Of a stretch of 64,000 nt of DNA, positions 1 through 64,000 are shown piece by piece. Each line of letters opens with the position of its first letter. Position 1 is the first letter of the stretch. The position numbers were made by a program, and so were the translations under genes. Source of the DNA: Nostoc sp. 106C (GTDB lineage Bacteria > Cyanobacteriota > Cyanobacteriia > Cyanobacteriales > Nostocaceae); NCBI RefSeq assembly GCF_002154725.1, contig NZ_MTAW01000089.1, positions 124,001 through 188,000 of the forward strand, in the 5' to 3' direction. The notes below the pieces were generated by a model, which was given only the letters and a program-made list of their open reading frames with translations, ran no database searches and had not been told where the DNA came from.

Positions 1-228
1 CAATTGATTGTTTTCTGGTGGCTTCGGTAATACATCCGCAGGTAAGGGAGTAGCAGGAACCTCTTCTATCCGTCCAGGCGGTAAGGTTTGAGGATTTGGA
101 GTTTGGGCGAGTGCTTCCTGATACTGGCCTAGTACTGCTGCTAAAACAAAGCCGAATGTCAGAGGTTTCAGCTTAAAGCGAAATTTGAGAGGCCTATTCA
201 ATGTTGGCTTAGAGCCGACGGTAGTCAT
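1..228 (-). CDS. Partial: N-terminus of a secreted/outer-membrane protein, probably a ShlB/FhaC-type (TpsB) transporter
   Basis: The first 76 codons of a minus-strand gene are present; the rest lies beyond the window start. The ATG is at 228 and the frame stays open to base 1. The protein begins with a basic stretch and a hydrophobic core (LTFGFVLAAVLG) ending in EALAQ, a good signal-peptidase site near residue 41. A proline-rich segment follows, with PPGRIEE and PLPADVLPKPPE. Known: cyanobacterial two-partner-secretion transporters (POTRA plus beta-barrel) often start with a signal peptide and such a proline-rich linker. The assignment is inferred from this N-terminal style only; any exported protein with a proline-rich start would fit. 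Confidence 0.45.
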   Translation of the reverse strand, partial: MTTVGSKPTLNRPLKFRFKLKPLTFGFVLAAVLGQYQEALAQTPNPQTLPPGRIEEVPATPLPADVLPKPPENNQL

Positions 229-1135
229 GTTTTAATCCTTTTGTCACTCCCCGACAAATTAACAATCAAGACAATTTGTAAGTAAAGCCAGTTTCGGTCA
301 AGCTGTTGGTCAACCAATAGCCCTACTTCCAATCACAGGGAACTGTGCCCGTCAAATGTTCAATCAGAGATAATCAGTAAAATTCCCATGTGCTGCTTAC
401 AGTAATTGAGCTAAAGATAGAGAAGCTACCAATAAGCACCAATTAAATGAATACAAGTAATGATAAATTTTAGACTTTTATTATAAGTAATAATCCTGGG
501 AAAATTCAGAAAAAATTAATTGTTAAATTACTCAATATGCTTGTTTGTAAGACTATATGTTGAGAAATCTTGATATGGAACAAAATGCAACTGTGCCTTT
601 GTTTCCGCGTAATATACGCAATATCAGTTTGAACAAGAATGCGACAAATACATGAGGTAGGGGCGCACAGCTAGCTGTGCGCCCTTAAATGGTATAGATT
701 GAAACAACCGATCAAAGAAATAGAAGATGTGCGTAGACATGAAGTGGCTTGTCGTTAGCAGTCCATGTGCAGGGCGAACCTTCAGGATGAAACAAAGCTA
801 GGGATCGATTGAGTATTTATGCTTAAATAAAAATCACTTTGTTAGGAGATATCGCCTTTGACGGATAGGCAATTGGTGTTAATTTCTTTATTGGCAATCG
901 ATGCGGATAAGTTACGAATATTGCAAGAATGGTTAGATATTCTCAACTAAGTTAATAATTACTACCTGTCACTACAGTTCAAACGAGCAGACGTGGGGTG
1001 ACATGTCCTGGCACTGAATAAAGCAGGACAATTTGCTGATGAAGTCCGAATCTTGCAACAAACGTTACTAAATGACTGCTGAAAGCTAATAGTAGAATAG
1101 GGTACAGAAAGCAGCACGGAAGGGAGGAAGGGAAA
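229..1135. other. Intergenic region, about 0.9 kb, no convincing gene
   Basis: The region is AT-rich and carries no frame with coding character. Short open stretches occur around 858-950 (peptide start LTDRQLVLISLLAIDADKL) and 1012-1081. They are too short and isolated to call, but could be decayed gene remnants. A perfect palindrome lies at 661-684. The 3' end holds the ribosome-binding site of the gene starting at 1136. Confidence 0.5.
661..684. repeat. Perfect 24-bp palindrome
   Basis: Half-site gggcgcacagct is followed directly by its exact reverse complement. There is no T-run after it, so it is not a typical terminator. It sits in an open intergenic region, as small dispersed palindromic repeats of cyanobacteria do. 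Confidence 0.6.
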
Positions 1136-1978
1136 TTGGATGAACTGAGGGCGGCTCTAGAGCTTGCAACTGAAGAAGAATTGCAAGACTTAACGGCAAT
1201 TCTGTTTAGTCGTAAGTTTAATCCCTTAGACTACGTTCACACACCTGAACCGATCGAAGTCCAGAGTCAAGACCGCAAGGCTTGGTTAGATACACTAGAG
1301 GATCGTTTTCGCTTTTTGGCAGCAGATGGGATGACAGTATTGCGAGGACGCACTAACCAGGTAACTTATCGACAAGCGCTAATTCAAGTATGTAAGTATT
1401 TAAAAATACCTTATTCTAGTCAATTAGCAACGGTTGATTTAGAAGCAGAAGTATTTTTGCATCTATTAGGACATGTGTGGAAAAAGTTGCCGGAAAAAGA
1501 AAAGCAAAAATTAACTGTACAGGTGCAGCGTCACCTAATTAAATCAGAAGCCAAAGAACCGCTACCAATTTTATTGCAACGTGACCCCTTAGGATTAATT
1601 TTTAAAGGTGGTAGTGCCATAGCTGTCACTTCTGTTGTCCAACCACTTGTACTGAAACAAATTGCCCGCCAATTTGCTATACACTTTGCAACCTATCAAG
1701 TAGCCAAACAAGCAGCAATTGAAGGCTCAGCAGCAGCGACAACGCAGTTTCAAAGCTATTTAACGTTGCAAATGGCACAACGGGGTATGACTGTAAATGC
1801 AGCTCGTTATGGAGCAGTTCGCAGTGTCTTTGCCTTTATTGGGCCAGTCATGTGGGCTTGGTTTTTTGCAGATTTGGGGTGGAGAGCGATCGCTACTAAC
1901 TACGGTCGGATTATTCCTACTATTTTTGCCTTAGCGCAAATTCGTCTTACACGTAGTGAATGTTGGGAGCTAGCTTGA
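1136..1978 (+). CDS. YaaW-like (UPF0174-type) protein of unknown function
   Basis: A 280-residue protein with an acidic start (MDELRAALELATEEELQDLTAILF), a middle helical part with WKKLPEKEKQKL, and hydrophobic C-terminal stretches (GGSAIAVTSVV, FAFIGPVMWAWFFADLGW). The order of elements - an opening helix on 'EELxxLA', a WKKM/WKKL-EEK helix, a 'PLLLxxDPL' turn, then glycine/alanine-rich hydrophobic helices - resembles E. coli YaaW (UPF0174), whose function is unknown. The start is TTG at 1136, supported by the strong purine-rich site agggaggaaggg about 5 nt upstream; no in-frame ATG is better placed. Its end overlaps the start of the next gene by 19 nt, so the two are probably co-transcribed and translationally coupled. 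Confidence 0.65.
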   Translation: MDELRAALELATEEELQDLTAILFSRKFNPLDYVHTPEPIEVQSQDRKAWLDTLEDRFRFLAADGMTVLRGRTNQVTYRQALIQVCKYLKIPYSSQLATVDLEAEVFLHLLGHVWKKLPEKEKQKLTVQVQRHLIKSEAKEPLPILLQRDPLGLIFKGGSAIAVTSVVQPLVLKQIARQFAIHFATYQVAKQAAIEGSAAATTQFQSYLTLQMAQRGMTVNAARYGAVRSVFAFIGPVMWAWFFADLGWRAIATNYGRIIPTIFALAQIRLTRSECWELA

Positions 1979-3285
1979 ACCAAGCTGTTTACCATCCCAA
2001 TCCTGCTTTGCAATTACCTTGGAATTTGACTCAATTGGGACTTGTTCTCTTCCCATTGAGTCCTTTTTTCGGAGCTGTATTAATAGTTTTGGCATCCTTA
2101 ATTACTTGGGGGCGGCAATTGGGCAAAATTATCCGCCGCCCCCTCAATTGGGGATTTGCTGTTCTGAGTATATTGCTGATTATTAGTGCTGGGTTTGCCT
2201 ATGACAAAACCCCAGCTTTTGTCGGTTTATTTAATTTATTACCGTACTTTATCGTTTTTGCCGGACTGAGTGCCCTGATTCAGAAACCTGCCCAATTAAG
2301 ACAATTGGCTTGGATTTTAGTAATTGCTTCCGTTCCCATCACAATTTTGGGCTTGGGACAGTTATTTTTGGGCTGGAGTTTGAATTTAACGTTTTTGTGG
2401 ATTGTAGTAGAGTGGATCATCGCGCCTGGAGGAGAACCACCAGGTCGGATGTCATCAATATTAATGCACGCTAATACCTTAGCTGCTTATTTAGTAATAA
2501 CTTTTACTTTAGGCTTAGGGTTGGGGCTAGAACAATGGCAGTTGATTAAAAGGAACACTCAATATTCATCAGTTCCCTTCATCTTTTTAACTGTAACGGG
2601 AATTCTCAATTTTATTGCCTTAATTTTTACCAACTCGCGCAATGGCTGGGCGATCGCAATTTTTGTCTGTTTAGCTTATGCACTTTACCAAGGTTGGCGC
2701 ATTCTTGTAGGTGGCGTTGCTAGTGTCGTTACTTGCATCTTGTTGGCAGCTTTCGCTCCCTTATCCATCGCCCAGTTTTTTCGTCACTTCGTTCCAGCTT
2801 TCTTTTGGGCGCGACTAAATGACGATATGTATCCCGACAGACCAGTTGCTTTAATGCGTAAAACCCAATGGGAATTTGCCTGGTCTTTAACTCAGCAACA
2901 TCCTTGGACTGGTTGGGGTTTACGCAATTTCACTGCATTATACCAAGCTAAAATGCAGATTTCCTTGGGTCATCCCCACAACTTATTTTTGATGCTATCT
3001 GCTGAAACTGGTCTGCCAAGTACTGTTTTATTTTGTGCTTTAATCGCTTGGATCTTAATTGCATCTATTAAACTACTACGAAACTCAAAATTTATACATC
3101 AAGAAGATAGATTAATATTTTTCAGTTATCTCGTAGTTGTATTTGGGTGGTTGTTATTCAATACTGTTGATGTCACTCTCTACGATTTTCGATTAAATAC
3201 GCTTTCATGGTTAGTTTTATCTGCTGTTTGTGGAGTAGTCTATCGCTACGACCAAGACCATAGATTGAACGCTAAAGAAAACTAG
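1960..3285 (+). CDS. O-antigen ligase/polymerase (Wzy_C, IctB-like) family membrane protein
   Basis: A 441-residue polytopic inner-membrane protein with about ten hydrophobic segments. Family signatures visible are TNSRNGW near residue 225 and, in the large loop, HPWTGWGLRNF followed by GHPHNLFLMLSAETGLP. These are typical of the Wzy_C/O-antigen ligase fold, which ligates or polymerises lipid-linked glycans on the periplasmic side. The ATG at 1960 lies inside the preceding frame, which suggests coupling to the YaaW-like gene. Substrate cannot be read from sequence. Cyanobacterial members have been annotated both as IctB-type transporters and as glycan ligases; the ligase fold is the safer statement. 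Confidence 0.85.
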   Translation: MLGASLNQAVYHPNPALQLPWNLTQLGLVLFPLSPFFGAVLIVLASLITWGRQLGKIIRRPLNWGFAVLSILLIISAGFAYDKTPAFVGLFNLLPYFIVFAGLSALIQKPAQLRQLAWILVIASVPITILGLGQLFLGWSLNLTFLWIVVEWIIAPGGEPPGRMSSILMHANTLAAYLVITFTLGLGLGLEQWQLIKRNTQYSSVPFIFLTVTGILNFIALIFTNSRNGWAIAIFVCLAYALYQGWRILVGGVASVVTCILLAAFAPLSIAQFFRHFVPAFFWARLNDDMYPDRPVALMRKTQWEFAWSLTQQHPWTGWGLRNFTALYQAKMQISLGHPHNLFLMLSAETGLPSTVLFCALIAWILIASIKLLRNSKFIHQEDRLIFFSYLVVVFGWLLFNTVDVTLYDFRLNTLSWLVLSAVCGVVYRYDQDHRLNAKEN

Positions 3286-3479
3286 CCCTCGAGACTATTT
3301 TGAGTATAAGGTATTGATTTTGCACACTAACTCATGAGGTTAGCCTGAGAGACTTAACAGCATAAATTATAATCTATAAGCGCATCAGCTTGATGATATG
3401 GATGTATAAACCACATCATATTTTCAGTGTATGCACTGGAGTCATTTCTCATTTGCAGTTAATAAAATTACTGTTATTC

Positions 3480-3598
3480 ACGTCTGTGAGTGTGGCTAAT
3501 TCAAGTTAGTCACTGTTGCTGATTGTTGGGAAGGTGTACGGATAACCCTTTTGGGGGTTTTCCTGCATGATAGGCATCTCTTGTAGATGCCTTTTTTT
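3480..3598 (+). ncRNA. Candidate small RNA or long 3' leader ending in a Rho-independent terminator
   Basis: Two consecutive stem-loops are visible. The first pairs ggataaccc with ggggttttcc (3540-3563). The second pairs aggcatct with agatgcct around a 5-nt loop (3572-3592) and runs into seven T (3592-3598), a textbook intrinsic terminator. The nearest upstream gene ends 290 nt earlier, so an independent short transcript is plausible, but a long 3' UTR of the O-antigen ligase gene would also fit. The 5' end is a guess. No match to a named cyanobacterial sRNA was recognised. Confidence 0.4.
3572..3598 (+). terminator. Rho-independent terminator
   Basis: An 8-bp perfect stem (aggcatct/agatgcct) with a 5-nt loop, followed by a run of seven T. 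Confidence 0.8.
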
Positions 3599-3994
3599 AT
3601 ATATTTTTTTGTGATTAACTCATCAAGAATATTGCTAAAAAAATAGCAGAATTATTCAATTTATAAGAATGATGCTCTATTGATTGTCGGAATTCTTAAT
3701 AATATAAGCTGTGGAAATTATCAGCTTAAAATTTTTTATAAATAATGGAATTACAGATAAACAAGAAATACACACCGATAAATTATCTGTGTTTACACCG
3801 GGGTTCCGATTGCGGCGAGAAGGTTGGAAAGAGTTCCATTCAATAGATCGAACTTACGTTGACCAAGAGGATTGCACAAACGAATCGAGCTTTCATCTGC
3901 ATCAAAGCGATCGCCGCAGTAATTCCTACGGTGTAAGTACTAGGTAGAATGGTTTTGTCCGTAATCGAAAAATGACGCCTCAGTAGCCAACCTT

Positions 3995-4516
3995 ATGCTC
4001 ACAACAGCTGACTTCCTTCAATACACCCAATGGTCAGGTATTGCCACTTTGGTATTTACTGTCTTGACGGTTCTGGCTTTTATTCTTAAATGGGGCATTC
4101 GCTTTCGACTGGTGGGTACAACTGGCTTTATGCTGGTGCTGACGAGTGGTTTATTTGCACTGTCGTTAGTACCCTTGAGTCGCACTGTGATTCCGGGCGC
4201 AGGGCGGTTCAGTCTAGTTTATGATAATGGTTCAACACAAGCAGTAATTGCTATCTCACCCCAGACTACGCCTTCAGCATTAGAAGCTACTTTACGTCAA
4301 GCAGCTAGTAATCTGTATTCTTATGGACGCTTAGGTTCACGAAATGACAACTATCTGACAATTCGTGCGCGGACTTTGCTCCACCCAGAACCAGGGGTTT
4401 CGATACCACTATACTTGGGACAGATCAAGCGATCACTAGCTAGTCGTGAAGACTCTGAGATCACTGTAGAAATTTACCCAGAAAAATTTGCTCAGTTGCC
4501 AAAGCCCACCGCTTAG
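3995..4516 (+). CDS. ycf51: Ycf51 family protein (DUF2518)
   Basis: A 173-residue membrane protein. It starts MLTTADFLQYTQW, has two transmembrane segments (about residues 15-35 and 42-62) containing KWGIRFRLVGTTGFM, and then a soluble C-terminal domain with YDNGSTQAVIAI and LYLGQIKRSLASR. This architecture and the opening motif are those of Ycf51/DUF2518, a family conserved in cyanobacteria and some algal plastids and of unknown function. Known: only conservation. Inferred: a thylakoid or plasma-membrane role. It is monocistronic, with a hairpin 18 nt after the stop. Confidence 0.8.
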   Translation: MLTTADFLQYTQWSGIATLVFTVLTVLAFILKWGIRFRLVGTTGFMLVLTSGLFALSLVPLSRTVIPGAGRFSLVYDNGSTQAVIAISPQTTPSALEATLRQAASNLYSYGRLGSRNDNYLTIRARTLLHPEPGVSIPLYLGQIKRSLASREDSEITVEIYPEKFAQLPKPTA

Positions 4517-5148
4517 AAATGTCGGTAAAAGAACGTGAGGCATAACGACAACAATTTGTTATGCCTCACGCTAAAGTGAAATCATACTGAAAATTAAAAG
4601 CTTTATTACCTATAAATTACTGTAAAATTTTAGCCTGTTGAATCCCAGTGAGTGATGCTTGGAGCGATCGCCTGATCATAAAATTAAATAACTCATATTT
4701 AAAACTTAGAACTTCAACATTTATGAACACTATGGATTTTCTAGCTTTTCTTATGCTGTGAATCTTCCGCTTGGGTGAAGTTATACGCAAGCCAAAGGAT
4801 GTACTCTAATTCTATCGAAATCAAACCATTCCAAAAGTTATTCACACTGAAAATCAGGGGTGATTTTGTGCAATCTATGCTGTAAACACCTTATGAATGT
4901 TGGGTTTTGGGTTTATACGTATAAGTAAATGACTGTGAATGACAAATGTCTGAATGTAATATTAATTTTATATATTTGTGTAACAAATTCAAATATGATG
5001 AACTTATATTATACATCTCCAACGGTTGCCAAAAGTTAATTTCAAGCACCGCTCTTTCATGCTTTAGAAGTACCCCATCTATCGTTGCATGGTTATCTGC
5101 ACCTGATGGCTAAATTCTATGGTCAGTTATGTCTTTTGAGGGTTCTCT
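4517..5148. other. Intergenic region, about 0.6 kb
   Basis: No gene seen. It holds the 13-bp inverted repeat at 4534-4570 and AT-rich sequence likely to include the desaturase promoter. Confidence 0.5.
4534..4570. repeat. 13-bp perfect inverted repeat (hairpin) after ycf51
   Basis: cgtgaggcataac pairs with gttatgcctcacg across an 11-nt loop. There is no T-run, so it may act as an mRNA-end stabiliser or weak terminator. Confidence 0.6.
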
Positions 5149-6066
5149 ATGTTATCTAGACAAGAATATAAAATAGATATATTAGGTAATATTCCTTTTA
5201 TATCTATTCATATTGGTAGCCTGCTAATTTTTTGGGTAGGCTTTAGTTGGGCGGCGCTAATTACATGCTTTGCTCTCTGGTTCATCCGGATGTTTGGAGT
5301 GACAGCAGGATATCACCGTTATTTTTCACATCGCACTTATAAAACAACGCGTTGGTTTCAGTTTGTTCTTGCTGTTCTAGGCAATGCTTCAGCTCAGTTA
5401 GGTCCACTATGGTGGGCAGCACATCATCGTCATCATCACCGCTACGCAGATACAAAACAGGATATTCACTCGCCTATTGTTCATGGTTTATGGTGGTCGC
5501 ATATTGGCTGGGTGATGTGTCCTCAATATTCCAAAACAGATGAAAGGAATGTCCGCGATTTTGCACAATATCCAGAGTTGCAGTGGTTAAATCGTTTTCA
5601 CATGACTGTCCCTATTGTTTTAGCAATCATTTTGACTGGAATTGGCATACTCTTTCAGCACTATATTCCTCAGCTAAAAACGACTGGCTTACAAATGCTT
5701 GTCTGGGGATTTTTCTTAAGTACTTTACTGCTTTATCATTCGACTTTCACAATTAATTCTCTTGCCCATATCTTTGGGTATCGTCGCTTTAACACAACAG
5801 ATACTAGTCGCAACAATTGGTTTTTAGCTCTAATTACTCTAGGTGAAGGTTGGCATAATAATCATCATTATTATCCGGCTTCAGAACGGCAAGGATTCTA
5901 CTGGTGGGAAATAGATGTTACTCATTACATTCTGAAGCTACTTTCATGGCTAGGAATCGTTTGGAATTTAAGAACTCCTCCCAGACAAATTTATGAGCAA
6001 TTGTCTTTAAAATCGGCAAATCAAACTTCTCAAATTATCAAGATTGCTGATAATGATGTCGATTAA
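5149..6066 (+). CDS. desC: Acyl-lipid/acyl-CoA delta-9-type fatty acid desaturase (DesC-like)
   Basis: A 305-residue integral membrane di-iron desaturase. The three histidine boxes of the stearoyl-desaturase family are present: HRYFSH (56-61), HHRHHH (92-97) and EGWHNNHH in the C-terminal third, the last with the family-typical WHNNHH. Hydrophobic segments flank the boxes. Known: DesC-type enzymes insert the first double bond at C9 of acyl chains, using ferredoxin as electron donor, in cyanobacterial membranes. Exact regiospecificity and acyl carrier are inferred, and genomes often hold more than one paralogue, so the symbol is family-level. The long AT-rich upstream gap and lack of close neighbours suggest it has its own promoter. 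Confidence 0.85.
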   Translation: MLSRQEYKIDILGNIPFISIHIGSLLIFWVGFSWAALITCFALWFIRMFGVTAGYHRYFSHRTYKTTRWFQFVLAVLGNASAQLGPLWWAAHHRHHHRYADTKQDIHSPIVHGLWWSHIGWVMCPQYSKTDERNVRDFAQYPELQWLNRFHMTVPIVLAIILTGIGILFQHYIPQLKTTGLQMLVWGFFLSTLLLYHSTFTINSLAHIFGYRRFNTTDTSRNNWFLALITLGEGWHNNHHYYPASERQGFYWWEIDVTHYILKLLSWLGIVWNLRTPPRQIYEQLSLKSANQTSQIIKIADNDVD

Positions 6067-6784
6067 CGAAAAAACGTGAGTAGCACTTTGATTAGCTTCA
6101 GAACTGCTATAGGATTCGTTTTTGGTTTTTGAAATATTATGTAGAAAAACACGTAGGATTGGCATTGTGCATCATATCCTCGTTTTGGTGGGCAATGCCC
6201 ACCCTACACTACTAGGTTCACCAGCACCTATGTAAATCACTACCGCATGTGCTATGCCACATTTTCAAGCGAGAACCTCCACAGGCGATCACTCTTGGAT
6301 AAAAGCAGATAAACGCCCCACGTAACATTGCTGGCTGCTTATTCCTCAATTCGCAGATATTGTGTTGTTTGCATCAGTTATCGAATTTATATCCCTAGAT
6401 TCTGAAATTGATATTTGTTATATGCGGCAAGGTTTTTCGCAACTGAGACTGCCTCATTTATTCAGTATAATCCTGCAAGCAGAATCTAGTTTGCCTGTTA
6501 TCAGGAAAACATATTTTTTTTTGTATTTCAGTATACAATTATTATTTTTTTAGATTAAGATATTAATTTAGCAATTCCACTAATGAGAAAAAATTAATCA
6601 GCCTATGGGTAATTGGTAATGGTGTCAGGAAAAATTATTGGTTCTTCCTCAGCCCCAAACCCAAATGTTGAGTCATAGGAATTGCTAATGATGGCAAACA
6701 GCATAACTTATAGCTATTCGGCATAATCGTTATTTGTATTTTTAATTTGATTAAGGAATATCAAGGTTTTGGCAAACTAGTAAT
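6067..6784. other. Intergenic region, about 0.7 kb
   Basis: No convincing gene. A 17-nt inverted repeat ggtgggcaatgcccacc lies at 6187-6203, a type of dispersed small repeat common in cyanobacteria. A 63-codon open frame at 6362-6553 is AT-driven and not called. Confidence 0.5.
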
Positions 6785-7975
6785 ATGCCCAATCAATTTT
6801 CTACTCAAACCTTGTCTACTCAAACATCTAGTTCATTATTGACGCTAGCGATCGCGCCTGCAAAAGTAATTCGTGGTTCTAGCATCTTACAATCGGCATC
6901 AGCAGAAATCGCCAGTTTGGGAAGTCGTCCCTTAACTGTGGCGGGCGATCGCACTCTTGCCATTATCCAAAAGAGTTTGCAACCAATTTTAGAACAACGA
7001 CAGTTACAATTAGCCCAAGCTGACTATGGTGCAGATTGCTGTGAAGCCAGCCTCAAATCTTTAGCTAAGGCAGCAAAAGCACATAAAGCGGATGTGATTA
7101 TCGGTTTTGGTGGTGGCAAAGCTCTAGATACAGCTAAGTTATTAGCGCATCAATTGCAATTGCCAGTGGTGACAATTCCCACCTCAGCAGCTACCTGTGC
7201 GGCTTGGTCTGCCCTCTCGAATGTGTATTCTGAAGCAGGGGCATTTCTTTATGATGTGGCATTAGCTCGCTGTCCCGATTTACTGATACTTGATTACGAC
7301 TTGATTCAAACTGCACCACAGCATACTTTAGTAGCTGGAATTGGGGATGCGATCGCTAAATGGTACGAAGCTTCTGTAAGTAGCGGACACTCACAACAAA
7401 CTTTAACCATTGCCGCAGTTCAACAAGCACGAGTTTTGCGGGATATTTTACTGCAAAAGTCAACCGCCGCCTTAAACGAACCAGGTAGTGAGATTTGGCG
7501 AGAAGTTGTAGATGCCACAGTTTTAATGGCTGGGGTAATTGGTGGACTAGGAGGCGCGCAGTGTCGTACCGTTGCTGCCCATGCTGTGCATAATGGTTTA
7601 ACTCATATTGCCGGACATAGCAGTATTCATGGTGAAAAAGTTGCCTATGGAATTTTGGTGCAACTGCGTTTAGAAGAAATGGTACAAGGCAATCAACTAG
7701 CAGCAGCGGCACGGCAACAATTGTTGAAGTTCTATGCAGAGATTGGATTGCCACAAAAATTAAGTGATTTGGGATTGGGCACAATTACCTTAGCCCAACT
7801 GCAAACAGCAGCTGAAATAGCGCTAGTTCCAAATTCAGATATCCATCGACTACCGTTTAAAGTGGCGCTGGAACAATTAATGGCGGCGATGGTTTCTACC
7901 ACTGCACCAGTAGATAGTCGAGACACGGTAAATCGTGTCTCAGTCAGGGGAATAAGTGACGAGGTTGAGGAATGA
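6785..7975 (+). CDS. Iron-containing/glycerol dehydrogenase family oxidoreductase
   Basis: A 396-residue cytosolic enzyme. The N-terminal half carries the dinucleotide-binding GFGGGKALDTAKL (about 107-119). The C-terminal helical half carries the metal ligands expected of the family: D188 in GIGDAIAKW, and histidines in AAHAVHNGLTHI (266-274) and HGEKVAYG (282). These place it in the glycerol dehydrogenase branch (family III metal-dependent alcohol dehydrogenases), which reduce or oxidise small polyols or carbonyls with NAD(P). The substrate is unknown. Its last 4 nt (ATGA) overlap the start of the following aminotransferase, so the two likely act in one pathway, for example making and then transaminating a carbonyl compound (inference). 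Confidence 0.8.
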   Translation: MPNQFSTQTLSTQTSSSLLTLAIAPAKVIRGSSILQSASAEIASLGSRPLTVAGDRTLAIIQKSLQPILEQRQLQLAQADYGADCCEASLKSLAKAAKAHKADVIIGFGGGKALDTAKLLAHQLQLPVVTIPTSAATCAAWSALSNVYSEAGAFLYDVALARCPDLLILDYDLIQTAPQHTLVAGIGDAIAKWYEASVSSGHSQQTLTIAAVQQARVLRDILLQKSTAALNEPGSEIWREVVDATVLMAGVIGGLGGAQCRTVAAHAVHNGLTHIAGHSSIHGEKVAYGILVQLRLEEMVQGNQLAAAARQQLLKFYAEIGLPQKLSDLGLGTITLAQLQTAAEIALVPNSDIHRLPFKVALEQLMAAMVSTTAPVDSRDTVNRVSVRGISDEVEE

Positions 7976-9153
7976 GTTTGGATTGGATTGTCCCAGCAGA
8001 ACGCATACAGAAGCTACCACCTTATGTATTTGCCCGTCTTGATGAATTGAAGGCAAAGGCACGGGAGCAAGGGTTAGATTTAATTGATTTGGGGATGGGA
8101 AACCCTGATGGCCCGACACCACAACCGGTGGTAGAAGCGGCAATGCAAGCTTTGCAAAATCCCGCCAATCATGGTTATCCACCTTTTGAGGGGACTGCTA
8201 GTTTCCGCCGTGCGATTACCAATTGGTACAATCGCCGCTATAGTGTGACTCTCGATCCCGATAGCGAAGCCTTGCCGCTACTGGGTTCTAAAGAAGGATT
8301 AGCTCATCTAGCGATCGCTTACATTAACCCTGGTGATATAGTTCTTGTACCTTCTCCCGCCTACCCCGCCCATTTTCGCGGCCCGGTAATCGCTGGAGGG
8401 CAAGTTTACAGCTTGATTCTCAAACCAGAGAACGACTGGTTAATTGATTTAGCAGCGATTCCCGATGAAGTTGCCGAAAAAGCGAAAATCCTCTATTTCA
8501 ACTATCCCAGCAATCCGACAGCTGCTACTGCACCCCGTGAATTTTTTGAAGAAATCGTTGCTTTTGCCCGCAAATATGAAATTCTCTTGGTGCATGACTT
8601 ATGTTATGCCGAGTTAGCTTTTGACGGTTATCAACCGACTAGCTTGTTAGAAATTCCCGGCGCAAAAGAAATTGGTGTAGAGTTTCACACCTTATCGAAA
8701 ACCTACAATATGGCGGGTTGGCGTGTGGGGTTTGTGGTGGGGAACCGCCATGTGATTCAAGGTTTACGCACTTTGAAAACCAACTTGGACTATGGTATTT
8801 TTGCTGCCTTGCAAACCGCAGCCGAAACCGCATTGCAACTACCAGATGTCTATTTGCATGAAGTCCAACAACGCTACCGCACCCGCCGCGATTTCCTCAT
8901 CCAAGGGTTAGGAGAGTTGGGTTGGGATATTCCCAAAACCAAGGCGACAATGTATCTCTGGGTAAAATGTCCTGTGGGTGTTGGTTCCACAGATTTTGCC
9001 CTTGATGTCTTGCAGCAAACTGGTGTTGTAGTTACCCCTGGTAATGCCTTTGGCGTTGCAGGCGAAGGATATGTCAGGATCAGTTTAATTGCAGATTGCG
9101 ATCGCTTGAGCGAAGTTTTGCACAGGTTTAAACAAGCTGGGATTCATTACTGA
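7972..9153 (+). CDS. Class I/II PLP-dependent aminotransferase (aspartate/LL-DAP aminotransferase-like)
   Basis: A 393-residue fold-type I aminotransferase. The PLP lysine is K243 in SKTYNMAGWR; other signatures are GMGNPDGPTP (41-50), NYPSNPTA (177-184) and VRISL near the C-terminus. Similarity is to the subgroup annotated as LL-diaminopimelate, alanine or aspartate aminotransferases; the amino acid pair cannot be chosen from sequence alone. It overlaps the upstream dehydrogenase by ATGA, so translation is coupled. An intrinsic terminator follows 25 nt after the stop, which defines a two-gene operon. Confidence 0.85.
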   Translation: MSLDWIVPAERIQKLPPYVFARLDELKAKAREQGLDLIDLGMGNPDGPTPQPVVEAAMQALQNPANHGYPPFEGTASFRRAITNWYNRRYSVTLDPDSEALPLLGSKEGLAHLAIAYINPGDIVLVPSPAYPAHFRGPVIAGGQVYSLILKPENDWLIDLAAIPDEVAEKAKILYFNYPSNPTAATAPREFFEEIVAFARKYEILLVHDLCYAELAFDGYQPTSLLEIPGAKEIGVEFHTLSKTYNMAGWRVGFVVGNRHVIQGLRTLKTNLDYGIFAALQTAAETALQLPDVYLHEVQQRYRTRRDFLIQGLGELGWDIPKTKATMYLWVKCPVGVGSTDFALDVLQQTGVVVTPGNAFGVAGEGYVRISLIADCDRLSEVLHRFKQAGIHY

Positions 9154-9177
9154 TATCATTTTCATCCATGATAACTA

Positions 9178-9200
9178 GACGCGAGCGATCGCGTCTTTTT
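9178..9200 (+). terminator. Rho-independent terminator after the aminotransferase
   Basis: Stem gacgcg/cgcgtc with a 6-nt loop, which itself contains part of a HIP1-like gcgatcgc, then five T (9196-9200). Confidence 0.7.
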
Positions 9201-9403
9201 AGTATTTATAGCAATCCAATTTGATTCCTAAACCACTCGTAGAGGCAGGGAACGCAGAAGAAGTTATAAAGGTGTACCTAGCTTCAAAAAAATCAAATAA
9301 ACCTCGTCCATTTTGAAGCCTGGAGTAGTACGGGACGCAAAGCCCACTACGAAGAGCAGGGAGCATCTTGCTCCCACCACTTTTAAAACTATGGTTCTCA
9401 AAA

Positions 9404-9534
9404 TAAGTAGAACGGTGTGGAAAAACAAAACTATGTTTTGAAAAATAAAATAGACTTAAACCCTCTTCCCTCCTGCCTTCTGCCTCCTGCCTCATGCCTC
9501 ATCCCAACAATAAATATTCACGCCGACCTACTTA
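9404..9534. mobile_element. MITE-like element, copy 1 (131 bp)
   Basis: It begins taagtagaacggtgtgga and ends with the imperfect inverse (reverse complement taagtaggtcggcgtgaa). The interior contains aaaacaaaactatgttttg and a heptamer run. The same sequence recurs at 15777-15955. Imperfect terminal inverted repeats plus a second copy support a non-autonomous element. Confidence 0.6.
9461..9502. repeat. Heptanucleotide tandem repeat (STRR-type)
   Basis: Six 7-nt units in a row: ccctctt, ccctcct, gccttct, gcctcct, gcctcat, gcctcat. They lie inside the MITE-like element. Confidence 0.7.
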
Positions 9535-9841
9535 GATGTGCTTTACATAACTTTGATCCAAAACTAGTGATACAAATCTAGTTTTTTAACTCGTATTGTT
9601 ACAATAAATTGTGATTTTATCAACAATTTTTTTTCATATTTAAATCAACTTTATTAAATAGAATCAATAAATCATTAATAGAATTTTTCTCACAATTATT
9701 TTGATTTTTCATCACATTTGTTATGTTAAAAAAATTATAAGTAAGCTACAATAGAAGATAAAGCTATGGCTAAGTATAGCCGTAGTCACATAAGTTAGGA
9801 CATTTTGAAAGCGTGAATGCTAGGACTAGCACTAGTTTTAC

Positions 9842-9869
9842 CTTCTGCCTTCTGCCTCCTGGCTCCTGC
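9842..9869. repeat. Heptanucleotide tandem repeat
   Basis: Four 7-nt units: cttctgc, cttctgc, ctcctgg, ctcctgc. Confidence 0.65.
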
Positions 9870-10034
9870 TATAGATAGAGGCACTGTAGATTGTGCCTTG
9901 TGTGATTGATTCCAGTGAAGTAAATAATTTGGCTCTGGAAAATACATTTTTTGACATTAAGAAAAGATTCGTAATTCTTCTTTTTATGCCTTGAGTGAAT
10001 TTTTCTACAGGCAATTAAATTAAGGAGAATATTA

Positions 10035-10769
10035 ATGTCAGTAGATAATACCTTAACACACCCAAAAAACAAGCTGCTTGCAGCTTTGCCATGTACGGAA
10101 TATGAACGTCTTGCGCCTCATTTGCAGATAGTACGGCTCTCAAATCAACAAGTTATTTACGACATAGCAGAACCGATCGCATACGCTTATTTTCCCCAAG
10201 GTTCCATAATTTCTGAACTTGCCATGATGGATGATGGTTCTACAGTGGAAGTGGCTTTAGTGGGACATGAAGGTATGGCTGGCATTCCTATAATTTTGGG
10301 AGACAATATTTCATCCATCAAAGCTATTGTGCAGATCCCAGGCTATAGTGTGCGGTTAAATGCAGATGTACTCAAAACCGAATTTGATCGGGGTGGATCT
10401 CTGCAAAGACTGCTGCTGCGCTACGTACAAGCTGTAATTACCGAAATGGCGCAGGGAACAGCCTGCAATCGTCTTCATAGGTTGGAGAAGCGGTTGAGCC
10501 GCTGGCTGCTGAAAGTTTCTGACCGTCTGGGATCGCAAGAGTTTCCTCTTACTCAAGAATTTATTGCTGAAATGCTAGGTGTACGGCGTTCTGGTGTTAC
10601 TGTCGCGGCTGGTATCCTTAGCCAATCAGGAATAATCAGCTACCACCGCGGTTACATTACTATATTAGATAGAGAGGCTTTGGAAGCCACATCCTGCGAG
10701 TGTTACCGGATAGTGAAAGCCGAATTTACTCGGTTATTGGGCGATTTGCCTGTGTGCAAGCATAGATAA
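10035..10769 (+). CDS. Crp/Fnr-family transcriptional regulator
   Basis: A 244-residue cytosolic regulator. Residues about 20-125 form a cyclic-nucleotide-binding-type beta-roll (YAYFPQGSIISELAMMDDGSTVEVALVGHEGMAG), followed by a long dimerisation helix and a Crp-type winged helix (LTQEFIAEMLGVRRSGVTVAAGILSQSGII) at about 175-215. No Fnr-type N-terminal cysteine cluster is seen, and the ligand is unknown. Start ATG 10035 has a clear taaggagaat site 6 nt upstream. The next gene downstream is a response regulator in the same orientation, 155 nt away. The target regulon cannot be read from this sequence. Confidence 0.85.
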   Translation: MSVDNTLTHPKNKLLAALPCTEYERLAPHLQIVRLSNQQVIYDIAEPIAYAYFPQGSIISELAMMDDGSTVEVALVGHEGMAGIPIILGDNISSIKAIVQIPGYSVRLNADVLKTEFDRGGSLQRLLLRYVQAVITEMAQGTACNRLHRLEKRLSRWLLKVSDRLGSQEFPLTQEFIAEMLGVRRSGVTVAAGILSQSGIISYHRGYITILDREALEATSCECYRIVKAEFTRLLGDLPVCKHR

Positions 10770-10924
10770 ATATTTTTATATTTGTATGTGCGAAATAGGA
10801 CAGACATCTACTTCTGAGTGCGTTTAACTTTAATATGAGTGTAGATTAAAATGCTTTTCAGATGAGCAGTGCATTTGGATATAATTGCTACTCCAATTTT
10901 TGAACTTTCATTACGGTCGAAATC

Positions 10925-11335
10925 ATGTTTAAGAAACCTATTTCGTTTAAGGGTTTACGCTTACTTGTGGTTGATGATGACCTTGATACAAGAAAGCTAC
11001 TCACCATCCTGTTTGAATTGGAGGGGGCAGAGGTTATAGCAGCCACTTCAGCGAGCGAAGCTCTAGAAATAATCTTATGCTTCCAAGCAGATGTTTTAAT
11101 TAGCGACATTTGCCTCCCAGATGAAGATGGCTATTCTCTGCTGCGGAAAGTCAAAAAACTTGACTTAGAGCGAGGTAGAAAAACCCCAGCGATCGCACTC
11201 AGTGCTTATGTTATGGATGAGGATCGGAAAAATGCATATTTAGCAGGTTATCAAAAGTATCTCCAAAAGCCGATTAACTTAGATGAGTTAGCTAAGGCAG
11301 TTAGTGAGTTAGTTCAACTCCAGCAGTATGCATGA
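10925..11335 (+). CDS. Single-domain (CheY-like) response regulator
   Basis: A 136-residue receiver domain only. The acidic pocket is VVDDD (15-19), the phospho-acceptor is D61 in LISDICLP, the switch Thr/Ser lies in ALSAYV, and the conserved lysine is in YLQKPIN. No output domain is present, so it likely works in a phosphorelay or by protein contact. Two large hybrid kinases lie in this window, but no direct link to them is visible. It is convergent with the minus-strand gene ending at 11371. Confidence 0.9.
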   Translation: MFKKPISFKGLRLLVVDDDLDTRKLLTILFELEGAEVIAATSASEALEIILCFQADVLISDICLPDEDGYSLLRKVKKLDLERGRKTPAIALSAYVMDEDRKNAYLAGYQKYLQKPINLDELAKAVSELVQLQQYA

Positions 11336-11370
11336 AAAAGCACAAGAGCAAATAAGCAATGCCCAATAAC

Positions 11371-12549
11371 TCATTTTTTAGCTTTTTTCCTAGCAGCATC
11401 TCGTACTTGTTGATTCATTAAATAGCCAAAGCCAGATGTCTCCAACCGCAGCACAAACTCTTCACGGGTGTTACCAAGCGCCTTAGCTGTAGCATCCAGG
11501 TTCCAGTTATACAAATCTAGCTGACTGAGTAAATAAACTCGACGAGTTTGGGCGGCAGATAGGCGATAAGTTTTCAGATACTCCAGTTCTCCATTCTCCC
11601 GAACGATCGCTTCTCCAATATGGTTTTCTTCTTTGGGAAGCAGGTTAGTGATAAATCTTTGCAGGACAAATGGGCCAGCAGTGTAAACTATCTGAGAACG
11701 CAGCTGGCGCTGTAACAGTCCTTCTGCCATGAATCCCTGAAAAGATGCCCAATCGAATCGCATTTTAGCGATCGCACTTCTCAAATCTGCCAAACTATTA
11801 ATTTTAGACTCATTGACAGATAAATCCATTGGAAAAGGCGTGTCGAACATCAGACTGTACTCATAAATCAACTCGCCGTAGAAGTCCTCTAGTAAACTGG
11901 TGTGCAAAGCCCGATAGTCTTCTGGGGTGGGAACCACAAATGCTGATGCTAAAGTCTCGGCAACAAATACCAACACCCCAACCTGTCTGGGATGAATCTC
12001 AAATACACGCAAAGCGTCTTCCAATCCCGCAATATAATGTCCACTGAAAGACATTTCGGAGCGCGAACCCAGTCCGTGGGAAAGAGCATACTTAGAATAC
12101 TCACTCCAAGCAATATCCGGGCCTGAGAAAAACAGTGAAAGAAAACCTTCCATTGCCAAGTGTAGAGGAAGAAATCTCAATTGATTCTTGGATTCGCGCT
12201 TGGCCATACGATGCATCAACCGCACGCTTGCACAACCACAATCCAAACGCTTACCGTCAGGCTTTAGCATCTGTCCGCCAAATGTGGCTATGGGGTTACC
12301 ATCCTCACTCCAGGAAATTACTAAACCGTGGGGCACATAGGAGTAATATTTCATCCCTGCTTCCGCGGTTTTCCCTTCTAAGGAAACAATAGTTATGTCT
12401 TCGTTGTAACCACGTCGCACTAAACGTAAATCTCCCCGCACCTCACGCCGCAGTAGCGGTACAATGCGGACTGCGCCCCGGATTTGGGAAGGTGCAATTT
12501 CTAAACCTTTTAAGGATATATCTGTTAATAATTTGTGTTTGGTTGCCAT
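11371..12549 (-). CDS. Uncharacterised protein, possibly ARPP-1-like; partner of a TROVE/vWA protein
   Basis: A 392-residue soluble protein without signal peptide or membrane segment. The N-terminal half looks beta-rich (LKGLEIAPSQIRGAVRIVPLL, DLRLVRRGYNEDITIVSLEG); the C-terminal half is helical and ends with a basic KKAKK tail. The opening pattern 'L..L.I..P...G....VPLL' recalls the ARPP-1 family associated with ADP-ribosylglycohydrolase and phosphatase genes in conflict systems. That is a weak, from-memory resemblance and not a firm call. It lies downstream of, and on the same strand as, the vWA protein, 273 nt away, with a 21-bp repeat array between them. The pair may form a functional unit (inference). 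Confidence 0.5.
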   Translation of the reverse strand: MATKHKLLTDISLKGLEIAPSQIRGAVRIVPLLRREVRGDLRLVRRGYNEDITIVSLEGKTAEAGMKYYSYVPHGLVISWSEDGNPIATFGGQMLKPDGKRLDCGCASVRLMHRMAKRESKNQLRFLPLHLAMEGFLSLFFSGPDIAWSEYSKYALSHGLGSRSEMSFSGHYIAGLEDALRVFEIHPRQVGVLVFVAETLASAFVVPTPEDYRALHTSLLEDFYGELIYEYSLMFDTPFPMDLSVNESKINSLADLRSAIAKMRFDWASFQGFMAEGLLQRQLRSQIVYTAGPFVLQRFITNLLPKEENHIGEAIVRENGELEYLKTYRLSAAQTRRVYLLSQLDLYNWNLDATAKALGNTREEFVLRLETSGFGYLMNQQVRDAARKKAKK

Positions 12550-12565
12550 ATTTAAGAATCAGAAT

Positions 12566-12826
12566 TTATATCGAGTAGCTAGTAAAGTTTGTAGTGTTAC
12601 GCCGTAAGCTAACGCACTCTGGATTGTTGACGGTGCGTTGCGCTACGCGACAACACACGCTACTAGAGACAAAAGAACCACTTTTACCCTCTTCTTTGCG
12701 CCTTTGTGTCTTTGCGTGAGACAAAAAAGATGTAGTTGTTCTGCTCAAAAGCGCAACTCTCGACATCAAAGGTGCAACTTTCAGCCTCAAAGGCTCAACT
12801 TCCGACCTCAAAGGCTTACCTTTCAT
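12566..12826 (-). CDS. Doubtful small ORF built on a 21-bp tandem repeat
   Basis: This 86-codon frame starts with an ATG whose bases overlap the TGA stop of the vWA gene (ATGA), so ribosomes could reinitiate. Its first 30 residues have a 7-residue period (KGKPLRS, EVEPLRL, KVAPLMS, RVALLSR), because the DNA is a 21-bp tandem repeat. The remaining part has no recognisable features and passes through a stretch resembling dispersed repeats. It may simply be repeat DNA that happens to be open. Confidence 0.2.
   Translation of the reverse strand: MKGKPLRSEVEPLRLKVAPLMSRVALLSRTTTSFLSHAKTQRRKEEGKSGSFVSSSVCCRVAQRTVNNPECVSLRRNTTNFTSYSI
12732..12823. repeat. 21-bp tandem repeat array A (about 4 units)
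   Basis: Clear units at 12753-12773, 12774-12794 and 12795-12815, with consensus near gcaactytcrrcctcaaaggc. Degenerate flanking units lie at 12732-12752 and after 12816. It sits directly after the stop of the vWA gene. Confidence 0.7.
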
Positions 12827-14253
12827 GTTTCCATCAACATTTGTTGCACTCGTTCAGCTAAATATGCTTCTAATTCTGATAAAGGTGCAGAACCATCAGC
12901 AAAACGAGCAAAGCCTAGCATGGTCGGTAAATCTTCTGCATTTCTCAATCCCACTGTGGGGATGGATGGGCTGAGGTTACGCAAAGAAAAATCTTCCGAG
13001 TTAAATACCGGATTGCAATGGATGATGGAAGTCCGTCGCCAGGGATCTAACTTAGTACGAAAGACCCGCAAAACTTCTGCTGCACCTTTGGGTGGATAGT
13101 TTTCGCAGCCATCAGAGACAATCACAACCAAATCTGCGCCAGAACCTAAAGCTGCTAATAGTGGTGTTGCTAAGTCAGTTTGTCCGTAGGGACGTACCTG
13201 CAAAGCGTCTTCTACGGGTATTGTCCAAAAAGGACGATATTCTTTTGATGCTGCTTGTAATAAATAGTGAGTAGCCAGGGCTACGCCCAAAGGACGGCGG
13301 CGCTTTTCACTCGATCCCGAACTGGAATAGCTACAATCTAAAACTGCTGCAACTTTACCGAGTTTTAAAGGCGCTTTTTTTAGCACAAAACGCGCCGATC
13401 TCTCTAAAGCTTGGTGAAAAACATCCCTTTGTTGTTTTCTCGTTTCCAAAGGCAACGACAGGATATACAATGCCAACTTAGTAAGAGGCAAGCGTCCTAA
13501 ATCTAGATCAATTTCCACTTTCTCAGTACGTTCCGCTGCACCTTGCAAACGCAACTTTTCACCCACAGTCATCTGCTGTTGAATTCGGGTTAAAAACACA
13601 TCGCGCTTAATATTGTGCTTAGTTGCCAATCCCTCTGCCACAGTAAAAGGCAAATTATAAATCGCTTCTGCACTGTAGTGTGCTTGGCGAAACTTCTCAA
13701 ATAACTCAGTTGTGTAAACCTTTTGTTTCCAATTGCGGAAGAGAAAAGTACCCAATTCACCTTGAAGTTTCAGGTGCGCATGAGATGCGATTGCTCTTAC
13801 CTTTGGGCGATACTTCACAGCATCAAAACTCACATCACGCCGCATACTCAGATAATCACGCGCGATCGCCCGACTACGACGGTTGTTAATTCGGCGGTGA
13901 CGCAACTGCTGCAATACACCCCAAGCGCGTTGTGGTGGCAAAGCATTGAGTGCATGGGCAATTAATGCTCCTTCCTCTGCCTTATGTTCTGGCAATGTAT
14001 CCTTTCCCGTTGCCAACAGCTTCAGGATAATTTGCGCTTGGTTGAAATGGTTAATCCCTGCTGCCAAGGAACGTGCATAAAGCAAGCGGTAATTACCGAG
14101 AATATAATCATGTAAAAAGTCTATTGATACTCGCTGACCATAAGCATCATCGTAAAACTCACGCTGTCCGGTGCAGGCAAGACAAGCATTGATAAACATA
14201 ACTAAATCTTCTCGCGCCACCTGTTCAACGCGGTTAGTAGAGTTAGCAGTCAT
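12823..14253 (-). CDS. TROVE-like / von Willebrand factor A domain protein (Ro60-related architecture)
   Basis: A 476-residue soluble protein. The N-terminal 290 residues are helical and basic, with HEAT-like character (LRHRRINNRRSRAIARDYL at about 117-135). The C-terminal part is a vWA domain with a complete MIDAS: DCSYS (D306, S308, S310), T359 in GQTDLATPL, and D381 in VVIVSDGCENYP. A helical RNA-binding region joined to a vWA domain is the layout of Ro60/TROVE proteins, which bind Y RNAs and misfolded RNA; the N-terminal assignment is inferred from composition, while the vWA part is clear. It is followed on the same strand by the gene at 11371. No rtcB/rtcA or Y-RNA-like gene was recognised beside it. 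Start ATG 14253. Confidence 0.65.
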   Translation of the reverse strand: MTANSTNRVEQVAREDLVMFINACLACTGQREFYDDAYGQRVSIDFLHDYILGNYRLLYARSLAAGINHFNQAQIILKLLATGKDTLPEHKAEEGALIAHALNALPPQRAWGVLQQLRHRRINNRRSRAIARDYLSMRRDVSFDAVKYRPKVRAIASHAHLKLQGELGTFLFRNWKQKVYTTELFEKFRQAHYSAEAIYNLPFTVAEGLATKHNIKRDVFLTRIQQQMTVGEKLRLQGAAERTEKVEIDLDLGRLPLTKLALYILSLPLETRKQQRDVFHQALERSARFVLKKAPLKLGKVAAVLDCSYSSSGSSEKRRRPLGVALATHYLLQAASKEYRPFWTIPVEDALQVRPYGQTDLATPLLAALGSGADLVVIVSDGCENYPPKGAAEVLRVFRTKLDPWRRTSIIHCNPVFNSEDFSLRNLSPSIPTVGLRNAEDLPTMLGFARFADGSAPLSELEAYLAERVQQMLMET

Positions 14254-14573
14254 AAGAATAAAGTAAAAAAATATACGAATAATTATCTTTAGTTTTAGAT
14301 TGGAGCATCGTATTACACAAAATTTTGGATTTAATGTTTCAGCGATCGCTTAAATATCCCCAAAATAGGTACATATCTAAAAAGTAGATATATAGCCTTA
14401 TAGAAGGTATTAGAGTTTTGTAATACAAATGTAACACGCATCATTTTCAAACAGCTACACCTCGATCGTTGTTCGCTTCTCATCCCAACAGCTAAGGATA
14501 GTGCCCAATTGCCTGATAATGAACTTTGAGAAACCTTGTTTTCAGGGAATTAGGAAATCTACAGCGAGTAAAT
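14254..14573. other. Divergent intergenic region, about 320 bp
   Basis: It lies between the vWA gene (minus) and the aldo/keto reductase (plus) and should hold both promoters. No clear operator is recognised. A TTG at 14526 could extend the reductase but lacks a ribosome-binding site. Confidence 0.4.
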
Positions 14574-15554
14574 ATGCAGATTAGCCAGGAACTATCGCTC
14601 CCAACTATGGGCTGTGGAACTTGGGCATGGGGAAACCAGTTGCTCTGGGGATACGATCAAAGCATGGATAACGAGTTGCAAGCCGTGTTTAACCTTTGTG
14701 TTAGCAACGGTGTAACTTTATTTGACACGGGTGATTCTTACGGCACTGGCAGATTGAAGGGACGCAGTGAGATACTTCTGGGAAAATTTTCTAGAGAATA
14801 TCAAGGTATTAACACAGAAAAAATTTGCATAGCTACTAAGCTGGCTGCTTACCCCTGGAGATGGACAAGTCAATCAATGGTACAAGCTGGCAAAGCTTCT
14901 GCCCAACGCTTGGGAAGAAATGTAGACTTAGTGCAAATGCATTGGTCTACAGCAAATTATGCTCCTTGGCAAGAAGAGAGGCTTTTGGATGGACTGGCTG
15001 ACCTTTATGAGCAAGGATTAGTCAAGGCTGTGGGATTATCTAATTACGGCCCTAAACGCCTCCAACGCGTGCATAAGAAGTTTAGCGATCGCGGTGTGGC
15101 GATCGCGACTTTGCAAGTTCAATACTCTCTGCTATCTACATATCCTGTGATCCAACTAGGACTTAAAGATGTTTGCGATCGCCTGGGGATTAAACTTATT
15201 GCCTATAGTCCTTTGGGATTGGGGCTATTGACAGGAAAATATTCCAAGACAGGGCCTTTTCCTAAAGGTATCCGCGGTTTATTGTTTAGGCAGTTATTGC
15301 CAGGTATCGACCCGCTTTTAGCCTGTTTGCGAGAGGTAGCACAATCTAGAAATAAAACTATGTCACAGGTAGCAATTAACTGGTGCATCAGTAAAGGAAC
15401 TATTCCTATCCCTGGCGCAAAGACCGTGAAACAGGCACAAGAAAACATTGGCGCTTTGAATTGGCAGTTAGATTCTGGCGAGATAGCAGCACTCGATCGA
15501 GCGGCTGATAGTGTAGATAAAAAAATGGTACAGAATATTTTTCAGACTAAGTGA
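14574..15554 (+). CDS. Aldo/keto reductase
   Basis: A 326-residue NADPH-dependent oxidoreductase of the (beta/alpha)8 AKR superfamily. The catalytic tetrad is visible: D51 and Y56 in LFDTGDSYG, K89 in IATKLA, and H123 in VQMHWS. The C-terminal cofactor-binding part has PIPGAKTVKQAQEN. The frame could start at a TTG at 14526, but the ATG at 14574 (MQISQELSLPTMGCGTW) matches the usual family N-terminus. The substrate is unknown. Some cyanobacterial and plant homologues of this type (with RLKGRSE and a long active-site loop) are annotated as pyridoxal reductase-like. Confidence 0.85.
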   Translation: MQISQELSLPTMGCGTWAWGNQLLWGYDQSMDNELQAVFNLCVSNGVTLFDTGDSYGTGRLKGRSEILLGKFSREYQGINTEKICIATKLAAYPWRWTSQSMVQAGKASAQRLGRNVDLVQMHWSTANYAPWQEERLLDGLADLYEQGLVKAVGLSNYGPKRLQRVHKKFSDRGVAIATLQVQYSLLSTYPVIQLGLKDVCDRLGIKLIAYSPLGLGLLTGKYSKTGPFPKGIRGLLFRQLLPGIDPLLACLREVAQSRNKTMSQVAINWCISKGTIPIPGAKTVKQAQENIGALNWQLDSGEIAALDRAADSVDKKMVQNIFQTK

Positions 15555-15968
15555 AATAGCTCTAAATCAAACTTTTTTTGTATAGTAATATCCCTATATA
15601 GTGCCTAAACTCTCTTTTTTGAGCCTGATGACTCAACACATTATCAAACCGTTGACACCATCTTTCAAAGCATGGAGGTATTGCTGCGGGAGTGAGTGGT
15701 TTATTTCATCAGCTTCTTTCAATGTAAAAGCTGTGCTGTTTAATCATTTTACTCTTTTTAACTTTTCTGTTTTGTTTAAGTAGAAAGGTGTGGAAAAACA
15801 AAACTATGTTTTGAAAAATCAAATAGGCTTAAACCCTCTTCCCTCCTGCCCTTCGGGTTCGCCAGTCGCTCATGGGGGAAACCCCCAAGACCGCGCTGGC
15901 TCACCTTCTGCCTTCTGCCTCATCCCAACGATAAATATTCACGCCGACCTACTTAAGTCCCGATAAAT
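15555..15968. other. Intergenic region, about 0.4 kb, with a MITE-like element
   Basis: No gene. The second copy of the 9404 element fills 15777-15955. The short frame at 15601-15783 has no coding support. Confidence 0.5.
15777..15955. mobile_element. MITE-like element, copy 2 (179 bp), with a nested insertion
   Basis: Same ends as copy 1 (taagtag ... ctactta) and the same body (ggtgtggaaaaacaaaac, ctatgttttgaaaaat). The heptamer run is interrupted at about 15850-15904 by an extra segment that contains a tgggggaaaccccca hairpin and is absent from the copy at 9404. Confidence 0.6.
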
Positions 15969-18900
15969 TCATACTGGAATCTCAATAATAAATTCTGTTC
16001 CTTCGTTCAAAACAGAGTGACAACTCAACTTGCCGCCGTGGGTTTCTTCCACGATTTGTCGAGCGATCGCCAGTCCCAATCCAGTTCCCTTCCCCACAGC
16101 CTTAGTAGTAAATAAATGGTCAAATATTTTTTGTTTAACTTCTTCATTCATACCTTTACCATTATCAGCAATTACAATTCTCAGAATTTGATTTGATAAT
16201 GAAGTTGTAATTTTGATGTAGTTAGGCTTGGCTTGAATTTCTGTAAATCTCTTGCCAATATTTGATTCTTCTAAAGCATCAATGGCATTGCTTAGAATAT
16301 TCATAAACACCTGATTTAATTGCCCAGGGAAGCATTCAATTGGCTGGAAATTATTATACTCAGTTACGACTGCAATTTCTGGACGTTGCTCATTTGCTTT
16401 CAGGCGATGTTTGAGAATTAAAATTGTACTATCAATGCCTTCATTGATGTTAAATGTCACTTTATAATCTTTATCGGCACGGGAGAAAGTTCTTAAGCTG
16501 GTGCTGATACTTTTTAATCGTTCAGCAGCCATATCCATTGCATCGATCATTTTTGGTAGGTCTTCTAAGCTATAGTCTAAGTCAATTTCTTCAGCATGAT
16601 CGAGAATTTCTGCTTCAGGATTTGGTAGAGCTTTTTGATATAGTTTTAGGTGGTCGGTGATATCAATCAAAATAGGTTTAGCTTGTTGGAGACTAGCCGA
16701 AATAAAACCTAAAGGATTATTCATTTCATGAGCTACCCCAGCAACTAAGTTACCAAGTGCAGACATTTTTTCCTGTTGGATAATTTGCAGTTGGGCTTGT
16801 TGCAGTTCTTGAAGAGCATTTTCCAGTTCTTGAGATTTTTGCTCAATGGCAGCTTCAGCAAGTTTGCGATCGCTAATATCAATTAAAATACCATCCCACA
16901 CCATTTCACCATCCTCGTCCAGTTCTGGCTGAGAAGCCGCTTTGATCCATTTGATATTTCCATTAGGTGCTACAATGCGCCATTCATGGCGAAATGGGGT
17001 GAGATTTTTCGCTGACTCCATAGTTAGGCGAAAAGCCTCTGCTCCATCGTCGGGATGTTCAAAATCACGCATACTACATTTCCCTGACATGAAATCTTCT
17101 GCGGCTACTTCGTAAAGTGTTTGACATCCAGAGCTAACGTAGGGAACTGAAGCTGAACCATCGGCTTTAATTCGGATTTGATAAATCATTCCCGGAACAT
17201 TATCTGCTAGTTTCTGAAAACGGGCTTCACTATGCTGTAATTTTTCCAGAGATTGTTCTAACTGTTGTGCATAAATTTGTGAATCTTGATAAAGACGGGC
17301 ATTATCTAGAGAAATGGCTGCTTGGGTACAAAGAAAGTTGAGAATGAGGATGCGATCGCTGGTAAATACACTACTAGTTGAGCGATTCTTCAAATACAAA
17401 ATCCCAATTAAGTGTCCTTGATTGAGAATTGGCAAGCACAACAAACTTTTTGGTTGTCGTTGAATTAAATATTCATCAATTACAGGTAAATTGGTTTTGA
17501 GTTCGTCAATCATCACAACTTCTTGTGTGTTTTTGACGTACTGGATCAACTTGAGTGGTAAATTCGGGTTGTCCTCTAAAGGTTCGGCACAAAGTTCTGT
17601 AGTTTCAGTTGTAGCAATAGCTCTTACCAACCATTCTCCTTGAGTATTAGGTAGGATTAAGGCACAGCGATCGCCTCCAGAATGTTGCAGAATAATCTGT
17701 GTTAATTTGTGCAGCAGTTCATCCAGTTGAATCGTGCCAGAAATGGCTTGAGAGGCTTTGAAGATAGCAGCAAAATCGAGGGTACTGATGTTGGTGCTAG
17801 AAGAACGGCGCAAACCTGTGGGATTATGAACCGAGATAACGGAACTAAGGCTGCTCGATAGTGTTTCCAGCATATGCAGTGGTTGTACTCTCTGTTGGAG
17901 AATACCGTGTAGTAAATCAGGATAGCGGTTTTCTAAATCCTCAGCTTTGGCTTGTGCGCCCCAACGGGTGTAACAGTAGTATGCCTCCTGCATATAACTT
18001 GCGGCGACTTTCTGTCTGCCCCAATTCAGGTAAAATTTAGCTGCCAGTTCATTGCTGAGTGCTTCATCTTGCACATAACCGTGAGTTTTGGCTTGGGCGA
18101 TCGCTAAATCGTAATGTTCCATTGCCTCAGCAAATTGACCAAGCACTCGATAGCGTTCTGCTGCCACAAGTGAAGAGCGATGTTGATGATTGAACGGAGC
18201 ATGAGTAGCCCAAGTTTGTAGTTTTTCTTGATGAGCATTGATTCGCTCTAAAATGGCTGATTTTTCTTCAGCGTTAGCATCGGTGTAACGTGCTAGATGA
18301 ATTAAAGCATCATAAAAAACCCGGACAACTACGATGAAATAGGCAATCACAGCATCACTATACTGCTCTGCTAAGGCTGCTTGTTGTGAGGCTGCTTTAT
18401 ATTCTCCGAACAAATAACAGAGAACAGCTTGATTGAGATGAAGATAGAATAACCCCGTGCGATTGCTAGTAGCTTGTAAGCTAGGCAAGATTTCGACGGC
18501 ATTGAATACTTTGCCCTGTAAACAATAATGAACTTCAGCTTGTCCTAATAAGTTCAGAATCGCTTGCTGGTAACACTCTAAATATTTTAACGTTGCTTGT
18601 TGTTTGACCTGGCTGATGACTTGCTGATAAGTCTCCATTTCCTCAGCCAAATCATTTAATTCTCGACCACTCCAATAGCTATACTGACTATATGCCACTA
18701 AGTTCAACGCCACGCATTCCCAATCTCCAGTTTCTAAGCCGCTATGATAAGCTTCTAGCAAATATGGAATACTGTGATTTAATGGTTCTTTCCAGTGCCG
18801 AATAAAGCTGTTGACAATAAAGTAAGCCCTGCTTTTAAAAGCGTTAATCTGGTGTTGTTCTAGTAATTTTAATGAAAGTTGTCCAAACTCATACCCAGCA

Positions 18901-21815
18901 TCAATATCCTCCATGACACCACAGAGAATCAATCCGTAGTCTGCATATGAAAAAATGGCAATAGGTGAATTTCCATACTGAATAGACATCTCCACTTGCT
19001 TGAAGATAAGTAGTGGTAGAAGTAGAGGAGCTGCAATATGTGCAGAAGGCACTAGTTTTGTCAAGATTTGCATAGCTGCCAGATGATGCGGCTCGCTCAT
19101 CGCAGGCAAATCCAGCAAACGTAGGGGTTTACGACCTATCCATAGTTGCCTTGTCTGTTCGGCTGCTGCGCTAATATCTGCTATATTTGCCTGTATTGGA
19201 AATTCCACACCGAGTAATTTCAAAACTTGCAACCCAGTCTCAACTACTTCGGCAAATTTACCTTGAGACCGGAATGCCATCATTCGGACTTCATAGACTT
19301 TGATAGTATCTAGCAAAGAAGTGGCAGATTGCAACACAATCTCACCCCATGCTGCCAGCTTGTCAAAGTCTGTATTCAGGCAGACAGTTTCTAAACGCTC
19401 GTTATGCAGATTTAGGGTGAATTTATAATGTTTTGTCCAAGCATCGGCGGGCAGTAAGTCAATGCTTTGAGTGCAATATTTGACAGCAGCATTATAGGCG
19501 ATCGCGGCTTTGGCTTTGCGCCCCGCCAGCAAATTCAGTTGAGCTAACTCCAGTTTTTTGTCAGGCTGAGTTATTAAATCAATGCCGATATTCAGGTGAT
19601 TGACAATTTCAAAAATATATGTATCTAGTTGATTTACAGGTGTGTTCGCGTGCAATAATTGACCGATAGCCAGATGAGTAACTTGTTTTTGGTCATCGGG
19701 AATTAAAGAGTAAGCCGCTTGTTGGACGCGATCATGCAGAAAGCGATAAGTAACATTTTCAATATTATTATTAACTTCTTGCTCGTGGCTGAGATAAAAC
19801 TTATAAACTTGACTTTGCGGTAAAATCAATCCTTCTTGCAAAACCTGCCACAAAGCATCTGCTACTTCCTGTGGCGACTGTTGTGAAACAATTGCCAAAG
19901 TAGTTAAATCAAAAGAGTTACCAATACAAGCAGCTAACTTCAGAATATTTTGCGTTTGTTTTTGCAATTTCTGTAACTGAGTCGCCATAAATTCCACTAC
20001 ATCATCAGTCACAGCTAGCGCATTGACTTGAGCAAAATCACATTCCCAATAACCCTGCTGGCGATTAAATTTAATTTGTTTATCTTCGTATAAAGCCTTG
20101 AGAAATTGCGTGATAAAAAAAGGATTGCCTTTAGTTTTGCGATTGATTAATTCTGTTAGGGGACGCGTTTGCTCTGTCGGACAATGTAAACTATCAGCCA
20201 CTAACTGATTGGTATCGCTCAAGGAAAGAGGATTAAGAGTAATAGTCTTGACAGTCTTACCAGCTTTCTTGATTTCCTCCATCTTTAACATAAATGGATG
20301 TGCAGCTGACACTTCATTATCTCGATAAGCACCCAGCAACAGCAAATATTTTTGCTCTTCCATCAGCAGTTTAATTAACTGTAGAGAAGCCAAATCCGCC
20401 CACTGTAAATCATCCAGAAACATTACCAGTGGATGTTCCCTTGTGGTGAACACAGCAATAAACTTTTGAAACAGTAAATTAAACCGATTTTGTACCGCCG
20501 TTCCCGATAGTTCTGGTGCAGGGGGTTGTTTACCAATTACTTGCTTTAATTCTGGAATTACTTCAATCAAAACTTGCCCATTGTCTCCAACTACTTGCAG
20601 AATTTGATTGCGCCGCTGTACCAATTGTGCGTCTGATTCTGACAACAATTGCGCCATTAAACCGCGTAAAGCTTGCACAAAGGCGGACAAGGGAGTATTA
20701 CGATTAAATTGATCAAACTTACCTTTGATGAAATAGCCCTGCTGACGAGTAATTGGTTTGTGGACTTCATTCACCACAGCAGTTTTCCCAATTCCAGAAA
20801 ATCCTGCTACTAGCATGATTTCTGATGTACCGTAAGTCACACGCTCAAATGCTTGTAATAAACTAGCTACTTCTGCTTCTCTACCATATAATTTTTCCGG
20901 AATGAGGAAGCGATCGCAAACATCCCACCGACCAATCTCAAAATCTCTAATTTCTCCTATATCTCGGAGTTGAGCTAAACAAAATTCTAAATCACGCTTT
21001 AATCCCAAAGCACTTTGATATCTATCTTCGGCGTTCTTCGCCATTAACTTCATAACAATATCGCATAAGACTTTTGGTATTTTTTTCCTTATACTTTCTA
21101 GCTGAGGCGGCATTTTCGCCAGATGGCAATGTACCAACTCTATCGGGTCATCACAATTAAATGGTAATTCTCCTGTGAATAATTCATACAATGTCACACC
21201 TAAAGAATAATAATCGCTGCGGTAGTCTATTCCTCGGTTCATTCTGCCTGTTTGTTCCGGAGAAATATAAGCCAGCGTTCCTTCTAAAATATTTGGATTT
21301 TTAATTTCTGGCGTTTCTTTAGGCAAAAGCGAAGCAATACTAAAATCTATAAGCCTAACTTGTTTTGTTTGAGGATTAATCAAAATATTTGCTGGTTTAA
21401 TATCTTTGTGAATCACAAAGTTTTGGTGTAAATCATGAAGAATCTGGGTTAATTGAATCGCAATCTCCAAAAATTCTTCAAGCGATAGGGTAGTATCTTT
21501 AATGTATTCTTTTAGTGAAATTTCCCCTCTGTCTTCCATCACTAAAATATAACTATTACCGTAGGCTTCTAGTGATAAAGGACGAACGATACCAGGAATG
21601 TTGAGATTTTTGCTAATTGTATATTGATTACGAAATTTTAATAGTTCATTGAAACTGGGATATTCAGATGTTAGAAGTTTAATGACGACTGCAAGTGATT
21701 CTTGCTCTCGGATAGCCCGATAGACTTTGGTTTTGTAGCCTGTATAAAGTTGAGAGCTTATTTGATATCCGGGAATGATAGGAGTGGAGCTTGCCGCCAT
21801 TTCTACTGACCTCAT
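15969..21815 (-). CDS. Giant hybrid kinase: Ser/Thr kinase - AAA ATPase - TPR-like - GAF - PAS - histidine kinase
   Basis: A 1948-residue cytosolic signalling protein. Domains in order: protein kinase about 15-285 (K46; HKDIKPAN with D138; DFS at 157-159 instead of DFG); AAA/ORC-type ATPase about 305-600 with Walker A GFSGIGKT (338-345) and Walker B LVMFLDDLQWAD; a long helical TPR-like region about 700-1310; GAF about 1350-1508; PAS about 1525-1660; HisKA with phospho-acceptor H1696 in GVAHEMNNP; and HATPase with N box NQVFMNILSNAIDA and G boxes DNGKGM and GKGTGLGLA. Known: such Ser/Thr-His hybrid kinases are typical of filamentous cyanobacteria. The kinase acts on unknown targets and no receiver domain is attached. 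A paralogue lacking PAS lies at 29077. Starts at 21815 or 21800 (ATG) are both possible. Confidence 0.9.
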   Translation of the reverse strand: MRSVEMAASSTPIIPGYQISSQLYTGYKTKVYRAIREQESLAVVIKLLTSEYPSFNELLKFRNQYTISKNLNIPGIVRPLSLEAYGNSYILVMEDRGEISLKEYIKDTTLSLEEFLEIAIQLTQILHDLHQNFVIHKDIKPANILINPQTKQVRLIDFSIASLLPKETPEIKNPNILEGTLAYISPEQTGRMNRGIDYRSDYYSLGVTLYELFTGELPFNCDDPIELVHCHLAKMPPQLESIRKKIPKVLCDIVMKLMAKNAEDRYQSALGLKRDLEFCLAQLRDIGEIRDFEIGRWDVCDRFLIPEKLYGREAEVASLLQAFERVTYGTSEIMLVAGFSGIGKTAVVNEVHKPITRQQGYFIKGKFDQFNRNTPLSAFVQALRGLMAQLLSESDAQLVQRRNQILQVVGDNGQVLIEVIPELKQVIGKQPPAPELSGTAVQNRFNLLFQKFIAVFTTREHPLVMFLDDLQWADLASLQLIKLLMEEQKYLLLLGAYRDNEVSAAHPFMLKMEEIKKAGKTVKTITLNPLSLSDTNQLVADSLHCPTEQTRPLTELINRKTKGNPFFITQFLKALYEDKQIKFNRQQGYWECDFAQVNALAVTDDVVEFMATQLQKLQKQTQNILKLAACIGNSFDLTTLAIVSQQSPQEVADALWQVLQEGLILPQSQVYKFYLSHEQEVNNNIENVTYRFLHDRVQQAAYSLIPDDQKQVTHLAIGQLLHANTPVNQLDTYIFEIVNHLNIGIDLITQPDKKLELAQLNLLAGRKAKAAIAYNAAVKYCTQSIDLLPADAWTKHYKFTLNLHNERLETVCLNTDFDKLAAWGEIVLQSATSLLDTIKVYEVRMMAFRSQGKFAEVVETGLQVLKLLGVEFPIQANIADISAAAEQTRQLWIGRKPLRLLDLPAMSEPHHLAAMQILTKLVPSAHIAAPLLLPLLIFKQVEMSIQYGNSPIAIFSYADYGLILCGVMEDIDAGYEFGQLSLKLLEQHQINAFKSRAYFIVNSFIRHWKEPLNHSIPYLLEAYHSGLETGDWECVALNLVAYSQYSYWSGRELNDLAEEMETYQQVISQVKQQATLKYLECYQQAILNLLGQAEVHYCLQGKVFNAVEILPSLQATSNRTGLFYLHLNQAVLCYLFGEYKAASQQAALAEQYSDAVIAYFIVVVRVFYDALIHLARYTDANAEEKSAILERINAHQEKLQTWATHAPFNHQHRSSLVAAERYRVLGQFAEAMEHYDLAIAQAKTHGYVQDEALSNELAAKFYLNWGRQKVAASYMQEAYYCYTRWGAQAKAEDLENRYPDLLHGILQQRVQPLHMLETLSSSLSSVISVHNPTGLRRSSSTNISTLDFAAIFKASQAISGTIQLDELLHKLTQIILQHSGGDRCALILPNTQGEWLVRAIATTETTELCAEPLEDNPNLPLKLIQYVKNTQEVVMIDELKTNLPVIDEYLIQRQPKSLLCLPILNQGHLIGILYLKNRSTSSVFTSDRILILNFLCTQAAISLDNARLYQDSQIYAQQLEQSLEKLQHSEARFQKLADNVPGMIYQIRIKADGSASVPYVSSGCQTLYEVAAEDFMSGKCSMRDFEHPDDGAEAFRLTMESAKNLTPFRHEWRIVAPNGNIKWIKAASQPELDEDGEMVWDGILIDISDRKLAEAAIEQKSQELENALQELQQAQLQIIQQEKMSALGNLVAGVAHEMNNPLGFISASLQQAKPILIDITDHLKLYQKALPNPEAEILDHAEEIDLDYSLEDLPKMIDAMDMAAERLKSISTSLRTFSRADKDYKVTFNINEGIDSTILILKHRLKANEQRPEIAVVTEYNNFQPIECFPGQLNQVFMNILSNAIDALEESNIGKRFTEIQAKPNYIKITTSLSNQILRIVIADNGKGMNEEVKQKIFDHLFTTKAVGKGTGLGLAIARQIVEETHGGKLSCHSVLNEGTEFIIEIPV

Positions 21816-22050
21816 GGTAAAATTTTACTTCCTGTACTTAGTATTCCCTGCCAGTATCTTAGTTTTTGCAAAACTATGAAAATCAGAACAACGTTATGGT
21901 GGCGTAGTTCTCAATCTCAGGTTTTGAGAATGTGTAACTGATAGAATAGTGTTGGTTCAAAGGATTGGTGATTTATCAGCTTCAACAACAAGCAACCGCA
22001 TAGCATTGGAAAAGTGGTGGGCGAAGCCTTGCGATAGAGTTGATTTTTAG

Positions 22051-22140
22051 TAATACCAATTCCAGCAAAAAATGAGACAGATGCGTAGGTTGGGAAGCCA
22101 CTTCACTCAAGTCGAGAAACCCGCCCACAGCGCTGGCTCC
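22051..22140. mobile_element. Partial MITE-like element related to 37921-38109
   Basis: The first 43 bases (taataccaattccagcaaaa and onward to gtaggttgg) are identical to the left end of the element at 37921. The following segment, gccacttcactcaagtcg and onward, matches the reverse complement of the interior of that element. The right terminal repeat is absent. Confidence 0.55.
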
Positions 22141-22242
22141 TCTTGACTCTTGACGACCTAAACAACTAAATATGCAATTTAGACGCGCATCAGCTTAACA
22201 TGTATACAGCGTATTTCAAGTTGGTAAAGTACAGATACTCAA

Positions 22243-22366
22243 TAGACTTCTTGCAAAAATCCGAATAAGAATAAAAAAACCACAGATGAACACAGATAAA
22301 TATCGGTGTTCATCTGCGTTTATCTGTGGTTCGATATTCAAAAAATCGACTTATGCAAGAGGTCTA
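22243..22366. mobile_element. MITE-like inverted-repeat element, copy 1 (124 bp)
   Basis: Ends tagacttcttgca and tgcaagaggtcta are near-perfect inverse copies. Inside, aaccacagatgaacacagat pairs imperfectly with atctgcgtttatctgtggtt to make a long hairpin. A truncated second copy is at 46872-46966. Confidence 0.6.
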
Positions 22367-22579
22367 ATCTCAAAATGTGGCATCAAGACTGTTTTACTTC
22401 TAAATTCTGAATCCTGAATTCTGCTGTATATTAAAAACTAAAATCCTTATCTTCTTTGCTACTCTGCGTCAGATAAATTATCCTGTAAATATGCAATCAA
22501 AAATTAGTGTAATTTTGAGGAATATCCTGAGAATTTGATAATTTACAACATTAAAATACTCAATTAGAGTTAGTTTTTT

Positions 22580-22607
22580 AAAAGCCCTAAAGACTACCCT
22601 TTAGGCT
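22580..22607 (-). terminator. Possible terminator of the DUF697 GTPase gene
   Basis: Reading the minus strand, agcctaaag pairs with ctttagggct around ggtagt, followed by only a short T-run. The stem begins inside the last codons and the stop lies in the loop. Confidence 0.4.
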
Positions 22608-23955
22608 GAATGCCCTTAAACCGTTCTTGCGCTGCTTTAAAAGCTTCTTGCATCACAGACTGAATCTTTTTCGGGTCGGGTTTCTTACCACCCATCAAAT
22701 CACCAAAGTATACACAAGCTGTTTCACCAAGCGACCAAGTGTAAGCCGCTGCCCAAGATGCAGCAATCACGCTGCCAAAACCAGGGACAAATTTGATTAA
22801 CTCTCTTGCGATCGCTTGAGCTAGAAAACCACCTGCGATCGCACTTACAACTCCACCTGCTTGAGATGGTGTCAAAGTCTGCCCATACAAATTGCCCAGC
22901 GCAGTTACCATAGATACTTGCAAAGCAGTCAGCACTGGCATTGTCGCAAAAGGCAATGGTACAGCGGCAACGGTAGCTGCCGCGATCGCAAAGGGCAAAA
23001 TGTAGCGGCGTCCCGTATCTCTGTAGAGGTTGCCAAGTTGCTTACCAGTTTCCTCTCGTTCCAATAACTGATAAATTGCTTTGGCTTCGGCTTCTGGAAG
23101 TAGTTCGGCTAAGTTATCTCGAAATGCTTCTAAACCATAAAATACCGGAGTGTAGCCATCTTCTTCTAAAGTGAAGTCGATGAGAACAGAGCGATCGCAC
23201 ACTTTAGCAAAATCTGCTTCGATTGCATCAAAGGCTCGATTCACTTGTTCATAATCTGGCGGGTAAACCGGATGATCGACTGTACCTGGAGGATAAACCT
23301 CATGCAAACAAGTAACTACAAGCAAGCAGGGAATATCTGGATACTGCTGACGCAAATCCTGGGCAATTTGACGCAATGTGTCAGTGGCAAAATCGTTAAT
23401 TTTAACAGTCAAAATCAAAACTCTGGCACTGCGAGTTGATTGTTCTAGATCTCCAACCAACTCCTGAATAATTGTCTGAGTATCCTGCTTGACATCTCCC
23501 AATCCCACCGTATCTGTAAAAATCAGCAAAGGCAGGTCATCAGAAGGATAGGCATAGCGCTCGGTATGTTGCGTATGGGGGCGAAATCCTTGACCAACAA
23601 TCTCAGGAGAAACTCCTGTCAATCCGCGCACAATCGAACTTTTACCCGCTTGGGGTTTACCAATCAACAGGGCTTCTGTAGTTGGCAATTCTGCTCGAAC
23701 TGTCTCCAAAATCTCCGCAATCTGAGTTTCACTGACACTAAACCATTTAACAATCGTCTGTGCTACTTGGTCTACGGGTAATAATTGCACTAGGCGAGGT
23801 GTTGCCTTTTGCCAAACATCAGCAATCCGGTTTTGCCAAGAATCATCAGCAGGTTTCGCCGTGGGCAGAGTTTCCGACTCCAAGCGATCGCCAATAGATT
23901 CACTTAACTGCTGAGAATCCGCTGACAGTGAATCAGCATCACGTTGCTCAGTCAT
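22594..23955 (-). CDS. GTPase with DUF697-type C-terminal membrane region
   Basis: A 453-residue protein from the ATG at 23955 (MTEQRDADS); the frame extends 10 codons further upstream, but the upstream residues look non-coding. G1 is IGKPQAGKSS, G3 is DTVGLGD, and VVTCLHE is in the G4 position, so the canonical NKxD is missing or degenerate. The C-terminal third contains several hydrophobic, alanine/glycine-rich helices (ILPFAIAAATVAAVPLPFA, GGVVSAIAGGFLAQAIA) of the DUF697 type that tether such GTPases to membranes. The N-terminal 60 residues are acidic and probably disordered. Function in the cell is unknown. It is transcribed divergently from ribokinase. Confidence 0.75.
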   Translation of the reverse strand: MTEQRDADSLSADSQQLSESIGDRLESETLPTAKPADDSWQNRIADVWQKATPRLVQLLPVDQVAQTIVKWFSVSETQIAEILETVRAELPTTEALLIGKPQAGKSSIVRGLTGVSPEIVGQGFRPHTQHTERYAYPSDDLPLLIFTDTVGLGDVKQDTQTIIQELVGDLEQSTRSARVLILTVKINDFATDTLRQIAQDLRQQYPDIPCLLVVTCLHEVYPPGTVDHPVYPPDYEQVNRAFDAIEADFAKVCDRSVLIDFTLEEDGYTPVFYGLEAFRDNLAELLPEAEAKAIYQLLEREETGKQLGNLYRDTGRRYILPFAIAAATVAAVPLPFATMPVLTALQVSMVTALGNLYGQTLTPSQAGGVVSAIAGGFLAQAIARELIKFVPGFGSVIAASWAAAYTWSLGETACVYFGDLMGGKKPDPKKIQSVMQEAFKAAQERFKGIQPKG

Positions 23956-24261
23956 TGGTATCAAAACGGCAGATAGATGCCACACTAAATCCTGTCTATT
24001 ATTTTAGGATGCACTGCCATTAGTTGCTATTTGTCAGGAGTTATATTTGGCATAGCACTCAGAAGCGTGTAATTTCCTACAAGATTGTCGCGACAGTTCT
24101 TTCATGTCTAGCATTAAAGGATTTTTATATTGTTGCTCACCACAAAAGTAGAGAAATACTTGGTTATTTGAGTAAGTGCGTTCGTCATCCGCGCAGTGTC
24201 GTTAATAGTAGTAGGCATCGCCTCTTGTAGCATGAGGCTAAGTACTTTTAAAATCAGCATC
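23956..24261. other. Divergent promoter region, about 300 bp
   Basis: It separates the GTPase (minus) from ribokinase (plus). A frame from 24196 could extend ribokinase upstream, but those residues (SLIVVGIASCSMRL) do not match the family. No operator is recognised. Confidence 0.4.
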
Positions 24262-25188
24262 ATGAGTATTATTGTTTTTGGCAGCATCAATATAGATTTA
24301 GTAGCGACAGTACCCCGATTGCCAATCGCTAAAGAAACACTATTAGGGCATGAGTTTTTTGAAGTACCAGGCGGGAAAGGCGCAAATCAAGCAGTAGCAA
24401 TGGCACAGTTGGGAATTCCAACTCAAATGGTGGGGCGTGTAGGCGCAGATAGTTTTGGCACAGAATTGATTAACAATTTGCAAAACACTGGTGTCCGGAC
24501 TAACAATATTCTTGTAGATGAGACTGTCAGTTCTGGAGTTGCGATTATCGCTGTAGATGACAAAGGTGAAAATCAAATTATTGTCATTCCTGGTGCTAAT
24601 GGGCGTGTCAATCAAGAAGATGTAGCGCGATTGTCCCATTTATTACCAGGAAGCTCCGCACTACTATTACAATTGGAAATTCCAATTTCTGCTGTGGTAG
24701 CTGCTGCCAAAGTGGCACGCCAAGCAGGAGTGAAAGTTATTCTCGACCCTGCACCCGCACAATCTCATGTGCCAGATGAACTTTATTCATTAGTAGATAT
24801 CATTACACCAAATGAGGTGGAAGCAGGGCAATTAGTAGAGTTTCCGGTAAATACAGAAGAGTCGGCAAAAAAAGCCGCAGCGGTTTTATTGCAAAGGGGT
24901 GTGAAATGTGCGATCGTCAAACTCGGTGCTAAGGGCGTTTTCTGTGCGACTGCTGAGGAAAGTTTTTTTGTACCAGCGTTTCCAATTCAGGTGGTTGATA
25001 CGGTTGCTGCTGGTGATGCCTTTAATGGCGGTTTAGCAGCAGCACTTTATGAAGGAGTTTCTTTACATCAGGCGGTTGTTTGGGGTGCAGCTGCGGGTGC
25101 TTTGGCTGCAACAAAACCAGGGGCCCAAACTTCTTTGCCTGATAGGTTAACGCTTGATGCGTTTTTGAAGGAGAAGGGTGTTTCTTGA
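24262..25188 (+). CDS. rbsK: Ribokinase
   Basis: A 308-residue PfkB-family sugar kinase that phosphorylates D-ribose to ribose-5-phosphate with ATP. The ATG at 24262 gives the standard N-terminus MSIIVFGSINIDL. Signatures are PGGKGANQAVA (substrate loop), LDPAPAQ, TPNEVEAGQL, and the catalytic/anion-hole motif DTVAAGDAFNGG (Asp base), with AAGD as in other ribokinases rather than GAGD. Downstream lie a nucleoside hydrolase and a cytosine deaminase. Ribose released by the hydrolase would be the natural substrate (inference). No ribose transporter is present in the window. Confidence 0.9.
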   Translation: MSIIVFGSINIDLVATVPRLPIAKETLLGHEFFEVPGGKGANQAVAMAQLGIPTQMVGRVGADSFGTELINNLQNTGVRTNNILVDETVSSGVAIIAVDDKGENQIIVIPGANGRVNQEDVARLSHLLPGSSALLLQLEIPISAVVAAAKVARQAGVKVILDPAPAQSHVPDELYSLVDIITPNEVEAGQLVEFPVNTEESAKKAAAVLLQRGVKCAIVKLGAKGVFCATAEESFFVPAFPIQVVDTVAAGDAFNGGLAAALYEGVSLHQAVVWGAAAGALAATKPGAQTSLPDRLTLDAFLKEKGVS

Positions 25189-25238
25189 ACCGCAGAGGAC
25201 GCAGAGAGGGGATGAGGGGTACAAGGGAGAAAATGTCA

Positions 25239-25322
25239 CCCGATACAATCGCATTACATCGCTATGCATTAACATTGTTACCTGATACAATCACATTGCA
25301 TCCGGATGCATTAACATAGCAC
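25239..25322. repeat. 21-bp tandem repeat array B (4 units)
   Basis: Four exact-length units at 25239, 25260, 25281 and 25302; units 1 and 3 are the closest (cccgatacaatcgcattacat against cctgatacaatcacattgcat), giving a 42-bp higher-order period. An ATG at 25233 reads through as a 28-codon frame with a 7-residue period (PDTIALH ... PDTITLH) and stops at 25319. It lies between the convergent rbsK and deaminase genes. Confidence 0.7.
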
Positions 25323-25365
25323 GCTAATATTTCCAGGCAAAGGAGATGAGGGATACAAATAATTA

Positions 25366-25393
25366 ATGCCCTATGCTCAATGCCCCATGCCTA
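25366..25393. repeat. Heptanucleotide tandem repeat
   Basis: Four 7-nt units: atgccct, atgctca, atgcccc, atgccta. It overlaps the last codon of the deaminase gene. Confidence 0.6.
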
Positions 25394-25822
25394 CTTCCCA
25401 ATATCCTCATTCCACAGTTCGGGATTAGTTTCAATAAACTCACTCATCATTTGTTCGCATTCATCAAGGCTGAGATCGATTACTTCTACGCCGTGAGATA
25501 TCATAAATTCTTTAGCACCAGGAAAAGTTCTGGATTCTCCCGCGATAACTTTTTTAATACCAAATTGCACAACTGCGCCAGCGCACAAATAGCATGGCAT
25601 TAATGTTGAATAGAGTGTTGTACCTCTGTAGTTGCCAACTCTCCCCGCATTGCGGAGACAATCAATTTCGGCGTGAGTAACAGGATCGCCATCTTGTACA
25701 CGCCTGTTGTGTCCTCTGCCGAGAATTTTGCCATCCTTGACAAGAACCGAACCAATGGGAATTCCACCTTCTTGTCTGCCTTGTTTTGCTTCTTGAATTG
25801 CAGCTTGCATAAATTCATCCAT
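25391..25822 (-). CDS. Cytosine deaminase-like nucleoside/base deaminase (yeast Fcy1 type)
   Basis: A 143-residue zinc deaminase. Zinc ligands and the catalytic Glu are H50 and E52 in THAEID, and C77 and C80 in PCYLC. The C-terminal half is close to yeast cytosine deaminase in motif order: GRxxxYRGTTLYSTLMPC, then GVEVIDL, then the ending ETNPELWNEDIGK, which parallels the Fcy1 ending. That supports cytosine (or a related pyrimidine base) as substrate rather than tRNA adenosine or guanine; TadA-type features are lacking. It is divergent from the nucleoside hydrolase with 17 nt between starts, so the two share a control region. Confidence 0.8.
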   Translation of the reverse strand: MDEFMQAAIQEAKQGRQEGGIPIGSVLVKDGKILGRGHNRRVQDGDPVTHAEIDCLRNAGRVGNYRGTTLYSTLMPCYLCAGAVVQFGIKKVIAGESRTFPGAKEFMISHGVEVIDLSLDECEQMMSEFIETNPELWNEDIGK

Positions 25823-25839
25823 TATTCAATTCTCCTTGT

Positions 25840-26763
25840 ATGTCAAAACAACTCGTATTAATGGATCACGATGGTGGTGTAGATGATTATCTAGCAACTA
25901 TGCTGTTGTTGACGATGGATCGTGTGGAACTACTTGGTGTTGTTGTCACTCCAGCTGATTGCTATGTGCAACCAGCTGTTAGCGCTACACGTAAAATCTT
26001 AGATTTGATGGGATTTTCTCATATCCCGGTAGCAGAAAGCACAGTGCGCGGTATCAATCCTTTCCCCTATCTCTATCGTCGTGATTCCTTTGTCGTTGAT
26101 CATCTACCAATTCTCAATCAAAGCGAAACTATTAATACGCAGTTGCTTAGTGAATCAGGCCAAGATTTTATGGTCAGAGTTTTGCGTCAAGCGGCTGCAC
26201 CAGTAACTCTGATGGTAACTGGGCCTTTGACGACAGTGGCGGTGGCTTTAGATAAAGCACCAGACATTGAAGCGAAAATTCAAAAGATTGTCTGGATGGG
26301 GGGTGCGTTAAATGTCCCTGGTAATGTAGAAAAGAATTGGGAACCAGGACAAGACGGTTCTGCGGAATGGAATGTTTATTGGGACCCAATTTCAGCAGCG
26401 CGGGTGTGGGAAAGCCAAATTGAAATTATTATGTGTCCTTTGGATTTAACTAATAATGTACCTGTGACATCAGAGTTAGTGCAAAAAATGGGACAACAGC
26501 GCAATTATCCGATTTCTGATTTGGCAGGGCAATGTTATGCATTAGTTATCCCCCAAGATTATTATTTTTGGGATGTGTTAGCGACGGCTTATCTTGGACA
26601 CCCAGAATTTTATCAACTGCGAGAGTGGGAAACAGAAATTATTACTAATGGGCCTAGCCAGGGGCGTACTAAGGTAGTCCCTGGAGGTCGGAAAATTTTG
26701 GCAATGGATAAGGTAGATAAAGAAGCTTTTTACGCTTATATTTTGCAGCAGTGGGCACGCTGA
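25840..26763 (+). CDS. Nucleoside hydrolase (IunH/RihA family)
   Basis: A 307-residue enzyme that hydrolyses the N-glycosidic bond of ribonucleosides to base and ribose. The calcium/catalytic aspartate cluster DHDGGVDD sits at residues 9-16. VTGPLTTVAVAL, WMGGAL and FWDVLATAYL are the other family landmarks, and the last Asp completes the metal site. The preferred base (purine, pyrimidine or non-specific) cannot be fixed. With ribokinase and cytosine deaminase adjacent, the local set could convert cytidine to uracil, ammonia and ribose-5-phosphate (inference). Confidence 0.88.
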   Translation: MSKQLVLMDHDGGVDDYLATMLLLTMDRVELLGVVVTPADCYVQPAVSATRKILDLMGFSHIPVAESTVRGINPFPYLYRRDSFVVDHLPILNQSETINTQLLSESGQDFMVRVLRQAAAPVTLMVTGPLTTVAVALDKAPDIEAKIQKIVWMGGALNVPGNVEKNWEPGQDGSAEWNVYWDPISAARVWESQIEIIMCPLDLTNNVPVTSELVQKMGQQRNYPISDLAGQCYALVIPQDYYFWDVLATAYLGHPEFYQLREWETEIITNGPSQGRTKVVPGGRKILAMDKVDKEAFYAYILQQWAR

Positions 26764-26839
26764 ATTGTAGATTTTTAAGTTTTTTCAAATTCTTGTATGG
26801 CAAGCAAGATTTTAGGTAGTTAATGAGGAAAGCGATCGC

Positions 26840-27784
26840 CTACAAGTGGATTTTGCCATCAGACATTGTAACCCAACTCAGATCTACGTTATTCATCTTT
26901 ACTTGACCCAGTTTAGCCTCAACTAAATCTGCACCACGCAGGATTGCTGAATCTAAATCAACGTCTGTAAGAATTGCCCGACGCAGGTATGCTCCACTCA
27001 AGTTTGTATTATTCAAGTGTGCCCAACTTAAATCTGCTTCAGTTAAGTTTGCCTTAGTCAGCTCTGCCTGTTCTAAGTTTGCTCCACGTAGACCAGCCAA
27101 AATTAATTTCGCTGCAATTAAATTTGCTCTGTACAAATTTGCTCCTGTTAGATTCGCTCCGCTCAGGTTTACCTTACAGAGGTTTGCTTCTCTCAAGTTG
27201 GCACCCTCCAGGTTTGTTCGGCTTAAGTCTGCTTCTGTGAGGTTGGCCTTAGTCAGTTCTGCAAACTCCAGAATTGCTCCGCGCAGATCTGCCAAAATCA
27301 GTTTTGTCTCAATCAAAGTTGCGCGACAAAAGTTTGCTTCGGTTAGATTTGTCTCACTCAGGTTTGCTTTACTTAGCTTTGCACCCTTTAAGTTTGCCCT
27401 ACTCAAGTTTGCCCCGTGAAGATTCGCTTCATCCAAGTTTGCTCTACTCAGGTTAACCTGATACAAGATTGCTTTCTTTAAACCTGCTCTCCACAAAACA
27501 ACTCCGTTTAGATCTGCATTGCTTAAGTTAGCCTCATCTAGATCTGCGCCAACTAAATGCGATCCATTTAGACGTGTTCCATTCAGGTTAGCTTGCTTGA
27601 GAACTACCCCATTCAAGTCTGCCCCAACTAGGTTCGCCCCACTTAGGTCTACTTCAGACAAGATTGCCTTCTTCAAAACTACCCCACTTAGATCTACTTC
27701 TTGCAGGTGTGCTCCATGTAGATCTGCGGTATGAAAATCTCTTTCTCCTACTGCATAACGCCTCAGGAGATCTTCGGCGTTCAT
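26840..27784 (-). CDS. Pentapeptide repeat protein
   Basis: A 314-residue protein made almost entirely of A(D/N)LxX repeats (ANLSRANLKGAKLSKANLSE and so on) from about residue 20 to the end, preceded by a short N-terminal cap (MNAEDLLRRYAVGERDFHTADL). These fold as right-handed quadrilateral beta-helices. Such proteins are abundant in cyanobacteria and their roles are mostly unknown. There is no signal peptide, no membrane segment and no fused domain. The DNA is internally repetitive because of the 15-nt repeat unit. Confidence 0.9.
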   Translation of the reverse strand: MNAEDLLRRYAVGERDFHTADLHGAHLQEVDLSGVVLKKAILSEVDLSGANLVGADLNGVVLKQANLNGTRLNGSHLVGADLDEANLSNADLNGVVLWRAGLKKAILYQVNLSRANLDEANLHGANLSRANLKGAKLSKANLSETNLTEANFCRATLIETKLILADLRGAILEFAELTKANLTEADLSRTNLEGANLREANLCKVNLSGANLTGANLYRANLIAAKLILAGLRGANLEQAELTKANLTEADLSWAHLNNTNLSGAYLRRAILTDVDLDSAILRGADLVEAKLGQVKMNNVDLSWVTMSDGKIHL

Positions 27785-27868
27785 ATAATTTGCCTCTCAA
27801 TGTTATCTCTGGGCTTGTATACTCCACCTGAGAACTGAAATCACCTTGCATATAGCATCGGCTATTTC

Positions 27869-28147
27869 CTAGCCTGACTCACAGGCTTGCGGCACTTCTA
27901 CTTGCACTTGTTCATCAACTATTCGTACAGGATAGATACACAGAGGAGATATTTGCTCACCTAGTTTGGGGAGAGTATTCAGTAGGTAAATACGTTTCGG
28001 GTAAAGATTCTCCCCCGTGCGGATGTCATATTGAAAATGATGCCAAGGGCAATCTATTACTCCTTGCCAGACCTTACCTCCCGCTAGTGGCAAGTTCTGA
28101 TGTCCGCACAAACTCTGCAAAGCATAGAATTCTCCTTGGTCATTCAT
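27869..28147 (-). CDS. Short Rieske [2Fe-2S] ferredoxin-like protein
   Basis: A 92-residue protein with the Rieske cluster ligands: C14 and H16 in LCGHQNLPL, and C33 and H36 in DCPWHHFQYD. It then has a beta-rich tail (IYPVRIVDEQVQVEV). Complete Rieske ferredoxins usually have about 25 residues more before the first ligand pair. Here the frame upstream of the ATG at 28147 has no start codon before a TGA, so the protein is either naturally short or N-terminally truncated. It is divergent from a Fur-family gene, which suggests metal or redox control. Partner oxygenase or electron donor is unknown. Confidence 0.7.
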   Translation of the reverse strand: MNDQGEFYALQSLCGHQNLPLAGGKVWQGVIDCPWHHFQYDIRTGENLYPKRIYLLNTLPKLGEQISPLCIYPVRIVDEQVQVEVPQACESG

Positions 28148-28383
28148 ATGTGCTGTATTTGTACAACATGAGGATGACGATCGCTCTCCACAATGTTGCT
28201 TACTTCAATTTTGTAAGAATTAAGTGGAAAGTATCATCAGTTTTCACAATTATTCATAGTCGATATGAGTATGTTTTAATAATTAATTACTTTACATTGT
28301 GTAGTCATACTAAGTACGCATTCTGGGCTGATTTTGTGTAACATATATCTATTCCTGGAAAATTACTTTAGGAGCTTTATACT
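28148..28383. promoter_or_regulatory. Divergent control region between the Rieske and Fur-family genes
   Basis: 236 AT-rich bases separating two divergent starts. The Fur-family gene has an aggagc ribosome-binding site. Auto-regulation from here is likely, but no canonical 19-bp Fur box or PerR box could be identified with confidence. Confidence 0.4.
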
Positions 28384-28812
28384 ATGGCTCCTCAACTCAA
28401 ATCTTACGAAGATGTTCTAGAGTATTGCCGTGAACGGGGAATGCGCTTAACTAAGCAGCGCCAGTTCATCCTGAAACTGCTGTGGGATACCGATGAGCAT
28501 CTAACCGCAAGCGCGATCTACCATCGCTTGCGTCAACAAGACAAGAAAATAGGTTATACATCGATATATCAAAATTTAGTTATTTTGGTAAACGCTGGGG
28601 CAATTGAGCGGATTGAAAAGGCAGAAGGTAGTCTTTATAGCCATCCCACCCTTTGCCACTCTCATGTGCATTGTTTGGATAATGGACAAGTTATCGATGT
28701 GATGGTAATGCTTCCTCAAGAAATTATTACGGCTGTAGAAGCGCAGCTAGGTCTTGAGGTGAGCAACTATCGAATTGAATTTTTTGCACATCAGCCCCAA
28801 CCAAGGATTTAA
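28384..28812 (+). CDS. Fur-family transcriptional regulator with atypical metal site
   Basis: A 142-residue regulator. The N-terminal winged helix (RLTKQRQFILKLLWDTDEHLTASAIYHRLRQQ ... GYTSIYQNL) is typical of Fur/PerR/Zur. In the dimerisation domain the usual HHxHxxCxxC becomes CHSHVHCLDNG (91-101): the first His is Cys and the second Cys of the CxxC is Asn. No second CxxC follows at the C-terminus, so the structural zinc site is absent and metal specificity is unclear. It could be one of the divergent cyanobacterial Fur paralogues. The divergent Rieske gene is a likely target. Confidence 0.85.
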   Translation: MAPQLKSYEDVLEYCRERGMRLTKQRQFILKLLWDTDEHLTASAIYHRLRQQDKKIGYTSIYQNLVILVNAGAIERIEKAEGSLYSHPTLCHSHVHCLDNGQVIDVMVMLPQEIITAVEAQLGLEVSNYRIEFFAHQPQPRI

Positions 28813-29076
28813 ACATTGGTCTGCCTTTACTTGAATAGTTTAAGACAACAGTAGCCAACAGCGATCGCTAGTTATCAGAATGTAAAAAATAACTCAAAAC
28901 TCAAAATTTAAAAACTAGTTAACTTTGGCTGATTTATCTCAAAAATAGAGGATCGACTCACGTAATAATAATGCTTTGAGAGATTGGAGCATTTCTATTA
29001 AGTAAGTTAGAAACCGCTAACTTTTGGGAAAAATACTGTAAATGAATCAGTTTTGTTGTCAAAAAGGTTACTAAAA

Positions 29077-32000
29077 ATGACTACATCAGTTGAGCCACTT
29101 ACCAAGATTCTGGGTTATCGAATTAGCGATCGCTTGTATGCAGGCTCTAGGACGCTAGTTTACCGTGCAATCCACGAGGTGGATCAACTACCAGTAGTCA
29201 TTAAACTGCTCAAGCAGGAGTATCCCACATTCAATGAATTGCTGCAATTCCGTAATCAGTACACCATTGCCAAAAATCTTGAGCTAGCTGGTATTGTTCG
29301 TCTTTACAGCCTGGAACCTTACCATAATAGCTATGCGCTGGTGATGGAGGACTTTGGCGGTATCTGTTTGCGAGAGTGGATACACCAAGAAATCACGAGC
29401 AACTCAGATCGCCTGAGAGCGTTTTTGGAGATTGCGATCGCCCTAGCAACAATTGTTGATGAACTCTACCGCCAGCGTATCATCCACAAAGACATCAAGC
29501 CTGCCAACATTTTAATTAACCCAGACACCCAGCAGGTGAAGTTGATTGATTTTAGCCTTGCTTCTTTACTGCCTAGAGAAACTCAAGAAATTTATAGCCC
29601 TAACGTTTTGGAAGGCACACTCGCCTATGTGTCACCAGAACAAACTGGACGGATGAACCGAGGAATTGATTACCGCAGTGATTTCTACTCTTTAGGCGTG
29701 ACTTTCTTTGAACTACTCACCGGACAGTTACCCTTCCAATCTCACGATCCGATGGAAGTAGTTCATTGCCATATTGCCAAACAACCTCCTAGTGCTGACA
29801 GCTTGAATCCTCATATTCCTCCCGTGCTGTCTCATATCATCAGCAAACTGATGGCAAAAAATGCCGAAGACCGCTATCAGAGTGCCTTGGGATTGAAACA
29901 TGATTTAGAAATATGTCTGAACCAACTGCAAGCAACTGGGCAGATTGAGAGGTTTGAGATTGGACAACGAGATGTGTGCGATCGCTTCATCATCTCAGAA
30001 AAACTCTATGGTCGTTATAGCGAGGTCGCAAGTTTACTAGCGGCTTTTGAGCGAGTTTCTCAAGGACGCAGCGAACTCATGCTAGTGGCAGGTTTCTCGG
30101 GTATCGGCAAAACTGCTGTAGTCAGCGAAGTCCATAAACCGATTGTGCGGCAACGAGGCTACTTTATTAAAGGTAAATTTGACCAGTTTCAGCGCAATAT
30201 TCCTCTGTCTGCTTTTTTACAAGCATTTCGTGACTTGATGGGGCAACTGCTTAGTGAAACTGATACCCAATTAGATCAATGGAAGAGCAAGATTCTCTGT
30301 GCTTTGGGAGAAAGCGCTCAAGTCATCATTGAGGTCATCCCAGAACTGGAGGGCATAGTTGGTAAACAATCTGCTGTTCCTGAACTCTCTGGGAATGCTG
30401 CTCAAAACCGCTTTCACATCCTGTTTCAGAAATTTATTCAGGTGTTCACGACCAGCGATCATCCTTTGGTAATCTTCATTGATGACTTGCAGTGGGCGGA
30501 CTCTGCTTCTCTCAAGTTTATGCAACTGTTAATGAGCGAAATAGATAGCCGATATCTCTTACTGATTGGCGCTTACCGGGATAATGAAGTCTCTGCAATT
30601 CATCCACTGATGCTGACGCTCCAAGAAATTGAGAAGTCACAGGCTACAGTCAATACCATTACCCTTGCGACCCTAGATTTGTCGTCAGTGAATCAGTTGC
30701 TTGCCGATACATTCAGTTGTTCGCTAGAGTTAGCCTTGCCATTGACAGAGTTGATATTTAGCAAAACTCAAGGAAATCCCTTCTTCACAACTCAGTTTCT
30801 CAAAGCATTATATGAGGATGGACTGATTGCATTTAATTTTCATGGTGGTTACTGGGAATGTGACATTGCACAGGTGCGATCGCTTGCCCTGACTGATGAT
30901 GTAGTAAACTTCATGGCAATTCAACTCCAGAAGTTGCCTCAAGCCACTCAACAAGTGTTGCAGTTAGCGGCCTGCATTGGTAATTCTTTTGACTTGGAAA
31001 CACTAGCGATCGTTTATGAAAAATCCCCAATCCAAACTGCCAACCATTTGTGGATAGCTCTGAAAGACGGGTTGATTCTACCGCAGAATGATGTTTATAA
31101 GTTTTTTCAACAAGAAATATTCTTGAGCGATCGCGAGTCATTAGTAAACGATCGACCAAAAAAAATCACCACCAGCTATAAATTTTTGCACGATCGCGTC
31201 CAGCAAGCGGCTTATTCATTGATTCCCCAAGACCAGAAGCAAGCTACTCACCTCAAAATTGGGCGACGGTTGTTAAGCAATACATCAGCAGTAGACCAGC
31301 ACGAGAAGATTTTTAATATTATTAACCATCTCAACCTGAGTGCTGAACTGATTGATAATCCTAGCGAACGAGAGCAATTAGCGAATCTCAATCTAATAGC
31401 GGGTCGTCAGGCAAAATCTACAACAGCCTACGAAGTTGCACTGAGATATTTTAATACAGGCATAATGTTTTTAGAAGCGGATAGTTGGCAAACTCAGTAT
31501 GATTTAACACTGAGTTTGTATTTAGCAGCAGCAGAAGCAGAATACCTGAATACGAACTATCAGCAAGCAGATCGGCAAATAGAGACGCTTCTAGAAAATG
31601 TCAAAGATACATTACAAAAAGCCAGAGTTTACGAAATCAAAATTCAATCTTTAATTTCTCAGTCTCAAATGCAGTCAGCGCTAGATATAGCGTTAGAAGT
31701 TTTGCAGATGTTAGGTGTCAATTTAGAGCAAGAGGTGATTTCTACCTTAAAGATTGAAGCATTGCTCGACCTGCCAGAAATGACCGACCTGCATAAACTA
31801 GCCGCACTGCGAATTCTGATGACCGTCGGACCAGCAGTGTTCTTTGCTAACCCCCAGATGTATCCGCTGATTGTCTTTACGATGGTCAATCTGTGTATTA
31901 AGTATGGCAATTCTGGCCTCGCAGCCTACGCCTATGTAATCTATGGATTGTTCGTTTGCGGTGCGATCGGAGATATTGAATCTGGATACAAGTTTGGTCA

Positions 32001-34482
32001 GCTAGCTGTAAAGCTCTTGGATCGCTTTGATGGCAGAAAGCTCAAGTGCAAAATATACATGATCTTTAATGGCTGCATTCGTTGTTGGAAAGAACACTGG
32101 CGAGAAAGTTTGGCACCTTTGCAGGAAGCATTTCATATTGGGTTGGAAAGTGGAGATTTAGAATTTGCCTGCTACAGTGCTATGACATATTGTGATTTTG
32201 CCTTTCATACTGAACCAGAGCTAGAAACAAGAATTCATCAGCAGACTCAGTATATTGAGATTATGCAAAATTTAAAGCAGGAATCTCAGCAACTTCATAG
32301 CAAGCTAGGCAGACAATTCCTATTAAATTTAAGCGATCGCGCAAATGATAAATTGCGTTTGGTTGGTGATAGTTGCAATGAAGCAGAAATCTTACCAATA
32401 TTGACTCAATATCAGTTGGCGCTTACCTTATTTGTTTTTTATTTAGAAAAGGCTATTCTTGCCTATCTATTTGCAGCCTATGCTGATGCTGTGGAAAATC
32501 TTCGGCTCTCAGAACAATACAAAATTGGTGCTATAGGAACAATTCATCTTGTAATATGTAATCTGTATACGTCTCTCTCGCTCCTAGCGCATTACCCAGA
32601 TGTATCAGCTAGCGAACAGCAGCAATATCTTCAACAGATAGCAGACAACCAGACACAGATGCAACAGTGGGCAACTCATGCCCCAATGAACTATCAACAT
32701 CTGTGGTGTTTGGTAGAAGCAGAAAGAAACCGGGTGCTGGGTAACAAAGCCGCCGCTATCGAAATGTATGACCAAGCTATAGAAAATGCCAAACAGCAGG
32801 GCTACATTCAGCAAGAAGCGATCGCTAACGAACTCGCCGCCAAATTTTATCTTCACTGGGGCAAACAGCACATCGCTCAAAACTACATGATTGAGGCTTA
32901 TTACTGCTATACCCGTTGGGGAAGTAAAGCCAAGGTTATCGATTTAGAAACTCGCTATCCCCAACTTTTAGCTCCTATCCTCGAACAAGGATCTTTCGCT
33001 TTCTCAACTAACGAAACAATCGTTGTATCTAATCGAGTAAGTTCTCACAATTCCTCTTCTTTAGGTAATAGCACTGCTTCTGTTGCTTTAGATTTAGCCG
33101 TGATTCTCAAAGCCTCTCAAACTCTTTCGAGTGAAATTGAATTAGAAAAACTCGTCTCTAGTTTGTTGCACGTCGCCTTGGAAAATGCCGGAGCTGATAA
33201 ATGTGCGTTGCTGTTATCTGAGAACGGTCGTTTACTGGTGCAGGCGATCGCTAATATAGATAATTCTGCAACGCTACTCAATCCACAACCGATGGAAGAA
33301 AGCCTGGAAGTTCCTCTTAGCCCCATCAACACGGTGAAACGTAGTTTGCAACCACTGGTAATTTTTGATGCAACTGTACATCCTAGATTTATCAATGACC
33401 CATACATTCAGCAGCATCAACCCAGGAGTATTTTGTGCAGCCCTATTTTGCATCAAGGCAACTTACTAGGTATTTTGTATTTAGAAAACAATCACTCGAT
33501 TGGTGCATTTACTGACGATCGCGTCGATATCCTCAATCTTCTCTGTACTCAAGCAGCTATTTCTCTAGAAAATGCCCGTCTGTATCAAAAATCGCTGCAC
33601 TACAGTCAACAATTAGAGCGATCTCTGCAACAGGTGCAGCAGATGCAACTGCAACTAGTACAGAGTGAAAAAATGTCAGCCTTGGGAAATTTAGTGGCTG
33701 GCGTTGCTCATGAAATCAACAATCCCGTCGGCTTTATTTCTGGAAATATTGAACCAGCCAAAAATTATGTCCAAGATTTGTTGGGGCTAATCAACCTTTA
33801 CCAAGAAAAGTTTCCCGATCCCGGCTCAGATATCGAAGATGAAATTGAGGCGATTGATTTAGAGTACCTGCGCGAAGATTTACCCCAGTTACTCGACTCG
33901 ATGAGTTTGGGTGCCAATCGCATTCGTAGTATCAGTATCAGTTTGCGAACATTCTCCAGAACTGATACTGATTACAAAGTACCTTTCAACATTCACGACG
34001 GTATTGACAGCACAATACTCATTCTCAGACATCGTTTGAAAGCCAACGAATTCCGTCCAGCGATTGAGGTGATTAAGAATTATGGTGTACTACCTTTAGT
34101 AGACTGCTTTGCTGGACAACTCAACCAAGTATTTATGAACTTGTTAGCAAATGCCATTGATGCCCTAGAAGAATCTAATCTAGGGAAGAGTATGGAAGCG
34201 ATCGCTGCTAAACCTAATTGCATTACCATCCAAACCCGTGTAGCCCAATCAGGTCAGCACGTTGAGATTCGGATTGCGGATAATGGAGCGGGAATGTCTC
34301 AGGAAGTTAAGCAGAGAGTATTTGACCATTTATTTACCACTAAAGCTGTCGGCAAAGGAACCGGATTAGGATTGGCGATCGCACATCAAATTGTGGTGGA
34401 AGCTCATGGAGGCACAATTGAAGTAGATGCCATTCCCCAACAGAAGACAGAGTTTGTAATTACGTTGCCAATTAAGGCATAA
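29077..34482 (+). CDS. Giant hybrid kinase: Ser/Thr kinase - AAA ATPase - TPR-like - GAF - histidine kinase
   Basis: About 1801 residues from the ATG at 29077 (MTTSVEPLT); a TTG-led extension from 29053 is less likely. Order: protein kinase (VVIKLL; HKDIKPAN; DFS instead of DFG), AAA ATPase with GFSGIGKT and LVIFIDDLQWAD, long helical TPR-like region, GAF, then HisKA with H1545 in GVAHEINNP, and HATPase (NQVFMNLLANAIDA, DNGAGM, GKGTGLGLA). It is a clear paralogue of the protein at 15969-21815 but lacks the PAS domain: here the GAF runs by a coiled coil directly into HisKA. It is monocistronic. Signal and targets are unknown. Confidence 0.9.
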   Translation: MTTSVEPLTKILGYRISDRLYAGSRTLVYRAIHEVDQLPVVIKLLKQEYPTFNELLQFRNQYTIAKNLELAGIVRLYSLEPYHNSYALVMEDFGGICLREWIHQEITSNSDRLRAFLEIAIALATIVDELYRQRIIHKDIKPANILINPDTQQVKLIDFSLASLLPRETQEIYSPNVLEGTLAYVSPEQTGRMNRGIDYRSDFYSLGVTFFELLTGQLPFQSHDPMEVVHCHIAKQPPSADSLNPHIPPVLSHIISKLMAKNAEDRYQSALGLKHDLEICLNQLQATGQIERFEIGQRDVCDRFIISEKLYGRYSEVASLLAAFERVSQGRSELMLVAGFSGIGKTAVVSEVHKPIVRQRGYFIKGKFDQFQRNIPLSAFLQAFRDLMGQLLSETDTQLDQWKSKILCALGESAQVIIEVIPELEGIVGKQSAVPELSGNAAQNRFHILFQKFIQVFTTSDHPLVIFIDDLQWADSASLKFMQLLMSEIDSRYLLLIGAYRDNEVSAIHPLMLTLQEIEKSQATVNTITLATLDLSSVNQLLADTFSCSLELALPLTELIFSKTQGNPFFTTQFLKALYEDGLIAFNFHGGYWECDIAQVRSLALTDDVVNFMAIQLQKLPQATQQVLQLAACIGNSFDLETLAIVYEKSPIQTANHLWIALKDGLILPQNDVYKFFQQEIFLSDRESLVNDRPKKITTSYKFLHDRVQQAAYSLIPQDQKQATHLKIGRRLLSNTSAVDQHEKIFNIINHLNLSAELIDNPSEREQLANLNLIAGRQAKSTTAYEVALRYFNTGIMFLEADSWQTQYDLTLSLYLAAAEAEYLNTNYQQADRQIETLLENVKDTLQKARVYEIKIQSLISQSQMQSALDIALEVLQMLGVNLEQEVISTLKIEALLDLPEMTDLHKLAALRILMTVGPAVFFANPQMYPLIVFTMVNLCIKYGNSGLAAYAYVIYGLFVCGAIGDIESGYKFGQLAVKLLDRFDGRKLKCKIYMIFNGCIRCWKEHWRESLAPLQEAFHIGLESGDLEFACYSAMTYCDFAFHTEPELETRIHQQTQYIEIMQNLKQESQQLHSKLGRQFLLNLSDRANDKLRLVGDSCNEAEILPILTQYQLALTLFVFYLEKAILAYLFAAYADAVENLRLSEQYKIGAIGTIHLVICNLYTSLSLLAHYPDVSASEQQQYLQQIADNQTQMQQWATHAPMNYQHLWCLVEAERNRVLGNKAAAIEMYDQAIENAKQQGYIQQEAIANELAAKFYLHWGKQHIAQNYMIEAYYCYTRWGSKAKVIDLETRYPQLLAPILEQGSFAFSTNETIVVSNRVSSHNSSSLGNSTASVALDLAVILKASQTLSSEIELEKLVSSLLHVALENAGADKCALLLSENGRLLVQAIANIDNSATLLNPQPMEESLEVPLSPINTVKRSLQPLVIFDATVHPRFINDPYIQQHQPRSILCSPILHQGNLLGILYLENNHSIGAFTDDRVDILNLLCTQAAISLENARLYQKSLHYSQQLERSLQQVQQMQLQLVQSEKMSALGNLVAGVAHEINNPVGFISGNIEPAKNYVQDLLGLINLYQEKFPDPGSDIEDEIEAIDLEYLREDLPQLLDSMSLGANRIRSISISLRTFSRTDTDYKVPFNIHDGIDSTILILRHRLKANEFRPAIEVIKNYGVLPLVDCFAGQLNQVFMNLLANAIDALEESNLGKSMEAIAAKPNCITIQTRVAQSGQHVEIRIADNGAGMSQEVKQRVFDHLFTTKAVGKGTGLGLAIAHQIVVEAHGGTIEVDAIPQQKTEFVITLPIKA

Positions 34483-35008
34483 TACCAATTCAAAATTGCT
34501 TTGCTTCACTATTTTTCATACCTTACAGAAAGTCCTTCCACCAAAATAATGACACATTATTTTTTGATATATTTATAACCATGCTTTTCTGATTCACCTA
34601 TTCCTATTTAGGAAAAGAAAGATTAAATCAAGTAGACAGGAGCTTATTTTCTATAGTTTAATGAAACTTGTAATAGCTCAAACTTGTTTTGAGTTATTGA
34701 AGGAAAGCTTGAGCTTTCACCAAAAGTAAAGATATTATGTCTTTACGAATAAAAATCTCGTTCAAGACTTTAGCATTCATATTTTAGAAAGCACAGCTAA
34801 GTTTTTCAACAGCTAAGAAAAAATGCTATATAAATAATGACAAAACGTTCCAATAGACAAGTAGAGGATAGTAAACAAAATTTTGAAAAATTAATGTTGA
34901 AGTAGCCTAAAATTTTTGGGAAGGGGTAAAAAATTTAGTGTTAGAGAGTTTCATTTCCTTACCAAAGCATTGGCTTATAGACAAGTAGTTCATTAAATAT
35001 GCTGTAAT
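34483..35008. other. Intergenic region, about 0.5 kb
   Basis: AT-rich, no gene seen. It begins with ataccaattc, which resembles the end of the 37921 element, but no second end was found. Confidence 0.5.
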
Positions 35009-36268
35009 ATGAATAAATTGCAGAAATTTGGCTATTGGACTTATATTATTTTCACTATAGCTATTAGTGCGCTCCTCTTGCGAGTAAATTTTTGTTTGCT
35101 AACAGTATCAGCCAAAGATTATGCACATGAAAAATTAAATCCTGATACATTGATGCAATTAAAAAACATCAAACGACGGTTAAATGCAGGCGAAGGAAAA
35201 ACTATGCAGGCATTTTTTCCAGAAGGATGGTTTTTTAGTCATATAGTCTATGGTTACAGTTGGGTAAATGTTGCGCTGTCTACAAAATCCGAACCACTTC
35301 GCCAGCAAGCAATTCAAGAAGTACGTTGGGTTTTATCTCAAATTGATACACCCGAAGGACGCGCACCTTTTACAGCAGATACCCAAGTTTCTCATGGCGT
35401 ATTTTATTTAGGTTGGAGTAATCGACTATTGGGTGGACTATTAAAAATTCAGTTAGCAAAAGAGCGATCGCCCCAAGATATTACTCGATTTCATACCCAA
35501 TCTCAAGAGTTAGCCCAAGCCTTTGCAACAAGTCCAACTGCTACCATTGATGCTTATCCCGGACAAGCTTGGCCTTGCGATCAAACCGTAGCTTTAGCAT
35601 CTTTAGCTTTGCACAATGAATTGTTTGGTAGTAATTATCAGTCAGTAATTCAGCGTTGGATTAGCTATACTCGTCAGCATCTAGATCCGCAAACTGGATT
35701 AATTCCTCACAAAATTGACGCTACAACTGGACAAATTGATATTGGCGCACGCGGTACTAGCCAAGTTTACCTTCTACCTTTTCTTGTAGAATTAGATTCA
35801 GAGTTTGCAAAACAACAGTATGCTCAGTTTGGCAAACAATTTGTTCCTTCAGTTTTGGGCTTTTTCATTGTGAGAGAATATCCCATTAGCACTGATGGTG
35901 ATGCAGATGTTGATTCTGGGCCAATTATCTTTGGCATTGGCCCAACCAGTACAATTGTTAGTATTGCTCCAGCACGTGCCTATAAAGATAGTCAGTTGTT
36001 TGAAAGTACGTTATTAATCACAGAAATTTTAGGATTACCCCTAGTATGGGGTGAGGAAAAATCCTATGCTTTAGGGTTATTGCTGGTAATTGATGATTTT
36101 TTAGTTTGGGGTAAAACTTTAGTACCCTGGACTCAGGTTAATTATTCCTCCTCTACAGAACAAACATTTGCAAAGAATATTCAGTTGTGGGTTTTATTTT
36201 CTGGACTTGTATTGCTTGTACTTTGGAGTCCGGTTGCAGGAAAGCAAATTTCCAAAAAACTTAGGTAG
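35009..36268 (+). CDS. Uncharacterised membrane-anchored protein, possibly (alpha/alpha)6-toroid (linalool dehydratase-like)
   Basis: A 419-residue protein with an N-terminal transmembrane helix (residues about 10-32) and a C-terminal one (about 390-410); the region between is predicted to be periplasmic. Regularly spaced helical motifs ending in W/G residues (FPEGWFFSHIVYGYSW, HGVFYLGWSNRLLGGLLK, AYPGQAWPCDQTVALASL, DADVDSGPIIFGIGPT) suggest an alpha-toroid like those of glycosidases and linalool dehydratase/isomerase. This is a fold guess, not an activity call. The SDR gene 27 nt downstream is probably co-transcribed. Confidence 0.5.
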   Translation: MNKLQKFGYWTYIIFTIAISALLLRVNFCLLTVSAKDYAHEKLNPDTLMQLKNIKRRLNAGEGKTMQAFFPEGWFFSHIVYGYSWVNVALSTKSEPLRQQAIQEVRWVLSQIDTPEGRAPFTADTQVSHGVFYLGWSNRLLGGLLKIQLAKERSPQDITRFHTQSQELAQAFATSPTATIDAYPGQAWPCDQTVALASLALHNELFGSNYQSVIQRWISYTRQHLDPQTGLIPHKIDATTGQIDIGARGTSQVYLLPFLVELDSEFAKQQYAQFGKQFVPSVLGFFIVREYPISTDGDADVDSGPIIFGIGPTSTIVSIAPARAYKDSQLFESTLLITEILGLPLVWGEEKSYALGLLLVIDDFLVWGKTLVPWTQVNYSSSTEQTFAKNIQLWVLFSGLVLLVLWSPVAGKQISKKLR

Positions 36269-36295
36269 TTTAGGATTAAATAATAGCAAAAAAGC

Positions 36296-36979
36296 ATGGC
36301 CAAGCTCATTTTAATCACAGGTATAAGTCGAGGTCTAGGTTACGCTATGACCGAGGGTTTTATTCGTGAAGGGCATACTGTCCTCGGTTGCGCTCGTTCA
36401 CAAGCAGTCATTGAGGAACTAAGCCAAAAGTTTGCTTCACCTAATAATTTCGCGGCTGTAGATGTAACAAGTGAGCAGCAAGTAAAAAATTGGGCAAAAT
36501 ATTTATTTCACCAATATGAACCACCAGATATTCTGATTAACAACGCTGCAATGATTAATTATCCAGCGCCTTTGTGGGAGGTTCCCGCCAACGAGTTTTC
36601 CCACCTAATTGATATCAATATTAAAGGGGTAGTGAATATAATTCGTCATTTCGTCCCAGCAATGATCGAAAAAAACCGGGGCATTATTGTTAACTTAAGC
36701 TCTGGTTGGGGACGCTCTACTTCCCCTCAAGTTGCGCCATACTGTGCTTCTAAATGGGCAATAGAAGGACTAACTCGTTCTTTAGCCCAAGAATTACCTA
36801 ATGGGATGGCTGCTATTCCTCTCAATCCCGGAATCATTCATACTGATATGTTAGAAATTAGTTTCGGGGAAGAAGCTGCTAATTATACACCCGTTTCTGA
36901 GTGGGTATTGAAAGCCGTTCCTTATATACTTAAATTGAAACCTACAGATAATGGAATTCCTCTCACTGTTCCTATATAG
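36296..36979 (+). CDS. Short-chain dehydrogenase/reductase
   Basis: A 227-residue classical SDR. The cofactor loop is GISRGLGYA, the structural motif is INNAA, and the catalytic Ser/Tyr/Lys lie in NLSSGWG ... PYCASKWAIEG. The acidic residue after strand 2 is lacking (GCARS), which favours NADPH. It is slightly shorter at the C-terminus than many SDRs but looks intact. It probably shares a transcript with the upstream membrane protein. The substrate is unknown. Confidence 0.85.
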   Translation: MAKLILITGISRGLGYAMTEGFIREGHTVLGCARSQAVIEELSQKFASPNNFAAVDVTSEQQVKNWAKYLFHQYEPPDILINNAAMINYPAPLWEVPANEFSHLIDINIKGVVNIIRHFVPAMIEKNRGIIVNLSSGWGRSTSPQVAPYCASKWAIEGLTRSLAQELPNGMAAIPLNPGIIHTDMLEISFGEEAANYTPVSEWVLKAVPYILKLKPTDNGIPLTVPI

Positions 36980-37018
36980 TAATCCGATTTAATTTCTGGA
37001 TTTACTTATAGATGTTAA

Positions 37019-37714
37019 CTATGCTCTAGCTTTAAACAAATCAAAAACCTCAATTACCTCTTGCATAAATGATTTTATTTGTTCAGGTTGAAGACGTATA
37101 TTTTCGCGGTAATAAATAAAGCCTGTATCTGCTATTTCTAAAGATGGTGTCGTTTTTATGGGTGGGTAGAACCCTATTTTTGCTTCACAGAAGGTAAGTA
37201 TCTTGTCGTTAAATACTAAGCGAATGGTATCCTCATTACTTCCTCGCAACAAATATTGTTCAGAAAATCTGGGATAAGCTTTAAACTTTATATCCTGAGA
37301 ACCTAAAAAATTACCAAGTTGAGCCATAATACCCCTTGGTTTGAGTAAAAAATTAGGAAGTCTTATATTAGGATCTAAAAATAAAGCAACTGTTTGCCAA
37401 TAATCATCTTTACCTTTGCCAACAAGTGCTGAGTATTTATAATCAAAAATGTATAATTTTACATCAACAAAATTTAAAAATAATACGTTTTTAACTAAAC
37501 TATTCATTCCAGCATTTAATAATTTAAAATTATATAATTTTAGTTTAATACTATTAGTATCTTCTAAAAAAGTTGCTTTTATTTGAGTAGTCATAGCTTT
37601 AAATGTATTACTTCTTTTATTTTCTTGTTGATTCCTCCAAAATAAATAAGCAATATTTATAGCAAACACAATAGTAAATAACACTACAACGAGAAACGCT
37701 ACTGGAAAATCCAT
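37019..37714 (-). CDS. Hypothetical protein with one N-terminal transmembrane segment
   Basis: 231 residues from the ATG at 37714 (a TTG-led extension to 37741 is possible). One strong transmembrane helix (FPVAFLVVVLFTIVFAINI) is followed by a soluble domain rich in Phe, Tyr, Lys and Asn. The base composition is more AT-rich than its neighbours, which may indicate a different origin. No family recognised. It is convergent with the SDR gene, 40 nt apart. Confidence 0.5.
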   Translation of the reverse strand: MDFPVAFLVVVLFTIVFAINIAYLFWRNQQENKRSNTFKAMTTQIKATFLEDTNSIKLKLYNFKLLNAGMNSLVKNVLFLNFVDVKLYIFDYKYSALVGKGKDDYWQTVALFLDPNIRLPNFLLKPRGIMAQLGNFLGSQDIKFKAYPRFSEQYLLRGSNEDTIRLVFNDKILTFCEAKIGFYPPIKTTPSLEIADTGFIYYRENIRLQPEQIKSFMQEVIEVFDLFKARA

Positions 37715-37780
37715 GTTGATTAGCACTATTTTTGTGCGCAATGAGAATATTTCAACTTTAACTTAAACGTTGCTATCCAT

Positions 37781-37809
37781 ATCCCCGACTTCTTCAAGAA
37801 GTCGGGGAT
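37781..37809. repeat. 29-nt near-contiguous palindrome
   Basis: Half-sites atccccgacttctt and aagaagtcggggat flank a single central base. It matches the style of small dispersed palindromes of cyanobacteria. Confidence 0.65.
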
Positions 37810-37920
37810 ATAAATTTAGCTTATTTTAGCCTCATAATACAAAGTTTTTTGCTTTGCTTCGTGCAAGAGCGATGTCTTCAACGGACTACGCCTACGCACC
37901 CAATAAGCTATGGTATATGG

Positions 37921-38109
37921 TAATACCAATTCCAGCAAAAAATGAGACAGATGCGTAGGTTGGATAGCCACTCACGTGAGCGGGTTTCCCGACTTGAGTG
38001 AAGTGGCGTTTGAACTCAGTGAAACTCAACAATTAAAAGACTTTGGAATGTTGGGTTTCGTTCCTCAACCCAACCTACATCTACATCATATTTTTTGTGA
38101 AATGGTATA
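37921..38109. mobile_element. MITE-like element with about 40-bp imperfect terminal inverted repeats (189 bp)
   Basis: The left end starts taataccaattccagcaaaa and reaches gtaggttgg. The right end, read in reverse, starts tataccatttcacaaaaaat and reaches gtaggttgg. The two ends align over about 40 bp with a few mismatches and gaps. The left end also occurs at 22051. Confidence 0.65.
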
Positions 38110-38451
38110 AGGCACTTCATGTCTATACGCCTATCTTTCGGACTAGCATGGGCGTGGAAAGCGCTATGACGTCGCTCCCCTATACTTAAGCCGAAAGAGT
38201 AAGTTATTTTTTCAAATAAAACCGTATGACTATAACAACAAAACAATTGTAAGGTTCAACTGGATGACTAATTTTTTCTAGAAACACAATTTTATTTAGC
38301 TTATTTGTAATTAAAATATCTTTTTGCTGCTTAATTTCATAGTAATTATTGGCAATGATAGCTATTGAGTAATCAAAACCTTTTTGTGACAGAGGTTTTA
38401 AAAATTCTGGCTATCAATAAAAAGATTGCTATCTTTGAGGAGAAATTACTT

Positions 38452-39915
38452 ATGCCCCTTGATTACACTAATAAAAAATCGTTTGCTGATAACGGGCTAA
38501 ATGTCACTCCTGTCTCCTCAGTAGATACTTTAAACACTAAAGATGACTACAGGTTAAAGACCAGTGTTCGTAGTAGCTTTGATCCCACTAACAATGCTTT
38601 TAAAACAAAAAATAGTAGAGATACATTTAGCGCACTGAGTTATGACTCTAGTACTGGTTATGGTAAGGTAAATGCAGCAGCCGCAGTTGCTAAAGCTATT
38701 GGTCAAAATACCTTTGCTGATGTTCCCGATGTAGGTGGAAATAGTTGGGGTGCTGACTTTGTGAAAGCGCCAGAAGTCTGGGCAAGGGGATATACTGGTC
38801 AGGATGTTGTTGTCGCTGTCATTGATACTGGAGTTGACTACAACCATGTAGATTTAAGGGATAATGTCTGGACTAATACCAAAGAAATTGCTGGTAATGG
38901 TGTCGATGATGATGGCGACGGCTACATAGATGATGTTCACGGTTGGAATTTTGTAGACAACACTAATGACCCCATAGATAGAAATGGTCATGGCACCCAT
39001 GTTTCTGGCACTATTGCTGGCGAAAACAATGGCCTTGGTGTTACAGGTATTGCCTATAATTCCAAAATTATGCCCGTCAAAGTTCTCAACGATTCTGGTT
39101 CGGGGTCTGTTAGTTCTATTACTCAAGGCATTTACTATGCCGTGAATCAAGGAGCTAATGTGATTAATCTGAGCCTAGGTAGCGATTTTCCTAACAGTTC
39201 TCTAGCATCAGCTATTGAATATGCCAGCAAGAAAGGGGTAGTTGTTGTTATGGCAGCGGGTAATAATGGATTACCGATACTTTCTTACCCTGCTAGCTAT
39301 GCAGATCAGTGGGGATTGGCAGTTGGGGCTGTGGATCAAAACAATAACATTGCAGACTTTTCTAATCAACCAGGAATCAGTCAACTCGCCTACGTCACAG
39401 CGCCAGGAGTTAATATCTACTCATCAGTGCCAGGCGATCAGTATGCTAATTATAGCGGTACATCTATGGCTGCTCCCCATGTTGCCGGGGTAGTGGCTTT
39501 GATGCTGAGTGCTAATCGTAATCTGACTGATGCGCAAGTGCGTCAAATTATTACACAGACCGCAGGCAATAGCGCACCAAATCCAGATACTGGCTTTAGC
39601 GCTGGCTCTTTGGTAAGCCAGTTTATTGCAGAGATAGCAGGAAATAGTACACAATTTTCTAATTCTAGCTTTGACGCTAGTGCGATCGCAGAAAATTATA
39701 CTGTAGATTTTAGCTCGAACGTTCCGTCACAAACGGAAAGCAATGACAGTTTTGGAAATGCAAATCTCTGGTCAAAATTCCGTTATTATGACGACAATCT
39801 GAATACCAACAGTTACAACAGTCTCGGAAATGATCAGATGACTGATATGGAAAAAATGCTGCAACAATTTCAAAAACAGATGGATGATTTGCGCAAATTG
39901 TTTGCTAATATTTGA
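38452..39915 (+). CDS. Subtilisin-like serine protease (peptidase S8)
   Basis: 487 residues from the ATG at 38452, chosen for its gaggaga site 9 nt upstream; an earlier in-frame start at 38365 lacks one. The catalytic triad is D125 in AVIDTGVDYNH, H180 in NGHGTHVSGT, and S338 in SGTSMAAPHVAG. A calcium-binding-like DDDGDGYIDD lies between D and H. The N-terminal 100 residues are a poorly conserved pro-region with GYGKVNAAAAVAKA. No Sec signal is visible, so export, if any, is by another route, as for several Nostoc subtilases. The last 70 residues are low-complexity and acidic. Confidence 0.88.
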   Translation: MPLDYTNKKSFADNGLNVTPVSSVDTLNTKDDYRLKTSVRSSFDPTNNAFKTKNSRDTFSALSYDSSTGYGKVNAAAAVAKAIGQNTFADVPDVGGNSWGADFVKAPEVWARGYTGQDVVVAVIDTGVDYNHVDLRDNVWTNTKEIAGNGVDDDGDGYIDDVHGWNFVDNTNDPIDRNGHGTHVSGTIAGENNGLGVTGIAYNSKIMPVKVLNDSGSGSVSSITQGIYYAVNQGANVINLSLGSDFPNSSLASAIEYASKKGVVVVMAAGNNGLPILSYPASYADQWGLAVGAVDQNNNIADFSNQPGISQLAYVTAPGVNIYSSVPGDQYANYSGTSMAAPHVAGVVALMLSANRNLTDAQVRQIITQTAGNSAPNPDTGFSAGSLVSQFIAEIAGNSTQFSNSSFDASAIAENYTVDFSSNVPSQTESNDSFGNANLWSKFRYYDDNLNTNSYNSLGNDQMTDMEKMLQQFQKQMDDLRKLFANI

Positions 39916-40034
39916 ATCTCAAAGATTCTAGACCAGATAAGCGGGCAAGTTAATGTATTGCCTGACTTTATCGCAACTCGCTACAACAATCTAAATAACT
40001 TTTTTGCTAAAGCTTATTTTTTAAGATTAAGTTT

Positions 40035-40068
40035 AAAGTGGCTGAGATAAATTTTTTCAGCCACTTTT
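40035..40068 (+). terminator. Likely terminator after the subtilase
   Basis: An 11-bp perfect stem aaagtggctga/tcagccacttt with an 11-nt loop, followed by tt and then ct. The T-run is short. Confidence 0.55.
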
Positions 40069-40158
40069 CTAGCTGGATTATACTTATGAGCAAAGTGATG
40101 ATATTGCTATCCTATGCAGCTAGTTAGGCTTCTCGCTTGGTTGATTAACAGGAGATTT

Positions 40159-40782
40159 CTAGAATAAAAAATCGCATTCGGATGGCTCAACAATGCACTC
40201 ACCATCTTTGAAAACCACAATTAACCATTCTTCTTCAAAAAGTTCATCGTAGTGCAAGTAAGCATCACAAAATGGTTGAACATTCTCAGGCTCAAGCAGA
40301 AGTAGTTCCCAAAATGCTTTAGCAATGCGCTCATACGTTTCAATGAATAAAGGATCTGGACTAAACCTTAACCCAACACGCAGGTCGTAATCTTCACAAA
40401 TAAAGGGGTAGGCTAGCCAGTCACCATTTACAGAACATTGCTCACAAGCTACGAACATTTGTTCTATCAATGCGTATTTGTAGTCAGGAAATGGCAAACT
40501 TAACGGTGTAAAGCCAAATATAGCTGGAATTCTGGCACGTACCCACACAGCATCAACTAGTTCTGTGAAATCAGTTCGACAACTCTTGACAAGTTTTGGA
40601 ACCTGATTTCCTAGATAGTCTGTAAGAGGAAACATTGGAGCTTCTTCCTCTCTACGATATGGCCTTATAGCTATTCCGTTGTATAGTTCTCCCAGAACAG
40701 GAACAAAAATAAATCCATTATGCTGCACAGGTTGCCCAAGCACTCGCCATAAGTACCCATGTTTGATAGTAATAGAAACCAT
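40159..40782 (-). CDS. Hypothetical protein
   Basis: A 207-residue soluble acidic protein without signal peptide, membrane segment or recognised motif. It contains CEQC (Cys pair near 137-140) and a very acidic C-terminus (YDELFEEEWLIVVFKDGECIVEPSECDF). Codon use is normal and the frame is long and clean, so it is probably real. It stands alone between convergent and divergent neighbours. Confidence 0.6.
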   Translation of the reverse strand: MVSITIKHGYLWRVLGQPVQHNGFIFVPVLGELYNGIAIRPYRREEEAPMFPLTDYLGNQVPKLVKSCRTDFTELVDAVWVRARIPAIFGFTPLSLPFPDYKYALIEQMFVACEQCSVNGDWLAYPFICEDYDLRVGLRFSPDPLFIETYERIAKAFWELLLLEPENVQPFCDAYLHYDELFEEEWLIVVFKDGECIVEPSECDFLF

Positions 40783-40943
40783 TCATCAAGCTCGAACTTT
40801 CGCACATTTGGCTCCAACGCCATGTTAACCCGATTTACACAGTTCGGATTCGTACTGCTCGCGGTTAAATATGAATAAAGAATAAGTCTTTAGCCACAAG
40901 AGTTGTGACTGGAGCCAGAATTCATAATTTGCTGACCAGCTAA

Positions 40944-41603
40944 ATGAACACACCACAAGATATGCAACAATACGCACCAGCAACTCAGCGCAATCGGGAA
41001 TCCATTCTGGAGGTGCTTTTACAAGTACTGCCCAAAAGTGGCACTATTCTGGAAATAGCTAGCGGTACTGGCGAACATGCAATATTTTTTGCCCCGCGCC
41101 TCAGTCCTCGTAAATGGTTACCTTCTGATCCCAATCCACAATTGCGAGCCAGCATTACCGCCTGGGCTAAACAGTTTCCCTGCGATCATCTTTATCCACC
41201 TCTTGAGCTTGATGCTCGTCAACCTGTTTGGGCAGTGGAGGAAAATAGATTACCTGAGTGGCTGAGTGAAGCCTTGAAAGATTCACTAATTGTTGCCATT
41301 GTCAACATTAACATGATTCACATTTCACCTTGGTCAGCCTGTTTGGGGCTAATGGCGGGTGCTGGCCGTATCCTGCCGTCAGGTGGTATCCTCTATCTAT
41401 ATGGCCCGTTCAAACAAAGTGGAAAACATACCGCACCGAGTAATGCAGCTTTTGATGAGTATTTACGGGCACAAAATTCAGAGTGGGGTGTACGTGAACT
41501 AGAAGATGTTGTAGCAGCAGCGAGTATACATAACCTGAGATTTAAAGAAATTTACCAGATGCCAGCAAATAACCTGTCGGTAGTGTTTGAAGTGCAACAA
41601 TAA
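40944..41603 (+). CDS. DUF938 family protein (SAM-dependent methyltransferase-like)
   Basis: A 219-residue protein with a class I methyltransferase-like core: ILEIASGTGEHAIFFA (motif I), WLPSDPNP (motif II-like), and VNINMIHISPW, then GGILYLYGPFKQ. The combination with an N-terminal YAPATQRNRESIL and a C-terminal PANNLSVVFE is that of DUF938/UPF0585. The substrate is unknown. It is followed 4 nt later by crcB, so it is the first gene of a three-gene run. A link to fluoride is not established. Confidence 0.8.
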   Translation: MNTPQDMQQYAPATQRNRESILEVLLQVLPKSGTILEIASGTGEHAIFFAPRLSPRKWLPSDPNPQLRASITAWAKQFPCDHLYPPLELDARQPVWAVEENRLPEWLSEALKDSLIVAIVNINMIHISPWSACLGLMAGAGRILPSGGILYLYGPFKQSGKHTAPSNAAFDEYLRAQNSEWGVRELEDVVAAASIHNLRFKEIYQMPANNLSVVFEVQQ

Positions 41604-41607
41604 CCGT

Positions 41608-42003
41608 ATGCAAAATGTTACTCTGTTCGGTGTGCTTGCGATCGCTATCGGTGCGATTCCTGGTGCTGTGAGTCGCTATTATTTAACTGAATTTTGCAAA
41701 AGAGCCATAGGTACAAACTTTCCTTACGGAACTTTTATTATCAATTTCACAGGCTGTTTGTTAATGGGCTTTTTCTTCACCTTATTTAAAGGAATTAAAG
41801 AATTTCCACCTGAGATAGACTTGCTGGTAAGAACTGGATTCTTGGGTGCTTATACAACCTTCTCAACCTACGGATACGATACATTAACACTGTGGCGCAA
41901 TGGCAAGCAGCGAGCCACTATTTTTTACTGGGCAGGCAGTGCGATTTTAGCAGTATTTGGTATTATAGTGGGTCGTTATTTAGCGCAGCTAATTGTGGGA
42001 TAA
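41608..42003 (+). CDS. crcB: Fluoride ion channel/exporter CrcB (Fluc), first of a tandem pair
   Basis: 131 residues from the ATG at 41608, four transmembrane helices. Fluc signatures are GAIPGAVSRYYL, GTFIINFTGCLLMG with the pore-lining Asn, and GAYTTFSTYGYDT (fluoride-track Phe/Thr/Ser). Known: Fluc proteins are dual-topology dimers that let fluoride leave the cell; tandem pairs may form heterodimers. It lies 4 nt after the DUF938 gene. No fluoride riboswitch was recognised upstream. Confidence 0.9.
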   Translation: MQNVTLFGVLAIAIGAIPGAVSRYYLTEFCKRAIGTNFPYGTFIINFTGCLLMGFFFTLFKGIKEFPPEIDLLVRTGFLGAYTTFSTYGYDTLTLWRNGKQRATIFYWAGSAILAVFGIIVGRYLAQLIVG

Positions 42004-42070
42004 TAGCGATTCAATTAAACAAAAATACCAATTTTTATCCAACTATTTAATTAGGAGGAAACTTTTAATA

Positions 42071-42490
42071 ATGCAAAATGCTTTGATTCGCACTGTCATG
42101 GCTATCGCATTGGGTGCGATTCCCGGTGCTTTAGGACGCTACTTTATCACTGAATTTACCAAAGCGACTTTTGGAAAAGATTTTTCCTACTATGGCACGT
42201 TTTTCATTAATGTTACAGGCTGTTTTATTATTGCTTTGTTTTACACTTTAAACGAGCAAAAGTTTAAAACCCTTTCACCGGAAATTCGGTTAGCGATCGC
42301 AACTGGTTTTTGCGGTGCTTATACCACTTTTTCTACTTACGGATTAGAGAGTTTTACTCAAATAGATAAAGGCAATACAACAGTAGCTCTACTCTATTGG
42401 CTAGGTAGTATGGTAGTTGGGATGTTTGCTGTACAATTGGGTGTAATTTTAGGCAGCCTTAAGTCTCAGTCCAATTCATCTAACTTCTAG
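42071..42490 (+). CDS. crcB: Fluoride ion channel/exporter CrcB (Fluc), second of a tandem pair
   Basis: 139 residues from the ATG at 42071, preceded by a strong aggaggaaa site; the frame is open further upstream but lacks a start with a site. Motifs: GAIPGALGRYFI, GTFFINVTGCFII and GAYTTFSTYGLES. It is clearly paralogous to the preceding gene (67 nt apart), which suggests a heteromeric channel with opposite subunit topologies or a simple duplication. It is followed by tRNA-Ala on the opposite strand. Confidence 0.9.
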   Translation: MQNALIRTVMAIALGAIPGALGRYFITEFTKATFGKDFSYYGTFFINVTGCFIIALFYTLNEQKFKTLSPEIRLAIATGFCGAYTTFSTYGLESFTQIDKGNTTVALLYWLGSMVVGMFAVQLGVILGSLKSQSNSSNF

Positions 42491-42546
42491 CGGCGTAAAG
42501 TTAACTTTCTAATAGAACTTGCTGGCAACTAGGAATTATTCCTGAA

Positions 42547-42619
42547 TGGAGGTTAGCGGACTCGAACCGCTGACATCCTGCTTGCAAAGCAGGCGCTCTA
42601 CCAACTGAGCTAAACCCCC
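42547..42619 (-). tRNA. tRNA-Ala (anticodon TGC)
   Basis: 73 nt without encoded CCA. The acceptor stem GGGGGTT pairs with AACCTCC and includes the G3-T70 wobble that identifies alanine tRNAs. D arm AGCTCAGTTGGTAGAGC, anticodon stem CCTGC/GCAGG with loop TTTGCAA, T loop GGTTCGAGTC. No intron. Confidence 0.97.
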
Positions 42620-42690
42620 ATAAAATTAAAAAGGTAGGTAATTAAGCTACCGTCGTTATTGTAACTTAATATGGTTCATTTGCCAAAGGA

Positions 42691-43596
42691 ATGAAGCAAG
42701 AAAATAGCCTAGTTGTTGCAACACTTTATAAATTCGTCAGTTTGCCAGATTTTGCCGAGAAGCGAGAGCCTTTGTTATCTTACTGCCAACAGCAAGGTAT
42801 TAAGGGAACAATTCTGTTAGCACAAGAAGGGATTAACGGGACAATTGCAGGTTCTCGCCAGGCTGTTGACTCAGTTCTGGAATTTCTGCGTTCCGATCCT
42901 CGGTTGGCAGACTTAGAACATAAAGAATCTTATACTGACACTCCACCGTTTGAGCGTATGAAGGTGCGGTTGAAGTCAGAAATTGTCACTTTGGGATTGC
43001 CTGAAGTTGACCCCAATGAGCAGGTTGGGACTTATGTCAGTCCCCAAGAATGGAATGAGTTGATTTCTGATCCTGAAGTAACTGTGATTGACACCCGCAA
43101 CGATTATGAGGTGAATATTGGCACTTTTAAAAGGGCAGAAAATCCTCAAACTACTACATTCCGTGAGTTTCCCGAATATGTTCGCCACCAGCTTGACCCG
43201 AATAAACACAAAAAGGTAGCGCTGTTTTGTACTGGCGGTATCCGCTGTGAAAAAGCCTCATCCTTTATGCTGTCTCAAGGCTTTGCAGAAGTTTATCACT
43301 TGAAGGGCGGTATTCTTAAATATTTAGAAGAAGTTCCCGCTAAAGAAAGCCTGTGGGAAGGAGAATGTTTTGTCTTTGATGAAAGAGTTGCTGTCCGTCA
43401 TGGTTTGGAAGAAGGCAACTATGATATGTGTCAAGGTTGCGGTCGCCCAATTTCTGCGGAAGATAAGGCTTCACCTAAGTATGAAGAAGGCATTACTTGC
43501 CCTTACTGCTTTGATAGCCTCACCGAAGAAAAAAGAGTACGTCAGCAAGAAAAAAGGCGACAGTTTCTCTTTAAAATTAACCATAAAAATGGATAA
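42691..43596 (+). CDS. trhO: tRNA uridine(34) hydroxylase TrhO (YceA, rhodanese domain)
   Basis: A 301-residue cytosolic enzyme. It has an N-terminal ferredoxin-like/acylphosphatase-type domain ([14 protein letters not shown]), a rhodanese domain (about 115-225) with catalytic C180 in [13 protein letters not shown], and a C-terminal Cys-rich tail with CQGCGRP and CPYC that probably binds zinc. Known: TrhO makes 5-hydroxyuridine at wobble position 34 of some tRNAs. It is placed next to tRNA-Ala(TGC), a tRNA with U34. A hairpin 31 nt after the stop may end the transcript. Confidence 0.9.
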
Positions 43597-43626
43597 TTAC
43601 AACTCTTAGAACAGAAAGCCCAGCGG

Positions 43627-43660
43627 CAATTCCCTGAGTTTAGCCAAATTCAGGGAATTG
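43627..43660. repeat. 11-bp inverted repeat after trhO (possible terminator)
   Basis: caattccctga pairs with tcagggaattg across a 12-nt loop. Only two T follow, so terminator function is uncertain. Confidence 0.5.
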
Positions 43661-43667
43661 TTATAAC

Positions 43668-43765
43668 TTCAATATACAAGGATATGTTATGCCGTAGGCT
43701 AACGCAGCATCGAAAATTTTCGGTGCGTTAGGACTTATGTCCATAACGCACCCTTGTATATTGAA
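43668..43765. mobile_element. 98-bp MITE-like element
   Basis: Perfect 14-bp terminal inverted repeats ttcaatatacaagg and ccttgtatattgaa. The interior (gccgtaggctaacgca ... ggtgcgtta) resembles a dispersed segment also seen near 12600-12645. Confidence 0.6.
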
Positions 43766-43803
43766 AGAAGTGGTAGTAAGGAATCCAAAATCTAAAATTG
43801 ATA

Positions 43804-44277
43804 TTAGGCTGCTTGCGGATTGAGGTGAAGCATCTGCCAAGTAGTGTAAGTACCGATGGGACTCCAGAGTAAATAAGGAACTAATAACAGCGCAGCCCAA
43901 CCAGAAGTAGTTAAAACTGTAAGTGTCAATAATAGCCCAATAATAAAGCCTGTGCCGCCGATAATCGTACCTATTTTCAGGCTGCGGAGTCGAAACATAA
44001 CAGGCGTGTAGGCAATAGTCACAATTTCTAGAAGCAGGTATAAAGCCATCAGTAACCAAGTGCTACTGGTTTCTGGGTTTCTTTCCCAAACAATATAAGC
44101 TGACCAAGCACCGCAAATAAAAATTACCGTCCAGATAATGGGAATTGCTGCTTCAAAAGTTAGCCATCTGGGTCTTTGCAATCGCTCGAACCACTTGCGA
44201 TCGCTTGGTGTAATAAAATTGGCCGCTAAGGCTACTACGAAAGCTACACCCCCAATTACCATCCACGATCTAATCAT
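43804..44277 (-). CDS. TspO/MBR family tryptophan-rich sensory protein
   Basis: A 157-residue protein with five hydrophobic helices. TspO-type features are WFERLQRPRWLTFEAAIPIIWTV near the N-terminus and LLVPYLLWSPIGTYTTWQMLHLN at the C-terminus. The family binds porphyrins and tetrapyrrole-related ligands in bacteria. Conservation of the central W/Y positions is moderate, so this is a divergent member rather than a canonical TspO. It is alone on the minus strand. Confidence 0.75.
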   Translation of the reverse strand: MIRSWMVIGGVAFVVALAANFITPSDRKWFERLQRPRWLTFEAAIPIIWTVIFICGAWSAYIVWERNPETSSTWLLMALYLLLEIVTIAYTPVMFRLRSLKIGTIIGGTGFIIGLLLTLTVLTTSGWAALLLVPYLLWSPIGTYTTWQMLHLNPQAA

Positions 44278-44422
44278 GCCGCCTTATCCTTTGCGATCGC
44301 TAGCAACTACTGAAATATCCAGTATTCAAGTCTAATCTTGACAATTTAGTCTTGTTTTCTCATCATCCTTGGGTTCGATAAGTCGTTATCAGTCAGGGAT
44401 ATTTCTCTACTCTGTCAAGATT

Positions 44423-44474
44423 GACACGGAGACGCTCAGAGTAAGAAAATTTCAGTTCACCGCGTCTCCGTGTC
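44423..44474. repeat. 13-bp perfect inverted repeat
   Basis: gacacggagacgc at 44423-44435 pairs with gcgtctccgtgtc at 44462-44474. It lies between tspO and recQ. There is no T-run; it is probably a dispersed repeat. Confidence 0.55.
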
Positions 44475-44503
44475 GCTGTGTTTCTGAGTCAACTTCGGTG
44501 CTG

Positions 44504-46126
44504 CTAATCTACTTGCTTTAATAGTCCCTGTACTATTTCCACGGCAAGGGTTTTGTATCCTACTTTTTCAAATAAAACCACCATTTTATCTGCTTCATAG
44601 CGCATTACCTGCCCAGTACCATAGTTGGTATGAATTACATAGCTATTCACAGGGAACGGTTGAAAAGTTGCTTCTTCGACAGTAATTCCCGATTGGCAGT
44701 TGTCGCAAAATTTACATTTCTTATCTACAGGTTCGCCAAAGTAGTTCAGTAGATACTCGCGACGACAATCGCGTAATTGGGCGTAATTTTGCATCATTTC
44801 CAGACGCGATCGCATAAATTGTTGTCGTCGCTGTTGTGCTAGGGTGGCTGCTTGGACTGAGGTCGTTTGGTCAACTTCGACTTCACTGGTGGTTACCTCA
44901 CCAGTTGGTAAAATTTCTACAGCCTCTACTTCTTCCAAGCGACTCACAGCTTTTGTAATTTTGCTTTGAGATAGGTCTGTTACTTCCTGTAAATCTTCTA
45001 AATCGAGTGGCTCATCAGCCTGTTGCACTGCTTCGGCTACTTGTAAAACTTCATTAACATCTATTTTGCCACCACCAGCAAAAAAGCGACGGATTTGCAA
45101 ATCATTAGGACAGTAAAACAGAATTGCTTGTGCTTTCTCTCCATCTCTTCCAGAACGCCCAATTTCTTGATAATAAGAGTCCAGAGAATCGCTGATGTCA
45201 TAGTGAAAAACAAAGCGCACATTCGATTTATCCACACCCATACCAAAAGCACAAGTAGCAACAATTACTTCTAATTCATCTGCCATGAATGCAGCTTGTA
45301 CTTGCTCTCTTTGCGCTGTCTTCATTCCTGCATGGTAATGAGCAGCTTTAATACATCTTTCCTGTAAAATTGCTGACAGTTTCTCTGTATGCTTGCGAGT
45401 AGCTGCATAAACTATTCCAGGCTTTTTAGCAGCAGTAATATGCTTGAGAAAAGCATTCAGCTTTTCGCTTTCCTCGTGAAATGTTTCAACACCCAGCCAA
45501 ATATTTGGGCGGTCAAAACCACGCACAAATATCTGTGGTTCGCGCATCCCCAAGCGTTCGACAATCTCATCCCGAACTACAGGAGAAGCTGTGGCGGTAA
45601 GCGCTAATACAGGAGGATGATCAAGCGCTGCAATAACTGCTCCCAGGCGTAGGTAGTCAGGACGGAAATCATGTCCCCACTCACTAATACAGTGCGCTTC
45701 ATCAACTACAAACAGAGAGGGTTTGACATTTACCAAATGTGTCAGTACTTCTTCATTATTAAATTGCTCTGGAGACAGAAACAGAAATTCTAATTGTTGG
45801 TTTTCTAAGTTAGTAAAAATTTCTTGGCGTTGAGAGTTGCTAATCGTAGAGTTGATTGCAGCCGCTTTTGCTATATTCTGTTCTTTAATCGCTTGTACTT
45901 GGTCATGTTGAAGAGCAAGTAAGGGAGAAATAACTATTGTGATACCAGGAATTAGTAAGGCAGCAATTTGGTAAATTGCAGATTTACCAGAACCCGTAGG
46001 CATAACAGCTAGGGTATCGTAGCCTTCAATAATTGCTTTGATGACTTCTTGCTGTCCTGGACGTAAGCAATCATAGCCAAAAGTTTGTTGAGCAATCTGG
46101 TTAATGACTTGACGCTGTTTAGGCAT
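44504..46126 (-). CDS. recQ: RecQ family ATP-dependent DNA helicase
   Basis: A 540-residue SF2 helicase unwinding DNA 3'-5'. Motif I is MPTGSGKS (42-49), motif II is VDEAHC (DEAH 142-145), motif V/VI are ATCAFGMGVDKSNVRFVFH and YYQEIGRSGRDG. A zinc-binding CRREYLL ... CKFCDNC follows. HRDC and a full winged-helix RQC are not obvious; instead the last 50 residues form a small beta domain (SYVIHTNYGTGQVMRYE ... VLFEKVGYKTL) like that at the C-termini of some UvrD/RecQ helicases (DUF3553-like). The length is typical of short cyanobacterial RecQ proteins. Confidence 0.9.
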   Translation of the reverse strand: MPKQRQVINQIAQQTFGYDCLRPGQQEVIKAIIEGYDTLAVMPTGSGKSAIYQIAALLIPGITIVISPLLALQHDQVQAIKEQNIAKAAAINSTISNSQRQEIFTNLENQQLEFLFLSPEQFNNEEVLTHLVNVKPSLFVVDEAHCISEWGHDFRPDYLRLGAVIAALDHPPVLALTATASPVVRDEIVERLGMREPQIFVRGFDRPNIWLGVETFHEESEKLNAFLKHITAAKKPGIVYAATRKHTEKLSAILQERCIKAAHYHAGMKTAQREQVQAAFMADELEVIVATCAFGMGVDKSNVRFVFHYDISDSLDSYYQEIGRSGRDGEKAQAILFYCPNDLQIRRFFAGGGKIDVNEVLQVAEAVQQADEPLDLEDLQEVTDLSQSKITKAVSRLEEVEAVEILPTGEVTTSEVEVDQTTSVQAATLAQQRRQQFMRSRLEMMQNYAQLRDCRREYLLNYFGEPVDKKCKFCDNCQSGITVEEATFQPFPVNSYVIHTNYGTGQVMRYEADKMVVLFEKVGYKTLAVEIVQGLLKQVD

Positions 46127-46272
46127 AAGGAATTAATGCCACTGTTGCGGCTCCCAATTACTATATAGTTGCGATTGTATTTCCCAGGAAGTGGTAGTGA
46201 TTCTGTCTGAGGATGGGGGTATGGGGCAAGCTAATAGACATATTCTTGATGATTAGGGGAGGAGCTAATCAG

Positions 46273-46854
46273 ATGGAAAGTAATATGCAAACTGAATCAG
46301 AAACGCGCTCGCTAGCACCAGTCATTCAAGGAATCGCTAATACCATTCGCATCACAGGCTGGCTTACCTTCTGGGTACAGTTGGGACTGGCTGTGGTTTC
46401 TGGCTTGGCTTTGTTGTTTGCTGCTACTGGACGAGGCTTTGCCGATCAGCCGAATGCAGGTCTTGGGGTGGGGATGTTTTGGGCTGCGTGTGGAATAGTT
46501 GTATTATTATTTAGCGTCTATTGGGATTTTCGTTACACTCGCATCGGTAAGCGCCTAGGAAATCCGAATCCAGCGCTTCATCCTAGTAAAGCAGATACAG
46601 TTAAGGCAATTCGGCTAGGAATTATCGCAGCTTTGATAGGTATACTTTTAACTCTCCTCGGTGCTGGTTCAACGGTAGGAGTGTTGGTAGCAAAATCTAT
46701 CTCCCAGCCTCCGGGAGTAGCAATCACCGATCCTTATAAAATTATTCGAGCGCTTGATGTCTTTGTGGCGGTAGCAAACATCAATGGAATTGCAGCTCAT
46801 TTCGTTGGTACTGTCTCTTCACTGTGGTTATTTGAGCGAGTCCATCAACATTAA
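46273..46854 (+). CDS. DUF3611 family membrane protein
   Basis: 193 residues from the ATG at 46273, which has an aggggaggag site 8-9 nt upstream; the frame opens earlier at 46213 but without one. Four transmembrane segments (for example WVQLGLAVVSGLALLF and LGIIAALIGILLTLLGAG), with FRYTRIGKRLGNPN in a cytosolic loop and VAVANINGIAAHFVGTVSSLWL at the end. This matches DUF3611, a cyanobacterial/plant-plastid family of unknown function. Confidence 0.75.
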   Translation: MESNMQTESETRSLAPVIQGIANTIRITGWLTFWVQLGLAVVSGLALLFAATGRGFADQPNAGLGVGMFWAACGIVVLLFSVYWDFRYTRIGKRLGNPNPALHPSKADTVKAIRLGIIAALIGILLTLLGAGSTVGVLVAKSISQPPGVAITDPYKIIRALDVFVAVANINGIAAHFVGTVSSLWLFERVHQH

Positions 46855-46871
46855 TAATTTGTAAAAGGAAC

Positions 46872-46966
46872 CTTAGATGAACACCGATAAACACAGACAA
46901 ATATCGGTGTTCATCTGTGTTTATCTGTGGTTCAATATCCAAAATATCGACTTATACAAGAGATTT
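46872..46966. mobile_element. MITE-like inverted-repeat element, truncated copy 2
   Basis: atatcggtgttcatctgtgt, then ttatctgtggttc and tatcgacttatacaagaga, match 22300-22360 with a few changes. The left terminal repeat is missing. It contains a perfect agatgaacaccgat/atcggtgttcatct hairpin. Confidence 0.55.
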
Positions 46967-47102
46967 AATACTCGCGAACGAGTCTTTAATACTCGTGAAT
47001 GAGGCTTGGAACTCCGTTAACGAGTCTTTGATACTCGCGAATGAGGCTTGGAACTCCATTAACGAGTCTTTGATACTCGTGAATGAGCCTTTGAGACTTA
47101 GA
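46956..47102. repeat. 21-bp tandem repeat array C (7 units)
   Basis: Units start at 46956, 46977, 46998, 47019, 47040, 47061 and 47082. Two unit types alternate (aacgagtctttgatactcgyg and aatgaggcttggaactccrtt), giving a 42-bp period. Each unit holds a small inverted repeat (gagt...actc). One frame reads NESLILV NEAWNSV repeatedly. It lies directly after the element ending at 46966. Confidence 0.8.
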
Positions 47103-47207
47103 GAAATAATATTATTTCACCCAATCAGGTAAGACGGGTGGATGAAGTCTACTCCCTACTGCCACTTGTAACCTAAAAGAGCAGCTGAATTCCAGGGAGA
47201 ATAACTA

Positions 47208-47420
47208 ATGTTGTCCTTAAAATTCTACGATCGCCTGAAATCCTGGTTCGAGATTCAGCCTAAGTCTGACAAGCAATCTGATGTTGCAGTTAACCAAAAA
47301 CAACCTGACATTCAAGTAGAATCAGAGAATCAGGCGAGACGCCGAACGGCTTTACAAGTAGAAGAAGATTTGCGGCGTATTCGAGATCAATCATATCTCT
47401 TACGACCCAATGTCTTTTAA
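47208..47420 (+). CDS. Small hypothetical protein (70 aa)
   Basis: Start ATG 47208 with a cagggagaat site. The product is hydrophilic and highly charged, with a polar middle (QPKSDKQSDVAVNQKQPD) and a C-terminal helix RRRTALQVEEDLRRIRDQSYLLRPNVF. There is no cysteine and no membrane segment. Its stop overlaps the stop of the convergent response regulator by 4 nt. Family unknown; regular codon use and the good ribosome-binding site make it likely real. Confidence 0.55.
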   Translation: MLSLKFYDRLKSWFEIQPKSDKQSDVAVNQKQPDIQVESENQARRRTALQVEEDLRRIRDQSYLLRPNVF

Positions 47421-48100
47421 ACTAATCCCGAACGCAATGCGACGACTGCTGCTTGCACGCGATCATCCACTGCTAATTTATTCATAATCCCCCGTACGTG
47501 AGTTTTCACAGTATTGGGACTGAGATAGAGTTTTTCGGCAATCTCTGGGTTGCTTAACCCGTCTACCATCAGTTTCAATACTTCTAACTCACGCTGCGAA
47601 AGATTAGCAGTGTTTCCCTTGGCTGTGGGGGTTCGGAGATTTTCAATTACTCGCCGCGCAATTTGGGGATCGAGATAAGTTGCACCATCAACTGCGGCAG
47701 CGATCGCGCTCAAAAGTCGCTCTACACTAGCACCTTTGATACAATAGGCATCTGCACCGCTAGACAAGGCCGCAATAATTTCTGTCTCCGTTTGGTGAGA
47801 TGTCAGCATCACTACATGAGTTTCTGGTAATGCGGCTTTAATTTGCTGTGTCGCTGCAATTCCATCGAGTCGCGGTAACCCGATATCCATCACTACCAAA
47901 TCAGGTTTGAGTTGGAGTGCTGCTTGCACACCCAAATAGCCATCTTCCGCTTGTCCGACAATTTCCAACTGGGGATGAACCATTAATGATTGTTCAAGTC
48001 CCAGTTGCATCATCGGATCGTCTTCAACAATTAATACCCGCAACGGCGGCGCATCTGTTGGCAGATTTAAGAAGGAGCCAGTATCTGGAGACATTCTCAA
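47417..48100 (-). CDS. NarL/LuxR-type response regulator
   Basis: 227 residues. The receiver domain runs about 20-135 (VLIVEDD; D72 phospho-acceptor in VVMDIGLP; MLTSHQ switch; YCIKGAS lysine). The C-terminal LuxR helix-turn-helix is at about 165-225 (LSQRELEVLKLMVDGLSNPEIAEKLYLSPNTVKTHV, unbroken). It is a two-component output regulator acting on DNA; no cognate histidine kinase is adjacent. The first 15 residues are a variable extension, so the ATG at 48094 is also possible. Confidence 0.9.
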   Translation of the reverse strand: MRMSPDTGSFLNLPTDAPPLRVLIVEDDPMMQLGLEQSLMVHPQLEIVGQAEDGYLGVQAALQLKPDLVVMDIGLPRLDGIAATQQIKAALPETHVVMLTSHQTETEIIAALSSGADAYCIKGASVERLLSAIAAAVDGATYLDPQIARRVIENLRTPTAKGNTANLSQRELEVLKLMVDGLSNPEIAEKLYLSPNTVKTHVRGIMNKLAVDDRVQAAVVALRSGLV

Positions 48101-48149
48101 TTGGTTAGTATTTATCTGTTATCAATTAGGGGTCATTAGTCACTTGTTT

Positions 48150-48177
48150 TTTGTCCTTTGTCTTTTGTTCTTTGTTG
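48150..48177. repeat. Heptanucleotide tandem repeat
   Basis: Units tttgtcc, tttgtct, tttgttc, tttgttg. Confidence 0.6.
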
Positions 48178-48191
48178 TTTATCTGATAGTC

Positions 48192-48247
48192 AATGACTAA
48201 TGACTAACGACCAATGACTAACGACCAATGACTAATGACCAATGACC
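48192..48247. repeat. Heptanucleotide tandem repeat (8 units)
   Basis: Eight units of aaygacy (aatgact, aatgact, aacgacc, aatgact, aacgacc, aatgact, aatgacc, aatgacc) just after the era stop. Typical STRR of filamentous cyanobacteria. Confidence 0.8.
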
Positions 48248-48254
48248 AAGTTTA

Positions 48255-49229
48255 CTATTCTTCTACGCGATATCCTAACTCTGCTAAACTAACGCGAGAC
48301 TGACGCCATTTTGGCTGGACTTTGACGAACAATTCTAGGTAGACTTTGCCAGAAATCAGCTTTTGAATTTGTTCGCGAGCTTCACTACCAATGGCTTTGA
48401 GCATTGAACCACCTTTGCCAATGAGAATTCCTTTTTGGGAATCTCGCTCGACGTTGATGGTGGCGAGTACGCGAGTAATACTTGGAGTTTCTTCGACCAT
48501 GTCAATCGCGATCGCAACCGAATGGGGAACTTCTTCGCGAGTTAACAGTAAAATCTGTTCGCGAATTAATTCGCCCATAATAAAGCGTTCTGGTTGGTCA
48601 GTTACCAAGTCAGGCGGATAGTAAAATGGTCCGGTCTCTAAATCTTCAATTAATAACTTTTGCAGTTCTGGCAATCCCACACCAGTCTTGGCAGAAAATT
48701 TTACTGTTTGCCATTGGTGTGACTTAGCTAACTGTGTATAACTGTCATCTATCAATTGGGAGTCTGTGGGTTGTTGATCGATTTTGTTCACTCCCAAAAT
48801 CACTGGCGTTTGACTACGACTCAGTAACTCAGCAATAAAGCGATCGCCTGCACCACAAGCCACCGTTCCATCTACCACAAATAGCACTACATCCACTGAC
48901 TCAATGGCTATTTTGGCATTTTGCACCAGTACCTCTCCCAATTGATGATGAGGTTTATGAATTCCTGGTGTATCAACAAAAATTAGCTGCGCTTCTGGCG
49001 TAGTTAAAATACCTCTTAAACGGTTCCGTGTAGTTTGCGCTACAGGAGACGTAATTGCAACTTTTTGTCCTACTAATTGATTCATTAAAGTAGATTTACC
49101 GACATTAGGGCGACCGATAATGCCGATGAAACCCGACTTAAATTCAGGAGGAGCCTGGGGAATCGATACTTCTCCTGAAAAAGAGAAGATGTGATTATCA
49201 ATACTAGTCACCTTTAGCTCCACCGTCAT
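48255..49229 (-). CDS. era: GTPase Era
   Basis: A 324-residue ribosome-assembly GTPase that binds the 3' end of 16S rRNA. G1 is GRPNVGKS (40-47), G3 is DTPG, and G4 is NKID. The C-terminal KH domain has the GILIGKGGSMLKAIG loop. The N-terminal extension of about 30 residues before the G domain is longer than in E. coli; a later start is possible, but no internal Met lies before the G1 motif, so the ATG at 49229 is kept. Confidence 0.95.
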   Translation of the reverse strand: MTVELKVTSIDNHIFSFSGEVSIPQAPPEFKSGFIGIIGRPNVGKSTLMNQLVGQKVAITSPVAQTTRNRLRGILTTPEAQLIFVDTPGIHKPHHQLGEVLVQNAKIAIESVDVVLFVVDGTVACGAGDRFIAELLSRSQTPVILGVNKIDQQPTDSQLIDDSYTQLAKSHQWQTVKFSAKTGVGLPELQKLLIEDLETGPFYYPPDLVTDQPERFIMGELIREQILLLTREEVPHSVAIAIDMVEETPSITRVLATINVERDSQKGILIGKGGSMLKAIGSEAREQIQKLISGKVYLELFVKVQPKWRQSRVSLAELGYRVEE

Positions 49230-49569
49230 ATTTTATAGTTGGGATAAGTTGTTTTTTTTCTTAGACAAGTAATAAACATAAGATCACCCTGGCATTTTTT
49301 AGGGATTGCCTCTGCTTAAGTTTAATCTACTACTAAATATATTGTGTTCCAATATCAAAAAAAGAGATGGGAGTATACAAACTCACGGAATTTTTCTATC
49401 TTATAGGGTATTGATCTAACGAGAATGGTGTGCTGTAATTGTATTTCATTGTGCTAAGTAGAAGGCAGTAGGTAAAAAGCTGTTTCTGTCTGCCGTCCAT
49501 AAATCGGTATTTTATGTTTAATTATGTCCACCTACTTATCAATACTGATAATAGAGAAGTCAGCAGAAA
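49230..49569. other. Intergenic region, about 340 bp
   Basis: No gene seen; AT-rich. It is upstream of era and downstream of the broken M14 gene, so it should contain the era promoter. Confidence 0.4.
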
Positions 49570-50700
49570 CTACTGAATAATTCCTAGTACAAATTCGCCT
49601 TGATTCACAGCTTGATTAGTCGAAATGTCATATACCAATCCATTATGTTCAGCACAGATATCAATCACCTGAGGTAATTGACTTTCTTTGTTGAAACTAA
49701 GAATTTGATAAAGTCTGTCTTTAACCTTGACTTTACTACCCAAATCGACTCGGGATTGAATCATGCCACCTGCGATCGCATAATATTTTATGACTTTACT
49801 TTTAGCTGAAAAAGTCATTGTACAATCTGTAGTTTGTGCTACAGGAAAGCCAGGGATTTGCAACACACTTTTTTGTGCTAAATAATTTTTTATACCTAAA
49901 ATACCTTTGCTAACTGAATCAGGATTCATCTGCATTCCTGCACCAAGTTCGAGTGTCTAAGCTTCGACATCAAATCTAATGTTTCTACCAAGCTGTTGAA
50001 AACAAGCTTCTAATGCTAACCAAGGTTTGATAAATGCCTCATCAAAAGCGTCACCATCATATGGATTTAGTAAAATTCCATAATCAAGGAGGAAGTATTT
50101 TGCACTTTCTTCTCGATTTCGGAAGTAATAAAGATAGTTGATTGCTTGATAGATCGAACTGTGTAAGTCAATCAAATAGTCTGCATCTAAACTGAGAGAT
50201 TGTAGTTGGTAGCTAAATTTCTCAGTATAAGGTAGACCAGCAGAGGAATTAATTTTTTCTAAAATTTTGGCAAATTTTTGTTTAATTGTAGTTAGATAAT
50301 TTTGTCGGACGACCTCTCTATCAATATGAAGTTGAGATTTAGTAAAAGCTACTAAATCATCAGCTTCTTTCTCGTAGTCCCAAAAGATCCGATTCCAATC
50401 TTTAGCTTCGTAAACACAGTATCTACCAGCAGAAAAATGGTGAGCACGTTCATTTGCTCCCATCGGATTACAAACAGGAATCAACCAAATTTCTCCAACT
50501 AAATTTGTATCATTTAGTGATAGGAAAAACTCAATGAGTTGATGAATAACTGCATTACCAGCTATTTCCGCGCCGTGTAAGTTAGATTGAACGTAAACTT
50601 TTTTACCAAGATGAGCACCGATAAATTTGTAGACTTGTAGAGATAGGCGATCGCCTGAAGCCATTTGACGCAAGAAAATCGTTTCAATAACTGGCAACAT
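49570..50700 (-). pseudogene. Succinylglutamate desuccinylase/aspartoacylase-like gene (M14 family) interrupted by one in-frame TAG
   Basis: The frame from the ATG at 50700 runs 247 codons and stops at TAG (49957-49959). Reading continues in the same frame without any shift: seven codons (TLELGAG) lead into MQMNPDSVSKGILGIKNYL and on to a stop at 49570. The first part holds the zinc ligands HGAE (NLHGAEIAGN) and DLHSS. The conserved catalytic-type Glu, in the family motif (T/I)ELG, lies just after the stop; the C-terminal beta domain is also behind it. So the truncated first product should be inactive. This is either a recent nonsense mutation (for example TGG to TAG), readthrough, or a sequencing error. 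Confidence 0.8.
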
Positions 50701-50873
50701 AGAAGAATTCCATGATAATTATGGTTTACAGCAGTTTTCCTTGATTGAGACCACACTCTTGCGTGCTTCATCTGATGCTTTTAAGCTTGTAGTCTACTCA
50801 AGTGAAGACCGCTGTAAATACATAAAACCCACATTTTGCCGAGCATTCTAGCGATCGCGAACAATTGAATTGA

Positions 50874-51770
50874 TTAATCCAGCAAAGGTAAAAACTGTCG
50901 AATTAAGCCAATTGTTACTGCTGGTAGTTCTAACTGTGGTGTTAATCCCACATCTTCTAAATGTTGAAAAACTCTGATCGCTTGGGGATTGAGATCGGCT
51001 AGGCGGCGACCAATTTCTGGCCCAGTAAATTGCGACTTTTGTCCCCAAATAATAGCGGTGGGAGTGGTCAATTGCTGAATATACAAAGATAAATCAAAGC
51101 ACAAATCGCCGCGGACAAAAGACAGCGCGGTGTATTCAGCATTCGGCTGTTGTGCAGATTCCAAATAGGCATCGACAATTTCTTGGTAAACTCGGTTTGG
51201 TTGGGCAAATTGTCGTTGCTCTAAGAAGGTGCGAATACCGTTATCGGTAGCTACTCCCGTGCTGTACAACAAGCGATCCACAATCGGAACACTGGCTAAC
51301 TGAGCAAAAAAGCTGCGAGAGTAGTCTTCACCAAAATCAGAAAGTCCAGCGGGAGTAGTGAGAATCAGAGATTTGAATAAATCCGGATGAGCGATCGCTA
51401 CGCGAATTGTCATCGCTGCGGTTAGAGAAGAAGCAACAACTGTTACAGGCGCTATACAGGTTTGCTGCAAAAACTCCTGAATCGTTGTCAAATAATCGTC
51501 AATTTTATAATGACGTCCTAGATGCTCAGATCTACCCCAACCTAATAAGTCTGGTGCAATAATGCGATAGTCGCTGGCAAAGGCGGGATAAACTTTAGAC
51601 CATTCATAAGCAGAAGAACCACCACCAAATCCGTGTAGAAACACCAAAGTTTTTCGTTCGCCTTGTGTGGTTACATCGTGCTGCCAAAGTGAACCAGTGT
51701 TCGTGTAGTATACTATTCTTCCCAGCGAGGTAATTACCGAGCGTTGCTCAAATCCTAGTGGTTGAAACAT
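50874..51770 (-). CDS. Alpha/beta hydrolase
   Basis: A 298-residue alpha/beta-hydrolase fold protein. The oxyanion-side motif is FLHGFGGGSSAYEW, the APDLLGWGRS turn follows, the nucleophile elbow is VASSLTAA (Ser in an atypical SxSxxxA context instead of GxSxG), and a terminal Asp/His region follows (IIWGQKS; the final His is less obvious). The degenerate elbow resembles cyanobacterial/plant alpha/beta hydrolases of unknown substrate. Start ATG 51770. It is monocistronic and divergent from the gene at 52319. Confidence 0.75.
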   Translation of the reverse strand: MFQPLGFEQRSVITSLGRIVYYTNTGSLWQHDVTTQGERKTLVFLHGFGGGSSAYEWSKVYPAFASDYRIIAPDLLGWGRSEHLGRHYKIDDYLTTIQEFLQQTCIAPVTVVASSLTAAMTIRVAIAHPDLFKSLILTTPAGLSDFGEDYSRSFFAQLASVPIVDRLLYSTGVATDNGIRTFLEQRQFAQPNRVYQEIVDAYLESAQQPNAEYTALSFVRGDLCFDLSLYIQQLTTPTAIIWGQKSQFTGPEIGRRLADLNPQAIRVFQHLEDVGLTPQLELPAVTIGLIRQFLPLLD

Positions 51771-52318
51771 AGGTATTTTTTAGTCACTGTTGTGGTTGCT
51801 TGGCATAGGTAATCCTTAAGTCAATCCTAAGTATTTATACTAAATTGCGTTTAGAAATAGCATCTAGAAATCGACAGGAGAAATTGAAATTCATCTGTTC
51901 TTCTCTTCTCGCTCCCCTTGGCGCAGCTTGGTATAATCTGTAGGCTTTAAACTCTCCACTATTATCGGTGAATCTATCATTCTTAGACTTCTCACCAACG
52001 TCAGATTAAGTAGATGTAAAATTACTGGATTATCTGTGAAGATATTGTGATCTTTTTGCTACACATACTAGGTGGCGTTGCTTGTATTTCCCGCCCCATG
52101 AGGATTTAAGTAGGTAGCCTGGATAACTGGGTTATTAATTCTGGCATGGTTTTGTATGGTAATCTATCAGAAAGATTACGGATAATTTTGAGACTTAAAG
52201 TTATAGGCAGAACGCTGGGTAAAAACAGCGATTAATTCTCTAGCAGCCCACAGAAAAAATAATTTTTGATGGAATTATTAAATTGATTATTCTATAGGAA
52301 ATTTTAAGGCGGAGTGTC
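51771..52318. other. Divergent intergenic region, about 0.55 kb
   Basis: No gene and no strong structure recognised. It should hold promoters for both flanking genes. Confidence 0.4.
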
Positions 52319-52912
52319 ATGGTCAAGGAGGCTATTCTTAAAACAGATAAAATACTAAGGTTTGAAGATGCTGGATTTGGGTTGGACGACTGTAATATCC
52401 ACAACCAAGCTATAGCTTCAGAGTGGCAAGGTCAGGTGAACGATGTAAAAGATGCATCTGATACAACCCAAGAAAATACACCTTCTTGTATCTCTTTGAA
52501 CTTTGATGATTTGAAATGTTTTGAAGCTGTAGAGCACCAGTATGAAAGCTGGGGTGTCATTTTTCATAATTCTCTAGCAATCCAACCATCAAATCCGGCT
52601 TTTCCTACTCACTCAGGATTGACAGTGTTGATGGGATCGCCTAAGAGTGGATTGTTAGAAGTTAGTTTTTTGAAACCAGTTAACTGGGTTAGTGCCTTAG
52701 TCACAAGTTCACAGCGGCTAGTACTTACAGCTTACGATCGCGATCGCAAACTAGTAGCCCAAACAGTACTACCAGGCTCAAATCTTGCCAATTCTGACTC
52801 CCCCATACCCCCCAATACTCTATTATCTATAGCCGCGAATGATATTCATTCGGTGACCTTCAGTGCTTTTGATGGTCAATTTACCCTTGATAACTTTCGT
52901 TTTTGTTTTTAG
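52319..52912 (+). CDS. Hypothetical beta-sandwich-like protein
   Basis: 197 residues from the ATG at 52319 (ggcggag site). The N-terminal 60 residues look disordered. The remainder alternates short beta-strand patterns: ISLNFDDLKCFEAVEHQY, GVIFHNSLAI, LEVSFLKPVNWVSALV, RLVLTAYDRDRKLV, and finally SVTFSAFDGQFTLDNFRF. The 'FDDL ... GV.F ... LDN(F/I)' framework is that of carbohydrate-binding-like beta-sandwich domains frequent in cyanobacterial and PEP-CTERM proteins. No signal peptide or PEP-CTERM anchor is present. Function unknown. Confidence 0.6.
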   Translation: MVKEAILKTDKILRFEDAGFGLDDCNIHNQAIASEWQGQVNDVKDASDTTQENTPSCISLNFDDLKCFEAVEHQYESWGVIFHNSLAIQPSNPAFPTHSGLTVLMGSPKSGLLEVSFLKPVNWVSALVTSSQRLVLTAYDRDRKLVAQTVLPGSNLANSDSPIPPNTLLSIAANDIHSVTFSAFDGQFTLDNFRFCF

Positions 52913-53187
52913 CTAAATTACTCTGCCTTAACCCAGCCTAAGTATTCTGAATAAGGTATTATTGATTCTCGATGACAGCTTGAGGTAATGGTAAAAGATG
53001 AAATATGAAATTTCAGTCTTTATCTGAGTCTTTGGCGACTTATATTGCTGGCAGATCTACGCCTACGTGCGTCACCAGCCGGAAACTTAGCTAATGGCTA
53101 TGTCAGCAAAAAATGGGTGCTTCATCCTTTCCTTATATATAGTAAAACTTATAAACTAACAATCTTGTAATCTAGTAGGTAAACACC

Positions 53188-53955
53188 GTGACACAGGCTT
53201 TGTCTTCGTGGCAGCAATTAATTAACCAGCTTTCCAACTGGTCGCTTCCAGATCTTAAGACAGGAGCCTCAAAGCAGCGAAATTTCAAGCGTTTCTCTGG
53301 GCCAGGAGGCATTCTTGGTTTCCTGACAATTATCGTTGCTATGCTGTTGTGGAACTGGAAACTTCTGTTGGCACTGCTCATCGGCGTTGGGGTAATGTTA
53401 TCAGTTTACTCAATGCAGAAGTGGGACTGGCAACAACGCTGGTCCAAAATGCAGAGATTTTTCAACGGTCCCAACCGTCGGTTAGTCTTGGCAGTTAGTA
53501 CTGGTGGTATTGCCACTTTTACCACTTACATCGCAGCCGCAATCTGGTTTGACTCCAACAGTCCTTGGATTGCTACTGGTGTTATTGTCCAAGGTTTGGG
53601 AACGGTATTAACTTTAATTTTGTTGGTCTGCCAAATCGTCAATTTTTATGGAATTCGCGAAGAAGACCACCTCGAGCGCTTGTTGGGCAACTTAACCGAA
53701 TCAGACCCCTTAAAGCGTTTGATTGCTGTGCGACAACTAACTAAATTGATCGGTCGCAAACGGGTTGATGCTTCGGTGCAGCAAAATGTTATCGAATGCT
53801 TGCAACTGTTACTCACTCAGGAAGAGGAAGCCGTAGTTCGGGAAGCAGCTTTTGAAAGTTTGCAAACCTTAGATAGCTCGCAAATACCACCGTCCACCAC
53901 AGCAGGTATTTTTATACCTGTATCTACAAAACTCAAAAGTCGAATTCCTTCTTAA
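53188..53955 (+). CDS. Conserved membrane protein with C-terminal armadillo/HEAT-like segment
   Basis: 255 residues from GTG at 53188. Two hydrophobic regions (about residues 41-70 and 91-160) give around four transmembrane segments. The C-terminal part after IREEDHLERLL consists of amphipathic helices (DPLKRLIAVRQLTKLIGRKR, EEEAVVREAAFESLQTL) of HEAT/armadillo type. The combination is recognisable as a cyanobacteria-conserved family without assigned function. It is convergent with the LarA-like gene, 4 nt between stops. Confidence 0.65.
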   Translation: MTQALSSWQQLINQLSNWSLPDLKTGASKQRNFKRFSGPGGILGFLTIIVAMLLWNWKLLLALLIGVGVMLSVYSMQKWDWQQRWSKMQRFFNGPNRRLVLAVSTGGIATFTTYIAAAIWFDSNSPWIATGVIVQGLGTVLTLILLVCQIVNFYGIREEDHLERLLGNLTESDPLKRLIAVRQLTKLIGRKRVDASVQQNVIECLQLLLTQEEEAVVREAAFESLQTLDSSQIPPSTTAGIFIPVSTKLKSRIPS

Positions 53956-53959
53956 AAAT

Positions 53960-55222
53960 TTACTTTAAACGGTATAGGATTTCACCTGCTTTTGGTACAA
54001 GCAAAATGCCTTCATCCTCCCGGTTAGCCCATTCTGCTGGTTTAATGGTAGCCGGATCACGATAGCTTAAGTTATGAGCAGCACAGCGTTTAGGAGAAAT
54101 ACCAGTCGCTAGAGTCACCCGAATCCGTGCTTGTTCCCCATTTATAGGCTCAAAAGTGCCCATACCTTTCAAGTGGGTACTATGGGCTAGCACTCCCGCA
54201 GGATAACCTTGAAATTTATCCCACTGTTTAAGAAAGTAATCTCGCACATGATAACCAACTTGGGCTAGTATTTCACCGTGTGTATAGCTAAACTCCGTAA
54301 TGTGAGGCGCATAGATAATTACCTCACCACCATCGGCTACTACTGGCTCTAGCTTGTACATTCCTTTAGCCGCAGTCCAAATGTCATCATACATTTCGGG
54401 CATTACCGAAAGCACTTGTTGAAAAGGCCGATCTACATATTTAATATGCACTTTAGCTGATAATTTCGCAGCGTCTTCCCAAGCTGCTTCTGGTTTATCT
54501 ATATAAAGTCCCGCTAACTGATTTGTTCCTGGTGCGACTACCATCGCTAGACACAACTTGGGAGTAGGAATTAGGCTAGCAGCGCGGTTAATTAAGCGGC
54601 GAACTGGCGTGATTCCTGGTGTACCAATAATTTCGTAACAGGTAATTAAAGCACCTAACCAGTGCGATAGATTAATTACTTCCTGACCGCTAATACCGGG
54701 GAAAAAATATTTATTTCCACCAGAGAAACCGACAACTTCGTGGGGAAAAACTGGGCCGCAAATAATTATTAAATCGTATTCATTTACCAGCTTATTAACA
54801 CGCACATCAACTTCTTGATGCAGCATTCCCCCGCTAATTTCTGCTATCTCATCTGCGGAAATTACGCCACAAGAAATAAAGGTATCTGGTAGATGCCAAA
54901 GGTGGTTAAAAATTTGCACATTTTTAAATGTAGTCTCTCGCTCTTCTGGAGTTAATCCAACTAAGCGATTAATTTGTGATTCACTCATCGGATTATGTGT
55001 ACCCAGAGCGATTAAAAAATCAAGTGCAGCTACCCTCTTACTCAACTCTTGATGGAGCAATCGAAACATTTGCGGAATGGGAGCAGTGCGGGTTCCATCG
55101 GGAATTAATACGAGGATGCGCTGTCCATTGAACTGAGGATCTGCTAAAGCTTGATGAACTAGTTCGGACACTTGTTCATCCGAAAGTGCTGCGTTATCTA
55201 CGGCTAGTGAATACATTCTCAA
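53960..55222 (-). CDS. LarA-family nickel-pincer hydroxyacid racemase/epimerase; candidate D-gluconate/D-mannonate 2-epimerase
   Basis: A 420-residue cytosolic enzyme of the lactate racemase (LarA, DUF2088) superfamily. The nickel-pincer residues are present: PDGTRTAP at 41-48; H76 in GTHNPM; H161 and K171 in PHEVVGFSGGNKYFFPG; H187 in LSHW. The spacing H-10-K-16-H equals that in Lactiplantibacillus LarA (H174, K184, H200, from memory). Known: LarA homologues act on several 2-hydroxyacids, and a D-gluconate 2-epimerase has been described among them. Context decides the guess here: it overlaps the UxuB-type SDR by ATGA and lies with uxaC and gluconokinase. larB, larC and larE, needed for the cofactor, are not in this window. 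Confidence 0.75.
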   Translation of the reverse strand: MRMYSLAVDNAALSDEQVSELVHQALADPQFNGQRILVLIPDGTRTAPIPQMFRLLHQELSKRVAALDFLIALGTHNPMSESQINRLVGLTPEERETTFKNVQIFNHLWHLPDTFISCGVISADEIAEISGGMLHQEVDVRVNKLVNEYDLIIICGPVFPHEVVGFSGGNKYFFPGISGQEVINLSHWLGALITCYEIIGTPGITPVRRLINRAASLIPTPKLCLAMVVAPGTNQLAGLYIDKPEAAWEDAAKLSAKVHIKYVDRPFQQVLSVMPEMYDDIWTAAKGMYKLEPVVADGGEVIIYAPHITEFSYTHGEILAQVGYHVRDYFLKQWDKFQGYPAGVLAHSTHLKGMGTFEPINGEQARIRVTLATGISPKRCAAHNLSYRDPATIKPAEWANREDEGILLVPKAGEILYRLK

Positions 55223-56073
55223 ACTCCACTGTAGATACTAAAGCCACCGTCTATAGGTACCACTACCCCGTTGATAAAACTAGAACCAGAACTGCACAAC
55301 CAAATCAAAGTGCTGAGTAATTCCTCCGGTTCGCCAAAACGTCCAGCGGGGGTGTGGTCAATAATTTTTTGTCCGCGATCGCTTAAACTACCATCAGGAT
55401 TTAACAGTAAATCTCGATTTTGCTCCCCAATAAAAAAACCTGGGGCGATCGCATTAACTCGCAGTCCGGCTCCATACTTTTGGGCGAGTTCTACAGCTAG
55501 CCAACGAGTAAAGTTATCGATCGCCGCTTTCGCAGCTGAGTAGCCAACCACTCGGCTGATGACACGGATAGCAGACATCGAAGAAATATTAACAATACAA
55601 CCTTGGGGTTGATTTCTTTCAACCATTGCTTGACCAAAAACTTGGCTGGGTAGTAGAGTCCCGACCAGATTTAGATCAACCACTTGCGCAAAAGCTGCGT
55701 GTGGCATATCAAAAAAAGTCGCATCAGGAGTAATTGTGGCAGCCGGAATATTGCCACCAGCGGCGTTTATCAGGATATCTATCTGACCCCAATGGTTTAA
55801 AATAGTGTCTCTGGCTATTTCTAATTGAGAGCGATCGCTAACATCTGCCAGCACAGCCGTACTTTCTCCACCGTTGGCAGTAATATCAGATACTACCGCT
55901 TCTGCCCGTCTTTCATTGCGACCGAGAACAGCTACTCGCGCTCCAGCATAGGCTAGACCCCGTGCCATAGCCCCACCAAGCACACCAGAACCACCTGTAA
56001 CTACTGCTACCTGGTCTTTGAGGCTAAAAAGTTTATGTAAAACTAGATCTGGTTTATTCAGTAAGTCTGTCAT
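55219..56073 (-). CDS. uxuB: Fructuronate reductase (D-mannonate oxidoreductase), SDR-type UxuB
   Basis: A 284-residue classical SDR. Cofactor loop TGGSGVLGG (26-34), INAAGGN (102-108), catalytic S164/S165, Y178 and K182 (GYSAAKAAIDN). Subfamily-specific stretches recall Bacillus UxuB/YjmF: FLNLVGTLLPSQVFG-like (residues about 133-148), IAPGFFIGEQNR, HTPAGRFGEPEEL, and the ending DGGFSIYSGV. It would interconvert D-fructuronate and D-mannonate with NADH. It overlaps the LarA-family gene by 4 nt and follows uxaC by 156 nt, so the three probably form one transcript. Confidence 0.8.
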   Translation of the reverse strand: MTDLLNKPDLVLHKLFSLKDQVAVVTGGSGVLGGAMARGLAYAGARVAVLGRNERRAEAVVSDITANGGESTAVLADVSDRSQLEIARDTILNHWGQIDILINAAGGNIPAATITPDATFFDMPHAAFAQVVDLNLVGTLLPSQVFGQAMVERNQPQGCIVNISSMSAIRVISRVVGYSAAKAAIDNFTRWLAVELAQKYGAGLRVNAIAPGFFIGEQNRDLLLNPDGSLSDRGQKIIDHTPAGRFGEPEELLSTLIWLCSSGSSFINGVVVPIDGGFSIYSGV

Positions 56074-56229
56074 TGATAGTTCCTTTGGGACTGACGCAAA
56101 AACTCTCTCAAACTCTTTCTTCGCGTTCTTCGCATCTTTGCGGTTCGTTTTTCTTTATCTCGCGCATAGACGCGGAGCGGCTTCTCGAAGAGTAGGCGCA
56201 AAGGCGCAAAGAAGAACGCAAGAGTACAA

Positions 56230-57651
56230 TTAATCTAATTTGTAAGCAATTTTGGCGAGGTCGTAAGCCAGTGCCTGAGCCATTTCGTAGCCTTCCTCTT
56301 CTTCTACTAACCCACGCACTACCAATCCAGCCAACCAGTTACAAGCTACACGTCGCCAAACAGTATGGCGGGCGGGAATAGAAACAAAAGCCCGTGTATC
56401 ATCATTAAACCCAGCAGTATTGTAAAGACCGGCAGTTTCCATCACCCGATCGAAGTAGCGCTCCATACCATTCACGCTGTCGTGAAACCACCAAGGCGGC
56501 CCGAGTAATACAGCAGGATAATGACCAGCTAGCGGCGCTAATTCCCGGCTGTAAGTGCTTTCATCCATGCCAAACAGAATGAGGTGAAAATTCTTGTGAT
56601 TACCGTAGGCTGATAACAACGGACGTAGATTTTGAGTCCACTCTAGTTGCAATGGGATATCAGCACCTTTATCAGACCCAAAGCGATCAAAGATTGCAGG
56701 GTTATGGTTGCGTGTAACACCACAATGCATTTGCATGACTAAGCCATCTTCCACACTCATCCGCGCCATTTCCACGAACATATGACCAGTGAATTGCTGT
56801 GCATCAAATGAATTGAGCTTGCCGATTAATGCTCTAGCAAAGATAGCCTCTGCTTCTTGGTCAGAAAGCTGTGTGGTATAAGGTGTAGCTGCACTGTGGT
56901 CGGTAGCAGTCGCACCCATCTTTTTAAAGTAAGCTCGACGTTCTTCTAAAACCTGGATAAAAGTAGTGTAATTGCTGATTTCTCTATCTACAGTGCTTTC
57001 CAACTTGGCAAGATTTTCGCGCCAACTTGGAGTGTCTAGGTTAACTACTGCATCTGGTCGAAAGGTAGGTCTAATTTGAGTCCAACCTTCTTGGTGTAAG
57101 GATTGATGGTGTTCAAGGTTATCACTAGCTGCATCGGTGGTACAAAGCACTTCAATGTGAAAGCGTTTAAATAGCGCACGCGGTGAGAACTCAGGTAAGG
57201 CTAACTGTTCTGCCAAGTAATCGTAGATATGTCCAGCATTGCGAGAAGTTAAAGGCTCATCCACTCCAAAGACGTTAGTTAGTTCGTCTTTCAACCACAA
57301 CCCAGAGGGAGTGCCCCGAAATAAGTAAAAATGGTCGGCGAAAAGCTGCCAGATTTTGCGGTGGTCGGTTTCTACTGGCGAACCATCAGTAGTAGGGATA
57401 CCGAGAGATTCCAGAGGTATACCCCGACTATAGAGCAGCCGGAAAATGTAGTGATCGGGGATAATCAATAATTCAGTCGGCGAACCAAAACGGGCTGCTG
57501 GATTAGCTAACAAAGCTGGGTCAACGTGACCGTGTGGGCAAACCAGAGGTAGAGAGGAAATGCTGTCAAAAAATTGACGGGCTAGTTGTCTTTGAAATGG
57601 TTCTGGAGCAAAACAGCGATCGCGAGATAAACTCCATGTTTTAGTTAACAT
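56230..57651 (-). CDS. uxaC: Glucuronate isomerase
   Basis: A 473-residue metal-dependent isomerase of the amidohydrolase fold, converting D-glucuronate to D-fructuronate (and galacturonate to tagaturonate). The metal-binding HxH is H40/H42 in CPHGHVDP near the N-terminus. QMHCGVTRNHNP in the middle and GFNDDTRAFVSIPARHTVWRR (written in two parts: GFNDDTRAFVSI, PARHTVWRR) near the end are family landmarks. Length is typical. It lies 32 nt downstream of the NDH-2 gene and upstream of uxuB on the same strand, inside the LacI-linked sugar-acid cluster. Confidence 0.93.
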   Translation of the reverse strand: MLTKTWSLSRDRCFAPEPFQRQLARQFFDSISSLPLVCPHGHVDPALLANPAARFGSPTELLIIPDHYIFRLLYSRGIPLESLGIPTTDGSPVETDHRKIWQLFADHFYLFRGTPSGLWLKDELTNVFGVDEPLTSRNAGHIYDYLAEQLALPEFSPRALFKRFHIEVLCTTDAASDNLEHHQSLHQEGWTQIRPTFRPDAVVNLDTPSWRENLAKLESTVDREISNYTTFIQVLEERRAYFKKMGATATDHSAATPYTTQLSDQEAEAIFARALIGKLNSFDAQQFTGHMFVEMARMSVEDGLVMQMHCGVTRNHNPAIFDRFGSDKGADIPLQLEWTQNLRPLLSAYGNHKNFHLILFGMDESTYSRELAPLAGHYPAVLLGPPWWFHDSVNGMERYFDRVMETAGLYNTAGFNDDTRAFVSIPARHTVWRRVACNWLAGLVVRGLVEEEEGYEMAQALAYDLAKIAYKLD

Positions 57652-57683
57652 CTTTTTGTCTGGTTAAAGTTAGTTAATGATGC

Positions 57684-58985
57684 TCACTCACTTGGCTGCA
57701 ATTCTTGACCTGTAATCAATCTGGCTCCCCGTTTGCGAGTGACGTAGTTCGATGCCCACTGGAGCATCACGATTAATTTATTGTCAAACTCAATTAAGAA
57801 ATAGATATGAATCAATAGCCAAAATAGCCATGCAACAAAACCTGTAAGTTTGATAAAACCTAAATCTACAACGGCGGAATTGTGGCCAATCATTGCTAAA
57901 CTGCCGCGGTCGATGTAAGAAAATTGTGGCAAAGTTTTATTGTGTAGCCGCTGTTTAATTAATGCTGCTACATATTCTCCTTCCTGCTTTGCTACAGGTG
58001 CAACACCAGGTAGAGGCTTACCATTTTGATGTGAAAAATTTGCTAAGTCACCAATTACAAAAATATTCGGATAGCCTTTAATACTCAAGTCAGGTTCAAC
58101 AATGACTCTCCCGACGCGATCGCATTCTACACCTGTGCGTTCTGCTAATACTTTCCCTATTGGCGAAGCTTGAACGCCTGCTGCCCATAATATAGTTTTT
58201 GAGGCAATCTCTTTCACCTCATCCTCTTGTTTGATGGTAACAAGATCGTTTTCAATATTTGTTACCAAAGTTTTTGTTTGCACCTCCACACCAAATCGTC
58301 GCAGAGATGCTGCTGCTGCTTGTGATAATTCTGGTACGTAAGGTGGCAGGATGCGATCCATACCTTCAAGAAGTAAGATTTTCGTTTCTGATGTGTCGAT
58401 ATTGCGGAAATCTTGTTTGAGGGTTTCGTAGGCTAAATCTGCAAGTGCGCCTGCTAACTCGACTCCGGTAGGGCCACCACCAACAATGATAAAAGTTAAC
58501 CAAGCACGGCGTTTTTCTAGATCTGTTTCTTTTTCTGCTGCTTCAAATGCCATAAAAATTCGGCGGCGCATTTCGATAGCATCTTCTACAGTTTTTAAAC
58601 CAGGGGCAAATTCTTCCCATTGGTCTTTACCAAAATAGGAATGCTTTACACCTGTGGCAATAATTAATGTGTCATAGGGTATTGCTTGATCGCCTACGAT
58701 CGCTTTTTGTGCTTGGGGATCGATATCAGTAACTTCACCCAGCATAACTTTTGTATTTTTGCTTTTACTAAGTACTGCTCGCAAAGGTGAAGAAATATCA
58801 GCAGGTGATAGCGTACCTGTAGCAACCTGGTATAAGAGGGGTTGAAAGAGGTGAAAGTTACGTTTATCAATGAGAGTAACGTTAACATTAGCTTTGGAGA
58901 GAGAATGTGCAGTGTACAATCCGCCAAAGCCACCACCAACAATCACAACTTTATGAGATGAATTATTCTCAATTGAACCTATCAT
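57684..58985 (-). CDS. ndh: Type II NADH dehydrogenase (NDH-2)
   Basis: A 433-residue FAD-dependent, non-proton-pumping NADH:quinone oxidoreductase. FAD-binding GGGFGGLYTA (17-26) and NADH-binding GGGPTGVELAGAL (about 169-181), plus the FAD contact GDLANF and PGVAPVAKQEG. The hydrophobic C-terminus (LTGFVAWLFWLLIHIYFLIEF) attaches it to the membrane. It sits between lacI and uxaC with 32 nt to uxaC. In this setting it could balance NADH during sugar-acid use, but it may be an unrelated gene caught in the operon. Confidence 0.88.
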   Translation of the reverse strand: MIGSIENNSSHKVVIVGGGFGGLYTAHSLSKANVNVTLIDKRNFHLFQPLLYQVATGTLSPADISSPLRAVLSKSKNTKVMLGEVTDIDPQAQKAIVGDQAIPYDTLIIATGVKHSYFGKDQWEEFAPGLKTVEDAIEMRRRIFMAFEAAEKETDLEKRRAWLTFIIVGGGPTGVELAGALADLAYETLKQDFRNIDTSETKILLLEGMDRILPPYVPELSQAAAASLRRFGVEVQTKTLVTNIENDLVTIKQEDEVKEIASKTILWAAGVQASPIGKVLAERTGVECDRVGRVIVEPDLSIKGYPNIFVIGDLANFSHQNGKPLPGVAPVAKQEGEYVAALIKQRLHNKTLPQFSYIDRGSLAMIGHNSAVVDLGFIKLTGFVAWLFWLLIHIYFLIEFDNKLIVMLQWASNYVTRKRGARLITGQELQPSE

Positions 58986-59113
58986 AAGACATATTTTTGG
59001 ATGTTATAGGTGTGAAATTGATACGGAAAAGGCTGTTTTAAAATGTTGAATCACAAATTTTTAAGTATATAAAATTTGATTTATTATTAACAGTGGTTTT
59101 TACTTAATTAAAA

Positions 59114-60151
59114 TCATTTACGGCGATTGTTTACTACCGCACTACTACCCCGCTTTAACAAATAAGGAGATAAAACGCAGTTTTTTACAGTTTTTTCCTG
59201 TAATAAATCGAGTAACATTTGCATTGCAGAACGACCAATTTCTAACATTGGCTGGCGAACTGTGGTGAGTGGAGGGGTGAGGTAACCTCCCAGAGCAACA
59301 CCATCAAATCCCACTATGCTTAAGTCTTGCGGAACCGAAATTCCTAGTTCTTGACAGGCTAAAACAGCACCTACCGCTACCATATCGTTGTAACAAAAGA
59401 TGCCTGTCACTCCAGTTGCAACTAGTTTAGGTAGCATCTGTTGACCTGTAAAAACATCGCTTGTTCTGACATTATATTCATCACTAATTGCTACCCAATA
59501 AGCCTTTTGGGGTAAACCTGCTTCACTCAAAGCTTTTTGATATCCTTCTAAACGCTGCTGATTTGACCTGCTGCGATCGCTTACACCCAGGTATCCTATA
59601 GAAGTGTGTCCCAAACTGACTAGATGTTCTACGGCTAATCTAGCGCCTAAACAGTCGTCTACTGACACTGAGTGAAATATTTCCGGTGGATCTTGAGTTT
59701 GGCTATGAATAAATACTGTTGGTACAGCAATTTGTCCTAGCTGTTTTGTATCCTGTTTACTAATGCGTGAATCAGCCACTAGAATACCGTCCACTCTCCG
59801 GCGATGAAAATTATCAATAGCTGCTATTTCCAGATCGACATCTCGGTGTGAAGTACTCAACAACACACTTAAACCTGATGTTCTGGCTATCTGTTCTATT
59901 CCCTCTACTACTTCCGAAAAAAAGGGATCTGCTATTGAAGTTACTACTACCCCAATAGTATTAGTACGTTGAGTTTGTAAACTTTGCGCAATACTATTAG
60001 GAACATAACCCATCTCCCGCGCCAGCTGCTTAATTTCCTCTCTTACCTTAGGGCTAATTAGAGTACTATCTCGTAAAGCGCGTGAAACCGTGGTGTGAGA
60101 AACTCCTGCTTTTCGAGCAATATCTTCTATTGAGATTTTTCGTTTACTCAT
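59114..60151 (-). CDS. LacI-family transcriptional regulator of the sugar-acid cluster
   Basis: A 345-residue LacI/GalR repressor. HTH IEDIARKAGVSHTTVSRAL at about 8-26, hinge helix PNSIAQSLQTQRTNTIGVV, then a periplasmic-binding-protein-like sensor domain (ADPFFSEVVEGIEQIA; DGILVADSRI; FCYNDMVAVGAVLA; IVGFDGVALGGYLTPPLTTV). The ligand is unknown; a sugar acid such as gluconate or mannonate is likely from the neighbours. A perfect LacI-type palindrome lies 20 nt upstream of its start, between it and the divergent gluconokinase gene, so autoregulation is likely. Confidence 0.9.
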   Translation of the reverse strand: MSKRKISIEDIARKAGVSHTTVSRALRDSTLISPKVREEIKQLAREMGYVPNSIAQSLQTQRTNTIGVVVTSIADPFFSEVVEGIEQIARTSGLSVLLSTSHRDVDLEIAAIDNFHRRRVDGILVADSRISKQDTKQLGQIAVPTVFIHSQTQDPPEIFHSVSVDDCLGARLAVEHLVSLGHTSIGYLGVSDRSRSNQQRLEGYQKALSEAGLPQKAYWVAISDEYNVRTSDVFTGQQMLPKLVATGVTGIFCYNDMVAVGAVLACQELGISVPQDLSIVGFDGVALGGYLTPPLTTVRQPMLEIGRSAMQMLLDLLQEKTVKNCVLSPYLLKRGSSAVVNNRRK

Positions 60152-60170
60152 TTGTTATCTTACTTTATTT

Positions 60171-60186
60171 ATGCACACGTGTGCAT
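60171..60186. promoter_or_regulatory. Predicted LacI-family operator (lacI-gntK divergent promoter)
   Basis: Perfect 16-bp palindrome atgcacacgtgtgcat with a central CG, the form usual for LacI/GalR operators. It is 20 bp upstream of the regulator and 40 bp upstream of gluconokinase. The same 16 bp recur at 61286-61301. Confidence 0.75.
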
Positions 60187-60225
60187 TATAATATCAATTA
60201 TTAGAAAAATTGAGCCACTTGTCAA

Positions 60226-60711
60226 ATGATTATTCTCGTAATGGGTGTTTCTGGATCTGGCAAAACCACCGTAGGAAAATTGCTAGCAGATTCGTTAGGC
60301 TGGGGATTTAGCGACGCTGATGCTTTCCACTCGCCGGAGAATGTCGAAAAAATGCGGCAAGGTATTCCCTTGAGTGAGGCTGATAGGAAGCCTTGGTTAC
60401 AAGATTTACAAACAGCTATTAAACATTGGCTACAAGAAAATAAAAATGTGGTGCTAGCGTGTTCAGCGTTAAAAGACAGTTATCGCCAATTTCTGGTAGT
60501 GGATAGCAATCGTGTTAAGCTAGTCTACCTTAAAGGATCTTACCAGTTGATTCAAAAACGGTTGCAAGAGCGTCAGAATCACTATATGAGCGATCAACTC
60601 CTTACCAGCCAGTTTGAGACTCTTGAAGAACCATTAGAAACCATATATATAGATATTGCAGAGCCTCCTCAGGCAATTGTCCAGAACATTAGAACAATTT
60701 TAGGGATTTAA
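60226..60711 (+). CDS. gntK: Gluconokinase
   Basis: A 161-residue P-loop kinase (GntK/shikimate-kinase-like family) that phosphorylates D-gluconate to 6-phosphogluconate. Walker A is GVSGSGKTT (7-15); DADAFHSPENVEKMRQGIPLSEADRKPWL (in two parts: DADAFHSPENVEKM, IPLSEADRKPWL) is the gluconate-binding signature; CSALKDSYR and the YLKGS lid region follow. Length is typical. It is transcribed divergently from lacI, across the shared operator, and is the likely exit step of the sugar-acid cluster into the pentose phosphate pathway. Confidence 0.93.
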   Translation: MIILVMGVSGSGKTTVGKLLADSLGWGFSDADAFHSPENVEKMRQGIPLSEADRKPWLQDLQTAIKHWLQENKNVVLACSALKDSYRQFLVVDSNRVKLVYLKGSYQLIQKRLQERQNHYMSDQLLTSQFETLEEPLETIYIDIAEPPQAIVQNIRTILGI

Positions 60712-60836
60712 CGGAAACAAAAAATATTAATTGCAGCTCTACGAATACAGAATATTTTGGCAACTAAATTACATTAGACGTCAATCTCAAGATAATATAC
60801 AAGCGATCGCCTAACTGCGATCAAAGGAGGGAACAA

Positions 60837-61181
60837 ATGTTTCTCAGATTAGCGCAACAACATCGAGAATTCGTCAAAGACTTGGTAATGAACCTGCAAG
60901 TCTTGGCAATTGTACTCGATCGAAGGGGTTATCCAGCCTCTTGTTATACCTGCGGCGACCAAATGAACAGCGGTTCATTTATGGTTAGCTTGGGAGAAAA
61001 TCACCTGATTCGGTTTTTAGTATCTGATTACGGTATTACATGGACAGAAATGAAGGATGACCACGAATTCATGAAGTTAGAAGGTGCAGAAGCGATAAAT
61101 CAACTACAAGAGTTGGCTAATAGCATCAAGTATCTGAGTACTGATAATCAAATTGACAAAGTCAATAATATTTGTTGTTAG
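60837..61181 (+). CDS. Small conserved cyanobacterial protein (DUF1815-like)
   Basis: A 114-residue soluble protein with an excellent aaaggaggg site. Its opening MFLRLAQQHREFVKDLVMNL and the core CYTCGDQMNSGSFMVSLGEN, then IRFLVSDYGITWTEM, resemble DUF1815, a cyanobacteria-restricted family of unknown function. A CxxC pair (C57, C60) and a terminal CC are visible. No domain of known function. It lies 125 nt after gntK but is likely a separate gene, because a strong ribosome-binding site and a HIP1 motif lie between them. Confidence 0.65.
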   Translation: MFLRLAQQHREFVKDLVMNLQVLAIVLDRRGYPASCYTCGDQMNSGSFMVSLGENHLIRFLVSDYGITWTEMKDDHEFMKLEGAEAINQLQELANSIKYLSTDNQIDKVNNICC

Positions 61182-61497
61182 CTTCATGTAGATACATTGC
61201 TCTTCTATTTGATTTGTACAATTAGATGTGAAAAAACTTAATAGATAATTTTGCACAGATGTGTAAGGATTAAAAATAACAGTTTATGCACACGTGTGCA
61301 TAAATAAAGTTAGAAAAATCATTTCACAAATCAATTTCATAAACTTGCTTTATTTCAGCTAGCAATACAACTTTAAAAGTAGCGATCGAAGGAATATTCG
61401 TTCGTAGGCAGGACTTTAGCTTTGAATTTTTAAGCACGTTTTGTGCTGGCTACAAATTGATAAAAGTCAAAACAAATAGATATATAAAAAGAATTTT
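61182..61497. other. Intergenic region upstream of the desaturase-fold gene, about 315 bp
   Basis: No gene. It contains the second copy of the LacI-type operator (61283-61304) and AT-rich sequence likely to hold the promoter of the gene at 61498. Confidence 0.5.
61283..61304. promoter_or_regulatory. Second predicted LacI-family operator
   Basis: Perfect 22-bp palindrome whose central 16 bp are identical to the lacI-gntK operator, extended by ttt and aaa on the two sides. It is about 193 bp upstream of the desaturase-fold gene. Confidence 0.7.
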
Positions 61498-62580
61498 ATG
61501 GAACCCAAGTTTACACATAGAGATTACAGTTTAGTTGGTTCGGAATCGGTGAAAGCTGTTGAGAAAGGTCTGTCATGCGTGCAGTGGTATAGAAGCCCAG
61601 TTCCGCGCCAGCAACTCAAAGAATTGATGAAGCGTAGCGATATGCCAGCACTGCGAGATACTGTGTTGTGGTTCGCACTCATTATTACATCTGGTGCGAT
61701 CGCCTATATTAGTTGGGGTACTTGGTTCGCAATCCCAGCATTTTTAGTTTATGGCTGGCTGTATGCAGGAGCAGCCGACTCGCGTTGGCATGAGTGCAGT
61801 CATGGTACAGCGTTCAAAACTAAATGGCTCAACGATTTGGTTTATCAAATTGCATCGTTTATGGTGCTGCGTGAGTCTACATTATGGCGCTGGAGTCACT
61901 CTCGACACCATACAGATACCCTGATCGTTGGTCGCGATCCCGAAATCGCCTCACCGCGTCCGCCAAGCTTCATTAATATAGGGCTGAATCTCCTCAATCT
62001 CAAGACTGGATTGAAGGAACTGCGTCAGATTGTGCGTCACTCATTTGGTTTGCTGTCGGCTGAAGAGAAGAGTTACGTTCCCGAACGCGAACACAACAAC
62101 GTCATTCTAACTGCACGGATTGATCTGGCGATTTTCATGGGCGTCATAGCTTGGTCAATTGCGATCGCTAGTTGGATGCCACTAATGTTTATTGGTCTGC
62201 CTTCATTCTACGGTGCTTCGTTACACGTATTTTTTGGCATGACACAACACGCTGGATTAGCCGAAGACGTGCAGGATCACCGTCTGAATTCGCGCACCGT
62301 GTACATGAATCCTGTATTGCGCTTTTTGTATTGGAATATGAATTATCATGTCGAGCATCATATGTTCCCAATGGTGCCATACCATGCGCTTCCGTCACTG
62401 CATGAAGTTATCAAGCATGATGTTCCGCCTGCATATTCAAGCTGCTGGGAAGCTTATAAGGAAATTATTCCCGCCTTGATTCAGCAGCGCCAAGACCCGA
62501 ATTACTTTGTGGTGCGAAAACTACCAGTAACAGAAACAACAAAGATAAAAGCGATCGCAACCCCACAATCCGCCGTTTAA
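61498..62580 (+). CDS. Fatty acid desaturase-superfamily membrane di-iron enzyme (MocD/DesA-like)
   Basis: A 360-residue integral membrane protein. Histidine boxes are HECSH (98-102), HSRHH (134-138) and HVEHH (in NMNYHVEHHMFP). Hydrophobic helices lie around 57-90 and 205-245. The N-terminal MEPKFTHRDYSLVG segment and ADSRWHECSHGTAF recall the group containing rhizobial MocD-type oxygenases as well as acyl desaturases, so lipid desaturation should not be assumed. The upstream palindrome identical to the sugar-acid operator suggests control by the LacI regulator (inference). Substrate unknown. Confidence 0.75.
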   Translation: MEPKFTHRDYSLVGSESVKAVEKGLSCVQWYRSPVPRQQLKELMKRSDMPALRDTVLWFALIITSGAIAYISWGTWFAIPAFLVYGWLYAGAADSRWHECSHGTAFKTKWLNDLVYQIASFMVLRESTLWRWSHSRHHTDTLIVGRDPEIASPRPPSFINIGLNLLNLKTGLKELRQIVRHSFGLLSAEEKSYVPEREHNNVILTARIDLAIFMGVIAWSIAIASWMPLMFIGLPSFYGASLHVFFGMTQHAGLAEDVQDHRLNSRTVYMNPVLRFLYWNMNYHVEHHMFPMVPYHALPSLHEVIKHDVPPAYSSCWEAYKEIIPALIQQRQDPNYFVVRKLPVTETTKIKAIATPQSAV

Positions 62581-62639
62581 CCTTCTGTTAGGCTGCGCGA
62601 TCGCAGAGGCATACTAGTTGAGGATAACTCAGCCTGGTG

Positions 62640-62849
62640 GAACTTGTGTTCTCAATGAAAGAACTTGTGTTCTGAACCAAAAAACTTGTGTTCTCAATGA
62701 AAGAACTTATGTTCTGAACCAAAGCACTTGTGTTCTCAACGAAGGAACTTATGTTCTGAACCAAAGCACTTGTGTTCTCAACGAAGGAACTTGTGTTCTG
62801 AACCAAAGCACTTGTGTTCTCAACGAAGGAACTTGTGTTCTCAACGAAA
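62640..62849. repeat. 21-bp tandem repeat array D (10 units)
   Basis: Ten consecutive 21-bp units, starting every 21 bp from 62640. Two forms alternate: gaacttgtgttctcaacgaag-like and gaacttgtgttctgaaccaaa-like. Each unit contains an agaac-type inverted repeat (gaac ... gttc). One plus-strand frame reads TCVLNER TCVLNQK and so on. It ends 20 bp before the next gene. Confidence 0.9.
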
Positions 62850-62868
62850 GAACGTTAATTGAATTATT

Positions 62869-63396
62869 ATGCGTAAACTCAAGTATCATGTTGCCTGTAC
62901 TGTAGATGGCTTTATCGCCCACAAAGACCACACAATCGAAGGATTTATCCCAGAGGGCGACCATGTAACCGACTATTTAGAATCGCTCCAGAATGATTAT
63001 GATATCGTCTTGATGGGACGTAAAACATACGAGTTTGGATTTCAGTTTGGTGTAACTAATCCCTATCCTTTGATGAAACAGTATGTGCTGTCACGCACTA
63101 TGGAAACCAGCCCCGATCCAAATGTAGAGCTAGTTTCAGAGAATATCATAGACTTTGTAAGAGAACTGAAAACAGGAACAGGTAAGGATATTTATCTCTG
63201 TGGGGGAGCATATTTAGCAACTACACTTTTAACAGAAAATTTGATTAATGAAATCATCCTCAAGGTCAATCCGGTAGTTTTTGGCTCAGGTATTCCATTG
63301 TTTTCTGAAGCCATTAAGCAGACTGATCTGGAACTCATCGACAGCAAAATTTACAAAACTGGCGTCATTTTACTTACTTATAGAGTGAAACATTGA
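62869..63396 (+). CDS. Dihydrofolate reductase-family protein (RibD C-terminal domain type)
   Basis: A 175-residue NADPH-dependent reductase of the DHFR/RibD_C superfamily. YHVACTVDGFIA (6-17), DIVLMGRKTYEFGF, QYVLSRTM, IYLCGGAYLATTLL and VNPVVFGSGIPLF are the expected strand-loop motifs. It is a stand-alone reductase domain without the RibD deaminase, as in many proteins of unknown substrate. The ATG at 62869 directly follows repeat array D. Confidence 0.85.
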   Translation: MRKLKYHVACTVDGFIAHKDHTIEGFIPEGDHVTDYLESLQNDYDIVLMGRKTYEFGFQFGVTNPYPLMKQYVLSRTMETSPDPNVELVSENIIDFVRELKTGTGKDIYLCGGAYLATTLLTENLINEIILKVNPVVFGSGIPLFSEAIKQTDLELIDSKIYKTGVILLTYRVKH

Positions 63397-63503
63397 AGCG
63401 TTGGACGTTGTTGTTCTTGAGAATTATCGCTAAAGCGCGATCGCCCACTTTTAAAAGTGTCAAAATCAAGTAGGCGATTTTGAAAAACAATCTGGAGAGC
63501 AAC

Positions 63504-64000
63504 TTGCCTAAATCGATTCAATCCATTCAACCACCACTAAAATTTATTCCTCCACGCTTCAACGTAGCCATACTCCAGATTACCAAGTGGTTGCTGCCAG
63601 TATTGTTGCGTTTTCGGCTTCGACCTTGGTTACCAGCAGGTATTATCCAGATTGAAGCTAAAAATGCTGAGGTGTTAGCCCAGCTTTATGAAAAGTTTCA
63701 AGCTGGCAAAATTCGCTTTTTGCTGGCGTTTCGGCATCCTGAGGTAGACGATCCCCTCAGTATGTTCTATCTACTTTCCCGGATTGTGCCACGAGTTGCT
63801 CGTCAGGAAGGAATAAAGTTGCAATCTCCGGTTCACTCTCACTTTCTCTACGACAGGGGTATGACTTTGTGGGCTGGTGACTGGCTGGGTTGGTTTTTTT
63901 CTTTACTGGGAGGTGTAGCAATTCGGCGGGGTAAGCGATTAGATAGGCAAGCTATCCAAACAGCACGAGAGTTATTTGCCAATAGCAAAATCCCGATCGC
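63504..64000 (+). CDS. Partial: 1-acyl-sn-glycerol-3-phosphate acyltransferase (PlsC-like)
   Basis: The first 165 codons of a plus-strand gene cut by the window end. The TTG at 63504 is preceded by ggagag 5 nt upstream; the frame upstream of it has a stop before any ATG. The PlsC family motif H(x4)D is visible in FRHPEVDDPLSMF, and motif II-like GGVAIRRGKRLDRQAI follows. N-terminal hydrophobic residues (WLLPVLLRFRLRPWLP) may be a membrane anchor. Members transfer acyl groups to glycerol phosphates. The rest of the protein and its true end lie outside the window. Confidence 0.7.
   Translation, partial: MPKSIQSIQPPLKFIPPRFNVAILQITKWLLPVLLRFRLRPWLPAGIIQIEAKNAEVLAQLYEKFQAGKIRFLLAFRHPEVDDPLSMFYLLSRIVPRVARQEGIKLQSPVHSHFLYDRGMTLWAGDWLGWFFSLLGGVAIRRGKRLDRQAIQTARELFANSKIPI

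Follow-up and report, generated by a model that had tools for sequence, protein, structure and literature searches.

HrmA in the hrm locus of Nostoc sp. 106C is probably a GntE-type C2 epimerase that uses the nickel-pincer nucleotide

The window, i.e. the whole stretch of 64,000 nucleotides analysed from Nostoc sp. 106C, contains a cluster of sugar-acid genes with the following features.

hrmA, 53960..55222, minus strand: LarA-family (nickel-pincer nucleotide) protein, putative D-mannonate/D-gluconate 2-epimerase; listed with a TTG start, alternative ATG at residue 3
hrmU, 55219..56073, minus strand: SDR-type D-mannonate oxidoreductase (fructuronate reductase), PRK08277
hrmI, 56230..57651, minus strand: glucuronate isomerase UxaC, by Pfam and NCBIfam
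NDH-2 (type II NADH dehydrogenase), 57684..58985, minus strand: by Pfam, between hrmR and hrmI
hrmR, 59114..60151, minus strand: LacI-family regulator, by Pfam, further profile matches and gene order
palindrome TGCACACGTGTGCA, 60172..60185, no strand: in the hrmR/hrmK gap, putative HrmR operator
hrmK, 60226..60711, plus strand: gluconokinase, GntK/IdnK type
second TGCACACGTGTGCA site, 61287..61300, no strand: surrounding stretch similar to the region upstream of myo-inositol oxygenase
fatty-acid-desaturase-family oxygenase, 61498..62580, plus strand: called MocD-like from the gene neighbourhoods of two homologues on plasmids; may belong to the same regulon

An earlier sequence-only reading had described uxaC, a UxuB-type SDR and a LarA-family gene as consecutive on one strand, preceded by NDH-2 and a LacI regulator, with gntK divergent, and all six genes are found where it placed them. 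The ATGA overlap it gave for the SDR and LarA genes is wrong, as the junction reads TTGA with a TTG start. The alternative ATG of hrmA lies two codons inside this start, just past the SDR stop; methionine is found at its column in 11 of the 22 aligned HrmA rows, and the remaining rows begin later. According to NCBIfam, HrmU obtains 395 bits on PRK08277 'D-mannonate oxidoreductase' (cut-off 281), HrmI 496.6 bits on the glucuronate isomerase model (cut-off 387), and HrmK 160 bits on the GntK/IdnK-type gluconokinase model (cut-off 114). HrmA contains the Pfam domain Lar_N (PF09861, 80.6 bits).

A study from 1997 reportedly described hrmUA as a hormogonium-regulating locus that responds to plant extract. 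In Nostoc punctiforme and a lichen Nostoc the hrm locus consists of hrmE, hrmK, hrmR, hrmI, hrmU and hrmA, with hrmA listed as unknown, according to a passage of PMC5987646. The order hrmK / hrmR-hrmI-hrmU-hrmA of symbiotic Nostoc is present in the window, and by this order and the published gene names the cluster corresponds to the hrm (hormogonium-regulating) locus. The order GntK, LacI, UxaC, SDR, LarA homologue is kept in 22 of 26 cyanobacterial loci, so the association of the genes exceeds chance; of the other four, three (L020, L021, L024) end at a contig end and one (L071) is rearranged. NDH-2 is found between hrmR and hrmI in only one of the 26 (L002). Among the 217 genomes of the window's family, every UxaC-bearing genome (45/45) has an HrmA match. 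HrmA is present without UxaC in two genomes, both holding fragments. A passage of PMC10999742 describes hrmUA as common throughout Nostocales; our own count is 47 of the 217 family genomes with an HrmA match, five of them split or fragmentary.

HrmA is 34-36% identical to GntE2, the proven mannonate/gluconate epimerase of Thermotoga, whose activity was shown in 2020 (PMC7583248). In a sequence search against solved structures GntE2 (4NAR) is the best match with an E-value of 6e-65, and the next is a lactate racemase at 1.5e-8. Profile comparison gives 303 bits against GntE2, 67 against the best lactate racemase and 52 against Mar2. The predicted model of HrmA has a pLDDT of 90.9, and its 19 PDB matches at E 0.001 all belong to the LarA family; the TM-score is 0.89 with 4NAR and 0.56-0.78 with the other 18 significant matches. 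The best NCBIfam model is that of the putative hexonate epimerase, NF052594, at 194.8 bits, far under its cut-off of 500; this score and the modest identity to GntE2 speak against the assignment. In a tree calculated without malate racemase, 23 HrmA/GntE-type rows are split from four annotated LarA rows with a support of 100/100, a result weakened by long branches. By these comparisons, in which GntE2 stands for the GntE enzymes, HrmA resembles GntE2 more closely than it does lactate or malate racemases. The LarA homologue groups with GntE2, apart from the four annotated LarA proteins, and its match to GntE2 is far stronger than that to either kind of racemase, which does not go against the sequence-only reading.

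Seven residues of HrmA are the same in all 22 aligned sequences, that of the window among them: R45, K171 and H187, which bind the NPN, and D42, H76, H161 and K286, which are catalytic. Six of these positions are matched to D38, R41, H154, K164, H180 and K287 of GntE2, and H76 aligns with the histidine of its GTH. The nickel-pincer histidines and lysines noted by the sequence-only reading are thus all in place. LarA groups 18-20 are characterised, according to PMC7583248, by a loop Glu-Val/Ser after the catalytic histidine, a tryptophan in helix 11 and Ala/Val in the alpha-14 region. HrmA has the loop residues E162 and V163 as well as W282; in the alpha-14 region a single position was mapped, where GntE2 N348 corresponds to HrmA G343. 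This is one of three substrate-region residues of GntE2 that are changed in HrmA, a further point against the assignment, the others being S156, replaced by V163, and G286, replaced by A285.

No match to uxuA was found across the 8.66 Mb genome. Only two MR/MLE proteins are found in the genome. One is DgcA/Ala-Glu-epimerase-like (best NCBIfam score 225.6 bits, under the cut-off of 400; 48.6 on the ManD model, cut-off 550), and the other is MenC (481.4 bits, cut-off 259). Because both candidates look like other enzymes, no ManD appears to be encoded, and a UxuA or ManD elsewhere in the genome was rejected. The cofactor genes larB, larC and larE are all present, each over its curated cut-off, on contigs other than that of hrmA. 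Their presence is not specific, since many cyanobacteria carry LarB/C/E without LarA (PMC11796402). In 76 related loci (26 cyanobacterial and 50 non-cyanobacterial) E. coli UxuA has no match at E 1e-3, and E. coli KdgK has weak matches in three. In the 50 non-cyanobacterial loci, a UxuB-type SDR lies within 3 kb on the same strand in 37 and gnd, by the same measure, in 25. A PfkB kinase is found in seven, and GntK, with HrmK as query, in none.

The palindrome TGCACACGTGTGCA occurs at four places in the genome when one mismatch is allowed, and all four are exact, where base composition predicts 0.02 exact sites: between hrmK and hrmR, twice before myo-inositol oxygenase (MIOX), and before the MocD-like gene. 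It is found, with at most one mismatch, in 22/22 hrmK/hrmR gaps and exactly before all 16 MIOX genes of relatives. The window by itself gives weak evidence, since two sites also turn up in 3 of 100 shuffled versions when up to two mismatches are allowed. This distribution suggests that TGCACACGTGTGCA is the HrmR operator.

MIOX (hrmE) lies on another contig of this genome (C125), unlinked to hrmK and with TGCACACGTGTGCA upstream. The sequence-only reading proposed a route that the evidence supports; it missed the hrm identity of the locus and this unlinked MIOX with the same operator-like site. MIOX is present in 44 of the 45 UxaC-bearing family genomes, and eight family genomes have a full-length MIOX without a full HrmA (five without an HrmA match, three with fragments). 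The stretch upstream of the MocD-like gene is similar to the MIOX upstream region of relatives, so the site at 61287 may be left over from an hrmE that was displaced; independent control of this gene was rejected on the same similarity. The MocD assignment of the gene comes from two of 291 matching plasmid records and from what we presume to be the function of MocD. The gene product obtains only weak desaturase matches in NCBIfam and no PDB match at E 0.001. The two binding proteins encoded after MIOX match ribose-type models, with 4rwe, a 'sugar-binding transport protein', as the best PDB entry and 4irx, which we take to be inositol-binding, far below. The Nostoc counterpart of this transporter was published as a fructose transporter (PMC5987646), and we do not claim that the MIOX-adjacent transporter carries inositol.

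Taken together, this is probably the hrm locus of a cyanobacterium of the Nostoc kind, with HrmA as a GntE-type C2 epimerase that works with the nickel-pincer nucleotide. In the proposed pathway, MIOX (hrmE) would convert myo-inositol to D-glucuronate, HrmI would isomerise this to D-fructuronate, and HrmU would reduce it to D-mannonate. HrmA would then invert C2 to give D-gluconate, which HrmK would phosphorylate to 6-phosphogluconate for the oxidative pentose phosphate or the Entner-Doudoroff route. By binding to TGCACACGTGTGCA, HrmR would control hrmR-hrmI-hrmU-hrmA, hrmK and the oxygenase jointly. The conversion of mannonate by the LarA homologue and of gluconate by GntK had been put forward in the sequence-only reading; the lack of uxuA and ManD, the presence of larB/C/E and the grouping with GntE2 support it, with the activity remaining a prediction. 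The substrate of HrmA and the direction of flux are what we infer from homology and gene context, and the pathway may be linked to hormogonium repression.

A swapped order of the last two steps, with D-mannonate phosphorylated by HrmK and the resulting 6-phosphomannonate turned into 6-phosphogluconate by HrmA, is unlikely, since unphosphorylated D-mannonate is the substrate of GntE1, GntE2 and LarAH15 (PMC7583248, PMC11770544), and among solved structures HrmA is nearest to GntE2. It is very unlikely that HrmA acts on another aldonate or aldarate, e.g. altronate formed from galacturonate by UxaC and the SDR, and that the locus handles galacturonate. UxaE lies within 3 kb in 9 of the 50 non-cyanobacterial loci, therefore galacturonate may enter there; however, the UxaE pathway returns to fructuronate and mannonate. 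The gnd gene beside the epimerase gene also points to 6-phosphogluconate, and MIOX, which carries the same palindrome, yields glucuronate. More in favour of galacturonate are the published model, in which a galacturonate-like compound binds HrmR (PMC5987646), and the doubt about mannonate as the native substrate of group 19 in PMC7583248, where the authors also doubt the native substrate of GntE1.

The probability that HrmA racemises lactate, malate or some other small hydroxyacid and lies here by accident borders on the negligible. HrmA does belong to the LarA superfamily, but the NCBIfam malate and lactate racemase models give 90, 68 and 67 bits against 195 for the hexonate model, the tree separates the two types, and HrmA co-occurs with UxaC. 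Such a reading was rejected on NCBIfam scores, sequence, profile, tree and fold.

If HrmA is of the GntE type, the step missing between HrmU and HrmK would be filled, the hrm locus would become readable as a complete pathway from inositol or glucuronate to pentose phosphates, and simple tests follow. The locus has been connected with the way in which plants keep symbiotic Nostoc from producing motile filaments. A wider reading, which we consider doubtful, is that it serves the nickel-dependent catabolism of a cyclitol from the host: inositol or O-methyl-inositol is demethylated by the MocD-like oxygenase where present, opened by MIOX, and passed through HrmI, HrmU, HrmA and HrmK to 6-phosphogluconate. 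Uronate intermediates would then be the natural ligand of HrmR, and hormogonia would return to nitrogen-fixing filaments because of the resulting flux into the oxidative pentose phosphate pathway rather than through a dedicated inhibitor. If so, the symbiosis would depend on nickel and on larB/C/E. In some cyanobacteria HrmA would also be a LarA-family enzyme that uses the pincer cofactor. Most cyanobacteria make this cofactor without having LarA, as PMC11796402 states, and the puzzle stays for the others, because among 386 genomes sampled across the phylum a close HrmA match is present in only 3, and one of these is a fragment.

The identity of HrmA and the inositol-fed hrm pathway appear to be new. 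In the open-access literature surveyed (titles, abstract openings and passages, with the original hrm papers of 1997 and 2003 outside), HrmA is not named as LarA, GntE or an epimerase, and the main text of PMC9307615 contains no hrm term. A passage of PMC5987646 (2018) relays the hypothesis that the hrm locus makes an inhibitory metabolite and is not catabolic, and notes its likeness to the uronate metabolism of heterotrophs.

The dehydratase-free route is, as the sequence-only reading held, not the textbook one; it is not new, because the mannonate-gluconate-6-phosphogluconate route was already proposed for Thermotoga maritima (PMC7583248) and GntE2 was shown to be active. There, as in our proposal, a LarA-family mannonate/gluconate 2-epimerase stands between fructuronate reductase and gluconokinase and feeds 6-phosphogluconate. 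The UxaR-regulon of T. maritima contains GntE2 (LarAH20, PDB 4NAR), GntK, Gnd, UxaE and UxaD (Rodionova 2012, as relayed in passages of PMC7583248, PMC6978723 and PMC3750489), so that gnd shares a regulon with GntE2. The route of T. maritima is fed by pectin or galacturonate via UxaE under a GntR-type regulator, whereas in 106C MIOX shares the operator-like site and the regulator is of LacI type. By the same sources, a kdgA-kdgK-uxuB-uxuA operon is present in T. maritima as well, while the cyanobacterium 106C lacks uxuA. The galacturonate route of Lactobacillus suebicus, as outlined in a passage of PMC6978723, likewise leads from mannonate to 6-phosphogluconate without a dehydratase, but with the kinase first and the epimerase acting on the phosphate, the genes not being identified there.

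In two gammaproteobacteria, Catenovulum adriaticum and Saccharobesus litoralis, plasmid loci tie gluconokinase physically to a LarA homologue that is about 30% identical to HrmA. In Catenovulum, uxaC, gntK, the LarA homologue, larC and larB follow one another; on the Saccharobesus plasmid GntK and LarA are fused, with larB and gnd behind the fusion. The hrm locus of Nostoc has the same genes in the same order in strain NIES-2108 (L077) and in L063. In contrast to that locus, hrmE of 106C is found together with a transporter and a porin on a different contig, NDH-2 is inserted, and the MocD-like gene takes the place of hrmE.

The six genes from hrmA to hrmK lie where the sequence-only reading had placed them, and the family of each was confirmed by profile searches.

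Genes of the run in the window (families of the first six by profile search)
53960-55222, minus strand, LarA homologue (hrmA)
55219-56073, minus strand, SDR (hrmU)
56230-57651, minus strand, UxaC (hrmI)
57684-58985, minus strand, NDH-2
59114-60151, minus strand, LacI regulator (hrmR)
60226-60711, plus strand, GntK (hrmK)
60837-61181, DUF1815 gene, beside hrmK

The SDR at 55219-56073 exceeds the cut-off of the NCBIfam D-mannonate oxidoreductase model. Its overlap with the LarA homologue had been given as ATGA, but the sequence reads TTGA. A methionine two codons inside the hrmA start is found in 11 of 22 aligned rows, and the remaining rows begin later.

The locus is the hrm locus. MIOX (myo-inositol oxygenase), DUF1815, GntK, LacI, UxaC, SDR and LarA homologue follow one another in Nostoc punctiforme NIES-2108 (L077, gene families also assigned) and in a Peltigera cyanobiont (L063); therefore the gene after hrmU is the LarA homologue, there 90% identical to the window's protein. 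From order and name we infer that it is hrmA of ATCC 29133. The nearest named locus is that of Nostoc sp. T09 (L002, 92%).

A search with HrmA returned 76 loci, sorted by title into 26 cyanobacterial and 50 others. The order GntK-LacI-UxaC-SDR-LarA homologue is kept in 22 of the 26; three (L020, L021, L024) are broken at contig ends, and L071 is rearranged. In L071 (Nostoc carneum NIES-2107, 9103-9810) the LarA homologue stands behind an IS630-type transposase gene, with no other hrm gene in the 21 kb covered. Among the 26, only L002 shares the placement of NDH-2 (57684-58985) between hrmR and hrmI. The DUF1815 gene adjoins hrmK in 20 of the 26, and in those loci that have MIOX it separates this gene from hrmK.

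Within 3 kb of the LarA homologue on the same strand, the 50 other loci hold SDR (37), gnd (25), UxaC (10), UxaE (9) and PfkB kinase (7), with L042, a member of the 50, as the source of the gnd, UxaE and PfkB queries, and several loci ending at contig ends. Profiles confirmed gnd and UxaE of L042 and gnd of L046 and L052. GntK was found in 0 of the 50 within this distance and strand. A Catenovulum adriaticum plasmid carries uxaC, a TRAP transporter, gntK, a LarA homologue, larC and larB in one run. A Saccharobesus litoralis plasmid (L100, 6482-8251) encodes GntK and LarA fused in one protein of 589 residues, and larB, tagaturonate epimerase and gnd come next; the fusion is not mentioned in passages of PMC7953866 on that strain. 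On a contig labelled Chloroflexi (L023, 10001-11260) a LarA homologue is 76% identical, with no partner gene within 10 kb by tblastn.

Among 217 genomes of the family Nostocaceae, kinship ignored, UxaC was matched in 45 and HrmA in 47, and all 45 are within the 47. The two with HrmA only (G125, G398) hold C-terminal HrmA fragments alone; G503 has fragments of both, and in G483 and G512 HrmA is split into two pieces. MIOX was matched in 57 of the 217, among them 44 of the 45 genomes with UxaC and HrmA (kinship again ignored); the remaining one, G471, is 72% complete. MIOX was matched without HrmA in 11 genomes (5 full-length, 6 partial or weak). In 386 genomes from across the phylum, UxaC was matched in 2 and HrmA in 4, of which one is a 28% relative and another a fragment. 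In G125, pieces of LacI, UxaC, SDR and LarA homologue stand in order (L086, 1498-3376) with a full-length MIOX elsewhere, apparently a decaying hrm locus.

The solved structure nearest to HrmA in sequence is 4NAR, the Thermotoga maritima epimerase GntE2, proven to convert D-mannonate to D-gluconate (PMC7583248). With a 22-sequence HrmA profile, 4NAR reaches 303 bits, compared with 67 for the best lactate racemase and 52 for the malate racemase Mar2. The AlphaFold2 model (pLDDT 90.9) also has 4NAR as its top match (TM 0.89), and the other 18 structure matches (E 0.001) are all LarA-family entries (TM 0.56-0.78). HrmA groups with GntE-type rows: a tree of 27 rows, which left out malate racemases and GntE1, separates 23 HrmA/GntE-type rows from 4 annotated LarA rows with support 100/100 and long-branch warnings. 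In alignments HrmA retains the cofactor and catalytic residues. Against a GntE-type reading count the 34-36% identity to GntE2, three differing residues in the substrate region, and a best NCBIfam model scoring far under its cut-off. HrmA is probably a GntE-type pincer enzyme, an assignment that is new as far as could be seen in the literature; among the open-access papers listed, none was seen to name its function.

The larB, larC and larE genes, on which the proposed route would depend, are all in the genome, each above its cut-off; most cyanobacteria make the pincer cofactor yet are without LarA (PMC11796402). UxuA, which the route dispenses with, had no match in the genome; of 14 control genomes, 5 gave a match in the same search. 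By profile search, one of the genome's two MR/MLE proteins is DgcA-like and the other is MenC, and the E. coli UxuA query had no match among the 76 loci.

A palindrome, TGCACACGTGTGCA, lies between hrmR and hrmK. Allowing one mismatch, it occurs at four places in the 8.66 Mb genome, all exact: window positions 60172 and 61287, and two before MIOX on another contig, C125. The number expected genome-wide, given the base composition of the window, is 0.02 for exact sites and 0.84 when one mismatch is allowed, and the reversed pattern is absent (up to one mismatch). The window alone is less striking (up to two mismatches, 2 sites against 0.21 expected; 3 of 100 shuffles reach 2). In relatives, it is present in 22 of 22 hrmK/hrmR gaps (up to one mismatch), and an exact copy stands about 57-217 bases upstream of 16 of 16 MIOX genes; 3 sites occur in the 766,782 bases of the 50 other loci. 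A Thermoflexia locus with SDR, LarA homologue and gnd (L055) has two sites within one mismatch. On C125, MIOX, two CUT2-type sugar-binding proteins, an ATPase, a permease and an OprB porin share one strand. HrmR is reported to control hrmR and hrmE (PMC5987646), and we infer that it binds this operator-like palindrome, which is new for the hrm locus as far as could be seen.

The site at 61287 ends 197 bases upstream of a desaturase-family gene with plasmid homologues (57%) in 291 records. Two annotated ones precede genes for a 2Fe-2S protein and for a ferredoxin or FAD-dependent reductase, and near one of the two there are also MocE and Gfo/Idh/MocA genes. These surroundings suggest that the enzyme is a MocD-like oxygenase. 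Because its upstream stretch resembles that of MIOX, the gene may occupy hrmE's old promoter; the enzyme (61287-62580, including the upstream site) may demethylate an O-methyl-inositol. A short ORF at 62618-62905 encodes a repeated peptide and is probably a tandem DNA repeat rather than a gene.

Because myo-inositol oxygenase and gluconokinase catalyse practically irreversible reactions, the steps between them, which are reversible, should proceed in the direction of 6-phosphogluconate, starting from inositol. A published hypothesis is instead that the locus makes an inhibitory metabolite (PMC5987646); the two can be compatible if an intermediate binds HrmR. For T. maritima, a route from mannonate through gluconate to 6-phosphogluconate was proposed in 2012 (relayed in PMC7583248, PMC6978723 and PMC3750489), and its enzyme, GntE2, was shown in 2020 (PMC7583248). 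The complete inositol-fed hrm pathway, as predicted from the genes, is new as far as could be seen.
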